Source of the DNA: a virus
Strand: one strand, 5' to 3'
DNA: 43,954 bases
Virus record (IMG/VR): IMGVR_UViG_3300018074_000007
Span: 1 to 43,954 of that record
The translations under genes and the position numbers were made by a program. The notes beneath the pieces are model-generated. The model saw only the letters and a list, made by a program, of their open reading frames with translations. It was not told the origin of the DNA and ran no database searches. Within the stretch, counting starts at the first letter, position 1. Every line of letters begins with the position of its first letter. This document shows positions 1 through 43,954 of the stretch, in pieces.

Positions 1-67
1 CATAGTGAGGTGGAAGCACGAGTGAGGCGAACCATGACAGCATGATGTAGGACGGAGACTACACCCC

Positions 68-340
68 ATGACTTTCCCCGCGTACGACCACGGGGCTGCC
101 GAGCCATCCGCTCCAGCCCCGCGACTCACCCTCCTCAAAGACGAACCGCCGGTCAACCCGTACGCGGATTGGGCTGACGTGTATTCGGAAGAGCTGGACG
201 AACACTTCCACTACACGCGGACGGGGGAAGGTCCTGATCGCACGATCACCGGACGGCGTCTCGCGCCTGATTCGGCGATCCTGTTCCCGGCGCTCACGCC
301 GGTCGTTGGCAACCCGGATGACCTCAATGCGGACGCATGA
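68..340 (+). CDS. hypothetical protein, 90 aa
   Basis: No family recognised. The ATG at 68 follows a purine-rich stretch (GGACGGAG) and the stop overlaps the next start by ATGA. The protein is acidic and rich in Pro and Asp, with no membrane segment or cysteine pair. It lies at the head of a long rightward chain of overlapping small genes, probably continuing from the genes at the right end of the window if the genome is circular. The reading frame and coupling support a real gene; function unknown. Confidence 0.6.
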   Translation: MTFPAYDHGAAEPSAPAPRLTLLKDEPPVNPYADWADVYSEELDEHFHYTRTGEGPDRTITGRRLAPDSAILFPALTPVVGNPDDLNADA

Positions 341-750
341 TCGCGCGCGCGTGGCGCTGGCTCTGGCGCTGGCTCTCGGGGGCGTGGGCGCATGTCCCAC
401 CGCGCTGGACCGAGGAGGAGATCGAGCGCCTCGGGCTACTGAATCGGCTGCGCTTCCGCGAATGGGCGCTCCAGCAGCCGCCACCCGCGCTGATAACTGG
501 CTTGCGGATCGCGCTGGAGTTTGGTGCATGGCCACGGCGCGAGCCGCCGTTCGTCCACGCGCTGAATCGTTCCCGTCGTACCAACTGCAAGCGTGGCGTG
601 CCATCGTGCGTCGTCGGTCGGCCCGTGATCTACACGTTCAAGAACCATGTGCGGATCGGAGAGACTGAATGGGCAAACGACTTCGTGAAGCGGGAGGTGC
701 AGCTCGCGGCCCGGAAAATCCTCAAGGCCAGCACGAGGATGGCAGCGTGA
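337..750 (+). CDS. hypothetical basic protein, 137 aa
   Basis: Starts at an ATG overlapping the previous stop (ATGA) and ends at a TGA overlapped by the next GTG start. The N-terminus is Trp/Arg-rich (ARAWRWLWRWLSGAW), an amphipathic or membrane-contacting segment. The rest is basic with no recognised fold. Overlapping frames on both strands are open here, so frame choice rests on the start/stop coupling with the flanking genes. Function unknown. Confidence 0.5.
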   Translation: MIARAWRWLWRWLSGAWAHVPPRWTEEEIERLGLLNRLRFREWALQQPPPALITGLRIALEFGAWPRREPPFVHALNRSRRTNCKRGVPSCVVGRPVIYTFKNHVRIGETEWANDFVKREVQLAARKILKASTRMAA

Positions 751-950
751 CGACACCCTACTCCGTCCAGATCGTGTGCCGCATGGGGCATGTCTCGCAG
801 CAAGAGAGCACGACGGAGCCGGATCGGGTCTTGGCGGGCGGTATCTGTCCCTGCCCGATATGCGGGGCGCGCGCGGATTGGGTGCGCCGCCGTCCGATCA
901 TCGTCACCACGTTTCGTCGGCAACCCCCTCAACCGGAGAAGAGCGCATGA
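747..950 (+). CDS. small zinc-ribbon-like protein, 67 aa
   Basis: I place the start at GTG 747, which overlaps the previous stop as GTGA, rather than at an in-frame codon 78 nt upstream. The peptide has a cysteine pattern (VCRMGH, then CPCPICGA) typical of a short zinc ribbon, followed by a basic tail. Such proteins are common among early phage genes and may bind nucleic acid or protein. The stop overlaps the next ATG. The specific role is unknown. Confidence 0.6.
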   Translation: MTTPYSVQIVCRMGHVSQQESTTEPDRVLAGGICPCPICGARADWVRRRPIIVTTFRRQPPQPEKSA

Positions 951-1138
951 ACGGGTCCGTCAACGTCATCAAGGCGATTGAGAACAACATCGCCGATCAC
1001 ATCAACGAGCTGGAGGTCGAGCGCACGCGGATCATCAGTCGCCTGCTTGACATCAATCGCGATCTCGTGACGGCGTACACGCTGGCGCAGATCGTGCCGA
1101 CGCACATCCAGAAGACGCTATCCCTGGCGGCGGCATGA
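947..1138 (+). CDS. hypothetical helical protein, 63 aa
   Basis: Starts at ATG 947, overlapping the previous TGA; a longer in-frame version would run into the zinc-ribbon gene. The sequence is a continuous predicted helix with heptad-like hydrophobics (IENNIADHINELEVERTRII), so a small coiled-coil protein is likely. It ends in ATGA overlap with the next gene. Function unknown. Confidence 0.6.
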   Translation: MNGSVNVIKAIENNIADHINELEVERTRIISRLLDINRDLVTAYTLAQIVPTHIQKTLSLAAA

Positions 1139-1395
1139 AGGTCTGCATCGAGGTGGACGGTCAGGATGCGCAGGTCTTCACGCAGGTCCTGAACGAAGAT
1201 GGCGGCTTCCGGGAAGCGGCGACCCACAAGCTGCTCCAGCAGAACAAAGCGGCCGGGATCGAGCGGCTGACCGCATTCGTGGCCGTGCTCGGTCGCATCT
1301 CGAAGGGATTCACCGAAGCACTCGAACGCGACAACCTCCTCAACCTGCCCGCGCGCAAGCGGGAGATCAGAGAGCTGGCGCGCATCGCGGCGTAA
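1135..1395 (+). CDS. hypothetical helical protein, 86 aa
   Basis: ATGA-coupled to the gene before it. It is mostly helical and charged, with no cysteines and no membrane segment, and has a short beta-like N-terminus (MKVCIEVDGQDAQVF). It is the last gene before an 89-104 nt spacer that can fold strongly, so it may end the first translational block. Function unknown. Confidence 0.6.
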   Translation: MKVCIEVDGQDAQVFTQVLNEDGGFREAATHKLLQQNKAAGIERLTAFVAVLGRISKGFTEALERDNLLNLPARKREIRELARIAA

Positions 1396-1397
1396 AA

Positions 1398-1478
1398 GGG
1401 TGGGGGCGGCGTATTCTGCCTGTCCCCCGTAAGAGCGGGAAGGCGAACCTTTTCTAAGGGACGTTTGTTCCCCCACCC
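1398..1478 (+). ncRNA. possible structured RNA element between two early genes
   Basis: The spacer is closed by a perfect 9-bp inverted repeat, GGGTGGGGG at 1398-1406 and CCCCCACCC at 1470-1478, about 81 nt end to end. Inside are a short stem (CCCG/CGGG around a TAAGAG loop) and GCC/GGC pairing. It resembles a tRNA in length and closing stem but lacks a T-loop and a proper anticodon arm, so I do not call a tRNA. It could be a small RNA, a processing site or a translational control element for the gene downstream. The strand is inferred from the surrounding operon. Confidence 0.35.
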
Positions 1479-1499
1479 GACTCCTTGTGCGGACCATTG

Positions 1500-1745
1500 G
1501 TGTCGAACGTGTACCTCAACATCTACGAACAGCCGACCCCGGAACTGACGGGCAACAGCATGGTGCAGTTCCAATCCACAGGCGACTTCCCGGACTACAT
1601 CGTCTTTGGCGTTACGGACGGCCCGGCCTTCCTGAATGACGAACAGGTCCAGAAGGTCATCGCCTTTCTCGTGACGTGGCGGCGCCTCCGCGCCGAAGGC
1701 GCCGAACCCAACCCCGCACATCCGGTCTTCAGCGCAGGCCGGTGA
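1500..1745 (+). CDS. hypothetical protein, about 81 aa
   Basis: The start is uncertain: a TTG at 1485 and a GTG at 1500 are in frame and neither has a convincing ribosome-binding site; I chose GTG 1500. The protein looks globular with alternating beta-like segments (MVQFQSTGDFPDYIVFGVTD) and a basic C-terminus. Its stop is overlapped by the next GTG start. No family recognised. Confidence 0.5.
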   Translation: MSNVYLNIYEQPTPELTGNSMVQFQSTGDFPDYIVFGVTDGPAFLNDEQVQKVIAFLVTWRRLRAEGAEPNPAHPVFSAGR

Positions 1746-2134
1746 AGGATCGCTGCGAGCGAGACCGCAGACGTTCACTGCGGCGTGCCCGTGGTGTGCG
1801 CAACAAACGGGCACGTCCGAGTGAACGAAAGCGGCACGCCTGGATGGCGCGCATTCGCCTTCGGTACGGGCTCGACCCGCAGGATGTGGCGATCCTGTGG
1901 AACGAGCAACACGGCCGGTGTCCAGTCTGTGGGGGTCCATTAGGGTCCCGCAAAGTGTGGGTAATAGACCACGACCATAAGACTGACCGCGTGCGCGGAT
2001 TGCTCCATGCGTGGTGCAACCATCGTGTGCTGTCGATGATCGAGCGTGGCGGCAGGACGCGAGCGCTCGGCGCGATTGTCTATCTCGGCTGGGCCAACTG
2101 CACGTCGTTCGGTCTCGTCCAGGCATCGCTATGA
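1742..2134 (+). CDS. HNH endonuclease, recombination endonuclease VII type
   Basis: About 130 aa starting at GTG 1742 (GTGA overlap). The N-terminal third is very basic. The core has the endonuclease VII pattern: CPVCGG at residues 60-65 (zinc cysteines), then VIDHDHKTDRVRGLLHAWCN at about 75-93, with the DHDH catalytic/metal cluster at 77-80 and Cys92. Family members cut branched DNA or act as homing-type nucleases. Only one clear CxxC pair is visible, so zinc binding may differ from T4 endonuclease VII. It precedes the SNF2 helicase with an ATGA overlap, and another HNH gene follows that helicase. Confidence 0.85.
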   Translation: MKDRCERDRRRSLRRARGVRNKRARPSERKRHAWMARIRLRYGLDPQDVAILWNEQHGRCPVCGGPLGSRKVWVIDHDHKTDRVRGLLHAWCNHRVLSMIERGGRTRALGAIVYLGWANCTSFGLVQASL

Positions 2135-3450
2135 CACCGGACCTCCTCCCCTATCAGGAGATCGGCGCGGCGTGGCTCGCCTCGAAGCGCAAGGCGTACC
2201 TCGGCGACGAGCCGGGGCTGGGGAAGACGCGGACAGCGCTCGCCGCGGCGCGGCAGGTCGGCATCAACCGCATCGCCGTCATATGCCCCGCCATCGTGCG
2301 GGATCATTGGGTGCGCGAAGCGGAAGTCGTTCACCCGGATGCCGAGCTGCACGTCGAGAGTTACCAGAAGCTCGTCCTCGACCCGGCCGCGCGGCAGCTC
2401 CTGCTCGGCAATCTCCCGCCGCGGCTCTTGATCGTGGACGAGGCGCACTACTGCAAGCATCGCGAGGCGCAGCGCACGAAGCTGCTCTTCGGCTCGACCG
2501 GCCTGGTACAGCGCGTGCTGACGCGCGTACCCGAAGTGGGTACGACCGTTCCCGAAATGGTCACAGGGGCGGCGGATGATGGGCTGGGCCGGGTCTGGTG
2601 CCTCTCGGGGACACCGATGCCGCGGAACCCCTACGAGCTGTGGCCGGTCCTGTTCGGACTTTGGCCGAAGTACCTCGTCACGAGGGGGTTCGGCTCGCAC
2701 ATGGATTGGCTGAATCGCTTCTGCGCGTGGCGAGCGACGGACTACGGCATCAAGGTCTTCGGCGCGCGCAACGTCGGTGAGCTGCGCGAGCTGCTCGCGC
2801 CGATCCTCTTGCGTCGCAAGACGGTTGATGTCCAGCCTGATCTCCCGCGTTTGCGGTGGAATGTGCTGCCCATCACGGCCGAACATCTGGCCCTTCCTGA
2901 TCTCCCGATGGAGACTCGCGAAGCGTTTCTGCGGGGCGAGCTGCCGCCGATGGACGAGGCCATCGCACGCTACCGCCACGAGGTTGGCAATCTGAAAGCG
3001 CCCTTCGTTGCGGAGCTGCTCGCCGAGGAACTGATGAACGATCCACGGGCGAAGCGCGTCGTCTTTGCGTACCACCACAGCGTGCTTGATGTGCTGGCGT
3101 ACGAGCTGACGAAGTTCGGGCTCGTGCAGATCAGAGGCAACACGCCCGAATGGCGGCGGCTTGACGCCGTGCGCGCGTTCCGCGAACAGGATGAGACGCG
3201 CGTCTTCCTCGGGCAGATCAACGCCTGCGCGACCGGCATGGATGGGTTGCAGTACGCCGCACATGAAGCCGTCATGGTCGAGCCCGATTGGGCGACCGAC
3301 GTGAACATCCAAGCAGGTCATCGTCTCTCACGTCTCGGTCAGACGCTGCCGGTCCAAGTGCGCGTCATCTCCCTCGCTCACACCCTGGACGAATCCATCA
3401 TCCGCAACCATGTCCGCGAGTGTCGGATGGTGGCGGATGTCATCGGGTAA
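2131..3450 (+). CDS. SNF2-family DEAD/H-box helicase (SMARCAL1-like)
   Basis: 439 aa from ATG 2131 (ATGA overlap); the frame is open further upstream but that part covers the endonuclease gene. The core motifs are present: Q-like LLPYQEIG at the N-terminus, Walker A DEPGLGKT (26-33), Walker B DEAH (103-106), motif III LSGTPM (159-163) and motif VI GHRLSRLGQ near residue 395. Phage proteins of this type are stripped-down ATP-dependent DNA translocases, probably acting in replication, recombination or fork remodelling. The setting among replication genes fits. No extra nuclease or DNA-binding domain is visible; the flanking HNH genes may supply cutting. Confidence 0.9.
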   Translation: MTPDLLPYQEIGAAWLASKRKAYLGDEPGLGKTRTALAAARQVGINRIAVICPAIVRDHWVREAEVVHPDAELHVESYQKLVLDPAARQLLLGNLPPRLLIVDEAHYCKHREAQRTKLLFGSTGLVQRVLTRVPEVGTTVPEMVTGAADDGLGRVWCLSGTPMPRNPYELWPVLFGLWPKYLVTRGFGSHMDWLNRFCAWRATDYGIKVFGARNVGELRELLAPILLRRKTVDVQPDLPRLRWNVLPITAEHLALPDLPMETREAFLRGELPPMDEAIARYRHEVGNLKAPFVAELLAEELMNDPRAKRVVFAYHHSVLDVLAYELTKFGLVQIRGNTPEWRRLDAVRAFREQDETRVFLGQINACATGMDGLQYAAHEAVMVEPDWATDVNIQAGHRLSRLGQTLPVQVRVISLAHTLDESIIRNHVRECRMVADVIG

Positions 3451-3958
3451 GGGGCCATGCCGGAAGTGCGGAAGTGATGACTGGTATTGGTACAGAGGTC
3501 GCTGTTACCAATGCAATACGTGTCGTCGGAAGCGTCGAGTGCGACGCTATCGGGAGGACCCGACCTACCGGGCGCGGCAGATTGCAGAGAACGCTCAACG
3601 TCGTCGCGACCCGGCCTACCGGCGGCGGGAGAACGCATGGGCGCGCGAGCGGCGCCACCGAGACCCGATCCGCTGGCTGTGGTTTAGGGCGAAGCATCGC
3701 GCGCGTGAGAAGAGTATTGAGTTCACCATCACTCTCGATGATGTGCAGCGCGAGTGGAGCGAGAGATGTCCAGTATTCGGCATTCCTTGGGGCAACACTC
3801 GTGCGCAGCGTCCATCACTAGATCGGTTGAATCCGAAGCTGGGGTACGTGTCAGGCAATATTGCTGTCATCTCCGGGAAGGCAAACCTCATCAAGTCCAA
3901 CGCCACCGGCCGGGAAGTCGAGCTGGTCGCGCGTTGGATGCGCCATAGGGGGTTGTGA
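3437..3958 (+). CDS. HNH-type endonuclease with N-terminal zinc ribbon
   Basis: 173 aa from ATG 3437, overlapping the helicase end by 14 nt. The N-terminus has a treble-clef-like pattern (CRKCGS, then CYQCNTCRRK), followed by a very basic helix rich in RRR/YR that should bind DNA. The C-terminal half matches a common phage HNH subgroup: CPVFGIPW, then SLDRLNPKLGYVSGNIAVIS and KANLIKSNAT. It is a different subgroup from the endonuclease before the helicase. It could be a free-standing homing nuclease or a nuclease working with the helicase. Confidence 0.8.
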   Translation: MSSGKGPCRKCGSDDWYWYRGRCYQCNTCRRKRRVRRYREDPTYRARQIAENAQRRRDPAYRRRENAWARERRHRDPIRWLWFRAKHRAREKSIEFTITLDDVQREWSERCPVFGIPWGNTRAQRPSLDRLNPKLGYVSGNIAVISGKANLIKSNATGREVELVARWMRHRGL

Positions 3959-4158
3959 TGGCCAAGAACAAGCAGTTCCAGGTCACGTCGCGGTTCGTGT
4001 TGCTCCTGAACGCGAACATCACGGCCGAGAGCCTCGAAGCGGCGGCAGCGCGGGCCGACTCCCTGAAGTGGGAGGACTATGGCCTGGAGAAGCTGGACTG
4101 TATCGACGGCAAAGGGGATGTCGTCAGCGTCAGCGACGTTGACGGCTACGACCTGTGA
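3958..4158 (+). CDS. hypothetical protein, 66 aa
   Basis: ATG 3958 shares one base with the previous stop (TGATG); a GTG one codon upstream is also possible. The small alpha/beta protein has a beta-rich start (FQVTSRFVLLLNANITAESL) and an acidic C-terminus. Many phages carry a similar small gene just before the DUF2800 nuclease, but I cannot assign a function. The stop overlaps the next GTG. Confidence 0.6.
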   Translation: MAKNKQFQVTSRFVLLLNANITAESLEAAAARADSLKWEDYGLEKLDCIDGKGDVVSVSDVDGYDL

Positions 4159-5420
4159 GCCAGACTCTGCACGCCCGGCTCAGTGCATCAAGCGCGCATC
4201 GGTGGATGCATTGCCCCGGCTCAATTCGACTGAGCGAGGGACTGCCGGAGGTCGAGACCGAATACCAACGGGAGGGCTCGACCGCACATGCACTGGCGGC
4301 GGTCTGGCTCAAGCAGGGTGAGCACGCGGCGCAGAATCTGGAATCCGTCTACGTCGGCGGGAGCCCGGAACAGGTCACAGATGAAATGCGCGAGGGCGTG
4401 CGCCTCTTCGTGGACACCGTGAAGGCCGCGCGCGCGCCTGGCTCGGCCCTCTACGTCGAGCAGGTGTTGTCCCTCGCTCTGCTGAATCCCCCGGAGCCGA
4501 TGTTCGGGACCGCAGACGCGCTGGTCGTCGCGGGCCGCGTCCTGCGCGTGTTCGACTTCAAGTACGGGCAGGGGGTGGTAGTCGAGGTGCGAGACAATCC
4601 ACAGCTCCTCTACTACGTGCTCGGCGCCGTGCTCGCAGAGTTCACGCGGCGTGTGCTCGATGAACGCTTCGAGTTCACCGGGGCGATCCTGACCGCGGCG
4701 CTGAACAACTTCGATGAGATCACGGTGACCATCGTGCAGCCCCGCGCCGGTCACGCGGATGGCCCTGTGCGGACGGTCACGGTCACGGCTGCGGAGCTGA
4801 CCGACTTTGCGCAGCGGCTAATCGACAGGGCGGATGACGTAACCCATACACCCGTTCCAGAGCTGATCCCCGGCGAATGGTGCCGCTTCTGTCCAGCGCA
4901 GAGCCATTGCCCGGCTCTTCAGCAGCACGCGCAGCTCGTCGCACAGGTGGACTTCGACTCGGTGCCGGTCGATACGCCCGTGAACCCCGAGACCATCTCC
5001 ATCGAGCGAGCTGCTGATCTGCTCACGAAGGTCCAGGTTCTGGAGTCGTGGGTGCGCGCGCTGTACGAACGGGTGACGCGGGAGCTGGAGTCAGGGCGCG
5101 AGGTCCCCGGATGGAAGCTCGTCGCGAAGCGTGCGCGGCGCATGTGGGGAAACCCGCAAGAGGTCGAGGAGTGGTGTCGCGCGGCCGGGCTTCGTCCGGC
5201 CGACATGTTCGAGCCGCGTGCTCTGAGGTCGCCCGCCCAGCTCGAAAAGATCGTGGGGAAGAAGAACCTCCCCGAAACATTGTACGTGCGCGTATCGAGC
5301 GGGCTCAAGTTAGCGCCCGCTTCCGATCCGCGCCCAGCCGCGGCCATCGGGCCGCAGGAGGATTTCGCCGCACTGCCTCGCGGCTCCGTAGAGGCAGACC
5401 TTGTCGAAACGGAGAGCTGA
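4155..5420 (+). CDS. DUF2800 family, Cas4/RecB-like PD-(D/E)XK nuclease
   Basis: 421 aa from GTG 4155 (GTGA). It starts with the family's HARLSASSAHRW and MHCPGS. Nuclease features follow: E41/H45 (motif I region), Asp121 in GTADAL, and DFKYGQG with D134 and K136. A cysteine set suited to a 4Fe-4S cluster is complete: C20, and C243, C246, C252 in CRFCPAQSHC. Relatives are exonuclease-like proteins encoded next to DUF2815 and a family A polymerase, exactly as here, and probably act in recombination-coupled replication. Nuclease activity is inferred from motifs. Confidence 0.85.
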   Translation: MSQTLHARLSASSAHRWMHCPGSIRLSEGLPEVETEYQREGSTAHALAAVWLKQGEHAAQNLESVYVGGSPEQVTDEMREGVRLFVDTVKAARAPGSALYVEQVLSLALLNPPEPMFGTADALVVAGRVLRVFDFKYGQGVVVEVRDNPQLLYYVLGAVLAEFTRRVLDERFEFTGAILTAALNNFDEITVTIVQPRAGHADGPVRTVTVTAAELTDFAQRLIDRADDVTHTPVPELIPGEWCRFCPAQSHCPALQQHAQLVAQVDFDSVPVDTPVNPETISIERAADLLTKVQVLESWVRALYERVTRELESGREVPGWKLVAKRARRMWGNPQEVEEWCRAAGLRPADMFEPRALRSPAQLEKIVGKKNLPETLYVRVSSGLKLAPASDPRPAAAIGPQEDFAALPRGSVEADLVETES

Positions 5421-6012
5421 ACCTCTCCAGAGCTACAACGTGTCGAAGAAGCTCATTACCTCTCAAGCGATCCTGTCGTACCCGCACCTCGATGAACCGC
5501 AGGCCCCGATCAACGGGCAGGGCAAGGCCAAGTATTCGGCCTCGCTCGTCTTCCTCCAGGGCACAGACCTCGCGCCGTTCAACGAGGCCATCGTGGAGGC
5601 GGCGGTCGAGAAGTTTGGACAGGGAGCCATCGCGAAGTTGAAGAGCGGGGCGCTCAAGTCCCCGATCCGCACGGATGCCGAGGCCAAGGGTTATCCCGAG
5701 GGCTCGGTCTTCATCAACATCCGCTCGGAGCAACAGCCGGGTCTCGTCTTCCTCTGGCCCGATCCGAAGACCAACAAGGCTGCGATCTGTCCGCAGGACA
5801 AGATCACCGAGGAGTTCTACGCAGGGGCATTGATCCGTGGCTCAATCACGGCGTTCGCCTACGACACGAACGGCAACAAGGGCGTGTCGTTTGGGATGAA
5901 CAACCTCCAGAAGCTCGGCAACGGGCCGAGGCTGGACGGACGGAAGGCGGCTGAGGACGAGTTCGAGGCCGACGCCTCGATGACTCCAGCCGACCTCTCG
6001 GACATCGAGTAG
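5401..6012 (+). CDS. DUF2815 family, single-stranded DNA-binding-like protein
   Basis: 203 aa from TTG 5401, with AGAGG a few bases upstream; an in-frame GTG at 5440 gives a product closer to the usual family start (SKKLITSQAILSYPHL). The body has DUF2815 features: GKAKYSASLVF, then AGALIRGSITAFAYD and KGVSFGMNNLQKLG, and an acidic C-terminal tail ending DLSDIE. OB-fold ssDNA-binding behaviour with a protein-contacting acidic tail is expected for the family. It overlaps the DUF2800 nuclease gene, suggesting a joint role. A 6-bp hairpin (GGAGAG/CTCTCC, 5411-5428) spans the nuclease stop and could influence the start choice. Confidence 0.85.
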   Translation: MSKRRAEPLQSYNVSKKLITSQAILSYPHLDEPQAPINGQGKAKYSASLVFLQGTDLAPFNEAIVEAAVEKFGQGAIAKLKSGALKSPIRTDAEAKGYPEGSVFINIRSEQQPGLVFLWPDPKTNKAAICPQDKITEEFYAGALIRGSITAFAYDTNGNKGVSFGMNNLQKLGNGPRLDGRKAAEDEFEADASMTPADLSDIE

Positions 6013-6018
6013 GTCGGG

Positions 6019-6100
6019 GGTGGAGATGCTCGTGAGAGGGCAGCCCGACTGTAAATCGGGTTCAGCGCACGCTGAGTGGGTCTGAATCCCACCTCCACCA
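6019..6100 (+). tRNA. tRNA-Tyr (GUA)
   Basis: A full cloverleaf can be folded by eye. The acceptor stem is GGTGGAG/CTCCACC (perfect 7 bp) with discriminator A at 6100. The D stem is GCTC/GGGC. The anticodon stem is CCCGA/TCGGG with loop CTGTAAA, anticodon GUA. The long variable arm is TCAGC/GCTGA, the class II feature expected of bacterial tRNA-Tyr. The T stem is GTGGG/CCCAC with loop TCTGAAT, departing slightly from TTCRANY. No CCA is encoded. It lies between the DUF2815 and polymerase genes and is probably processed from the early transcript. Confidence 0.93.
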
Positions 6101-6117
6101 TTTGGGCACGTCGCAGG

Positions 6118-6168
6118 CTTGGGGCCTGCTAGAGAGACGCGCAATAGACGCGGGGGAAGGACCCCAAG
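6118..6168 (+). other. inverted repeat in the tRNA-to-polymerase spacer
   Basis: The 191-nt stretch from 6101 to 6291 holds no gene that I accept. It contains a 7-bp inverted repeat, CTTGGGG at 6118-6124 and CCCCAAG at 6162-6168, with an inner CGCG/CGCG pairing (6138-6152). No U-run follows, so it is not a standard terminator. It could be a processing hairpin downstream of tRNA-Tyr or part of a small RNA. The remainder up to the GGGAGG site before 6292 shows nothing recognisable. Confidence 0.3.
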
Positions 6169-6291
6169 AAGTCCCGCGCGAACATTCCACCGTGTGCGCC
6201 CGCCCCGTGCGTGGGGTCGCCGTTACCGCATTCAAGCGGCCGGAGAAGTGGCGTGACGTGCCCAACAACCTTGTCTTGCGTGGGAGGCACC

Positions 6292-6456
6292 ATGAAGCTG
6301 GAAACATTCGTGGACTACGATGTGTGGGCCATCGCAGTCGGTGTGATTCGCTTCGGCCCCCGGACCATCGGCATCGGCATCCACATCGGGCCGGTCATCA
6401 TCCAAGTGATCTTCGGTCAACCACGCACGCCACAGGTCTATCATGGCGCCGCGTGA
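6292..6456 (+). CDS. small hydrophobic protein, 54 aa
   Basis: Starts at ATG 6292 behind a good ribosome-binding site (GGGAGG, 7 nt away) and ends overlapping the polymerase GTG start. Much of the peptide is hydrophobic beta-like (WAIAVGVIRFGPRTIGIGIH), with Gly-Ile repeats rather than one clean membrane helix. It is too short for family assignment. The strong ribosome-binding site and coupling make it more likely real than chance. Confidence 0.6.
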   Translation: MKLETFVDYDVWAIAVGVIRFGPRTIGIGIHIGPVIIQVIFGQPRTPQVYHGAA

Positions 6457-8417
6457 GCGTTCTCGGCGTTGACTTCGAGACCTACGGCACCGTCGAGCTG
6501 AAGCGGTCGGGCGTCTACCCGTACGCGAAGCATCACGATACCGGCATCTGGTGCATGGCCTGGGCCTTCGATGATGAAGAGCCCGCGCTGTGGCTGCCGG
6601 GCCAGTCGCTGCCCGAGCGGATCGTAGCGCACATCGCGGCGGATGGGGAGCTGCGTGCGTGGAACGCCGCGTTCGAGCGCATCATGTGGCGCGATTGTGC
6701 GGCGCGGAAGTGGGGCTGGCCGATCCCGCGTGATGAGCAGTGGCATTGCACGATGGCCGAGGCATGCGCGATGGCGCTGCCGCGCTCTCTCGATTATTGC
6801 GCGCAGGTATTGCGTTTACCGATCAACAAGGATGCGGTCGGTAAGAAGCTGATGCTCAAGATGTGCCGTCCGCGGCGTTTCGACCCGGACTCCGGCGAGC
6901 CGGTCTGGTGGGACGAGCTGGGCAACATCAAGCGGCTCGGAGAATACTGCTTGCAGGATGTCCGGGTCGAGCGGTCGGTCTATCAGCTCACGCGCCGCCT
7001 CGGCGCGAATGAGCGCGAGAAATACCTGCTCGATCAGAAGATGAATGACCGTGGCGTGCAACTCGACCGCGATCTCGTCATCAAGGCGCGCGAGCTGGCC
7101 GAGCGGGAGATCGAATGGCAGAACGCACTGCTCTCGGAAGCGACGGACGGACAGGTTGGCAGCGTAACCAAGGTCGCGAAGCTGAAGGAGTGGCTCGCGA
7201 CGCAGGGCCTTGCAACCGAGACGTTGAACAAGCAGGCGCTGGCCGAACTGCTGGATGACTCGGTGCAGCTTGCGCCCAACGTGCGGGCGGCGCTCGAAGC
7301 GCGGCAGGAGGCCGGGAAGTCCTCACTCGCGAAGCTCGATGCGATGCTCGACTGCGTCGGCCGCGACAACCGCTGCCGCGGGCTCCTGCTCTACCACGGC
7401 GCCAGCACCGGCCGCTGGTCCGGGAAGCTGATCCAGCCGCAGAACTTCACACGGGGCGAGCTGAAGCCGGACGAGATCGAACCACTCATCGAGTGGATCA
7501 AGTCGGAACCGCGACGGCTCATGGCGAGCACCGCTGCCGTGGATCGGCTCGGGCTCCTGACTGCACTCAGCTCCATGCTCCGCGGTTGCCTGATCGCGGC
7601 GCCCGGTCAGCGGCTCTTCTGTGCGGACTTCGCGGCCATCGAGGCGCGCGTCCTGGGCTGGGTGGCCAACTCGCAGCTCATGCTCGCGCAGTTCCGCGAC
7701 GGTAAACCGATCTACAAGGAAATGGCGGGGGTCATCTATCACCGCCCGCCTGCGGAGATCGTGAAGCCGTCCGAGGAATACCAGCTCGGGAAGAACACGG
7801 TCCTCGGGTGTGGATTCGGGATGGGGGAGAAGACATTCGCGAAGACGACCGGCGTGACGCCCGAGGTGGCACGCACGGCGGTCTATGCCTACCGCGACAC
7901 ATACCCGGAAGTGCCGAGGTATTGGAACAAGGTGAACACGGCGGCCCTCGATGCGGTCGAGCATCCGGGGCAGGTCTGCATGATCCCAGGATCGCCGCGC
8001 ACGGTCTTCGTCAAGCGCGGCGGCTACCTCTGGATCGTGCTGCCCTCGGGCCGTGCGCTGGCGTATGCAGCTCCGAAGATCGTGGACCGGCAGACGCCGT
8101 GGGGAGAGATGCGCCCGGCCGTCGAATACTCCGGCGTCAATAGCTACACCCACAAGTGGGAGCGCATGGCACTCTACGGCGGGCTCATCACCGAGAACAT
8201 CGTGCAGGCCATCGCGCGGGACCTGATGGCGGACGCGATGGTGCGTGTCGAGCAGGCCGGATACCCGGTGATCCTCACCGTCCATGACGAGATTGTGAGT
8301 GAGGCGAGCGTGGGTGAGCTATCCGCGTTCGTGGACCTTGTGAAGACCGTCTCCCTGTGGGCGACCGGCTGCCCGGTCGATGCCGAGGGATGGGTCGGCG
8401 AGAGGTACCGCAAATGA
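6453..8417 (+). CDS. family A DNA polymerase with 3'-5' exonuclease domain
   Basis: 654 aa from GTG 6453; a longer in-frame reading would cover the small gene upstream. The 3'-5' exonuclease motifs are VDFET (D7, E9), AWNAAFE (around 69-75) and YCLQDVRVE (around 168). The polymerase palm follows: motif A with DFAAIEARV near residue 392, motif B with LGKNTVLGCGFG, and motif C with VHDE near 610. There is no 5'-3' exonuclease domain, as in phage replicative PolA enzymes. It should be the replicative polymerase, working with the primase-helicase downstream and the DUF2815 protein upstream. The DpoZ polymerases of Z-genome phages share this architecture. Confidence 0.95.
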   Translation: MSVLGVDFETYGTVELKRSGVYPYAKHHDTGIWCMAWAFDDEEPALWLPGQSLPERIVAHIAADGELRAWNAAFERIMWRDCAARKWGWPIPRDEQWHCTMAEACAMALPRSLDYCAQVLRLPINKDAVGKKLMLKMCRPRRFDPDSGEPVWWDELGNIKRLGEYCLQDVRVERSVYQLTRRLGANEREKYLLDQKMNDRGVQLDRDLVIKARELAEREIEWQNALLSEATDGQVGSVTKVAKLKEWLATQGLATETLNKQALAELLDDSVQLAPNVRAALEARQEAGKSSLAKLDAMLDCVGRDNRCRGLLLYHGASTGRWSGKLIQPQNFTRGELKPDEIEPLIEWIKSEPRRLMASTAAVDRLGLLTALSSMLRGCLIAAPGQRLFCADFAAIEARVLGWVANSQLMLAQFRDGKPIYKEMAGVIYHRPPAEIVKPSEEYQLGKNTVLGCGFGMGEKTFAKTTGVTPEVARTAVYAYRDTYPEVPRYWNKVNTAALDAVEHPGQVCMIPGSPRTVFVKRGGYLWIVLPSGRALAYAAPKIVDRQTPWGEMRPAVEYSGVNSYTHKWERMALYGGLITENIVQAIARDLMADAMVRVEQAGYPVILTVHDEIVSEASVGELSAFVDLVKTVSLWATGCPVDAEGWVGERYRK

Positions 8418-8551
8418 AAGTCTACACCTTCGAGCTGAAGCAGGTCGTAACCATCGCAGCGGAATCTGAGGAGGAGGCGCGGGCAGTCATGGAAGAGCGC
8501 TTCGGCATCTTCGAGAGCGACTTCAACCTGACCGATATGAGGGATGCATGA
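8414..8551 (+). CDS. hypothetical protein, 45 aa
   Basis: ATG 8414 overlaps the polymerase stop (ATGA). The peptide starts as a beta strand (KVYTFELKQVVTIAAESEEE) and continues as a helix, a common arrangement in tiny phage proteins of unknown role. The stop overlaps the next ATG. No function can be assigned. Confidence 0.65.
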   Translation: MKVYTFELKQVVTIAAESEEEARAVMEERFGIFESDFNLTDMRDA

Positions 8552-8802
8552 GCGCTCCGCGTGCTCAGAACCCCCCTCAGTCTGATACGGACCAGGGGGA
8601 GATCGTTGATCCTGGAGCATCCTTGCGCACTGTTTTTGTGACTCGACCGGCAAATCCCGGTTCCCTGGAGGCTGAGAAGCTCGGCTGCATCTGTCCGGTC
8701 CTGGACAACGCGCACGGGCTGGGCGCCTGGGGCTCACGCGGGCCGGACGCTGTGTTCTGGATCAACATGCACTGTCCAGTTCACTCCACGAGCGTCCCAT
8801 GA
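8548..8802 (+). CDS. small cysteine/histidine-containing protein, 84 aa
   Basis: ATGA-coupled on both sides. The C-terminal half shows a layout that recurs in small phage proteins: GSLEAEKLGCICPVLDNAHG, an aromatic segment (DAVFWIN), then HCPVH. The two Cys-Pro-Val clusters and the final His could hold a zinc ion. The N-terminus is Pro/Ser-rich and probably disordered. Role unknown; its place after the polymerase suggests an early function. Confidence 0.65.
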   Translation: MSAPRAQNPPQSDTDQGEIVDPGASLRTVFVTRPANPGSLEAEKLGCICPVLDNAHGLGAWGSRGPDAVFWINMHCPVHSTSVP

Positions 8803-9065
8803 GAATTGAACGAGATGACAGCGGGAACGCTGTCGCGGTCATGCTATCGCGCCGCAACCTCCTCGCGTTGCTCGCGAAACTTGATGGCTTTCCAGTAGAG
8901 TCGAGGGCCACGCTCCTCGCGCCCACGATGTACGGCCGGTTCAGCGTATCGGCCGAAGAAGATGACACGCACTACGCGCATCAGTCGCGTGGGGTACATC
9001 GCAACGAAGCCGGGGCGCTGCACCCGGCCACCGAAGCACGGATTGGAGTCCTCAGCGACACATGA
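8799..9065 (+). CDS. hypothetical protein, 88 aa
   Basis: ATGA-coupled to both neighbours. The first half looks folded (MRIERDDSGNAVAVMLSRRN, then a Leu-rich helix LLALLAKLDGF); the second half is polar with several histidines. No family recognised. Position between the polymerase and the primase-helicase suggests a replication-period gene. Confidence 0.6.
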   Translation: MRIERDDSGNAVAVMLSRRNLLALLAKLDGFPVESRATLLAPTMYGRFSVSAEEDDTHYAHQSRGVHRNEAGALHPATEARIGVLSDT

Positions 9066-11485
9066 CGCAGCTCGTCCCCATCGCGCTCTTCGAGCGCGGC
9101 TACACTGATCTGATCTCCGTGATCCCGCCGAGCGCCACGCTTTCGCCGGGCTCGAAGATCGCCGCCAATCAGCTCGGGAAGGTCCCCGGCCGGATACTTG
9201 GTAACGGGACCTGGGCGGGCTACAACTGGCGCACCCACGAGGCCAGCGCGGAGGATGTACGGCGCTGGGCACTCGACGGCGCCAACCTCGGGCTGCGCGC
9301 CGGACGCTTCCCTGGTCTCGACATTGACTCGCTCGATCCCGCCGTCGTGCAGACGGTGATCCGGCTCGCGACCGAGTACCTGGGCGAGGCGCCTGTCCGC
9401 ACCGGCCGCTCGCCGAAGTGCCTGCTGATGTACCGCGCTGAGCAGCCGTTCACACGGATGCGGATGTGGTTACAGGCAGGCAATGACGCCGCCGCGTCAC
9501 CGAGCCACCTCATCGAGCTGCTTGGCGAGGGCCAGCAGTACCTCGTCTTCGGGACACACCCCGGCACGATGCGGCCCTACGAGTGGGACCGCGACATCCC
9601 TCCGGCAGACAACCTTTTGGTTGTCAACGCGGGCGCCGTTGACAAGCTCTTCCTTGCCATCCAGCAGACCTTCGAGGGCCTGGGCTACGTCGTCCGTCGC
9701 GAGGGCGATGGCCGGAAGCAGGAGCGCGCAAAGGGTGGCGATCAATCGGCGCTCGTCGCCCCGAGCATCGAGAAGCTGGTTGAGGTTGTCGGCCTGATCC
9801 CGAACACCGATCAGTTGTTTCCGTCGCGGGACGACTACATCAAGTTCGGGGCGGCGATCCGCGCCGCCTGCGGCGATGATGTCGAAGGGGGCTTCGAGGT
9901 CTTTTCGGAGTGGTGCTCCCGGTGGGCGACCGCCACCGGCAAGATCAACGAGCAAGAGACGGTGCGAGCGGATTGGCGCCGTCTCTACGCGCCGTTCTCC
10001 GTGGGCTGGCCCTGGTTGGTCGAGCTGGCGCGGGGCTTCGGGTACAATGATGCCGCCGAGGAGTTCCCGGTCGATGTGGGCGCCACGCCTCCGCACGCGG
10101 TCCCGCAGCGGGTGCGGTTGTCGGACTTGTGGCTGGCCATGAAGGTCGTCGCGGCGATAGGGGATCGGCTCCGTTACGTCCCGCAGCTCGGCCAGTGGCA
10201 TGTGTGGGACGGAAGGCGCTGGGTCCCGGATGCGATGCTCCTCGCCGAAATCGAGATCAGCGAAGCGCTCCATCAGCTCGCCGTCCAGGAGCTGTCGAGC
10301 GCCCACGGCAAGGACGCCTTCGCCGCCGCGGCGCGTGATGCCAAGACCATCGAATCGACCCGCAAGCTCTTCGACGTGGTGAAGCGCGTCCGCGCGGATC
10401 GCGCCATCGCGGTGGGAGTGGACGCCCTCGATGCGGACCCCTGGCTCCTCAACACGCCGGTCGGGGTCGTGGACCTGCGGACGGGCGCGATCACGCCCGC
10501 CCAACCCGAGCAGCTCCATACGAAGATCACGCGCGTCGGCCCGGAGGAAGGGGGCTTCATCGGGGAGTGGCGCCGCTTCCTGCTCGAAGCAACGGGTAAT
10601 GACGAGGAGCTGATCGCCTATCTCCAGCGCTACCTCGGATACTGCCTGACCGGCTGCACGAATGAGCAGATGCTCGCCTTCGTCTACGGCCCGACCGCCA
10701 CCGGCAAGTCGCGCGTCCTCACGACGATGAGCGAGATCATGCACGACTATGCCAAGAACGCGACGATGGACACGTTCACAGCGTCGAATTGGGACCGGCA
10801 CTCGACCGATGTCGCCCGGCTCGCAGGCGCGCGCCTCGTGACCGCCTCTGAGACGCAGGAGGGCCGGAAGTGGGATGAGCAACGCATCAAGCTGCTCTCC
10901 GGGGGCGACAAGGTGACCGCGCGATTCATGCGTCAGGACAACTTCGAGTTCCTGCCGCAGTTCAAACTGCTCTTCATCGGCAATCACCAGCCGCATGTTG
11001 AGACGCTCGATGATGCGATCCGGCGCCGTATCCATATCGTGCCGTTCCGAGTCCGGCCCGCCGTCCCCGATGGCACGCTCCAGGACAAGCTGCGGGCCGA
11101 GTATCCCGCGATCCTTGCCTGGATGATCGCTGGATGTTTGGCGTGGCAGCGCGGGGGGCTCAAGCCGCCGAAGCAAGTGTTGGAAACGACGCAGTCGTAC
11201 TTCGAGGACGAAGACTCTTTCGCGCGCTGGATTGAGGACTGCTGTGAGGTCGCGGACCCCGACACCGCCACGGAGGTCGGTGCCCTGTATCAGAGCTGGC
11301 GGGAATGGTGCGGCGAGAACGGCGAGCAGGCGGGATCGTTCAAACGGCTTGTGCAGGGCCTCAAGGCACGCGGCTTCATGCATTTCAAACACAACGACAC
11401 ACGACGGGCGATGTTCCGTGGGCTCACCGTCAACAAGGCGGCAGCCATGCCTTGGGAAAGGAAGGAGACCGTTGCGACCACATGA
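9062..11485 (+). CDS. primase-polymerase / D5-like superfamily 3 helicase
   Basis: 807 aa, ATGA-coupled. The N-terminal domain resembles bifunctional primase/polymerase (AEP) enzymes: NLGLRAGRFPGLDIDSLD with metal-binding D87 and D89, then APVRTGRSPKCLLMYR. A middle region with DQLFPSRDDYIKFGAAI resembles a PriCT-type domain. The C-terminal half is a P4/D5-type helicase: Walker A GPTATGKS near 545, a region with TASETQEGRKWDEQ and KLLSGGDKVTARFM, and the FIGNHQP sensor followed by DDAIRRRIHIVPF. It should prime and unwind DNA for the upstream polymerase. Confidence 0.9.
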   Translation: MTQLVPIALFERGYTDLISVIPPSATLSPGSKIAANQLGKVPGRILGNGTWAGYNWRTHEASAEDVRRWALDGANLGLRAGRFPGLDIDSLDPAVVQTVIRLATEYLGEAPVRTGRSPKCLLMYRAEQPFTRMRMWLQAGNDAAASPSHLIELLGEGQQYLVFGTHPGTMRPYEWDRDIPPADNLLVVNAGAVDKLFLAIQQTFEGLGYVVRREGDGRKQERAKGGDQSALVAPSIEKLVEVVGLIPNTDQLFPSRDDYIKFGAAIRAACGDDVEGGFEVFSEWCSRWATATGKINEQETVRADWRRLYAPFSVGWPWLVELARGFGYNDAAEEFPVDVGATPPHAVPQRVRLSDLWLAMKVVAAIGDRLRYVPQLGQWHVWDGRRWVPDAMLLAEIEISEALHQLAVQELSSAHGKDAFAAAARDAKTIESTRKLFDVVKRVRADRAIAVGVDALDADPWLLNTPVGVVDLRTGAITPAQPEQLHTKITRVGPEEGGFIGEWRRFLLEATGNDEELIAYLQRYLGYCLTGCTNEQMLAFVYGPTATGKSRVLTTMSEIMHDYAKNATMDTFTASNWDRHSTDVARLAGARLVTASETQEGRKWDEQRIKLLSGGDKVTARFMRQDNFEFLPQFKLLFIGNHQPHVETLDDAIRRRIHIVPFRVRPAVPDGTLQDKLRAEYPAILAWMIAGCLAWQRGGLKPPKQVLETTQSYFEDEDSFARWIEDCCEVADPDTATEVGALYQSWREWCGENGEQAGSFKRLVQGLKARGFMHFKHNDTRRAMFRGLTVNKAAAMPWERKETVATT

Positions 11486-12048
11486 TGACCCTGAGTGGGC
11501 GGTACCTCACCCTGGAGGATGGCACTCCGACACTAGATGACATCGCGGTCGGCCTGTCGCGTCTCCCGCGATTCGTGGGCCAGACGACGCGGCCCTATAC
11601 GGTCGCTCATCATTCTCTCGTGGTGAGTGACATGACGATCCTCGGGCGCGGCAAGGCGGAATGGTTCGGGGAACTGTCCATGCACGCGCTCTTCCATGAC
11701 GCGCATGAGATGATGACGGGCGACATCCCCACCACCTTCAAGACGCTCGACATGCGGCGGCTCCAACAGGAGCTGGACGCACGTCTCTACAACGCCTTCG
11801 GACTCCCGAAGCCGCGTGCTATTCACCGGGAGCTGGTCAAGCAATACGACCGACAGGCGCTCCTTGCCGAGGCGTACGTCCTGACGCCTGCCACGACATA
11901 CGAGCGCATTTGCGAAGAAACGGAATCCCACGCGGAGACCATGTTCATCGAGGTAGTCGAGAAACGGAGTACCGAGACTCCCGAGGAAGCCGCGGATGAC
12001 TTCAGCGCCATCGCCAGCGTGTTGATCGGGAAATGGGGGACGCCATGA
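11482..12048 (+). CDS. HD-domain nucleotidohydrolase, YfbR/DatZ-like
   Basis: 188 aa from ATG 11482, overlapping the primase stop. The metal-binding HD set is present: H44 in YTVAHHS, H72-D73 in FHDAHE, and D123 in KQYDRQ. The start (SGRYLTLEDGTPTLDDIA) and RFVGQTTRPYTVAHHS are typical of phage relatives. Family members remove phosphates from deoxynucleotides: YfbR is a 5'-deoxynucleotidase and cyanophage S-2L DatZ is a dATP triphosphohydrolase. Substrate cannot be decided from sequence. The next gene is a DUF5664/MazZ-like protein, so the pair probably adjusts the dNTP pool during replication. Confidence 0.8.
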   Translation: MMTLSGRYLTLEDGTPTLDDIAVGLSRLPRFVGQTTRPYTVAHHSLVVSDMTILGRGKAEWFGELSMHALFHDAHEMMTGDIPTTFKTLDMRRLQQELDARLYNAFGLPKPRAIHRELVKQYDRQALLAEAYVLTPATTYERICEETESHAETMFIEVVEKRSTETPEEAADDFSAIASVLIGKWGTP

Positions 12049-12401
12049 GAGAATACGAAACGGGCGCGACCCGCGACACCGCGGAGGGGAAGTTCGACTA
12101 CGAGGGGTTCCTCGCCCCGCGTGTCCTACGTCGGTTCGCTGAATACATGCACCAGCACCGGGTCCAAGCGGATGGACAGCTCCGCGACAGCGACAACTGG
12201 CAGAAAGGGATGCCGCTGGAGGATTACCTGAAGAGCGGGTTCCGGCACTTCATGGATTGGTGGACCGCCCACCGCGCGGGCCGGATTGATGAAGAGGCGC
12301 TGTGTGCGCTGCTCTTCAACACGATGGGGTACCTGTTTGAGGCCACCCGCCCGGCCGTGATTGCGGGCTTCCTCTCGCCCCCTCGGGGCTGCGCCGAATG
12401 A
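12045..12401 (+). CDS. DUF5664 / MazZ-like dNTP diphosphohydrolase-family protein
   Basis: 118 aa from ATG 12045 (overlap with the HD gene). It matches the pattern I know for DUF5664, now named for dATP/dGTP diphosphohydrolase N-terminal domains: ETGATRDTAEGKFDYEGF, then DNWQKGMPLEDYLKSGFRHF, a linker, and DEEALCALLFNTMGYLFE. This is an all-alpha, MazG-like arrangement with acidic residues on helices that would bind metal. MazZ of Z-genome phages belongs to this group, but most members have not been tested. Pairing with the HD hydrolase suggests control of purine deoxynucleotides. Confidence 0.75.
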   Translation: MREYETGATRDTAEGKFDYEGFLAPRVLRRFAEYMHQHRVQADGQLRDSDNWQKGMPLEDYLKSGFRHFMDWWTAHRAGRIDEEALCALLFNTMGYLFEATRPAVIAGFLSPPRGCAE

Positions 12402-12574
12402 CCCCCGCCCTGCGTTCGGACATCCTGACTTTGCAGGAAGTCGCGGCGTGGCTCAAGATCACCCCTCGGCATGTTCTGCGGCTCGGGATACCCTGTTGTG
12501 ACCTGGGCCACAAGACTAAGCGCTTCCTGGAGGCCGATATACGGGCCTGGCTGGAGCGCCGCCGGAGCACTTGA
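12398..12574 (+). CDS. excisionase-like helix-turn-helix protein, 58 aa
   Basis: Short gene from ATG 12398 (ATGA overlap). The sequence LTLQEVAAWLKITPRHVLRL is a winged helix-turn-helix of the excisionase/AlpA (MerR-like) type, and LEADIRAWLERRR is the usual ending, where the wing leads into a basic helix. Its position two genes upstream of the integrase makes it a good candidate for the recombination directionality factor. It could instead be a small transcription regulator, because a perfect 17-bp dyad lies 6 nt after its stop. Confidence 0.75.
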   Translation: MTPALRSDILTLQEVAAWLKITPRHVLRLGIPCCDLGHKTKRFLEADIRAWLERRRST

Positions 12575-12598
12575 TTCGAGATACCAGACTGGTATCTT
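12571..12598 (+). promoter_or_regulatory. putative promoter for the integrase pair, with embedded operator
   Basis: TTGATT at 12571-12576 and TATCTT at 12593-12598 are separated by 16 bp and resemble sigma-70 -35 and -10 boxes (four of six matches each). The -10 is preceded by TGG, giving an extended -10 form. The dyad at 12580-12596 fills the spacer and overlaps the -10, so a bound protein should block or remodel transcription. The downstream gene at 12626 has a good ribosome-binding site (GGGGAG). By eye only; not tested. Confidence 0.5.
12580..12596. promoter_or_regulatory. operator-like 17-bp dyad, perfect copy
   Basis: GATACCA-GAC-TGGTATC is a perfect inverted repeat with 7-bp arms and a 3-bp centre, the size of lambdoid repressor operators. 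Three further copies with one or two changes lie at 41702, 43327 and 43350. It sits between the likely -35 and -10 of the promoter for the 12626 gene and integrase. The binding protein is not identified. Confidence 0.7.
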
Positions 12599-12625
12599 TC
12601 AGGTAACCTCAACAGGGGAGCACAG

Positions 12626-13123
12626 ATGGTCGTAACGGTGATTCTTGGCAAGTCGAAGGGTGGTGGGCTGGCCAAGCTGGAGATTTCCTTGACGGACGGG
12701 GAGTTCAGTGTCTGCGGCGAGACGCGCCATAGCGGCGGGCAGAACATTGACCACATCCACGAGGAAATCTCGACGTGGGACCCCGGCGCGCAGGAGAAGC
12801 TCGCCAAGGTTCGCGCGTGGTGGGAGCGGTGGCACCTGAATCACATGAGGGCCGGGTGCGAGCACCAGCGCGCCGAGAAGTGGGCTGAGCGCCCGATTGA
12901 TCCCTCGAAGCCGACCAACGCCTACGGCATTCACTTCGAGGGGCAGCAGCACGCATCATGGAACATGCTGACCTGGGTCTCGCGGAAGGAGCACCCGCAG
13001 GGCCTGTTGTCGGAGCCATGCCCGACCTGCGGTTATAAGTACGGGTCGGCGTGGTTGAAGGAGGAAATCCCGGCTGATGTCGTGGCCGAGATCGAGACAT
13101 TCCTTAGCCAGGAGGCCAAGTGA
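12626..13123 (+). CDS. conserved phage protein of unknown function, 165 aa
   Basis: ATG 12626 follows GGGGAG at proper spacing. The middle and C-terminal parts match a phage protein type I recognise without a function: WERWHLNHMRAGCEHQRAEK, then ASWNMLTWVSRKEHPQGLL and PCPTCGYKYGSAWL. Cys/His residues (GCEHQ, CPTCG) suggest metal binding. It is coupled by GTGA overlap to the integrase, so both come from the operator-controlled promoter upstream. A role in lysogeny or simple hitch-hiking are both possible. Confidence 0.7.
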   Translation: MVVTVILGKSKGGGLAKLEISLTDGEFSVCGETRHSGGQNIDHIHEEISTWDPGAQEKLAKVRAWWERWHLNHMRAGCEHQRAEKWAERPIDPSKPTNAYGIHFEGQQHASWNMLTWVSRKEHPQGLLSEPCPTCGYKYGSAWLKEEIPADVVAEIETFLSQEAK

Positions 13124-14166
13124 GTCGCGGACTCGGACGAGTCTACCGGCAGCCGGGGTCCGGCAAGTGGATGCTGGACTACACGGTCGGTGGCGTGCGC
13201 CACCGGGAGCCGAGTGGGACCAAGGTGAAGGCTGACGCGCAGACGATGCTGCGTCAGAAGATCGGGGACCGGGAGACCGGCAAGATCGTCGGGCGCCCGG
13301 ACAAGGTGACGCTCGTGGACCTGAAGAATGGTCTGGAGCGGCACTACACGCGCGAGAACAACCGCTCTTGGTCGAGCGCGAAGTACGCATTCGCGCATCT
13401 GGAGCGGCTGCTCGGCCCAATCACCCCGGCGTCAGACCTGACGACGGCGCGGTTGAGCTGGTACCTCGATATGCGCCTGAAGGAAGGCGCGGCGCGTTCC
13501 ACCGTGCGGAGTGAGATCGCGAATCTCAATTCAGCGTTCACGGTGGCGGTCGTGGAGGATCAGGTCCTGGCCTCGAAGCCGACGTTCGCGATGCCGACCG
13601 TCCATAACGCACGGTCGGGGTTCTTCGAGAACGGGGATGTGGCGGCGCTGATGCTGGAGCTGCCCACGCCCTTGCACCGCAGCATCGTGCGGTTCGCGTC
13701 GTTCACCGGCTGGCGGCGCGGCGAGATTCTCGGCCTCACCTGGGATCAAATCAATCTGGAGTCCAAGGTGGTTCGGATCGACCCGCCGACCGAGGCCAAG
13801 CGGGCGAAGGGGAATGATGCCCGGACGATCCCGTTCGCCAAGACGCCGCTCGACGCGCTGTTGCAGGAGCGTTGGGCTGAGCGCGATGGTCCGTTCGTGT
13901 TCCACAAGGACGGGAAGCGGCTCCAGACGTTCTACAAGGTCTGGAAGTCGGCCTGCAAGCGAGCTGGGCTCCAGGGGCGACGGGTGCATGACTTCCGGCG
14001 CTCAGCGGCGCGCGATCTCGTCAACTCGGGCGTGCCGGAGAAGGTCGCCATGCAGATCGTGGGCTGGAAGACGCGGGCGATGTTCGACCGCTATCACATC
14101 GTGAACGAGGCCGACGTGGCCGAGGCGCTCCAGAAGCGGGAGCAGAAACAGAGGGCTGCGGCATAG
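13120..14166 (+). CDS. int: tyrosine recombinase (integrase)
   Basis: 348 aa from GTG 13120 (GTGA overlap). An N-terminal arm-binding region is followed by a SAM-like core-binding domain (about 70-160) and the catalytic domain. Catalytic residues visible are Arg near 198 in TGWRRGEILGLTW, the His/Arg box HDFRR near 290, the W/H position in GWKTRAMF and the nucleophile Tyr near 325 in DRYHIV. The gene ends within the first of two tandem 11-bp repeats and 60 bp before a tRNA-derived attachment core. It should catalyse integration at a tRNA-Thr gene. Confidence 0.95.
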   Translation: MSRGLGRVYRQPGSGKWMLDYTVGGVRHREPSGTKVKADAQTMLRQKIGDRETGKIVGRPDKVTLVDLKNGLERHYTRENNRSWSSAKYAFAHLERLLGPITPASDLTTARLSWYLDMRLKEGAARSTVRSEIANLNSAFTVAVVEDQVLASKPTFAMPTVHNARSGFFENGDVAALMLELPTPLHRSIVRFASFTGWRRGEILGLTWDQINLESKVVRIDPPTEAKRAKGNDARTIPFAKTPLDALLQERWAERDGPFVFHKDGKRLQTFYKVWKSACKRAGLQGRRVHDFRRSAARDLVNSGVPEKVAMQIVGWKTRAMFDRYHIVNEADVAEALQKREQKQRAAA

Positions 14167-14178
14167 TTGCGGCATAGT
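14157..14178 (+). repeat. tandem 11-bp repeats, probable integrase arm-type sites (left)
   Basis: TGCGGCATAGT occurs twice head to tail (14157-14167 and 14168-14178). The first copy includes the integrase stop codon. The same motif, with A in place of G at position two, is paired again on the other side of the attachment core. Paired direct repeats on both sides of a core are the usual layout of arm-type binding sites for lambda-like integrases. Confidence 0.75.
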
Positions 14179-14226
14179 TTTCGGTTTCCGCAGGGTTGGT
14201 CAAAACGTAAGTCCTTCTGTTGCAAG

Positions 14227-14270
14227 AGCCACCGGGGAGATTTGAACTCCCGACCGCTCGATTACGAATC
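14227..14270 (-). other. attP: attP core: 3' half of a tRNA-Thr (CGU) gene
   Basis: Read on the minus strand, the segment carries the 3' half of a tRNA. It begins with the anticodon loop TTCGTAA (anticodon CGU), then the 3' anticodon-stem strand TCGAG, variable loop CGGTC, T arm GGGAG-TTCAAAT-CTCCC, acceptor 3' strand CGGTGGC and discriminator T. The 5' half is missing: a perfect partner for TCGAG is not present. Integrase lies on the tRNA 3' side and phage genes on the other, so this is attP and not attL or attR. Integration would restore an intact host tRNA gene. Confidence 0.88.
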
Positions 14271-14300
14271 CGGGGCCGCTGAGCGCGGCCCCGGTTTTTT
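14270..14300 (+). terminator. intrinsic terminator after the integrase gene
   Basis: A perfect 10-bp GC stem, CCGGGGCCGC (14270-14279) and GCGGCCCCGG (14285-14294), with loop TGAGC, is followed by six T residues. This is a strong rho-independent terminator for the rightward arm. It starts at the very end of the attachment core, so recombination would separate the integrase gene from this terminator. Confidence 0.9.
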
Positions 14301-14352
14301 GTGCTCAAGTGAGTAGGAATGAGACACTATTTACACCCCCTGTCCGACATGG

Positions 14353-14375
14353 TACGGCATAGTCTACGGCATAGT
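14353..14375 (+). repeat. tandem 11-bp repeats, probable integrase arm-type sites (right)
   Basis: TACGGCATAGT occurs at 14353-14363 and again at 14365-14375, one base apart. Together with the left pair the consensus is TRCGGCATAGT, and in both pairs the second copy is followed by TTTC. The pair lies 83 bp beyond the core, on the P' side. Confidence 0.7.
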
Positions 14376-14383
14376 TTTCCCGC

Positions 14384-14551
14384 TCACAGATGGAGCCGTT
14401 CATATGCCCAACGCCCCACCCTGGACTTGACGCTGAACACACCGATCAGAGCGAAGAGAAACGTGTCCTCCAGCTTGAACCACAGGCACCAGAAGATGAT
14501 GCGGGGCCGACGACGAGCGATCCGCCAGAAGGACTTGCGAAGTGTCGTCAT
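14384..14551 (-). CDS. small basic membrane protein, 55 aa
   Basis: Starts at an ATG overlapping the stop of the upstream gene (ATGA). The N-terminus is strongly basic (RKSFWRIARRRPR), followed by a hydrophobic stretch with aromatic residues (IIFWCLWF and FLFALIGVF) that should insert in the inner membrane. It is the last gene of the leftward accessory cluster, next to the attachment site, where phages often carry superinfection-exclusion or conversion genes. Function not assignable. Confidence 0.6.
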   Translation of the reverse strand: MTTLRKSFWRIARRRPRIIFWCLWFKLEDTFLFALIGVFSVKSRVGRWAYERLHL

Positions 14552-14778
14552 CCGAGCGCGGCCACGCATTCGACATGGATGGGTACGGCGGGAGCCGTGT
14601 ACGGATGGCCTGCGGCGGCTTTCTCCCGGTCCTCCTTGTTGGTGGGCGGCAGCGCACGCAACGTAATCACATCCCCTGCCTTGAAGCGATTCTCGCAGTA
14701 CGGGCAGACGCCATCCGGGTCCATGACGAGCGGGTGATCCGCCTTCAGCTTCCAAGCACGGCCTGCGGCGTCAGGCAT
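14548..14778 (-). CDS. zinc-binding-like small protein, 76 aa
   Basis: The sequence has GVCPYCENRFKAGDVITLR in the middle and PIHVECVAALG at the end, so a CxxC pair plus a later His/Cys can form one zinc site. Small phage proteins with this treble-clef-like layout are common but mostly uncharacterised. It overlaps both neighbours by a few bases, consistent with a compact operon. Confidence 0.65.
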   Translation of the reverse strand: MPDAAGRAWKLKADHPLVMDPDGVCPYCENRFKAGDVITLRALPPTNKEDREKAAAGHPYTAPAVPIHVECVAALG

Positions 14779-15070
14779 CCTTCCCCTGCTTCCATTCTTC
14801 GCCCTCGGCGGTGAGGCGATGCAGTTTCACGCACATGCCCAGCAGCACCTTGCTCATGTTCATGTTGACTCTGAGTGATTCCTGCAACATCTGGCTCGTC
14901 TCCAATGCGCGTCTTCGCCACCGCCCGGCGACGACGACCCAAGCGATGAAGAGCACCCAGGCCATGACCGCGCTCAGTCGGTACCAATCGTGCAGCTTGA
15001 ACACGAGGAAGAGATTCAGACCCACGTTCAGTCCGGCCAGTGTGATGCACGCTTTCTCCAGCTTACTCAC
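14771..15070 (-). CDS. small protein with two membrane segments, 99 aa
   Basis: Two hydrophobic helices are visible (ITLAGLNVGLNLFLVF, about residues 9-24, and AVMAWVLFIAWVVVAG, about 34-49), separated by a short polar turn. A helical, probably cytoplasmic tail follows. ATGA overlap with the gene upstream. The topology would also suit a holin-like protein, but it is far from the endolysin, so an accessory membrane function is as likely. Confidence 0.65.
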   Translation of the reverse strand: MSKLEKACITLAGLNVGLNLFLVFKLHDWYRLSAVMAWVLFIAWVVVAGRWRRRALETSQMLQESLRVNMNMSKVLLGMCVKLHRLTAEGEEWKQGKDA

Positions 15071-15261
15071 GTCGCAGTTCCTTCCTCGATCTCGGTCGCC
15101 ATGTTGCGGAGCACGGAAGGCAAGCTCGCAATCAGCTCAGGGACGGCTGCGACGGAGAAACCGTTCCCACGGTTACCCCCCACGACGATCACGGCTACCA
15201 GCTTTCCCTTCGTCTTCCACATGATCGTGTTCACGAGATCGTCGTAGCGTCCCTTCTCCAT
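15067..15261 (-). CDS. hypothetical protein, 64 aa
   Basis: The start at 15261 has a strong ribosome-binding site (AAAGGGGAG). The sequence looks folded, with a beta-rich part (KLVAVIVVGGN) followed by an amphipathic helix (VPELIASLPSVLRNMATEIE). It overlaps the gene upstream by 89 nt in another frame, unusually long for this genome; a later in-frame ATG at 15222 would shorten the overlap. Function unknown. Confidence 0.6.
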   Translation of the reverse strand: MEKGRYDDLVNTIMWKTKGKLVAVIVVGGNRGNGFSVAAVPELIASLPSVLRNMATEIEEGTAT

Positions 15262-15472
15262 CCGGCTCCCCTTTCAAGGCAGTGACTGCGGTGTAGACCA
15301 CATTCAGGCAGCCCAAGCAGACGCGAAGGAACATACGATCCCCGAGGCGTGGACTGGCGAACTCCAGAAAGATCACCCCATCCCGTGACTCACAGACGTA
15401 GCAGGCGTTTCCCCGGTCATCCTCGGCTATCTTGATCGAGCCGTTGTTCATCCGGCGTATGCGACTCGCCAT
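15173..15472 (-). CDS. small protein with two cysteine pairs, 99 aa
   Basis: ATG 15472 follows AAGGAG at good spacing. The folded part carries NACYVCESRDG and VCLGCLNVVY, two CxxC-type pairs that can form a zinc ribbon. The C-terminal 30 residues are polar and lie in the long overlap with the next gene, so they may be a non-conserved tail. Role unknown. Confidence 0.6.
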   Translation of the reverse strand: MASRIRRMNNGSIKIAEDDRGNACYVCESRDGVIFLEFASPRLGDRMFLRVCLGCLNVVYTAVTALKGEPDGEGTLRRSREHDHVEDEGKAGSRDRRGG

Positions 15473-15884
15473 GTGCGCTCTCCTTGATGACTCGTTCGAT
15501 CTTCTCGTATTCGGCAAGCAGCTCAGCCACCACCTCGGCATGGCCCCGCAGGGCTTCCTCTTCCGTGGCATAGCGTCGCTGAATACCGAGGTCGGGATGG
15601 TAGGGACGACTGAAATAGGGAGAGACCTCTACTTCTGGCTCAAACGCCATCGTCTCGAAGATGATCGGGGGTCCTTCGCCGTCGAAGCTGTGGTCGATCC
15701 CGAGCCAGACGGTGGAGACATGAACCCCGTTCGGGAGTGTGGTACTCGCCACCCGCAGGTAACCGGGGAGTTGATGGAGCTGCGCCCATTCGAAGAGGCC
15801 GATCCTCTGCCCGTTCCGGTCGTAATGACCCATGTCGGGCAGTTCGATGTAGTCACCGTTCGGCAACTCCCACTTGTCCGTCAT
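15417..15884 (-). CDS. hypothetical protein, 155 aa
   Basis: The start is ATG 15884, overlapping the stop of the Cys-rich secreted-protein gene (ATGA); the frame is open further upstream but that part covers the latter. The protein looks like a soluble beta-rich fold (WELPNGDYIELPDMGHYD, GVHVSTVWLGIDHSF) with a helical C-terminus. The segment around HVSTVWLGIDHSF and IIFETMAFE is a pattern seen in small phage proteins that I cannot name. Function unknown. Confidence 0.65.
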   Translation of the reverse strand: MTDKWELPNGDYIELPDMGHYDRNGQRIGLFEWAQLHQLPGYLRVASTTLPNGVHVSTVWLGIDHSFDGEGPPIIFETMAFEPEVEVSPYFSRPYHPDLGIQRRYATEEEALRGHAEVVAELLAEYEKIERVIKESAHGESHTPDEQRLDQDSRG

Positions 15885-16099
15885 CCGTTGCAGGCACAGC
15901 CTGATGGTGAGTGGCAGGTGTTGCTCGTGGGGATGCAGGTATCGCCGCAGGCTTTCCCCTGACGGCAGACCTTGCAGCAGGACCCTCCGGGACCGGACGT
16001 ATCCGTTCCACACGCGAGGGGCGTAGCCGAGCTGGCCGCGAGCAAGGTCCCGGCCACGAACAGCCACGCGAGCCACCGCAGAGCATTATTTCTTCGCAC
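15881..16099 (-). CDS. secreted Cys-rich protein of the KICRKGKACGDSCI type
   Basis: 72 aa from GTG 16099, with GGGAGGGCGAC just upstream. A signal peptide is clear: RRNN, hydrophobic core ALRWLAWLFVAGTLLAAS, then an AxA-like site before CGTDTSG. The mature part is cysteine-rich and contains KVCRQGKACGDTCI, then NTCHSPSGCACNG. It is close to a short motif, KICRKGKACGDSCI, widely seen in small secreted bacterial proteins of unknown role. In a phage it may be a lysogenic-conversion or envelope protein. The eight or so cysteines suggest disulfides. Confidence 0.75.
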   Translation of the reverse strand: MRRNNALRWLAWLFVAGTLLAASSATPLACGTDTSGPGGSCCKVCRQGKACGDTCIPTSNTCHSPSGCACNG

Positions 16100-16481
16100 G
16101 TCGCCCTCCCCGCGCGCGTTTCCGCGCATACACGTAGAACTGTTCATCCCCATCTAGTCCCGGTCGGGCGACGAACTCGTACTTCGGCAGCTTCTCGGAC
16201 CACCCCCCGACCATGTTGCGGGCATAGGACGAATGTCGGTACGGCCCGGTCAGCCGCGCCCAATGACCTGGCTTCTCATCGAGGGGGACGATAAGGGTGT
16301 CGATCTGTCCACGCCGCGGCGGCTCGGGCGGCGGTTCATCGACCCACTTGAAGACGTTCTCCTTCGGCATGCGGGCTCCTGTGGGTGCTATTGATGCCCC
16401 GCAGTGTGAACAGGGATCGCGGGGGGTGGCTTGGCGACATTCCTGACATCGCAGGAGCTGACCGACGACGGCTCTTCCCAT
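16086..16481 (-). CDS. zinc-ribbon protein with basic C-terminus, 131 aa
   Basis: The N-terminus carries a classic rubredoxin-like ribbon, LRCQECRQATPRDPCSHCGA, with four cysteines. The C-terminal part is beta-rich and ends in a basic tail (RKRARGGRRAKK). ATG 16481 is one base from the upstream stop, but an internal ATG at 16370 has the better ribosome-binding site (AGGAG) and would give a 94-aa form without the ribbon. Both products may be made. No function assigned. Confidence 0.65.
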   Translation of the reverse strand: MGRAVVGQLLRCQECRQATPRDPCSHCGASIAPTGARMPKENVFKWVDEPPPEPPRRGQIDTLIVPLDEKPGHWARLTGPYRHSSYARNMVGGWSEKLPKYEFVARPGLDGDEQFYVYARKRARGGRRAKK

Positions 16482-16482
16482 G

Positions 16483-16656
16483 TTAATCTCGTGGCCAATC
16501 GGGCGGAATGACGGTCAGTTCCTTCATCAGCGCAATGCTGGTTATGCCGGTATCAGTGAAGACGATCAACACGTAGTCGTGCGGATTGGGGGGTGGCAAT
16601 TTCCCCTTGATGAGACACACCCGTCCCCGGAACGTGTATTGCGCGTCTACAGCCAT
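16483..16656 (-). CDS. hypothetical protein, 57 aa
   Basis: Compact reading frame from ATG 16656, overlapping the end of the upstream gene by 10 nt and ending one base before the next start. The sequence looks folded and beta-rich (AQYTFRGRVCLIKGKLPPP, then HDYVLIVFTDTGITSIAL). It fills what would otherwise be a gap in the operon. Function unknown. Confidence 0.6.
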   Translation of the reverse strand: MAVDAQYTFRGRVCLIKGKLPPPNPHDYVLIVFTDTGITSIALMKELTVIPPDWPRD

Positions 16657-16964
16657 CGGTACTCGATCTCTTTGGCCAGCACTTGCAGGGCGGTGTTGAG
16701 GGCGTCTCGTACGGCCTCCTCCGTGGTGTCATCTCGATAGAGTCCCCAACCACTCAGCCGATTGAAGACGGCCTCGACCATCGCGTCACTCGCCTCGGTG
16801 GGCGGGACGAACACGTAGCGCTGCGCTGCCCGTTCTGGTTCGGCAGGCGTTTTCGTTCGCAGCTTCGCTGGGGCGCCACACTCCGGGCACCGCGGCGGCA
16901 GGGTGCGGAGTGCCACGGTTATCGACCCCGGTGTTTGGCCAGATGCACGGACAGCCACCGCCAC
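16647..16964 (-). CDS. hypothetical protein with a CxxC pair, about 105 aa
   Basis: Starts at one of two GTG codons (16964 or 16958; GGAAG is better placed for the second). It contains LPPRCPECGAPAKLR, one zinc-knuckle half, and then a helical region (ASDAMVEAVFNRLSG, EEAVRDALNTALQVLAKEIE) in the style of small phage proteins. No ligand pair completing a zinc site is evident, so it may dimerise around metal. Function unknown. Confidence 0.55.
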   Translation of the reverse strand: MAVAVRASGQTPGSITVALRTLPPRCPECGAPAKLRTKTPAEPERAAQRYVFVPPTEASDAMVEAVFNRLSGWGLYRDDTTEEAVRDALNTALQVLAKEIEYRWL

Positions 16965-16979
16965 TTCCGATGCCCGTAC

Positions 16980-17393
16980 TTAAGTTCCATTGGCGGCACC
17001 TCGTCGCACACTGGACACCGGATCGAAAGCCCCCAGGAGCTGCCTGCGTGCCGAGCGGAAAAGTATCTCTCCCACCCGGTGGGTAAGAGCGGCGCCAGGA
17101 ATCCCCAGGCTCTCCGCGTAGAGATCGAGGAAAGTTTTGCAGTGACCGTACGCGAATGCGATATGACGCTCAAGCTCAGCTTCTGCGCTGCCGTTCGATG
17201 ATGGAGCTTCCGCGCGGCGAGTCCCATGTTTCTTGCCTTTCCAGAGGTTAGTCTTGCGGTGGGGATTCTGGATGCATGTCAGCATGTGGTAGCGCATCCC
17301 GGTCTCGCTGGTGTACGCCTTGCCCGACTTCGTGGTCGTGGTACCGCAGAACTCACACTTGAGGGTCTTCTGGACTGCTGTTCCTGACGCCAT
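16980..17393 (-). CDS. C2H2-like zinc-finger protein, 137 aa
   Basis: ATG 17393 follows AGGAG at about 10 nt; longer in-frame versions would run into the structured non-coding segment. The N-terminal part has a classical finger pattern, CEFCGTTTTKSGKAY followed by RYHMLTC, with spacing near C-x2-C-x16-H-x4-C. The C-terminal part is helical and basic. It is the first gene of the leftward accessory cluster and could be its DNA-binding regulator, but that is inference. Confidence 0.65.
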   Translation of the reverse strand: MASGTAVQKTLKCEFCGTTTTKSGKAYTSETGMRYHMLTCIQNPHRKTNLWKGKKHGTRRAEAPSSNGSAEAELERHIAFAYGHCKTFLDLYAESLGIPGAALTHRVGEILFRSARRQLLGAFDPVSSVRRGAANGT

Positions 17394-17464
17394 GTGGCTA
17401 TCGCTCCTGAGCTTCGGGGACGCCCGTATGTTGTGGACAAGATGTGGAGTCCGCAACCCCCGCC

Positions 17465-17494
17465 CTTGACAGCTCCACAGGAAAGCGCCAATCT
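17465..17494 (+). promoter_or_regulatory. possible rightward promoter before the structured RNA
   Basis: A consensus -35 box, TTGACA, lies at 17465-17470. At 18 bp distance is CAATCT (17489-17494), a weak -10. If active, transcription would start near 17500, exactly where the multi-stem element begins. The -10 is poor, so this is only suggestive. Confidence 0.3.
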
Positions 17495-17500
17495 CGGCTC

Positions 17501-17575
17501 GGGCTAGGGCCGTGCCCAGAGCCACCTGCGTCAGGTGGTGCGTTGCCCCCTCGCAACGCTCGGTGCCCCTAGCCC
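17501..17575 (+). ncRNA. three-helix structured RNA element
   Basis: A 75-nt segment in the 307-nt gene-free stretch 17394-17700 folds into a multi-branch structure. The outer stem is GGGCTAGGG (17501-17509) with CCCTAGCCC (17567-17575). Inner hairpin A is CCACCTG/CAGGTGG (17522-17538). Inner hairpin B is CGTTGC/GCAACG (17541-17558). All three helices are perfect. The size resembles a tRNA, but the loops do not fit (no TTCRANY, wrong base at position 33). AGGAGG follows directly. The strand is uncertain; a TTGACA box upstream favours plus. Confidence 0.5.
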
Positions 17576-17585
17576 AAGGAGGGTC

Positions 17586-17679
17586 CCGAAAACGTCGCGC
17601 CAGGATGCCCTCAAAACGACGATCTCCCCCTTGCCCGTATCAGGACAAGGGGGAGATTGAGCACAGGGACCGAAAACGT
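17586..17679. repeat. direct repeats flanking the late terminator hairpin
   Basis: CCGAAAACGTC occurs at 17586-17596 and 17669-17679, one copy on each side of the strong hairpin at 17622-17657, and each is preceded by a similar GGGTC/GGGAC context. The arrangement could be a protein-binding pair or the footprint of an insertion or rearrangement. It has no assigned function. Confidence 0.4.
17622..17657 (-). terminator. strong hairpin terminator of the late operon
   Basis: ATCTCCCCCTTG (17622-17633) and CAAGGGGGAGAT (17646-17657) form a perfect 12-bp stem with a 12-nt loop. On the minus strand the stem is followed by CGTCGTTTTG, so the U-run is weak. It lies about 45 nt beyond the last late gene (17701) and separates the late operon from the accessory cluster. 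It may act in both directions. Confidence 0.7.
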
Positions 17680-17700
17680 CAGATCATGGTGATGTGTCGG

Positions 17701-20595
17701 TTATCGTCTCGGACGCTCCTCCAGGAGGCCCGGCAGGAACGGAATGGTGCTGAGCGCTGGGACGCCTGCCTTCAGAATCTTCTTCCGCATCCTGACGGTC
17801 AGCTTCACGCTCGGGAACGTCCCACCTTTGAGCTTAACCATCGTGATCTTCATAGGCTCATCGAGCCACCGGAAGATGCGCTCGACTGCTTTGGGGACCG
17901 CGATCCCATAGGTGATATGTGCTGACTCGGGATGCAGGCTGGCGCGGCGCACGCGATCCTCGGGGGTCACCCAGGCGAAGCGGTCGAGTCCCTCGTCCGC
18001 TGCCTGCCGGAGCGAGGCGCCCGTACTGAGCTGCGCCCACCGCTCGGTCGGCACGAAGGGGTTGTCGGCGATAGAGCGGGAGTACCCTGCCCCCGGACGA
18101 TTCGCTTTCTGACCGACATCGCTCTGCGCTTCAATCATCAGGTAGGTGTTGTCGTGGATTTCACCACGGGCATGGGTCTGTATATTTTCCACGCCCGAGT
18201 CGCTGAAATGGCCCCCGGAGATTTTCCCTTTCAGGTCTGGATTGATGACGAGGATTTCCCGGTACGGCGCGCTCTGGTCTACGCGCTGGTAGGTCGAATA
18301 CTCCGTGTTGCCGACGCCCTCACCCTCGGGCGTGAAGTCCCCGGTCTGTTCGAGGCCCTCGACAGCCTGCTGCCGGAGGAAGTCCATATCCATCCGATCC
18401 GGGTCCGCGTCGAGCAATGCCCGAGCCGCTTCAGCCTGTTGACCTTCCGCTCGCTGGAGTCGCTGCACCAACCCACGGAGCTGTTCACCATTGGGGTCCG
18501 GCCCGCGAACACCGGGGAGCGGGAGCTGCGCCGGATCACCCCGCAACCGATTCAGACGCTCGATGGCCTGCTCCAAGTTGGTGTTGTCCGTCTCGTCCGC
18601 ATACGCACTGAGCGTGCGTTCATCCATGCCCTCGAAGTCCGCTTGCTGCAACGGATCGTATTCCTCCATCAGGGCCTGGAACTCGCGCTCGCCCCCTTCC
18701 GGGCCGTAGAAGTCCTGGAGGGATGTCTTCAACTCGTTGAGGCGTTCATCGCGCGCTCGCAGCTCCTCCGGGAAACGGTCGTTACGATAGTATTCCGCCT
18801 CCTGTTCAGCGAGGTGCTCCACCTCCTGGTTGATGACTTCCTCCGTCATTTCCCGCCCGCCGCTCCCCTCCAAGACCTCACGCTCCAGGTGTCTCACCGG
18901 GGAGAACTCATCAATGATGTCCAACAGTTCGTCGTGCGTCACCACCTTCGCGGCCGTCGCAAGGTGATCGTCGTACTGCGCACCGTATGCGTCCATCACC
19001 GCCTTCAGCTCAGCCTTCGGCACGTTCGGATTCCCATTCAGGCGTTTGATCCAATCCCGGATCGTTGCCTGCTCCGGCATGTTGGGGTCTGTGTCCACGA
19101 CCGTCCGCAAACGCGACTGGAATCCAGACAAATCCTCTGCCTCACCACGCGGGCCGATGGCGGGTGCTGGAGGTTTGGGCTTCGCCTTCATAACGGCGGT
19201 CCCGGCCTGGGGGGCGCCCTTGCGCACAATCGCGAACGTCCCGTCCGCACGGCGCTGCATCTGCGCGCGAATACCGGCCGCGTTGAATGTCTTCATCTGG
19301 CCGACCGCCGCGTCCCGTGACAACCCTTCCGCCAGCACACTCGATCCGGTTCCCGGTTGCCGTACCAGCGCCGTCGAGCGCGGCTGGTAGGGCACGAGGG
19401 CGGTGGAGCGTTGTTCGACCGGAGCGAGCGCCATGTTCGGACGCCGGGTCAGCGCCATCGAGGGACTACCCGCCCGTTGCGCCTGTTCCTCAGCCCAGGA
19501 CTGCGGGAGATTCACGTCGCCTTGATAGGCGCCCTGTTCGAGCCGCCCGATGGCCTTCTGCTGCCGCTGTCCACCGATCCGCCGCGCGACACCTTCGTCC
19601 GCGATGACATCGGTGACATTGACCTCGATCTGCCCCGTCTGCGGATCACGCCAGCCCCCGATATGAGCGTGCGGCTGCTTCAGCCGATCCCGAACCTGAG
19701 GCGACTGCATCCACCGCTGAATCGCTTCCGCAGGGTTCTCCACGTTGGCCGGGATCGTATGTGTGAACGCCGGATCGGCGACAGCGAAGCCGGTCGCTTG
19801 CGAGGGCTTCCGCGTGAGCGGGTTCAACGTCACGCCACCCTGATCCACGATGCTCTTGTAGATGCCCGTCGCATCCTCGCGGCGCCGCATGAACGTCGGC
19901 ACGTTCATGGACGTGCCGAGGCCCCGGCGTTCCGCGCGGTAGGGCTGTCGCATGAACGTCGGGATGTCGAGGGCGAGATTGCCGACAGCGGGCGCCGGAC
20001 GACCTGTCCGCGCGGGCGAACTGAGCACACTCCACTCAGGCGCCCCGGCCGCGAAGAGCCGCGCCTCTGGGTTCGCCGTCAGCTCAGCCGCACGCAGCGC
20101 CGCCGCCGCAGGCTCTACCGCGCGCGCGGGCAGGAGTCCCCGCAGCTCGGGCAGGAACATCGCCCCCACCGCGATCATGTTCCCGAGGCCCTGCGGTCCC
20201 ATCTGGCCATCGAGGCCGCGAGGTTGATGACCGAGCGCGATCCCGGTTATGTCTCTCACCCACTTGTCTACCAGCCCAATGCCTTGCGCCGGGGGTTGAT
20301 CGCTGAGTGGCCCGGATGCGCGTGTTGCCATCGCCGTCGCTGGGTTCTGCGTGCTCGCCGCCACGGCCCGATTGATCGTGGGGAACGGGATGGGCGGGGC
20401 AGCCATCGGAGGCTGCGGACGCGCGGGCAACGCATCCGGTCGTTGGACTATCGAAGGCGGGTTGGGATACCGGCGCGCGGAAGCCTCGGGCGACCACAGC
20501 TCAGGCGGTGGCCCGCGTTGCCCGAGGATGTTGTTCACATCCTGGCCTTGGTGTTGCAAGAGAAAGAGCCGCTGCATCCACGCAGGGAGCTGCAT
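17701..20595 (-). CDS. large internal virion (ejection) protein with polyvalent-type domains, 964 aa
   Basis: I start at ATG 20595; the frame is open to 20715 but that part lies over the start of the divergent lipoprotein gene. The first 110 residues are Pro-rich. At about 270-365 is a block I recognise from large phage and mobile-element proteins (PSQATGFAVADP, then PHAHIGGWRDPQTGQIEVNV and QQKAIGRLE). A glutamate-rich helical middle follows. At about 780-895 is a domain like those in polyvalent proteins: SGGHFSDSGVENIQTHAR, YLMIEAQSDVGQKA, DNPFVP, and GLDRFAWVTPEDR. Position after two other internal proteins suggests ejection into the host. Confidence 0.75.
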   Translation of the reverse strand: MQLPAWMQRLFLLQHQGQDVNNILGQRGPPPELWSPEASARRYPNPPSIVQRPDALPARPQPPMAAPPIPFPTINRAVAASTQNPATAMATRASGPLSDQPPAQGIGLVDKWVRDITGIALGHQPRGLDGQMGPQGLGNMIAVGAMFLPELRGLLPARAVEPAAAALRAAELTANPEARLFAAGAPEWSVLSSPARTGRPAPAVGNLALDIPTFMRQPYRAERRGLGTSMNVPTFMRRREDATGIYKSIVDQGGVTLNPLTRKPSQATGFAVADPAFTHTIPANVENPAEAIQRWMQSPQVRDRLKQPHAHIGGWRDPQTGQIEVNVTDVIADEGVARRIGGQRQQKAIGRLEQGAYQGDVNLPQSWAEEQAQRAGSPSMALTRRPNMALAPVEQRSTALVPYQPRSTALVRQPGTGSSVLAEGLSRDAAVGQMKTFNAAGIRAQMQRRADGTFAIVRKGAPQAGTAVMKAKPKPPAPAIGPRGEAEDLSGFQSRLRTVVDTDPNMPEQATIRDWIKRLNGNPNVPKAELKAVMDAYGAQYDDHLATAAKVVTHDELLDIIDEFSPVRHLEREVLEGSGGREMTEEVINQEVEHLAEQEAEYYRNDRFPEELRARDERLNELKTSLQDFYGPEGGEREFQALMEEYDPLQQADFEGMDERTLSAYADETDNTNLEQAIERLNRLRGDPAQLPLPGVRGPDPNGEQLRGLVQRLQRAEGQQAEAARALLDADPDRMDMDFLRQQAVEGLEQTGDFTPEGEGVGNTEYSTYQRVDQSAPYREILVINPDLKGKISGGHFSDSGVENIQTHARGEIHDNTYLMIEAQSDVGQKANRPGAGYSRSIADNPFVPTERWAQLSTGASLRQAADEGLDRFAWVTPEDRVRRASLHPESAHITYGIAVPKAVERIFRWLDEPMKITMVKLKGGTFPSVKLTVRMRKKILKAGVPALSTIPFLPGLLEERPRR

Positions 20596-20667
20596 GGCGG
20601 GCGGCGCTGGACGAAGCGGAGGGGTCACGGTAGGTTGGGGGTCCTTCTCCAACGACGAGGCACGGCT

Positions 20668-21027
20668 ATGAAGACGGCGATCCTCCTGCTGTTGATGGTG
20701 GGCTGTACGACCCACGCCGAACGTTGGCCTGACGCGACCGCATTCGCCGCAGCCGCAGACTACGAAATGATGTACCGACGGGTGGAGCGATGCAGCCGAC
20801 TGACCGGCTCATTTGAGTCGGTGGTCTTCCATGTCGCCCCGGATGGAACGCTCGGCCCGCAAGTCATGGGACGATGGGAGCCACCGCACTTGATCTATCT
20901 GACCGACTTCGTCGTGTCACGAAATGTCACGGACACCATCGAACACGAGATGCTCCATGACATTCTACAAAACGGCGACTCCACGCATCAAGACCCAGCG
21001 TGGGTCGCCTGCCAGCTCTTGCCGTAA
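20668..21027 (+). CDS. lipoprotein with HExxH zincin-like motif, 119 aa
   Basis: The only rightward gene inside the late block. It starts at ATG 20668 with a lipoprotein signal (KTAILLLLMVGC, lipid Cys13). Near the C-terminus is IEHEMLHDIL, giving H93-E94-xx-H97, with a third histidine at 107 (DSTHQDPAW) and Cys42/Cys115 that may pair. Small bacterial lipoproteins with this HEMLH pattern resemble metallopeptidases, but catalysis is unproven. It probably has its own promoter in 20596-20667 and may be expressed in lysogens. A leftward micro-gene overlaps its 3' end. Confidence 0.75.
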   Translation: MKTAILLLLMVGCTTHAERWPDATAFAAAADYEMMYRRVERCSRLTGSFESVVFHVAPDGTLGPQVMGRWEPPHLIYLTDFVVSRNVTDTIEHEMLHDILQNGDSTHQDPAWVACQLLP

Positions 21028-21092
21028 GACTCGTCATCCTCGTCATCGTCATCATACGGTCCCCAATAGATGACGCCGCCGACGCAGTCCAT
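20988..21092 (-). CDS. possible acidic micro-protein, 34 aa
   Basis: ATG 21092 is coupled to the stop of the upstream ejection-protein gene (TAATG). The peptide has an Asp/Glu run (YDDDDEDDE) after a short hydrophobic start (DCVGGVIYWGP). It overlaps the 3' end of the rightward lipoprotein gene by 40 nt. Coupling supports it, length and overlap speak against it. Confidence 0.35.
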   Translation of the reverse strand: MDCVGGVIYWGPYDDDDEDDESYGKSWQATHAGS

Positions 21093-22633
21093 TAGGGCGC
21101 GAGCAGGCTCGGGCGGAACCGTTTCCGGCGGCGGGCCTGCGCGACACCACCCGTCAGCAGGCCCGCTCCAGCCGGGTTCGTGTACCAGGGCCACAGATCG
21201 TGGAGCTGCCCCGCGAGCGCATCCGCGGGCGCGGGACGCATGAGGAGCGGCGCCAGTTCCCGACCCGCAGCGTGCTGCCGCTGATAGGGCAGTGTGCCCA
21301 TCGACTTCCCGATCTCATGCATCAAACCTGACCGACCAACCGGGATACGCCCACCACGCCCGGCCAGGAGCGTCGTCTCATCGACTTCCGATCCTGTGCC
21401 ACCGAGGGTCCGCAACGCACGCCGGAGCCTCAGCTCCCGACGAATGTATGGCGCGATCTCGGCCTGAATCTCCGTGAAGCCGGGGATGTGATCGGTGAGC
21501 TGCTTCTCCAGTTGCTTCGACGCATCGCTGAGACTATTCGCCAACCGATTCCCCGCCGCCCCGCCTTTCCGACGCAGCGCGAAGGCTTCATCCCGGAGGA
21601 TCATCCGTACATCGTTGAGCGTGCGCCCATCGAGGACATCCGGTGGACCGACCCCAGCACGCCGGAGATCGTTCAGCACATCCTGCACGTCCTGCCGCGC
21701 CACGATCCGCCGCACCGCCGCGGTGTCGAGTGGCCGGTTCAGTGCCGCGTACCGCTGCGAGATCGCCTGCTTCGCTTCGGTGACCTGTTGCAAGGTCGCG
21801 CGCGCATCCGCCGCGAGCTGCGCCCGCGCCGACCGATTCATCGCTCCGGTCTGCTGGACCGCCCCCGCGAACTCGGGCGACAGCTCAGCCAGCGTTGGCG
21901 GCACGGCGGGCGTCCGCATGCGTCCCGCAGCCCGTTCGAGGCCCTCTTGACCACCTGCGCGTGCGAGCAACTGTTCGCCCATGTCCGCGGCCGGTCCCGT
22001 CCGTCCGAACTTCTCCGCACCGATCCGCGGGAGCGCCGCACCAAGGACGCCCGTCCCGAAGCCGATCCCACCGGACAGGAGCATTGACTGCGCCTTGTCC
22101 GCGCCGGTCATTGACGTATCGGGAAGCACATCCCCAGCGGTCATCGCACCCGACATCCCCGCACCCATCATCCCCTGCCGGAGCAGATTCGGCCCTGCGG
22201 CGGCACCGCCGAGCGCGAACGACGGGAGGCTGCCCATCGTGTTCGCCACGAATGCGGACTTCGGTCGCTGCATGGCGAAACGATCCAGCACCTCGCGTGT
22301 GTCGCCAGAGAGCGCACGCGGGATGTTGAGCCCCATCCCGTTTGCGAGCGCCGTCAACTCCTGGATGTTGCGCTCACCCTGCTCCGGGGGCTGAATGCCA
22401 ATCTCGGTATCGGCCTGATTCTGCGCGGCCATCATCTGGCGCGTCAGCGCCTTCATCGAGGTGATGTTGGACCCGGCCCCAGCCATACGCCGGATCGCGG
22501 CGTCGATCTCACCGAGCGGATACTTCCGGCCAGACTTCGTCTGCCCGCGACGCATCCGCATCGCGGTCTCCCACATCTGCCGCAGCTCACGGTAACTGAA
22601 GAGACTCTGTGGTTTCGGCTTCATCGCGGCCAT
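21092..22633 (-). CDS. internal virion (ejection) protein, 513 aa
   Basis: Long helical protein with a central Gly/Ala-rich hydrophobic region (ALGGAAAGPNLLRQ, GGIGFGTGVLGAALP) flanked by polar helices and a basic C-terminus. This composition is typical of podoviral proteins ejected to form a channel through the cell envelope. It follows two other internal-protein candidates and overlaps the previous gene by 13 nt. No enzymatic motif is visible. Assignment rests on composition and gene order. Confidence 0.65.
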   Translation of the reverse strand: MAAMKPKPQSLFSYRELRQMWETAMRMRRGQTKSGRKYPLGEIDAAIRRMAGAGSNITSMKALTRQMMAAQNQADTEIGIQPPEQGERNIQELTALANGMGLNIPRALSGDTREVLDRFAMQRPKSAFVANTMGSLPSFALGGAAAGPNLLRQGMMGAGMSGAMTAGDVLPDTSMTGADKAQSMLLSGGIGFGTGVLGAALPRIGAEKFGRTGPAADMGEQLLARAGGQEGLERAAGRMRTPAVPPTLAELSPEFAGAVQQTGAMNRSARAQLAADARATLQQVTEAKQAISQRYAALNRPLDTAAVRRIVARQDVQDVLNDLRRAGVGPPDVLDGRTLNDVRMILRDEAFALRRKGGAAGNRLANSLSDASKQLEKQLTDHIPGFTEIQAEIAPYIRRELRLRRALRTLGGTGSEVDETTLLAGRGGRIPVGRSGLMHEIGKSMGTLPYQRQHAAGRELAPLLMRPAPADALAGQLHDLWPWYTNPAGAGLLTGGVAQARRRKRFRPSLLAP

Positions 22634-23661
22634 CCCGCATCATCCAACGCCCGATCCGTCCGGTCACGCCGACGCCCAAACGGGCGGAAGACTTGGAGGT
22701 AGGTGCGAATCTCCACGTCGGTCATGCCTGCATCCCGGAGCTGCCGTTCCGCCTCAGCCCGGTCGTTCTGTGCTTCACCCGCGAGCCGCTCCACAATCGC
22801 ATCCGTCGTGGAGACCAACTCATCGCGCTGCTCCTTGGTGAGCTTCTCGTGTCCCGCCAGCGATTGCAGGAGCGCGATGAGGTGCCCGATCTCGGGCAGC
22901 TTCGCGAGCCCACTCTCGCCCTCCGTGAAGAACTGGCTGTGAACATTGGTCAACGTCGCGGCAGCGGCGAGCAACGTGGCCGTGTTCGGATCGGTTGGGG
23001 GCTTATTGCGGAACTGCTCGTACTGTGCGACGGCCGACCGAATTGGTTCCCACTTCCCGAGACGACCCCATACGTTCGTCAGGAGCTGCGTCGGAGGAAT
23101 CTTGGGCGGCTCTGGCTTCCCGATCTCATGCGCCGTCGCCTGCCCGCGAATCTGCTGGCTGAGCAGTTGTGCGACCTGCTCCGCTTCCGGCCCGCCGACG
23201 CGCGTGATGTCTCCCAGCATTTGGTTGATCCGTGCAACCGCTTGCTGCGGCGTCTCATTCGGCTGCGGGGGATACTTCTGGACGATGCCTTCAATGGCAC
23301 GGCGTCGCCCCATCTGGCCTTGCAGCTCATTGACCTGTCCCGCCTCTTGTCCGGCCTGCGACAATGCCTCGGGCCAGTTCGCGGCCATGAGCGCTTTCCC
23401 GACTCCTTCGAGCGGACCACTCGTCCCTTGCGGTTTGGGACCACCTTCTGCGAAGAGGGTTCCGGCCATGCGCAGGAGCGCACTACGGCGCGCGCCCGAG
23501 AGCTGCTCGGGCGTAAGCAAGCCCCCGTAGGGCGAGGCACCCTGCGGGAAGAGTCGCCCCAGGAGCCGGTCAAGAATCGACGGCTTACGCGGACGCGAGG
23601 GCGGGGGCGCCATCGCCATCGGCGAGGGCGGCGCCTGATCGAGCAACAGTCCGGGCATCAT
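22621..23661 (-). CDS. probable internal virion protein, 346 aa
   Basis: Starts at ATG 23661, overlapping the previous stop (ATGA); the frame is open further but covers the neighbour. The N-terminus is Pro-rich (SPMAMAPPPSRPRKPS). The rest is helical, polar and Gln-rich, with EALSQAGQEAGQVNELQGQM suggesting a coiled coil. The block of three such proteins before the large polyvalent-type protein matches the ejection-protein region of podoviruses. No family recognised. Confidence 0.6.
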   Translation of the reverse strand: MMPGLLLDQAPPSPMAMAPPPSRPRKPSILDRLLGRLFPQGASPYGGLLTPEQLSGARRSALLRMAGTLFAEGGPKPQGTSGPLEGVGKALMAANWPEALSQAGQEAGQVNELQGQMGRRRAIEGIVQKYPPQPNETPQQAVARINQMLGDITRVGGPEAEQVAQLLSQQIRGQATAHEIGKPEPPKIPPTQLLTNVWGRLGKWEPIRSAVAQYEQFRNKPPTDPNTATLLAAAATLTNVHSQFFTEGESGLAKLPEIGHLIALLQSLAGHEKLTKEQRDELVSTTDAIVERLAGEAQNDRAEAERQLRDAGMTDVEIRTYLQVFRPFGRRRDRTDRALDDAGWPR

Positions 23662-24383
23662 CCTGGTAGGTCTCCATAGCCGAGGGGCTGTCCGGTGTTG
23701 TTGATCCCTTGTCCCGCCGCCGCGCCCCATCCGAAGGTCGGACTGCCTGGGATGAAGCTACTGATCGACAGTGCGGTCCCGAGCAGGTTGTTGAACCAGT
23801 TGCTCTCCGTCTTCGTGGACTGCGTCTGCCCGTAGGGTCCGACGCTGCTATTCAAGAGCCCTTGCGATCCGATGTCCCAATTCCGCTGCCGGTTCGTGAG
23901 GTAGTCGCCCGCACCGAAGAGCGCCTGATTCGCCCCAAAGCCGAAGTTCGCGGCCTGCCCGGCGCGGCCCATCGCATCGTTGAACGCTCCGATGTTGGCC
24001 TGTGACTCCATGTCATTCACGCCCTGCATCGCGTTCGAGGTTGCGAGACCCTCACGCGCGCCGATCCCGAATGGCGAGGTCGCGGCGAGCTGCGCGCGAC
24101 TCCCGGCGGACTGCCGCATCCGCTCAAAGATCGGGTTCATCTGCGCGAAGTACGGGTTCATAAATTGGTTGGCAGCATTCACATCGCCCCCCAACGCATT
24201 CAGCCCGCTTTGTCCCACTCCCGCCGCGTTCTTCCACCAATCGACGGCCCCCATGACGTTGGGGTCGAGTCCTGGCATCGGCCGTCCCGCGTAGCTCTGT
24301 GCCATCCGCCGCATCTGCTCGACGTAGGATTGAGTCTGCGGATCGAGCCGCGTCTCGGTGACCTGGGGTTTCCCGCCCTTCAT
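23658..24383 (-). CDS. probable internal virion protein, 241 aa
   Basis: ATG 24383 overlaps the previous stop (ATGA). The sequence is rich in Asn, Gln, Gly, Ala and Met, with repeated NAL/NAM elements (SGLNALGGDVNAANQFMNP, SNAMQGVNDMESQANIG) and a weakly hydrophobic C-terminus (LLGTALSISSFIPGSP). Such composition is common in the small ejection proteins of podoviruses. Inference from composition and position. Confidence 0.6.
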   Translation of the reverse strand: MKGGKPQVTETRLDPQTQSYVEQMRRMAQSYAGRPMPGLDPNVMGAVDWWKNAAGVGQSGLNALGGDVNAANQFMNPYFAQMNPIFERMRQSAGSRAQLAATSPFGIGAREGLATSNAMQGVNDMESQANIGAFNDAMGRAGQAANFGFGANQALFGAGDYLTNRQRNWDIGSQGLLNSSVGPYGQTQSTKTESNWFNNLLGTALSISSFIPGSPTFGWGAAAGQGINNTGQPLGYGDLPG

Positions 24384-24772
24384 AGCGCTGTCTCCATCAC
24401 GAGGGCCGAGGGGGTCCACCCCTCCGCTCGTAGAAAGGACCGCGCCCACCCTGCGCGTCCGACAAGGAATGCATTCTTACAGCCTTGCTGCTTGGCCCAC
24501 TCGCGGATCAGCGGCCACATCGTGGCCAGCTCCGCGAGGGTGCCGCCCGCAGCGAACACACACAACGCACGCTTCTGCGGGTAGTCTTGAACCTGCGTCA
24601 CGACGGCCGACTCATTACCTGGCCAGAGCTGGAACTCACCGCGCTCGATGCCCTGCTGCACATCCTCGAAGGAGTGCGTGCCCGACAGCGCGATGGCGCG
24701 ACCGATGACTTCGCGGTACTGCTCGATGTCAGCGAACGTGGACTTCTCGTGAATGTCAGCGTTCGTGGACAT
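24380..24772 (-). CDS. conserved podoviral protein, GNAT-like fold possible, 130 aa
   Basis: Starts at ATG 24772 (TGATG coupling). I recognise the pattern EFQLWPGNESAVVTQVQDYP, then CVFAAGGTLAEL and GCKNAFLVGRAGWARSF, from many podoviruses at the same place before the internal proteins. Some relatives, including T7 gp13-like proteins, are annotated as acetyltransferase-like. Catalytic residues cannot be assigned, so a structural or assembly role is equally possible. Confidence 0.6.
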   Translation of the reverse strand: MSTNADIHEKSTFADIEQYREVIGRAIALSGTHSFEDVQQGIERGEFQLWPGNESAVVTQVQDYPQKRALCVFAAGGTLAELATMWPLIREWAKQQGCKNAFLVGRAGWARSFLRAEGWTPSALVMETAL

Positions 24773-25107
24773 CAACTTTTCTGCGAGGGAGCCGCGTCGA
24801 ACCAATCCACGGCATGCGTCGCTTCGCGTGCGACGAACGGCGTGAAGCGCGCCTGCGTGAGCGCCTCGCGCGCGAGATTGAACTCAGCCTCCTCCAGCAG
24901 AACAACCCCGCCCTTCGGATTCAGCCCGTACGTTGGGATGTCGCCACGCTTCACCGCGTGTCCAATCGCTTCGAGCTTCGAGAGCGCGCTGCCAATCACC
25001 CGCGTCTCACTCGGCGCGGTGAAGCCGCGCGACGTGCCGAGGATGCCGTCGTAGATCAGGTCGAACGTGCGAGCCGCCTCCGGCCCGGTGAAATCCAGCT
25101 TCTTCAT
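24772..25107 (-). CDS. hypothetical protein, 111 aa
   Basis: ATG 25107 follows GGGAGGCGAC directly and is preferred over an ATG four codons upstream. The protein is soluble and helical (FDLIYDGILGTSRGF, then LEEAEFNLAREALTQARF). It resembles small assembly or structural proteins near podoviral fibre genes, without a name. Function unknown. Confidence 0.6.
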   Translation of the reverse strand: MKKLDFTGPEAARTFDLIYDGILGTSRGFTAPSETRVIGSALSKLEAIGHAVKRGDIPTYGLNPKGGVVLLEEAEFNLAREALTQARFTPFVAREATHAVDWFDAAPSQKS

Positions 25108-25121
25108 GTCGCCTCCCACTC

Positions 25122-26432
25122 TTACCAGCAGGGTATGTGACGGGTCGTCCCGGCGATGCTCACCGGCAGCCAGAAGGCTGGATCGCCCGCCGCAGGCGCG
25201 TTGTTGAGCGTCCCTGCCGCGACGCCCGCGCCGTTCGTATGGTTGTTGAACCGAATGCCGATGTTCGTTTGAAGCACGACCTGCCCGGTGATCGTGGCCC
25301 CGCCCGCACTAATCGTGAGCGCTCCGGCCTGCGTCACGACGCCGCCCTTGTCCACGCTCCACTGCGAGACGGTGGCAACCTGGAGGTCCAACAGCAGCGA
25401 TCCCGCCGCCGAGGCCGTGTTCGTGATGTTCAGCTTGATTGCGGTGAAGACGACCCCGGCCGCGTTCCAGGTGGCCGTCATTGTCGCGAGTTGCACATTG
25501 GTCGTGTAGGTCGGGCCGGTGAGGATCAGCGCGTTGAGTGTGGCGGTGGGAGCACCTTCGAGGACGACGGCCGTGACCTGCCCGCCCTTCGTCACCTTGA
25601 AGACGGTCGTCGTATCCTTCTGCCAATCCGCGAACAGCGACCCGGCACCCGAGAGTGTGTCTGTCAGTGTGAACTTGCAGAACGTGCGGGTGTTGGTGGT
25701 CCCGCTCCACACATCATCAGCGCTAATCTTGATGTCGGTCGCGAGGTCTGAGTCGGTGGCATTGCTCAGGATCAGCCGCGTCCCGGCAACGAACGCCCCG
25801 GTGATGTTGCCGGAGAAGATGGCGTGTCCGTTGGTGTCCCACGCGACATAGTTGCCACCAGCCGCGCGACTAATTAGAAAACTCGATGTCGTAGTCGCCA
25901 GACTCGGGGTGCGGATGGTGACGACACCCGCACCGTTCGTGGCGACCGTGAAGAAGGAAACCGTGGTGGCGTAGCGAAAGACCTCGAAGGTGGACGCGAC
26001 AACAACCCGCCCGCCACCCCCGATTATCAGGCTGTCAATGAATAACGTCGAATTGGCGTTGAACTGGAAATCCACCAACTTCGCGTTCGTGTTCGGGTTG
26101 AGCCCGCTCACCGTCAGATTCGCCTTGAAGAACGTGGCCCCTGCACCACTCGGACTCACCCAGCTCCCAGCCCAATCGACGCAAGGGAGGACGGACGCGC
26201 CAGTAACGCTGTAACCGCTAATGATGAACGCCGTCGTGTTCGCGACGGCCGCAATCGTGATCTGCGTGAAGGCGCCAATCTTCGCGTCCCCGCCGCTCGC
26301 CATCTGAACTGACCGCGCGATCTGGTTGAAGGTCAGCTCAATCAACCGGCGCGTGTGATCCTGGTCCCGCTGTTCGTAGGCGGTCGGGGCCTGTGGGAGC
26401 TTCAGCGGGGTTGCTTGAGTGGTTGTGGCCAT
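25122..26432 (-). CDS. tail fibre / tailspike-type protein, 436 aa
   Basis: A short helical N-terminus (YEQRDQDHTRRLIELTFNQI) of the kind that anchors fibres to the tail is followed by long Thr/Ser/Asn/Gly-rich beta strands suggestive of a beta-helix or triple-stranded fibre. The C-terminus, GDPAFWLPVSIAGTTRHIPCW, matches the short conserved tip seen in many podoviral fibres. It should be a receptor-binding or distal tail protein. Located just downstream of the nozzle-like gene in transcription order. Confidence 0.7.
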   Translation of the reverse strand: MATTTQATPLKLPQAPTAYEQRDQDHTRRLIELTFNQIARSVQMASGGDAKIGAFTQITIAAVANTTAFIISGYSVTGASVLPCVDWAGSWVSPSGAGATFFKANLTVSGLNPNTNAKLVDFQFNANSTLFIDSLIIGGGGRVVVASTFEVFRYATTVSFFTVATNGAGVVTIRTPSLATTTSSFLISRAAGGNYVAWDTNGHAIFSGNITGAFVAGTRLILSNATDSDLATDIKISADDVWSGTTNTRTFCKFTLTDTLSGAGSLFADWQKDTTTVFKVTKGGQVTAVVLEGAPTATLNALILTGPTYTTNVQLATMTATWNAAGVVFTAIKLNITNTASAAGSLLLDLQVATVSQWSVDKGGVVTQAGALTISAGGATITGQVVLQTNIGIRFNNHTNGAGVAAGTLNNAPAAGDPAFWLPVSIAGTTRHIPCW

Positions 26433-26435
26433 GTG

Positions 26436-28370
26436 TTACCGTTTCCCTGCTGGGATGACCCCGATCCGTGGAACGCCGACACGCCAGTTCGTCGCGTTGA
26501 CTTCCTCGACGCGCAAGCGCACCCACCGGCCAGTGAGCCGCACCGCCGTAGGATTCGCGGCCGTGAACGGCCCAGCCGATTGCTCGGTCGCCGTGGGATA
26601 CATGGACGTGTAGAGCGTCATGCGCACGTCGCCCAGCGTCTGCTCATCCGGGATGATCTGCTGGAGACGCAAGAGCTGATCGCCGTCGCCCAGCTCGATG
26701 GGGCCGGTCTCTGCATAGACGGACTGGCCTGTCCGATTCGCTCCGAACTCATGCTCGTAGAGGAAGCCATCGGGGTCCAGAAGCACCGGGTACTCGTAAA
26801 TGCCCCGGTCGATCCCGGAGGCGCGCGGGAGCGTTCCGACGTGCCAATGCCCCTCACGAAAGTTGTAGGCGACGTACTTGGCGTTCTCATTGTCCGCAGT
26901 CTTCGAGGGGTAGAACCACCAGACCTCATCGAAGAGAGTCATGGGGACGGCCGCGATCTTCGCCCGCTGGGACTGATCGAGGTCGTTGAAGACATGATCG
27001 GCCACGTCACACGGGATCGGCTTGATCGCACCGTCGTACTCGAAGAACTTCCCGTACGACATCCAGAAGACACGATCACCAAGGGCGATACAGGCGTTTG
27101 GGCCGATGAGTCCGCAGTTATCGCCGAGCTGCTCGAAGGCGTAGACGAACGTCCCGCCGATGAAGGTCATGGCGTAGATGTCCACATCGGTCCAGAGCAT
27201 CGTTTGGCGCCGAGTACGCCGTCCTGCCATCAAGCGGCCCTTCGTCGTCAGCGTGAACGAGCCCGCACTGTTCGTCGCACTCGCCGCCCAATCCGTCAGC
27301 GACTCCTGTGACGCCCACTGAACCTTGCGGCCTTGCCCGCTCGCCCCGAGTGCCACGATGAAGCGCTCGGGCGTCACGACGATAGCCGTGTTGGAGATCG
27401 GCGCGTTGGCAGAGATCGAGTATTGCGAGCTACCTGCGACCGGCGTGACACCCCACACCGGGACCGTCAGGATGGTCGCGGTGTTGCTCGTGATTGTGCG
27501 GGTCTGACCCGAGCCGGTCCCGGCCGTGATAGTGACCGTCCGGCCCGCCCACTGGTTCACGACCCAGGTCTTCGAGGTGTCCTGAAGCGTGGTGGAGGTC
27601 TGCGCGCCCGTCGCGGTGCCGCTCTCCTCTTGGAGGAGAACAGCGACCGCACCGTTCACGCTCGCCTGGAAGATGCGACCATCCGAGCTGAGGCTTCCGA
27701 CGAGCAGCTCACCGAAGTTGTCGAGCTGCCACGTCGCAGGAGGCGTCAGCGTCAGCGCACCCGAGCCAGTGCCGTAGTAACCGGACCCGAACGCACCGGA
27801 GCCGTAGTTCCCGGACACGAAGAGCCCATCCGCTGCGCCGGTCGTCAGCCCGAAGGGTGTGATGTCAGTAAGCAGGCCATCCGTGTAGAGGTAGAGGTTC
27901 GTGTGCGTGCCAACGCCGAGCAACGAAACCGCTGCGTTCGACTTCCAGCCGTGCGAGCCGCGCGGCTTGCCGCTGACCTGGAGATTGATCCCCGAGATTT
28001 GATACAGCGAGCTGCCTGCGACCGGGATGGTGCCCCAGGCGACGGAGACCGTCAGGATGGTGGCCGTGTTGCTCGTGATCGTGCGGGTCTGGCCCGCGCC
28101 GGTCCCGCTAATGATGCTGACCGTCCGGCCCGCCCACTGATTCACGACCCAGGTTTTGCTCGTGTCCTGGAGCGTGGTCGATGACTGCGCGCCCGTCGCG
28201 GTGCCGCTGTCCACGCTGGACGCGACGTTCCGCCAGCCACCGACCGGCGCCATGATCCCTTCGTACCAGCGCACGAGGTTCGCATCGAACCAACGGTTCT
28301 TCGCTTGGTACTTGGTACCATTCTTGTAGACGCCCGGCTGGAGCCGCAGCGAGAGAATCTTCTCGATCAC
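26436..28370 (-). CDS. tail nozzle-like protein with two inserted repeat modules, 644 aa
   Basis: The framework matches podoviral tail nozzle proteins: GVYKNGTKYQAKNRWFDAN at the start, later IVVTPERFIVALGASGQGRKV, TMLWTDVDIYAMTFIGG, CGLIGPNACIALGDRVFWM, and WWFYPSKTADNENAKYVAYN. Two near-identical modules of about 70 residues interrupt it (55-126 and 250-320), each beginning with GTATGAQ and containing DTSKTWVVNQWAGRTV and GQTRTITSNTATILTV. The modules look like surface beta-domains added to a conserved scaffold. Product expected at the distal tail. Confidence 0.8.
   Translation of the reverse strand: MIEKILSLRLQPGVYKNGTKYQAKNRWFDANLVRWYEGIMAPVGGWRNVASSVDSGTATGAQSSTTLQDTSKTWVVNQWAGRTVSIISGTGAGQTRTITSNTATILTVSVAWGTIPVAGSSLYQISGINLQVSGKPRGSHGWKSNAAVSLLGVGTHTNLYLYTDGLLTDITPFGLTTGAADGLFVSGNYGSGAFGSGYYGTGSGALTLTPPATWQLDNFGELLVGSLSSDGRIFQASVNGAVAVLLQEESGTATGAQTSTTLQDTSKTWVVNQWAGRTVTITAGTGSGQTRTITSNTATILTVPVWGVTPVAGSSQYSISANAPISNTAIVVTPERFIVALGASGQGRKVQWASQESLTDWAASATNSAGSFTLTTKGRLMAGRRTRRQTMLWTDVDIYAMTFIGGTFVYAFEQLGDNCGLIGPNACIALGDRVFWMSYGKFFEYDGAIKPIPCDVADHVFNDLDQSQRAKIAAVPMTLFDEVWWFYPSKTADNENAKYVAYNFREGHWHVGTLPRASGIDRGIYEYPVLLDPDGFLYEHEFGANRTGQSVYAETGPIELGDGDQLLRLQQIIPDEQTLGDVRMTLYTSMYPTATEQSAGPFTAANPTAVRLTGRWVRLRVEEVNATNWRVGVPRIGVIPAGKR
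27411..27623 (-). repeat. inserted module, copy 2 (nozzle-like gene)
   Basis: Encodes residues about 250-320 of the nozzle-like protein. Both DNA and protein are highly similar to the copy at 27993-28208. Most of DTSKTWVVNQWAGRTV and TRTITSNTATILTV is identical, so duplication or recurrent acquisition is recent. Confidence 0.8.
27993..28208 (-). repeat. inserted module, copy 1 (nozzle-like gene)
   Basis: Encodes residues about 55-126 of the nozzle-like protein, just before the conserved PRGSHGWKSN segment. Paired with the copy at 27411-27623. Similar short modules occur in virion proteins of unrelated phages, to my knowledge, and are often moved between genes. Confidence 0.8.
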
Positions 28371-28837
28371 GCCGCCTCCCAGCGCACAAACCGCGTCGTA
28401 CTCACAAGAGAGCGCGACCGCCTGAAGACCCCGTAACCCTCACGCCCCCCACCGGGGTTTGTGTTGCCCTCGATGGTGTCATAGCCCTTACCCGATCCGC
28501 CGTCTGTCACGAAGCCGACGTGCGCGAACCGTTTCAGCTCAGGGGACCACAGGAGGAAGAGGTCGCCGCGCTGCGGCGAGGTGACAATCCGATTGCTCGC
28601 AGCAGCCCACGCGGCTATCGCCGCCACAGACGCTGTCCGCGGACACAACCACGCAGCGCCGAGCGCCTGACGACCAACTTGCCCGACGAACGCCGCGCAC
28701 CAGGGCGCGCCCGGTGCGATCCCGGTCTCAGCGAGCCAGTAGTCAATCTGCACGCCACGGTTCGAGTTCTTCGGCTGCTCCATGACGCCGAGGTAGCGCT
28801 TCGCCTCAGCGATCACGGCTTCAATCGGTAGGCTCAT
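28367..28837 (-). CDS. CHAP/NlpC-like endolysin, 156 aa
   Basis: Starts at ATG 28837; the upstream in-frame extension covers the holin-like gene. The amidase/peptidase signature is present: GAPWCAAFV with nucleophile Cys47, FAHVGFV with His106, and IEGNTNPGG with Glu123/Asn125 as the third polar position. A single catalytic domain with no cell-wall-binding repeat fits a Gram-negative host. It overlaps the holin-like gene by 17 nt, forming a lysis pair. Confidence 0.85.
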   Translation of the reverse strand: MSLPIEAVIAEAKRYLGVMEQPKNSNRGVQIDYWLAETGIAPGAPWCAAFVGQVGRQALGAAWLCPRTASVAAIAAWAAASNRIVTSPQRGDLFLLWSPELKRFAHVGFVTDGGSGKGYDTIEGNTNPGGGREGYGVFRRSRSLVSTTRFVRWEAA

Positions 28838-29105
28838 AGCCCCCGCTGACGCTTTGCCGTCGCGCCGCAATCTCGGCAGTGAGGTGATCCACCACCCCGC
28901 CCCCGCGCGCGTTCAGCCACGCCGTCAGGCCCTTGAGCCCGTAGGGCGCGAGGAAGACGAGCGAGGTCCACGCCAGGATGAAGGCGTAAGGCGCGCCGTG
29001 CAGGATGAAGACCACGTCGCACACGAGGCCGAAGAGCCAACTCACGGTCGCAACGAGCTTGTAGTGGTTGCCGAGCCCGAGCAGCTCACGGAGGGAATCG
29101 CTCAT
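28821..29105 (-). CDS. putative holin, 94 aa
   Basis: Two hydrophobic helices are visible (KLVATVSWLFGLVCDVVFIL and YAFILAWTSLVFLAPYGL), with a polar N-terminus and a charged C-terminus. Length and topology suit a class II holin, and it directly precedes the endolysin with an overlap. Holins share little sequence, so the call rests on topology and context. Confidence 0.65.
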   Translation of the reverse strand: MSDSLRELLGLGNHYKLVATVSWLFGLVCDVVFILHGAPYAFILAWTSLVFLAPYGLKGLTAWLNARGGGVVDHLTAEIAARRQSVSGGYEPTD

Positions 29106-29197
29106 GGGGAAGCCTTCGGATAGGCGCCGGGACGTGAGAGCCGAAGCGAGGTGAGTGGGGTCCCTCGGAATCGGAGCACGGAGCCCGGACGCCCGCT

Positions 29198-30376
29198 TTA
29201 TCTGATCCTCCGCGCGCTAAACCACGAAGTGGCCGTGACGCTGGGGCTCAGTCCAGTCGCAAGAAAGAGCATCTCGTAATAGTCGTTCTGCGCGGGCGCA
29301 TCATCGCACGCGACCACTTGCAGAAACAGCGTGCCAGACGGGGCACTTATGTCGGCGTTGACGTACCGCGCGGTGCTCAAGACTGTGGTGCCATTCTTCC
29401 GAATGGTCACCCGGCAGGCGTCCCCGCCGCTTGGGACAACGGAAACCTCCACCTCCCCTACCAACAGCGCTTCAGAGCCCGTCCAGGCCGCGGGGATGGT
29501 GATCCGGGTATTGTTCGACGCCGGATCATGGAGGCTCGCGGAGTCGTAGGCATCGACCCCGTCAAAGATGACGGCCAACTCAACACCGTCCGTAAAGCCC
29601 TGCGACCCAGCCTTCGTGGCCTTGACACGTTCGAGTGTGGCAGTCACTGGCGCGCCCACGAGGTGGGAGCCGTACCAATTCGTGCCGTTGTTATTCGTCC
29701 AGAGCACGACGAAGTCCACGCCCGCTGCCTTGAATGTTGGGATGCCATTACCGAGCCACGTCACGGAGCCAGGGAAGGTCACCGTGAACGCCGCGCCGTT
29801 GATGAGCTTGAGGATGATGTGTGACGCGAAGGTGCCCGCCGGGACGCCCGTGAACGAGATCGTCTTCGCCGCATCGACCGTCAATTCCCAAAAGTTCGTC
29901 GTCGCCACGTTGAGCACACCATCAGTTGTCACCGCACGCGCAGTGATCTGAGCTGGCGCACCAACCAGTTGCGCCGCGTACCAGTTCGTGCCGTTGTTGT
30001 TTGTCCAGAGCATGACGAAATCCACGCCCGCAGTCTTGAACGCCGGGATGCCATTGCCCAGCCACGTCACGGAGCCAGAGAAGGTCACCGTAAAGGCGGC
30101 GCCATTGATGAGCTTCAGGATCGCAAAGGACGCGAATGTCCCGGCCGGGACGCCAGTGAAGGAGATCGTCTTCGGCGCATCGACGGTCAGCTCCCACAAG
30201 TTCGCGCTCGCCAGATTGAGGACGCCGTCTGTCGTGACGGCGCGCACGATCCGCGGCAAGCCGATGAGTGTGTCGAGTGAGTCAAAGTCCGTATTGAGCT
30301 TCGTGCCCCAGGTCCCGGAACTCGCTCCCACCTCGGGCTTCGTGAGCCCGAAAAACGCAGTCGTTGTGTCAGCCAC
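29198..30376 (-). CDS. tail fibre-like protein with duplicated 102-aa domain, 392 aa
   Basis: The N-terminus (TTTAFFGLTKPEVGASSGTW) is the standard short anchor of phage fibres and baseplate-type proteins. Two tandem copies of a beta-rich domain follow, from residue 45 and residue 147, each starting RAVTTDGVLN and containing TISFTGVPAGTFAS, GSVTWLGNGIP and FVxLWTNNNGTNWY. The C-terminal third is a different beta domain. It should be a receptor-contacting or decorating tail protein. Confidence 0.75.
   Translation of the reverse strand: MADTTTAFFGLTKPEVGASSGTWGTKLNTDFDSLDTLIGLPRIVRAVTTDGVLNLASANLWELTVDAPKTISFTGVPAGTFASFAILKLINGAAFTVTFSGSVTWLGNGIPAFKTAGVDFVMLWTNNNGTNWYAAQLVGAPAQITARAVTTDGVLNVATTNFWELTVDAAKTISFTGVPAGTFASHIILKLINGAAFTVTFPGSVTWLGNGIPTFKAAGVDFVVLWTNNNGTNWYGSHLVGAPVTATLERVKATKAGSQGFTDGVELAVIFDGVDAYDSASLHDPASNNTRITIPAAWTGSEALLVGEVEVSVVPSGGDACRVTIRKNGTTVLSTARYVNADISAPSGTLFLQVVACDDAPAQNDYYEMLFLATGLSPSVTATSWFSARRIR
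29648..29938 (-). repeat. fibre domain repeat, copy 2
   Basis: Encodes residues about 147-243 of the fibre-like protein. Similar at DNA level to the copy at 29948-30244, with a 306-bp spacing. Such tandem repeats can recombine and change domain number. Confidence 0.75.
29948..30244 (-). repeat. fibre domain repeat, copy 1
   Basis: Encodes residues about 45-143 of the fibre-like protein, the first of two tandem copies 102 codons apart. Confidence 0.75.
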
Positions 30377-30386
30377 TGCTCCCCCT

Positions 30387-31052
30387 TTAGAAGCTGCGCG
30401 GCAGACGGATGCGTTTCGCCGAGGCGCTGTATTGCGCGCGCTCAGCCTCGCTGGTGATCTCCGTCTCAGCCGTTTTGAATCGCTGCTCCCACATCGGGAG
30501 CCGCTCGTCGTGTTGCAGGAAGGGCGCGGACTCAGCGAGTGCGCCGTAGAGGTACAGATCAGGATGCCGCAGGAAGAGCGCGTTCGTCACAGTTGCCAGC
30601 GGGTCCAAGTCCCGGATGAACTGGAAGTCGATGTCGAAGTTGCCACTCGGCTGCGGCCATAGGTACAGCTTCGCGCCCGAGCTGGAGAGCCAGGTGTCCA
30701 TCTGCGGCGCGATGAGTGCGACAGTGGGCACGCCGGAGGCATTACGATTCGACTGCGCCAGCGTGCGCCACGCCTCGGGCGTCACGATGTCCAGATCGTG
30801 CTGGTACGTGGAAGACGACGCCCAAAGGGCGATGATCTCCTTGACGTACGTGGGCAACGACATGGGCTGCGCCGAGACGGTGAATGGAAGCCCAGCGTTC
30901 GCCGTGCTGTAGATTTGCTTGAACCAATGCTGATTGCGCCGGATGCGAGCTTCAGAGAGCGCAATGAACTCGGGGATGCGCGCCGTCAGATCGTCGCGGT
31001 TCAACCAGTTCGCGACGGCCGTCTGCAACTCAGCGTAGGTGTTAAGCGCCAC
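30387..31052 (-). CDS. head-tail adaptor protein, SU10-type, 221 aa
   Basis: The N-terminal pattern YAELQTAVANWLNRDDL, then IPEFIALSEARIRRNQH, is one I associate with the adaptor proteins of SU10-like and other podoviruses. A PQPSGNFDIDFQFIRDL segment and the C-terminal YLYGALAESAPFLQHDERLP complete the family layout. It would bind the portal ring and the tail nozzle. Position between capsid and fibre genes fits. Confidence 0.8.
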   Translation of the reverse strand: MALNTYAELQTAVANWLNRDDLTARIPEFIALSEARIRRNQHWFKQIYSTANAGLPFTVSAQPMSLPTYVKEIIALWASSSTYQHDLDIVTPEAWRTLAQSNRNASGVPTVALIAPQMDTWLSSSGAKLYLWPQPSGNFDIDFQFIRDLDPLATVTNALFLRHPDLYLYGALAESAPFLQHDERLPMWEQRFKTAETEITSEAERAQYSASAKRIRLPRSF

Positions 31053-31728
31053 TGACTTCCTCCTTCGACTCGGCCACCACGATCAACCCGTTGTCGATCC
31101 CGAATTGAATCGCGTGTTCCGGGCAGAACTCGAAGCGTCCGATGTGTGCCACTTCCTTGGTCAGGTCATTGTCGATCAGCGTGGCGATCCCCGCCTTCGC
31201 GAGCTGGAGGCAGAAATACACGTCCTCCCCGATGAACCCATTCGACTCCTTGTTGTAGCCGATCATAAATCGCGGCTTGTTCACCGCTTTGATCGCCGCC
31301 CGCGTCACGAGCATCACCCCGAACCCGCACGCACTGGCTTGCTCCAGCCCCGTCTTCTCGGGCGTCGGCCACACGCGCTTGTCCCAATTCCCGGCCTCCG
31401 CGAAGGCCACCGGCAGGAAGGGTGCGCTGCGGGCCGTGTAGTTCACGCACACGACCGGCACGTCCCGCGCGAGCAGACGCACGAGCGCATCCTTCGGGAA
31501 GCGCATGTCTGTGTCGAGGAAGAGGACGTGCGTCGCGTTGGTTTCGAGCGCCGAATCGAGCAGCATTTCCCGCTGCTTCATAATGAGCGAGCCCGAGCAC
31601 ATACTGATCCGCAGCGCGATGTCCGACCGGATGGAAGCCGTGTGGGACATCATGCGCGCCAGATCGTAGGCCCAAAACGCCTTGACCTCATCCCCTGTGG
31701 GGACCGCGATGACGACGCTCTCGTTCAT
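31042..31728 (-). CDS. glycosyltransferase-like protein (GT-A fold), 228 aa
   Basis: Start ATG 31728 overlaps the previous stop (ATGA). The N-terminal Rossmann-like part leads to LFLDTDMRFP with D72/D74 as the DxD-type metal site, followed by PVVCVNYTAR and, later, GEDVYFCLQLAKAG, which suits the acceptor-side GED element of GT-A enzymes. Family members transfer sugars; targets could be a virion protein or host surface polymer. A sugar transferase within the virion-assembly operon is unusual. Confidence 0.75.
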   Translation of the reverse strand: MNESVVIAVPTGDEVKAFWAYDLARMMSHTASIRSDIALRISMCSGSLIMKQREMLLDSALETNATHVLFLDTDMRFPKDALVRLLARDVPVVCVNYTARSAPFLPVAFAEAGNWDKRVWPTPEKTGLEQASACGFGVMLVTRAAIKAVNKPRFMIGYNKESNGFIGEDVYFCLQLAKAGIATLIDNDLTKEVAHIGRFEFCPEHAIQFGIDNGLIVVAESKEEVSGA

Positions 31729-32045
31729 ACGTGCTCCAGCGTCGTGCGGAACAGCTTGTTGTCCGGGTCGTTGAGCCACCGCTTCATGGCCTCTTGCTTC
31801 TCGTGCCACGACAGGCCCTGCTCTCGCCACGTCTTGTAGAGGTCTGCGAGGATGTTGCCGGGAATTGTGGCCACGACGTGGCCCTCGCCTTTGGGACGCT
31901 CCTCGTTCTGGAGTCGCTTGTTCCGTTCAAGGAGCGCCGTCACGTCCTGCTGATCCTGGATCGTGAACTCATCCGCGACGGGATCGTAGTGGAATGTCTG
32001 GACGGTCTTCGTGACCGGATCGCGGTCGAAGATCAGCTCGGTCAC
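31725..32045 (-). CDS. hypothetical protein, 106 aa
   Basis: ATGA-coupled to the genes on both sides. The protein has a beta hairpin-like start (KTVQTFHYDPVADEFTIQDQ) and a helical, charged C-terminus (YKTWREQGLSWHEKQEAMKRW). This layout is seen in small podoviral proteins between the capsid and adaptor genes. Function unknown. Confidence 0.65.
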   Translation of the reverse strand: MTELIFDRDPVTKTVQTFHYDPVADEFTIQDQQDVTALLERNKRLQNEERPKGEGHVVATIPGNILADLYKTWREQGLSWHEKQEAMKRWLNDPDNKLFRTTLEHV

Positions 32046-32605
32046 AGTCGGATGCTTCCGAGATTCACCGACACCCCAACGCCAACGCAGGGACGAGCCC
32101 CGCAGTAGCCGACGAAGACCCCCACCCCGATGTTCGAGCCCACGAATCGCGGGTAAGCCTTCGGCCGCGAGGCGAGCACTCGCCGCAATTCGTCGTTCGA
32201 CGCTTGCAGGAGATTGATCGCCCCGGCCTGAGCCACAGTCTGGCTGTGTAGGTCGGAGATTTGTGCCGCCTGAAGGGCGATGAGGGTGTCCCGGACGGCC
32301 AGATTCGGCGCGCAGGAACTGTCAGGCGGATGGAGGGCATCGACGGCCGCGACCTGAACGGTCACGGTCCTGATGACGGTGTCCCGTTTCGCGGCTTGCG
32401 CCTCGAAGCGGTTGGCGCGATCTCGTTCGAGATCGACCTGGACTTGCGCATTGCGCGCATGCCCCTCTGCGAGCTGCGCGGCGACCTCGAACCGGACGGC
32501 GCGCCGGTACTGACAGCTCCCGATACTGCCGCCGATGATCGCCAGTGCGAGCGCGGCCACGACGAGCACCCACTCTCGGGGTTTCATTCGGATTCTTTCA
32601 GCCAT
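32042..32605 (-). CDS. Rz-like membrane-anchored coiled-coil protein, 187 aa
   Basis: One membrane helix near the N-terminus (WVLVVAALALAIIGGSIG) is followed by a long coiled coil (about 35-150) and a Gly/Val-rich hydrophobic C-terminus (GSNIGVGVFVGYC, then VGVGVSVNLG). An N-terminal anchor plus coiled coil recalls the inner-membrane spanin, although it lies away from the endolysin. ATG 32605 sits directly behind the large hairpin; ATG 32587 is an alternative start. Could also be a virion-associated protein. Confidence 0.55.
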   Translation of the reverse strand: MAERIRMKPREWVLVVAALALAIIGGSIGSCQYRRAVRFEVAAQLAEGHARNAQVQVDLERDRANRFEAQAAKRDTVIRTVTVQVAAVDALHPPDSSCAPNLAVRDTLIALQAAQISDLHSQTVAQAGAINLLQASNDELRRVLASRPKAYPRFVGSNIGVGVFVGYCGARPCVGVGVSVNLGSIRL

Positions 32606-32607
32606 CG

Positions 32608-32647
32608 CCTGGAGGGGAGCAGGTACATGTACCTGCTCACCTCCAGG
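32608..32647 (-). promoter_or_regulatory. large hairpin between capsid gene and next gene
   Basis: A 40-nt inverted repeat has 20-nt arms with a single mismatch: one arm begins CCTGGAGG and the other ends CCTCCAGG, and the centre is the palindrome GTACATGTAC. It has essentially no loop and no U-run. It ends 2 nt before the ATG of the downstream gene and so covers its ribosome-binding region. It may be an RNase processing site, a partial terminator giving high capsid mRNA, or a translational block. Confidence 0.7.
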
Positions 32648-32661
32648 GACAGCGCTACGGC

Positions 32662-33618
32662 TTAGATCAGGTCGTAGATGCCTGCCAGTCCGGCTTCCTG
32701 GTTACAGCGCAGACCGAACTCGACAAGCAACATCCGCTTCTCAGCGTCACCCGTCTTAGCGAGGGGTTCGGTGAAGAACGGACGCAGGTAGGACACCGAC
32801 AACAGGTCGGGGTCGATGAGGAAGGCATCGCGGTTCCGCTGGAAGCGGTTCGGGACGATGCTGATGGTGCCGAAGTCGGACACATACACGTCCGCGGCCC
32901 CGATGATAGCAGCCTCTTCGACGGCACTCTGGTAATACGTCTTGGTCGCGACACCCGCGAAGCCCGACGCGACCACCTTGTTGCCTCCACCGACCATCAG
33001 GAACTCAGGCTTCCCGCCCTGCGTCCATGCCTGTTGCATGCCAGTTTTCAGCATGGCCTCAGTGAACGCGGCGGTCGTGCCGTCCGTCCGGGTGCCGGAT
33101 GGGACGTTGGTGTAGACGGGGTCCACTCCGCCCGCACCCTTCTGCGTGTTGGTCTTGATGAACGCGAGCAACGCCCCGGTCTTACGGGCCGTGGTTGTGT
33201 TGCCAGTCACCGCGCCCTGGTTTGCCAGGAACGTGGTTTCCATGTCGCGCTTCAGCTCGGCCGATTTCTTGGCGAGCTGATACGACAACTCGGACTTCCG
33301 CCCAGCCTTGTCTACCGCATCCTCGGAACCCGAGATAATGACGGTCTTGCGGCTGATCTGCGTGAAGTTGCCGAGACGCACAGTCGGCGTCACCGCGTCG
33401 AACGCGGCGATGTCGTCACCGTCGAGCTGCGCGTTGGTCGTTACGGCCGCGGCGAGCGCGTCGGTCTGCCACTCGAAGAAGGTGTTCTGCGCCGAGCCCT
33501 TGCCGATGTTCGACATGAAGGGCGTTTCTTTCGGCGAGATGTTGTAGATCGCGTCGGACAGGTCCTCACGGATGCCCTTCGCGTCGTACGTGGTGAAAGT
33601 ATTGGCCACAATGGCCAT
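32662..33618 (-). CDS. major capsid protein, SU10/DUF5309 type, 318 aa
   Basis: The start (VANTFTTYDAKGIREDLSD, then NISPKETPFMSNIGKG) and FFEWQTDALA, followed by LGNFTQISRKTVIISGSEDA and the helix KSAELKRDMETTFLANQG, match the DUF5309/SU10-like major capsid family (HK97 fold). The C-terminal part (YVSDFGTISIVPNRFQRNRD, then SYLRPFFTEPLAKTGD) is the P-domain side. Length is usual for the family. The scaffold gene lies just upstream in transcription order. Confidence 0.92.
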   Translation of the reverse strand: MAIVANTFTTYDAKGIREDLSDAIYNISPKETPFMSNIGKGSAQNTFFEWQTDALAAAVTTNAQLDGDDIAAFDAVTPTVRLGNFTQISRKTVIISGSEDAVDKAGRKSELSYQLAKKSAELKRDMETTFLANQGAVTGNTTTARKTGALLAFIKTNTQKGAGGVDPVYTNVPSGTRTDGTTAAFTEAMLKTGMQQAWTQGGKPEFLMVGGGNKVVASGFAGVATKTYYQSAVEEAAIIGAADVYVSDFGTISIVPNRFQRNRDAFLIDPDLLSVSYLRPFFTEPLAKTGDAEKRMLLVEFGLRCNQEAGLAGIYDLI

Positions 33619-33650
33619 AGGAACTCCTTGGAACTAGCGCGCGGTCCCGC

Positions 33651-34733
33651 TTAGTCCGGGATCAGATGCATGAATGCCTTCGCCGCGTCTTCGACACGGC
33701 CTGTTTTCGCGAGTCGTTCCAGCGCGCGCTTCTTCTCAGATGGGGGGCGAGGCTTGTCACCGGGGGAGCCGGGCGCCGCGGACTTGATCTTGGGTTTCCC
33801 CGCGACCTTCGCCTGCGTCGTCGGTTTCTTGGCCTGGAGCTGGTCCCACAACATCGCTTTGCGAATGACGAGGACGAGCCGGTGATCGTTGACCGCAGCG
33901 ATCTCCTGATCCGTCACGCCAATCCCGCGGACGTAGCTGACCAACGCCTCACGTTCCGTCTGCGCCTTGGCCTCGTCTTTCCAGTCCGGCAATGCCTCCA
34001 GCAGTTTCTCGTACTCCTGGCCCACCGATTCTCGCGCGCGGTGCGTGCGATCCTCGGCTTCGGCTTTGGCGACGAGGTCCTGCTGTGCCGTGATGGAGTC
34101 TCGACGGGTCTTGAACTGCTGCCATGCGTCCCAGGTCGCGGTGAACTCCTCGGGAGTCACGCTGGACTTGAGCTGCGTCCAGTTCGGCTCCTTCGGGACC
34201 ATCGCATTGAGTGCCTGTTGCGCCTGTTCCAGCACTTCGGCGTACTGCGCACGCTGCTCACGCGCCTTCGCGGCCTCGGCCTCCACAGTTTTGCGCTGTT
34301 CGGCGAGCGCCTGCGTCTTGCGCGTGTAGTCCTGGGTCCGAGAGTAGCCCCCGAGCAGCTCATCGAGTGTGACCTCGGTGTCTTTTCCATCGACGCGAAC
34401 CTTGAAGGTTGGGACCTTGGGTTCCGTCTCGGACTCGGGCTCTGTTTCTTCGACCTCAGGTTCCGATTCCCTATTCTCGGGCTCGACTTCGGCGCCCTCT
34501 TCGACGGCCGACGACGTGTCTCCAGACTCGGGCTCGGATTCCGGCTCTACTTCGGGTTCAGGCTGGGGCTCTGCGCTCTTGGCCTTCTCCTTTTTCGGAG
34601 CCGGGGGTGTCTCGCGGGCATTCCCTTGTTCCTCATCGGAAAGGAGTCCCTCGAAAACGCTTGCTGCTCTCTTCAACGACGATTCGGCGGTGGGCGGGGA
34701 ACCCTTATCGCCGTCCTGCTTGTCCTGCGGCAT
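33651..34733 (-). CDS. scaffolding protein, 360 aa
   Basis: The first 110 residues are extremely acidic (runs of Glu-Pro and Glu-Ser), the middle is a helical/coiled-coil region (QALAEQRKTVEAEAAKAREQ) and the C-terminus is basic with a final helical segment (AAKAFMHLIPD). This order (acidic start, helical centre, basic capsid-binding end) and placement before the capsid gene are typical of scaffolds. The Glu-rich stretch opens long spurious frames on the other strand. Confidence 0.85.
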   Translation of the reverse strand: MPQDKQDGDKGSPPTAESSLKRAASVFEGLLSDEEQGNARETPPAPKKEKAKSAEPQPEPEVEPESEPESGDTSSAVEEGAEVEPENRESEPEVEETEPESETEPKVPTFKVRVDGKDTEVTLDELLGGYSRTQDYTRKTQALAEQRKTVEAEAAKAREQRAQYAEVLEQAQQALNAMVPKEPNWTQLKSSVTPEEFTATWDAWQQFKTRRDSITAQQDLVAKAEAEDRTHRARESVGQEYEKLLEALPDWKDEAKAQTEREALVSYVRGIGVTDQEIAAVNDHRLVLVIRKAMLWDQLQAKKPTTQAKVAGKPKIKSAAPGSPGDKPRPPSEKKRALERLAKTGRVEDAAKAFMHLIPD

Positions 34734-34745
34734 GACCTACGTCCG

Positions 34746-34765
34746 GCCGGGGTTCCTTCCCCGGC
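34746..34765 (-). promoter_or_regulatory. hairpin with purine loop before the scaffold gene
   Basis: GCCGGGG and CCCCGGC form a perfect 7-bp stem; on the transcribed minus strand the loop is AAGGAA. The hairpin ends about 12 nt before the scaffold ATG at 34733. The purine-rich loop may present or hide a ribosome-binding site. It also fills the 37-nt gap after the upstream gene. Confidence 0.45.
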
Positions 34766-34770
34766 GCAAC

Positions 34771-35073
34771 TCAAGTGGTTCGGCCCACATCGCGGGCGCG
34801 CTCAGCGTCGATACGCTTCTGCGCTACGTGCCCGCGCTCGATTGTCACCTGCACCTGCCGTTCCATCGCTCGAAGACCCTGGAGTCTGATCCAGGCACCC
34901 TCGCGGGCCTCGGCAGTCTGGCCCGTCTTCCAATCCCGCACGCATTCTGCTTCGGCATCGCCGAGCAACGCGCGGAACGTTTCATCGTTCTGGAGGCGCA
35001 GCATGTGCTCCGCATCGAGCACCAGCTCGCGATCCGTCTTCCTCGGCTGTTCCCCCACTCGGAACGGTTGCAT
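34771..35073 (-). CDS. hypothetical helical protein, 100 aa
   Basis: Charged, almost fully helical protein (TDRELVLDAEHMLRLQND, then AWIRLQGLRAMERQVQVTIE) with no cysteines or membrane segment. The long plus-strand frame here is a shadow of this gene and the scaffold. Position before the scaffold suggests an assembly factor. Function unknown. Confidence 0.65.
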   Translation of the reverse strand: MQPFRVGEQPRKTDRELVLDAEHMLRLQNDETFRALLGDAEAECVRDWKTGQTAEAREGAWIRLQGLRAMERQVQVTIERGHVAQKRIDAERARDVGRTT

Positions 35074-35082
35074 GATCCTCCG

Positions 35083-35487
35083 TTAGGCCGGAATCGACAG
35101 GTTGTAGCTCGTCACGGAGACGGCAGCGCCTGCTTGGATCAACACCGCGTTGAGGTTGATGTCCGCACCGCTCGTCGCGACACTTACGTCCCATACGCGC
35201 ACTCCCGCCGAGGTGACGAACGTCGCCCAGGTCGCGGTGCCGGTCGCGTCCGCGCTCGTGTCGTTGGAGATCGCATTCGCCACGATGGACCCGCTCGCCG
35301 CTGCGGCGAACGGAGTCGCTGAGAGGGCCAATTCCGCGAGCTTGACCTGCGCGCCGAGCGCCGTATCGGCCGTCGCGGGTTGCGTCCCGTCGTAGAAGCG
35401 GAGGAAGCCCCCCGCCCCGAGCTGCCCGTTCATCTGATCGAGCATCACGTTTCGCGCGGCGATGCTGATGTGTATGTTGAGGGCCAC
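35083..35487 (-). CDS. small virion-type protein, 134 aa
   Basis: The sequence AARNVMLDQMNGQLGAGGFL, FYDGTQPATAD and VKLAELALSATPFAAAASG is a layout I know from phage structural proteins encoded near the capsid, without a named role. The C-terminal half is Thr/Ser/Ala-rich beta (GTATWATFVTSAGVRVWDVS). A decoration or minor head protein is the best guess. Confidence 0.7.
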   Translation of the reverse strand: MALNIHISIAARNVMLDQMNGQLGAGGFLRFYDGTQPATADTALGAQVKLAELALSATPFAAAASGSIVANAISNDTSADATGTATWATFVTSAGVRVWDVSVATSGADINLNAVLIQAGAAVSVTSYNLSIPA

Positions 35488-35496
35488 TCGTCCTCG

Positions 35497-36024
35497 CTAC
35501 AGCTCTCCGACGAGAGCCAACAAGGTCAACACGTCATCTTCGTCCTGCCCTTCACCCCAGGCGATCCCGCCCTCCCCACCACTCAGGATCAGCAGCTCCG
35601 AGCGCCCATACCCAAACCCGAAATCGCGCAGCGGATCGAAGTCCGGTGCCAGTTCAAATGGTTCGGTTTCGAGGCGATAGCGGCGCGGCTTGCCAGGGAC
35701 ATGATCCTTGGGAGGTGGCGGGCCACCGCCGTCGAGGACGAAGGCGCGTGGCGAGAAACCCTGGTCATCAAAGACGATGATGCTGGCGCCGCTGCCGGTG
35801 ATCGCGCCACTCTCGACGGTTCCCGAGCCGGAGTCGGTGAAGACCACCACCGACGCGCCCGAGCCCTGGTAGATGACGAGTGCCGATCCGGCGTCCGTGA
35901 ACGCGACGGCCGATATACCCGAGCCCAGGTAGATGACCTGAGCCATTCCAGCATCGACGAAGAGAACACTGCTTGAGCCGCTGCCGGTGATGTCATTGGA
36001 TTGCAGCGCCAGCAGCAGACTCAC
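35497..36024 (-). CDS. protein with 20-residue GSG repeats, 175 aa
   Basis: Residues about 14-90 hold four related units starting GSG, spaced by 20, 20 and 23 residues: GSGSSSVLFVDAGMAQVIYL, GSGISAVAFTDAGSALVIYQ, GSGASVVVFTDSGSGT and GSGASIIVFDDQG. Each looks like a beta hairpin, so a small beta-solenoid or repeat fibre is likely. The C-terminal part is Pro-rich and then acidic/helical (EDDVLTLLALVGEL). Virion location is inferred from neighbours. Confidence 0.65.
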   Translation of the reverse strand: MSLLLALQSNDITGSGSSSVLFVDAGMAQVIYLGSGISAVAFTDAGSALVIYQGSGASVVVFTDSGSGTVESGAITGSGASIIVFDDQGFSPRAFVLDGGGPPPPKDHVPGKPRRYRLETEPFELAPDFDPLRDFGFGYGRSELLILSGGEGGIAWGEGQDEDDVLTLLALVGEL

Positions 36025-36293
36025 GGGTCTATAGCCATCCAGGCGAAGCGACGAGTATCTAAGACGTTCGAGGAATTGACCGTGAAGCTGACCCCAAGGA
36101 CGCGAGCCGCCACATCAATGCTGCCCAGGTTTAGGGTTCCTGCCTGCGCAGTCAGGAAGATGAGGGTGTCTGCGCCAACACCCCGGTAGAGGATCGTCGC
36201 GGTCCCTGCGACAAGGTCAGCAAACCCCACGACCACGCGATTGCTATAGAGGTCATCGGTCACATCAACGATGACGGGATACGGAACACTCAT
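36021..36293 (-). CDS. small beta-rich virion-type protein, 90 aa
   Basis: ATGA-coupled to the repeat protein gene. The sequence alternates hydrophobic and polar residues throughout (VIVDVTDDLYSNRVVVGFAD, GADTLIFLTAQAGTLNLG), suggesting a beta sandwich. No family recognised; probable minor structural or decoration protein. Confidence 0.6.
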   Translation of the reverse strand: MSVPYPVIVDVTDDLYSNRVVVGFADLVAGTATILYRGVGADTLIFLTAQAGTLNLGSIDVAARVLGVSFTVNSSNVLDTRRFAWMAIDP

Positions 36294-36931
36294 CAGCGTT
36301 CCACGAACCGCACGGAACCAAAAACGCTGTCGCCGATGACCGACACGTTTGTCGGGCCGTTTCGCAACGCCAGCACTTCATTCTGCTTCAGTTCGATGGC
36401 TGTGGGCCACTCCAGAATCTCTAGGAAGCCGCCAGCAGCTTGGACGGTCGCGGCCGGTGTCAGACGACCCTGTGTGCCCGTCCAGATCGACGCGCCGAAC
36501 GTCACACCCGTCACCGTGAGGCCCGTATCGAGGATGCGCGCATCTACGGCGACGGATTGCGTCAGGTCGGTCTGGAAGATCGCGGGCGTGACAACGGCCC
36601 CACCCGATAGTGCAGTGTTGCCGGTCCCCTTGATCCACTCATACCGCATGAGCGTGGCCGCGCCCGTGCCATCGAATGACAACTGCATCACGATCCGCGT
36701 GATGTAGAGCCGCTTCGTCGCGTGTGTATTGCGGACAGCCCATACGGACGCCCCGGCTGCGGTCGCGGCCGTTTGTCGAACGAGGACGTTGAGACCGCCC
36801 CGCGCGGTGTCAGTCCCCATGCCCGTGAGAGGAAGCCCGTTCCCGTCATACAGCGTGACCCGGCCTGCTTTCGATGCCGGATCAATGGTCCAGAGATCGA
36901 CGCTGCCGCCAGAGATGATGTCGGTGCTCAT
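36293..36931 (-). CDS. hypothetical beta-rich virion-type protein, 212 aa
   Basis: Starts at ATG 36931 (ATGA overlap). Beta-rich sequence with DLWTIDPASKAGRVTLYDGN near the N-terminus and a long middle of alternating strands (KRLYITRIVMQLSFDGTGA, YEWIKGTGN). The layout resembles decoration or fibre-associated proteins of phages with SU10-type capsids. Function inferred from context only. Confidence 0.6.
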   Translation of the reverse strand: MSTDIISGGSVDLWTIDPASKAGRVTLYDGNGLPLTGMGTDTARGGLNVLVRQTAATAAGASVWAVRNTHATKRLYITRIVMQLSFDGTGAATLMRYEWIKGTGNTALSGGAVVTPAIFQTDLTQSVAVDARILDTGLTVTGVTFGASIWTGTQGRLTPAATVQAAGGFLEILEWPTAIELKQNEVLALRNGPTNVSVIGDSVFGSVRFVER

Positions 36932-37209
36932 GCTTGCGTCACCCAACGAACTTTCCGGTCACCGTAGGTGTGACCACGCACACAGGTCCCGCGTATCCGA
37001 AAACTCGATGCCGTGAGGAACTCACACTCGTACTCGACCCGGTCCACCCGGCTCACGTCCGCAGTGTGATCGGCAGTGGACTCAGCCATCGCAAACGCTT
37101 CGAGAAAGCTCGTCGCGCTCAGGCCCGTCTGCCCCGTCACATCGACGGACGCCGTCGCCCGTCGCGCGGACGACGTGCCGAAGTTGAGCGTCGCCGTGCC
37201 GGTCGCCAT
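36928..37209 (-). CDS. small virion-type protein, 93 aa
   Basis: ATG 37209 is coupled to the portal stop (TGATG). The sequence GTATLNFGTSSARRATASVD, TGQTGLSATSFLEAFAM and ADHTADVSRVDRVEYECEFL matches a frequently seen small phage structural protein of unknown role. Followed by an ATGA overlap. Confidence 0.65.
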   Translation of the reverse strand: MATGTATLNFGTSSARRATASVDVTGQTGLSATSFLEAFAMAESTADHTADVSRVDRVEYECEFLTASSFRIRGTCVRGHTYGDRKVRWVTQA

Positions 37210-39467
37210 CAGCCATTGCCTTCCTCGGTCTCGATGACACTCGCGCGCCCCTGGTCATCCCGTTCAATCCGGTGACGCCGGACGCTCTTCGCGGCCTTTG
37301 CGTCCGCATCGAGCCGAGCCTTGTGCTTCGCCACGTCCGCGTCCGTCGCGATGCGTTGCTGCTCCATGTCCGCGTGTATCTGTTCGGCCGTGATCTGTGC
37401 GTTGTATTTCAGGTTCATCTCGCGAATCTTGAGCGCCATCTCGGCTTCAATGCGGTCGCGCTCGCGCGCGTCTACCATCTCCATCTCTTGCTCGCGGAGG
37501 CGCAGGTCTTCGGACTGCCGCATGATCTCGACCTTATGCTTCTCGGCCTCGATCTGGACATCCGCCTGCTTCTTCATCACGTCCGCTTTGGCGCGCTCCA
37601 TCTCAGCCTGCGCGATCATCGTGTTCGGATCGGGTTGCTGCGGCTCGGGCGGCTTCCAATCGGGCGGCACATCGCTGAAGAACGACTCCGCATCCATCCG
37701 GCCGCGGAGTTTCAGCATCTTGACGAGGGTGTCGCGGTACTGCTTGAGCGTCACCATCGGGTTCCCTGGCCCAAGGGTCTGGAGCACCTGCTCCTGCTTC
37801 GCCGCGATCCCGTCCAGCACGCCGATCTTCTCCTCCAGCGTGCCCCCGCCGATCCCCACGTTGATGGAGATGTCGAGATTGGCGTCCCAGCTCCGCGGGT
37901 CCATCTGCGCGTAACGGCCATTCACACGCGCCATGCGCGGCGCATCCTGATGCGCGACGAGGAGCCGGAGAATCCCGCTGAAGAGCTTGCGGAAGCCGGT
38001 CTCAGCGAAGATGCGCGCGATCATTTCGATGTGTTCGTGCGCTGAATCGACCGCGGACGTGACGGCTGCTTTTGTGGTGGACTGCATTTCGCTCGCGTCC
38101 ATGCCGGTCGAGCGCTCGGGTGAGCCGGTGCGGTTCTCCTTCACCGACTTGATGTATTCGAGGACGGCCAGGGCCTCACGGCCGACGAACTGATGCGTGA
38201 TCTCCTGGATCGCGCCCTGCTGACGCATCCGAATCGGCGCGCCGATCTGCGTGTTCAGCACGTCTTCGAGCGCAACATCACCCTCGACGTAGCCGATCCG
38301 CGGATGGATCGAGAGCGCGAGCGAGTCGAGCATGGACCGCACGATCATGGACGTGATCTTCTGCAAGTCCATCGTGTAGTCGGCGTACGACAGGCCGATG
38401 ATCGTGTGCGGCTCGGGGTCCGGGGAGAGCACGGCGAACGGCCGCTCGTCGCAGGCTTCGTTCTCGATGACGTGGTAGGTCGGCCCGATCATCACGACCC
38501 GCCGCAGCTCCCCGTTCAAGTAGGGGTAGCCCTCGATGTAGAGCACCTTCTGATCGAGCGGAGGAGCGCTGGGCAGGATGTCGGGCTTGACGATCCGCTG
38601 CCGCGCAATCTCTTCCTGATTCTGGTTCAGCTCTTCCGAGGTGAAGCCAAACTCCTCGATGTCATCCTCGTCCACCCCCATGTCCAGGAGCTGCGCCTTG
38701 GTCAGCTCCGTCCGGTGGCCCACAAAGCGGGCGACACCGGGCTGCCGGGGATCGGCGTCGGTCGTGCGCGCGCCGCGCGTGAAGATGAACTCCTCGGGCG
38801 GCATCGCAATGAAGCGGATGCGGCCTGACTTCTTGGTTTGGGTATACTCGGCATCGTACAACTGCGCTCCGGGCGGGCTACTCTTGCAGGGCGAGACCGC
38901 ATCAATCTCGATCTCGGGGTCCTCATCGAGTAGTGTGAGCGCTTCTACCGAGAGATACGTTGCCGAGTAGGCCCGTTCCTCTTCTGCGTCGTCGTACCAG
39001 TATTTGACGATGCCCAGCCGCTTGGTCAGCGCATCCTTGAACCACTCGTACAGAACGAGGAACCCGCGGTTGTCTTCCTTGACGACCACATCCCACACGT
39101 AGTTGGTCGCGTCTTCCGCTTGCTGGACCTGATCCGGGCGCCGCGGCCGATACTCGACGGCCTGTTCGGGGCCGGTGAAGATGCGCAGGATGCTCGGCAA
39201 GACCTGGAGCACCGTGTCACGGAACTCCGTCGTGACGACCTGCGAGCGACCCTCCTCTTCGTTCCCGTAGAGGTCGCCCTTGTAGTATTTCGTGATCGTC
39301 GCGCGCTCAGGCGACAGCTCGCCGTCCACGTATAGGATGGCATCGGACACCATCGCATGGAGCGCCGACTGCACTTCCTCATCCGACATCTTGCTCGGCG
39401 CGTCCTGGACCTCGGACTGCCGGATGACTTCGTCGGCCGGGCTGCTCAGATAGGCGGGTGCCGTCAT
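37209..39467 (-). CDS. portal protein, podoviral type, 752 aa
   Basis: The N-terminal third holds the family pattern: YYKGDLYGNEEEGRSQVVTT, then FRDTVLQVLPSILRIFTG and NYVWDVVVKEDNRGFLVLYE. A central part includes STGMDASEMQSTTKAAVTS, a conserved stem/crown region, and a long charged coiled coil forms the C-terminal barrel (about 600-720). Length suits the large portals of podoviruses. It lies directly after the large terminase, as expected. Confidence 0.9.
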   Translation of the reverse strand: MTAPAYLSSPADEVIRQSEVQDAPSKMSDEEVQSALHAMVSDAILYVDGELSPERATITKYYKGDLYGNEEEGRSQVVTTEFRDTVLQVLPSILRIFTGPEQAVEYRPRRPDQVQQAEDATNYVWDVVVKEDNRGFLVLYEWFKDALTKRLGIVKYWYDDAEEERAYSATYLSVEALTLLDEDPEIEIDAVSPCKSSPPGAQLYDAEYTQTKKSGRIRFIAMPPEEFIFTRGARTTDADPRQPGVARFVGHRTELTKAQLLDMGVDEDDIEEFGFTSEELNQNQEEIARQRIVKPDILPSAPPLDQKVLYIEGYPYLNGELRRVVMIGPTYHVIENEACDERPFAVLSPDPEPHTIIGLSYADYTMDLQKITSMIVRSMLDSLALSIHPRIGYVEGDVALEDVLNTQIGAPIRMRQQGAIQEITHQFVGREALAVLEYIKSVKENRTGSPERSTGMDASEMQSTTKAAVTSAVDSAHEHIEMIARIFAETGFRKLFSGILRLLVAHQDAPRMARVNGRYAQMDPRSWDANLDISINVGIGGGTLEEKIGVLDGIAAKQEQVLQTLGPGNPMVTLKQYRDTLVKMLKLRGRMDAESFFSDVPPDWKPPEPQQPDPNTMIAQAEMERAKADVMKKQADVQIEAEKHKVEIMRQSEDLRLREQEMEMVDARERDRIEAEMALKIREMNLKYNAQITAEQIHADMEQQRIATDADVAKHKARLDADAKAAKSVRRHRIERDDQGRASVIETEEGNG

Positions 39468-39475
39468 CGAATCCC

Positions 39476-40939
39476 TTACACGAGCCCCTTCAGGGGCCGA
39501 GAGAGCTTGGTCTTCCAGCTCGTAAATGCCGAGCGCCCGTGGGCGAGGATCATGGCGTCGGAAGCGAAGGTGAGCATCATCGCGTCGGCGAGGTCCGGGG
39601 ACCGCTGCCCGCGTTTCTTCAGCTCATCCTTCGACTCGATCAGCAGCTTGTTCGACTGCGGCCGGTACTTGTAGAGCGGCTTCGTCAGCTCTTCGATGAG
39701 ATCGTCCTGTTTGGGGATGATGACATCGCGGGCGTTGAACCACTCCCGCATCTTGAACCACAGCTCGGCCCGCAGATTCGCGTACAGGTCTTTGTTCACC
39801 GCGGCGGGCGACTCACTGACGTTGATCCCGCGGGCCGGGAGACCCAGCTCGCGGAGCCGGTCAACGACGCCCGCGCCCATCCCGATGGAGTCGATGTTGA
39901 TTTCAGTCGGGCGCAGCTCCAACGGCTGCGTCATGTCGTATTCCTGTTTCACCCAACCCGCGACCGCCATCGTGTCCATCTTGACGCGCCAGCGGACGGG
40001 TTCGAGCAGCTCGTTGCCGCGGCGCTTGGCGATGGCCGAGCGATCCGATCCGTAGCGCGCCACGTCCACGCCCCACACGACCGGCGCCGTGCGCGTCGGC
40101 TTCACATCCCGCGTCGTCGCCGCCTCGACCAAGTCGAACGGCACAACGACGTTGTCCTCCGAGGTGGGGAACTCGCCCAGGACGCGGACCCGGTATGCAT
40201 TGGAATCGCGTCCGTAGGTGCGCTCGACCTGATAGGCAAAGTCCTGGGTGACGCCGGACGGCACTTCACTACAGGGGACCGTCCGGGTCCACCACATGTC
40301 GGCGAGCTTGCCGTGCGTGTCGAAGAAGAAGCCTTGCGCCCGGACGGGGTTCCCGGCCAGGATCGTCATGGCGTTGTGGCCCGACATCGACCCTACGGCC
40401 GACTCGAAGACCACCTCCGCGATCCCGGACGCCTCGTCAGCGATCAACAACACGAAGCCGGGGGAGTGAACCCCCTGCATCGCTTCGGGCGCCTCGGGGC
40501 GTGAAGTCTTGATCGAGACGAATGACTCGGATGGCGCGATGAGGAGTTCGCAACGATCCGACTTGACGGGCTTCGACAGCAGCTCGCGGAGGGCGAGCGG
40601 GAGTCTTTCAACCCACGTCTTGAACTCAGCCCAAAAAGCGTCGAAGAGCTGCTTCTCGGTCGGCGCCGTGACGGCCGTTTTCTGCGGGAAGCGACAGACC
40701 TGATGGTGAATTGCCAACCACGCGAGGACGGTGGTCTTCCCTACTCCGTGGCCCGACTTCACGCTGATCCGGCGTTCGCGCCGGTCGTACGCCGCCATCA
40801 GCTCAGATTGCCACGGGTACACGTCTTTCCCTTCGGCCCGCTCCTTCTCGTTCGGGAAGCCGAGCACCTCCCGGACGAACAGCTCGCAGTGGTCCTTATA
40901 CTTCTCCAGGAACTGGAGAAATGGCTGCTCCCCACTCAT
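39476..40939 (-). CDS. terL: terminase large subunit, 487 aa
   Basis: ATPase motifs: Walker A SGHGVGKT (62-69), Walker B LLIADEA (164-170), and coupling motif ILAGNP near 193-198. Nuclease domain: GVDVARYGSDRS with D292, INIDSIGMGAG with D350, and PDLADAMM with D452, the usual RNase H-like acidic set. It packages DNA into the prohead with the small subunit encoded 1.6 kb upstream, unusual because small genes and a membrane protein lie between them. Confidence 0.95.
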   Translation of the reverse strand: MSGEQPFLQFLEKYKDHCELFVREVLGFPNEKERAEGKDVYPWQSELMAAYDRRERRISVKSGHGVGKTTVLAWLAIHHQVCRFPQKTAVTAPTEKQLFDAFWAEFKTWVERLPLALRELLSKPVKSDRCELLIAPSESFVSIKTSRPEAPEAMQGVHSPGFVLLIADEASGIAEVVFESAVGSMSGHNAMTILAGNPVRAQGFFFDTHGKLADMWWTRTVPCSEVPSGVTQDFAYQVERTYGRDSNAYRVRVLGEFPTSEDNVVVPFDLVEAATTRDVKPTRTAPVVWGVDVARYGSDRSAIAKRRGNELLEPVRWRVKMDTMAVAGWVKQEYDMTQPLELRPTEINIDSIGMGAGVVDRLRELGLPARGINVSESPAAVNKDLYANLRAELWFKMREWFNARDVIIPKQDDLIEELTKPLYKYRPQSNKLLIESKDELKKRGQRSPDLADAMMLTFASDAMILAHGRSAFTSWKTKLSRPLKGLV

Positions 40940-40943
40940 GGGG

Positions 40944-41198
40944 TCAGACCGGGCGGTAGAAACTCAGCGAGATGTTGAGCGAGCCAGTTCCATCGGTGCC
41001 CACATGTCCGCTGGAGGACAGCGCACCCTCGACCCCATCGGGGGCGGCCTCGATCACGTTCGCGGCGAAGGCCGCGATCTCGTCCATGACGGCCTTGTGT
41101 GCGCCGTCGTTCGCATACGCGGGTTGGGCGCGATGCACCTGAGCAAATGCCGCCCGCGCTTCAGCCTTCGGGGCCTTCGTGGTGAGACTCCAGCTCAT
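40944..41198 (-). CDS. hypothetical protein, 84 aa
   Basis: ATG 41198 follows GGAGAAAACT; the longer in-frame reading covers the membrane-protein gene. The body has a helical part (APKAEARAAFAQVHRAQPAY, HKAVMDEIAAFAANVIEA) and a final beta segment with Gly/Ser (GSLNISLSFYRPV). Small phage proteins of this type are common just before the large terminase. Function unknown. Confidence 0.65.
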   Translation of the reverse strand: MSWSLTTKAPKAEARAAFAQVHRAQPAYANDGAHKAVMDEIAAFAANVIEAAPDGVEGALSSSGHVGTDGTGSLNISLSFYRPV

Positions 41199-41494
41199 AG
41201 TTTTCTCCGAGTTTTGACAGGACGGCGACGGGGGGCCTTGAGCCCACGGATTTGCGCTTCGAGGGACTTGATCGTATCGAGCGCCGCGTCGAGTCGGCTG
41301 TTGACGACGGCGTGAACCACCGCGATGTCCTTCTGCACTCGCCGCTGTGACCACAGCACCGCAAGGGTTGGCGGGATGGCGGCGATGATGGCGACCGCGA
41401 CGGCGGTCGGATCACTCAACCAGAACGCCGCAAGAATCGTCGGGGTACTGGCGATACCAGCAGCAAAAAAGGCGAGGGGATCGGTCACGCGCAT
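41195..41494 (-). CDS. small membrane protein with coiled coil, holin-like, 99 aa
   Basis: Two hydrophobic segments (LAFFAAGIASTPTILAAFWL and AVAVAIIAAIPPTLAVLW) are followed by a helical tail (IAVVHAVVNSRLDAALDTIK) and a basic end. The TM-TM-coil layout, including AIIAAIPPTLAVLW and VNSR, is one often annotated as a phage holin-like or membrane protein. It sits between the two terminase genes. It may be a second lysis protein. Confidence 0.65.
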   Translation of the reverse strand: MRVTDPLAFFAAGIASTPTILAAFWLSDPTAVAVAIIAAIPPTLAVLWSQRRVQKDIAVVHAVVNSRLDAALDTIKSLEAQIRGLKAPRRRPVKTRRKL

Positions 41495-41556
41495 TTACCT
41501 CCGAAATGACCCCAGCCGGGGGCCTCGGGGGTGTGTGTCACCCAGGCCATTTCCAT
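41485..41556 (-). CDS. possible micro-gene, 23 aa
   Basis: ATG 41556 opens a 23-codon frame (MEMAWVTHTPEAPGWGHFGG...) ending in a short overlap with the start of the membrane-protein gene. The composition looks protein-like (Trp, His, Gly), but length makes it weak. It could act as a leader peptide coupling translation of the membrane protein. Confidence 0.3.
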   Translation of the reverse strand: MEMAWVTHTPEAPGWGHFGGKCA

Positions 41557-41618
41557 GCGCCCCCCTCTTCAAGGGCGGCGGGGGGTGTCACGGTGCTGGC
41601 GCTGCGCTGTCCGCGCGC

Positions 41619-41640
41619 CCGGCATAGCTGCGGCATAGCG
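41619..41640 (+). repeat. tandem CGGCATAGC pair, similar to integrase arm sites
   Basis: CCCGGCATAGC and TGCGGCATAGC lie head to tail with the same 11-bp period as the repeats around attP, differing mainly in a C after GGCATAG. The pair is in the 217-nt gene-free stretch 41557-41773, 27 kb from the attachment site (about 16.5 kb the other way round on a circle). Confidence 0.5.
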
Positions 41641-41701
41641 GCTTGCGATCTAGCGGAGGATCAACGTGTTGCGAGGGCGATGCTGATTGCTAATCGAGCG
41701 T

Positions 41702-41718
41702 GCTACCAGCGTGGTATC
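41702..41718. promoter_or_regulatory. operator-like 17-bp dyad, near-perfect copy
   Basis: GCTACCA-GCG-TGGTATC, one change from the perfect copy at 12580. The right half extends to TGGTATCAT, an extended -10-like sequence reading right, without a good -35. It lies in the 217-nt gap downstream of the 47-aa gene and upstream of the leftward membrane, terminase and portal genes, so it could instead control leftward transcription. Confidence 0.65.
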
Positions 41719-41773
41719 ATGCTGCTGTCGTGATGTGTGTCTCGCGCGCGTGCGCGAAGCGCAACCTCGCGAT

Positions 41774-41917
41774 CTACGCGCGAGCTACAGTAACCACAGG
41801 ACCAACGTACTCGAACCCATTCGCTTGTCCTGTTCTCGTCATCACATCAGCGAACTCGATGCGATCCAAGTATGGACGATCCTTGAGCCAGCGCGTGAAG
41901 ACAGCACGCCAGTTCAT
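41774..41917 (-). CDS. hypothetical protein, 47 aa
   Basis: ATG 41917 follows GGAG at about 5 nt. The peptide looks protein-like and folded (NWRAVFTRWLKDRPYLDRIE, then GFEYVGPVVTVARA). It is 14 nt after the previous gene and precedes a 217-nt gap. Function unknown. Confidence 0.55.
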   Translation of the reverse strand: MNWRAVFTRWLKDRPYLDRIEFADVMTRTGQANGFEYVGPVVTVARA

Positions 41918-41931
41918 ATACTCCACGTCTC

Positions 41932-42078
41932 TCACTCGGCTCGCCTCACTCGACCCTGACTGTCCAGGTGCTGCGCCATCTGCTCAGCGAGGGACGCTGG
42001 CTTGTGCTTCTTCGACGCGCGCGGCGCCTTGGGCTTCTCAGCCTTCGGACGCCGCGCGTACTTCGCCGCCTTCGGCAT
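41932..42078 (-). CDS. small basic protein, 48 aa
   Basis: ATG 42078 is coupled to the previous stop (TAATG). The first half is Lys/Arg/Pro/Ala-rich (PKAAKYARRPKAEKPKAPRA) and the rest is helical (SLAEQMAQHLDSQG). A nucleic-acid-binding or capsid-associated role is possible. No family recognised. Confidence 0.55.
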   Translation of the reverse strand: MPKAAKYARRPKAEKPKAPRASKKHKPASLAEQMAQHLDSQGRVRRAE

Positions 42079-42548
42079 TACACCGTGGCCGGATCGAAGG
42101 CCAGCTCACGCAGCGCCTGCTGCACACTTGCGTTGACCTGACCGAGCGAGAGTATCTCGCGAATCTCGGCATCGACTGAGCCCGAGCCACCAGCCAACAG
42201 TGCTGCACCCCACGATCCCTGCGTCATCGTCTCGGTGCTGGCGATCAGGTTGCCAACCTGCCCTGGCGCGCGCGACTGCACGACGACAGTCGTTGCAGTC
42301 ACCGCTGATGCACGCACGAGCGGATTCTGCACCGTGCCGTTGCTATACTGCGTCCCGATGGTTCCCGTCAGGTTGATCGCGTCGAAGAGATTCTGCGCTG
42401 ACGCGGCTGCGGTCGCACCAACGAGTATCTCGTTGGCGACTGTGAACGTCGCTCGCCACGTATAGGTGACACTCCCGACGACGACTGTCTCGGCTGCGAC
42501 CGCATTGGCAGCGAACGTCAGGGTTTGGACTGCGTAGACTACGGCCAT
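42078..42548 (-). CDS. virion-associated-type beta domain protein, 156 aa
   Basis: The body matches a domain I recognise from many phage structural proteins: VVVGSVTYTWRATFTVANEI, then LVGATAAASAQNLFDAINLTG, and RAPGQVGNLIASTETMTQGS. It usually forms small beta-rich modules attached to virion proteins. The position between the terminase genes is unusual. It overlaps the small terminase by 10 nt. Confidence 0.6.
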   Translation of the reverse strand: MAVVYAVQTLTFAANAVAAETVVVGSVTYTWRATFTVANEILVGATAAASAQNLFDAINLTGTIGTQYSNGTVQNPLVRASAVTATTVVVQSRAPGQVGNLIASTETMTQGSWGAALLAGGSGSVDAEIREILSLGQVNASVQQALRELAFDPATV

Positions 42549-43054
42549 GTGATTACCTCACTGGTTGGAGAAGGGACGACATCGAGGATCGGAGCGCTGT
42601 CGGCCCCGCTGGTGAGCTGCTTGGGAGGTGCGGGCAACGGCATCGGCTGCGCGCGAAGCGCATCGAGGTGCAGTTGTCCAATGCTGATGTTGACGTGCGC
42701 CTGCTTGTCCGGCTCGCCGAACGTCTTGCGATCATACACACTCGCGAGCCACTTCCGATGCTCAGCGCGCGCCTTCGCCTTCGCAATCTCATCACGTTCG
42801 GCGGGTACATCGTCCAGGATTTGCATGGCCTCCTCAGCCAGCGCGGCGGCAGCATCCCGTTGCGCTTGGCTGAAGAGGTCCGCAATTTCGATGTTCTCGT
42901 GGAGCAACTGCGACAGGTACTGTCGCGAGCAACCGAGGTCGCGAGCAATGCTCGCCATCGTCTCCCCGGACGCGATGCGTGCGAGGATGGCCGACCAACC
43001 ACCGAGGGCTTTGATTGTGGTGAGAGTAGTGCGCCGGAACGGTCGGCCGCTCAT
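42539..43054 (-). CDS. terS: terminase small subunit, 171 aa
   Basis: ATG 43054 follows GAGGAG at 5 nt. A helix-turn-helix lies at about residues 32-54 (MASIARDLGCSRQYLSQLLH), then a helical oligomerisation region AEEAMQILDDVPAERDEIAK and EHRKWLASVYDRKTFGE, the usual signature of small terminases (Sf6-like). The product should bind the packaging site and feed DNA to the large subunit. It is the first leftward gene, behind a strong promoter. Confidence 0.85.
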   Translation of the reverse strand: MSGRPFRRTTLTTIKALGGWSAILARIASGETMASIARDLGCSRQYLSQLLHENIEIADLFSQAQRDAAAALAEEAMQILDDVPAERDEIAKAKARAEHRKWLASVYDRKTFGEPDKQAHVNISIGQLHLDALRAQPMPLPAPPKQLTSGADSAPILDVVPSPTSEVITWP

Positions 43055-43101
43055 GCAGCTCCTCAACGGACAAGACCGCTCGACACACCTGCTTCCACCT
43101 C

Positions 43102-43129
43102 AATATAAGTCACGCTGCAAAACGGTCAA
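43102..43129 (-). promoter_or_regulatory. sigma-70-like leftward promoter of the late arm
   Basis: On the minus strand, TTGACC (plus 43124-43129) and TATATT (plus 43102-43107) are 16 bp apart, with five of six consensus matches each. Transcription would begin near 43095 and enter the small terminase gene. The direct repeats just upstream are well placed to bind a regulator. Confidence 0.65.
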
Positions 43130-43130
43130 C

Positions 43131-43182
43131 GAAGGGGACGAAGGGGACGACCCCTTCGGTCCCTCTATACTCCTGTAGAGGG
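43131..43182. repeat. direct and inverted repeats upstream of the late promoter
   Basis: GAAGGGGAC is repeated directly at 43131-43139 and 43140-43148. The second copy pairs with CCCCTTC at 43151-43157 as an inverted repeat, and CCCTCTA (43161-43167) pairs with TAGAGGG (43176-43182). The cluster lies next to the small terminase gene and directly upstream of the late promoter: a candidate packaging site or regulator-binding region. In the 326-nt gene-free stretch 43067-43393 the remaining part 43190-43320 shows nothing further. Confidence 0.55.
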
Positions 43183-43326
43183 GTTATAGAGGTCTACACA
43201 ATGCAGGCATAGGTGTACCGAAGCCTACGTTCCCCTTCGCCCACCTCCGATTCCAGGCCGAGGATGGCAATGGAACACCGAAGCCAGATGGCCGGGCTTC
43301 CATAAATCGAGTGCTCCTGCCTCCTG

Positions 43327-43343
43327 ATACCATTCTGGTTGCG
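43327..43343. promoter_or_regulatory. operator-like 17-bp dyad, imperfect copy
   Basis: GATACCA-TTC-TGGTTGC: the left half is perfect, the right half has two changes. It lies 23 bp (start to start) before the next copy, close to two helical turns, so two bound dimers could touch. Confidence 0.6.
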
Positions 43344-43368
43344 TCCGTGGTACCAAGCTGGTATCATC
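43340..43368 (+). promoter_or_regulatory. putative rightward early promoter overlapped by an operator
   Basis: TTGCGT (43340-43345) and TATCAT (43363-43368) are 17 bp apart, with TGG before the -10 giving an extended -10. The dyad at 43350-43366 fills the spacer and overlaps the -10. This should drive the gene at 43394 and, if the genome is circular, the whole early arm. Confidence 0.5.
43350..43366. promoter_or_regulatory. operator-like 17-bp dyad, near-perfect copy
   Basis: GGTACCA-AGC-TGGTATC, one change from the perfect copy. It sits over the -10 of the likely early promoter, as the 12580 copy does for the integrase pair. Confidence 0.65.
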
Positions 43369-43393
43369 CGAGACCCCCCATCAGGATGGGACG

Positions 43394-43894
43394 ATGACGA
43401 AGAAGCAACAGGATGGCGGCGCCTTGCCATATGAGCCGCGAGACGAAGTCCACTTCACTCGGCTTGGCGTGGCCTGTATTGAGCAGCACGATCTCGTGGT
43501 CCTAGCGGACGGCGAGAGGTGGCGTATCGTTCGGTTGCTCGCGAAGCGGGATGCGAATAGCAACCTGCGCTACGCCTGCGTGTCGGAAGACGGCGACAAG
43601 GCTGAGGTGCATTCCATCACCGCCTTCGTGGAGTTGTTGCGCCCCGACATCACCCCAAAACTGGCAGCGCTCATGGTGGATCAGGACGGGTTTGATTTCA
43701 CGGTGCGCAATGAAGGCACGGTCTCGACCTTCGAGCCCCACACGGATCGCGCGCGCGACTGGTTGAAGAAGCACGTCCAAGCAGAGTCGTGGCAGTGGCT
43801 CGGGGGTCTGCTCACGGTCGAGCGGCGCTACTCAACCGATCTCCTCTATGGCATCATCAACGAGGGCTTCACCGTCGCGGTGAACCCCACATGA
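43394..43894 (+). CDS. hypothetical protein, first gene of the rightward arm, 166 aa
   Basis: ATG 43394 lies 28 nt after the second operator-like dyad, behind GGATGGGACG. A beta-rich N-terminal part (DLVVLADGERWRIVRLLAKR, an SH3-like or hypermutable strand pattern) is followed by helices and an EVHSITAFVELLRPDITP segment. No helix-turn-helix is visible, so it is not an obvious repressor. As first early gene under the dyads it is a candidate regulator or host-takeover protein. It ends with an ATGA overlap. Confidence 0.65.
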   Translation: MTKKQQDGGALPYEPRDEVHFTRLGVACIEQHDLVVLADGERWRIVRLLAKRDANSNLRYACVSEDGDKAEVHSITAFVELLRPDITPKLAALMVDQDGFDFTVRNEGTVSTFEPHTDRARDWLKKHVQAESWQWLGGLLTVERRYSTDLLYGIINEGFTVAVNPT

Positions 43895-43954
43895 TTGCGC
43901 CCCTGCCAGACGAACGTGAGCACTGTCCGTCGTGCAAGACACGTTCGCGCCGGA
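43891..43954 (+). CDS. start of a small gene at the window edge, CxxC motif
   Basis: ATG 43891 overlaps the previous stop (ATGA) and reads MIAPLPDEREHCPSCKTRSR into the window end without a stop. If the sequence is circular, the frame continues as ACA TAG across the junction and ends at base 5, giving 22 aa. The CPSC pair is zinc-knuckle-like. It is either a true micro-protein or a truncated longer gene. Confidence 0.4.
   Translation, partial: MIAPLPDEREHCPSCKTRSRR

Follow-up and report, generated by a model that had tools for sequence, protein, structure and literature searches.

A family of four symmetric 17-bp sequences, distributed over three intergenic regions of a temperate phage genome, probably constitutes the operators of a dimeric lysogeny repressor; the most likely form of this repressor is a CI/C2-type HTH protein whose gene lies in a portion of the genome absent from the available sequence. 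The DNA analyzed (hereafter, the window) comprises all 43,954 bases of an IMG/VR record, and the motif common to the four sites, numbered here as putative operators 1 to 4, is GATACCA-N3-TGGTATC. On this interpretation, the lysogeny circuit of an uncultured temperate phage would become readable, with a concrete sequence for its operators.

The Dyad Family

The four sites (table 1) form a real, intergenic, operator-like set located at promoter positions. The first-pass annotation of this DNA had described one perfect dyad and three close copies of it that share the same arm length and 3-bp center, and this description was confirmed (0, 1, 2, and 1 mismatches, respectively). The coordinates that it gave were correct for the first two sites and one base too high for each of the last two. 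It had also termed the sites a genome-wide set; several copies do indeed exist, but the expression overstates the distribution of what are only four sites in three intergenic regions. When as many as three mismatches to GATACCA-N3-TGGTATC are tolerated, the window contains no further match (0.66 expected), and hence none of the many equally good copies elsewhere that would have spoken against the first-pass interpretation. A position matrix constructed from the four sites also singles them out: their own scores range from 21.1 to 26.6 bits, and the next best place in the window, which is coding, reaches 13.5 bits.

Over the whole window, the Poisson probability of the family is 8.9e-6, and none of 300 dinucleotide shuffles of the window gave any dyad family as unlikely as this one. 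In the real window, one codon-biased G+C-rich dyad family scores slightly lower (i.e., is more unlikely) than the GATACCA family, and in a looser dyad scan two such families rank above it. Because these codon-biased families compete in the whole-window test, we limited the test to noncoding DNA. There, the GATACCA dyad is the largest family, with four copies, and 300 shuffles reach three at most. All four sites are noncoding in a window of which only 8.2% is noncoding, a coincidence with a chance of about 4e-5. The half-site TGGTATC occurs six times in the 44 kb and five of these occurrences are within the four dyads; similarly, the extended -10 pattern TGNTATNWT has only four matches in the whole window, three of them within dyads.

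Table 1. Coordinates of the dyads and of neighboring features (positions in the window, except for the last line, which gives positions in phiM5)
Feature	Position	Strand	Sequence or product	Remarks
HTH_17 gene, excisionase-like	12398-12574	+	58 aa	Directly upstream of operator 1
Putative integrase-pair promoter	12571-12598	+	TTGATT-16-TATCTT, extended TG (TGGTATCTT)	Consensus match only
Putative operator 1	12580-12596		GATACCA-GAC-TGGTATC	Perfect dyad, 0 mismatches; between xis-like gene and 12626/integrase pair
12626 gene	12626-13123	+	165-aa orphan	First of integrase pair
Tyrosine integrase gene	13120-14166	+		Pfam PF00589, E 1.5e-23
Putative operator 2	41702-41718		GCTACCA-GCG-TGGTATC	1 mismatch; overlaps + strand extended -10 (TGGTATCAT)
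Putative operator 3	43326-43342		GATACCA-TTC-TGGTTGC	2 mismatches; over -35 of putative early promoter
Putative early promoter	43339-43367	+	TTGCGT-17-TATCAT with extended TG	Consensus match only
Putative operator 4	43349-43365		GGTACCA-AGC-TGGTATC	1 mismatch; over extended -10 of putative early promoter
First early gene	43394-43894	+	166 aa, orphan	
phiM5 dyad copies	23171, 29153, 34411, 37483, 43261		TTGTGTT-N3-AACACAA	

The Putative Early Promoter, the Integrase Pair, and the Presumed att Region

Operators 3 and 4 are both located 5' of the first early gene and are separated by a 6-bp spacer; the center-to-center distance of 23 bp that had been reported for this pair was borne out. Operator 3 overlaps the TTGCGT (-35) of the putative early promoter and loses its symmetry exactly where this overlap occurs, and operator 4 covers the extended -10 (TGGTATCAT). 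The left neighbor of the pair is the terminase small subunit gene on the minus strand; no divergent repressor gene adjoins it. The 166-aa product of the first early gene has neither a family match nor a recognizable DNA-binding domain, and its structure model (mean pLDDT 40) is too poor to read.

Operator 1 sits in a 51-bp gap, where it overlaps the putative integrase-pair promoter and covers its extended -10. The 58-aa protein encoded on its upstream side matches Pfam HTH_17 with 27.4 bits (cut-off 27) and a PHROG excisionase with an E value of 0.0015. The structure model of the 165-aa orphan that precedes the integrase is too poor to use. The first-pass annotation had situated two copies of the dyad over extended -10 sequences, before the 12626 pair and before the first early gene; both promoters are present as consensus matches, but a stricter promoter scan reports neither of them.

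A plus-strand transcript from operator 2 would oppose the minus-strand genes at 41774-42078, and no sensible plus-strand gene was found there as a promoter target. The earlier proposal of a repressor that controls both lysis and integration agrees with the positions and the geometry of the sites, and with the recurrence of the layout in phage phiM5 (see below), but it leaves the site at 41702 without a clear promoter target.

The 8-mer CGGCATAG has exactly six copies in the window, all of them on the plus strand and arranged in three pairs 11-12 bp apart. Two of the pairs (14159/14170 and 14355/14367) flank the presumed att core (region 14155-14381), and the third (41620/41631; region 41619-41638) is situated about 65 bp before the 41702 dyad. 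These repeats look like integrase arm-type sites. Beyond the CGGCATAG pair, the alignment of the 41.6-kb region with the att region is no better than that of shuffled sequence. Just after the integrase gene, the minus strand of positions 14226-14275 resembles the 3' half of a tRNA, probably Thr-CGT, with a T-arm GGGAG-TTCAAAT-CTCCC and an anticodon-loop-like TTCGTAA; a strong terminator follows. This tRNA-like stretch is likely to be the attP core. In a search for the host, a 38-mer of the tRNA-derived core had no exact match among 84,980 genomes. A tRNA-Tyr (GTA) gene is found elsewhere in the window (6019-6100), between the DUF2815 and DNA polymerase genes.

A Parallel Layout in Phage phiM5

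IMG/VR searches with the first early gene, the 12626 gene, and the integrase gene found no relatives, and none of the terminase relatives in IMG/VR and in genomes exceeds 55% identity; no relative was close enough for a base-by-base comparison of the dyads. In the terminase relatives that were checked, the GATACCA motif is absent outside coding sequence. Matches with one or two mismatches in L182 and L154 are inside coding genes, and we took them to be chance occurrences. An exact-motif scan of IMG/VR returned at least 120 stretches in which the motif is mostly single and scattered, and a scan for paired sites returned mostly unrelated contigs with no single consistent class of repressor.

The Sinorhizobium phage phiM5 (MF074189.1) has been described as temperate (PMC10386132). 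Its early genes and those of the window have a common, roughly colinear order: helicase, HNH, Cas4-like exonuclease, DUF2815, PolA, primase, and integrase. The terminases of the two are 48-50% identical and the primases only 24%. By this shared early order and by its terminase and portal relatives, the window can be placed with the phiM5-like temperate phages. In an unbiased dyad search of phiM5, the top family was TTGTGTT-N3-AACACAA, whose members are also 17 bp in length with a 7-N3-7 architecture, and a search seeded from the phiM5 integrase gap alone recovered the same set. One copy precedes the integrase gene by 49 bp; others precede polA and the first early gene, and the remaining two lie beside a c2-like HTH gene and at the end of gp55. 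The noncoding DNA of phiM5 contains five copies, and 300 shuffles reach three at most. The whole-genome dyad score is matched by about 4% of random stretches, owing to codon bias, and the phiM5 case therefore rests on the noncoding test. The c2-like protein has a weak similarity to HTH_3. A search for relatives of the phiM5 integrase found none, and the literature searched contained no description of the TTGTGTT-N3-AACACAA set. Four other integrase-bearing relatives (MW202496, G003, G028, and a phiM5-like Enterovirga prophage) gave no comparable significant dyad set. The layout is therefore seen in two phages, this one and phiM5, with a different operator sequence in each, but not across the whole group.

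The Probable Identity of the Repressor

The poorly annotated stretches of the contig were scanned against Pfam in all six frames, and no CI, HTH_3, S24, or RHH domain was detected. It had been argued, from the lack of a recognizable CI-like gene, that the binding protein may be new; this argument is not supported, since the contig is probably open-ended and the equivalent part of phiM5 contains a c2-like HTH gene. An ORF (MIAPLPDEREHCPSCKTRSRR...) that begins at 43891, with an ATGA overlap, is truncated where the contig ends on the right (43891-43954); were it continued from base 1, it would meet a stop immediately. Because this ORF does not continue at base 1, the contig is probably missing sequence. 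The same ORF has a zinc-ribbon-like CPSC motif. The interval between the first early promoter and the helicase gene spans about 9 kb in phiM5 and contains the c2-like gene; here, the two visible ends together account for about 2.6 kb. By comparison with phiM5, the repressor gene may lie in the missing segment.

An alternative that we consider unlikely is that a ribbon-helix-helix (Arc/Mnt-like) repressor, and not a CI/C2-type HTH protein, recognizes the sites. The Mnt operator of P22, GGTCCA-CGG-TGGACC, is a dyad with the same CCA-N3-TGG core as the GATACCA dyad, and an unrelated IMG/VR contig (L238) contains three TACCA-N3-TGGTA sites between two divergent genes, Arc-like by eye. However, the outer bases of the Mnt operator differ, no RHH gene is seen in the window, and the candidate protein of phiM5 is HTH_3-like, though weakly. 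Moreover, an ACCA-N3-TGGT pair in another unrelated contig (L221) is located beside a gene that looks HTH-like by eye; the class of the protein therefore cannot be read from the core. The three sites of the former contig (L238:6477-6543) are about 24-26 bp apart.

It is quite unlikely that the sites are bound by a nonrecognizable protein encoded within the contig, for which the only candidates are the 58-aa HTH_17 protein, the 166-aa first early protein, and the zinc-finger protein at 16980. The HTH_17 gene is directly 5' of operator 1; nevertheless, direct repeats near att sites are the usual targets of excisionase-type proteins, and the 58-aa protein is placed as an excisionase-like partner for the integrase. 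As noted above, the 166-aa protein has no family match and a very poor model. It seems improbable that the phage is devoid of any CI/C2-type repressor and that the dyads are recognized by a protein, such as one of the contig orphans, from a family with no known phage repressors. A similarly low probability attaches to the binding of a host regulator, LexA-like or other, in a phage that itself encodes no repressor. In favor of this view, the scans recognized no repressor in the window, and some temperate phages use the LexA of their host; on the other hand, the dyad motif matches no LexA box known to us, and in phiM5, where the layout is parallel, a c2-like gene of the phage itself adjoins one of the sites. 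Finally, it is highly improbable that the dyad is simply a phage promoter motif (an extended -10, TGGTATCWT) with an incidental left arm: three copies carry TGGTATC[A/T]T, with a plausible -35 spacing at two of them, but a promoter needs no dyad, and all four copies retain TACCA in the left arm, even operator 3, whose right arm is no extended -10.

A Proposed Lysogeny Switch

The four dyads, with their statistics and locations, and the parallel in phiM5 suggest the following scheme for a dimeric CI/C2-type repressor. Each half of the repressor dimer would read one GATACCA arm. At the early promoter, two dimers 23 bp apart would cover both the -35 and the extended -10, turning off the early operon; before 12626, occupation of the one site that overlaps the extended -10 would turn off the integrase pair. 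The excisionase-like gene, being upstream of this internal promoter, would be reached by the early transcript alone. After infection, and before the repressor accumulates, the internal promoter could then make integrase without excisionase; on induction, both integrase and excisionase would be made from the early transcript. The repressor itself would be encoded in the stretch before the helicase gene, where phiM5 has its c2-like gene.

Comparison with Known Systems

The window and phiM5 both have a 17-bp 7-N3-7 dyad before the integrase and before the first early gene, a similar early gene order, and a temperate lifestyle. Their arm sequences differ, however; the arm resembles a -35 (TTGTGT) in phiM5 and a -10 here, and phiM5 has extra copies before polA and in the vicinity of the c2-like gene and of gp55. 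This parallel suggests that the 17-bp layout can be retained even when the operator sequence changes, as is to be expected where immunity groups diverge. Related heteroimmune mycobacteriophages of the L5 type use different stoperator consensus sequences (PMC6550527). The stoperators of L5-type phages number 20-30 per genome, are asymmetric, and are mostly in one orientation (PMC6550527). The window resembles such genomes in having putative repressor sites at several places, but in place of 20-30 asymmetric sites it has four symmetric intergenic ones.

In phage lambda, the OR and OL operators bound by CI and Cro are 17-bp dyads, with neighbors 6-7 bp apart, that lie over the -35 and -10 of an early promoter. 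The dyads of the window are likewise 17 bp long and more numerous than chance would produce, and the tandem pair, with its 6-bp spacer and 23-bp spacing, lies over the -35 and -10 of a putative early promoter. The differences from lambda are the operator sequence, the presence of only two early-promoter sites, the further copy over the integrase-pair promoter, and the lack of a divergent repressor gene beside the operators; no repressor gene was recognized elsewhere in the contig either. We see no sign of a new kind of regulator; the set is most like a lambda-type lysogeny switch that has a new operator sequence.
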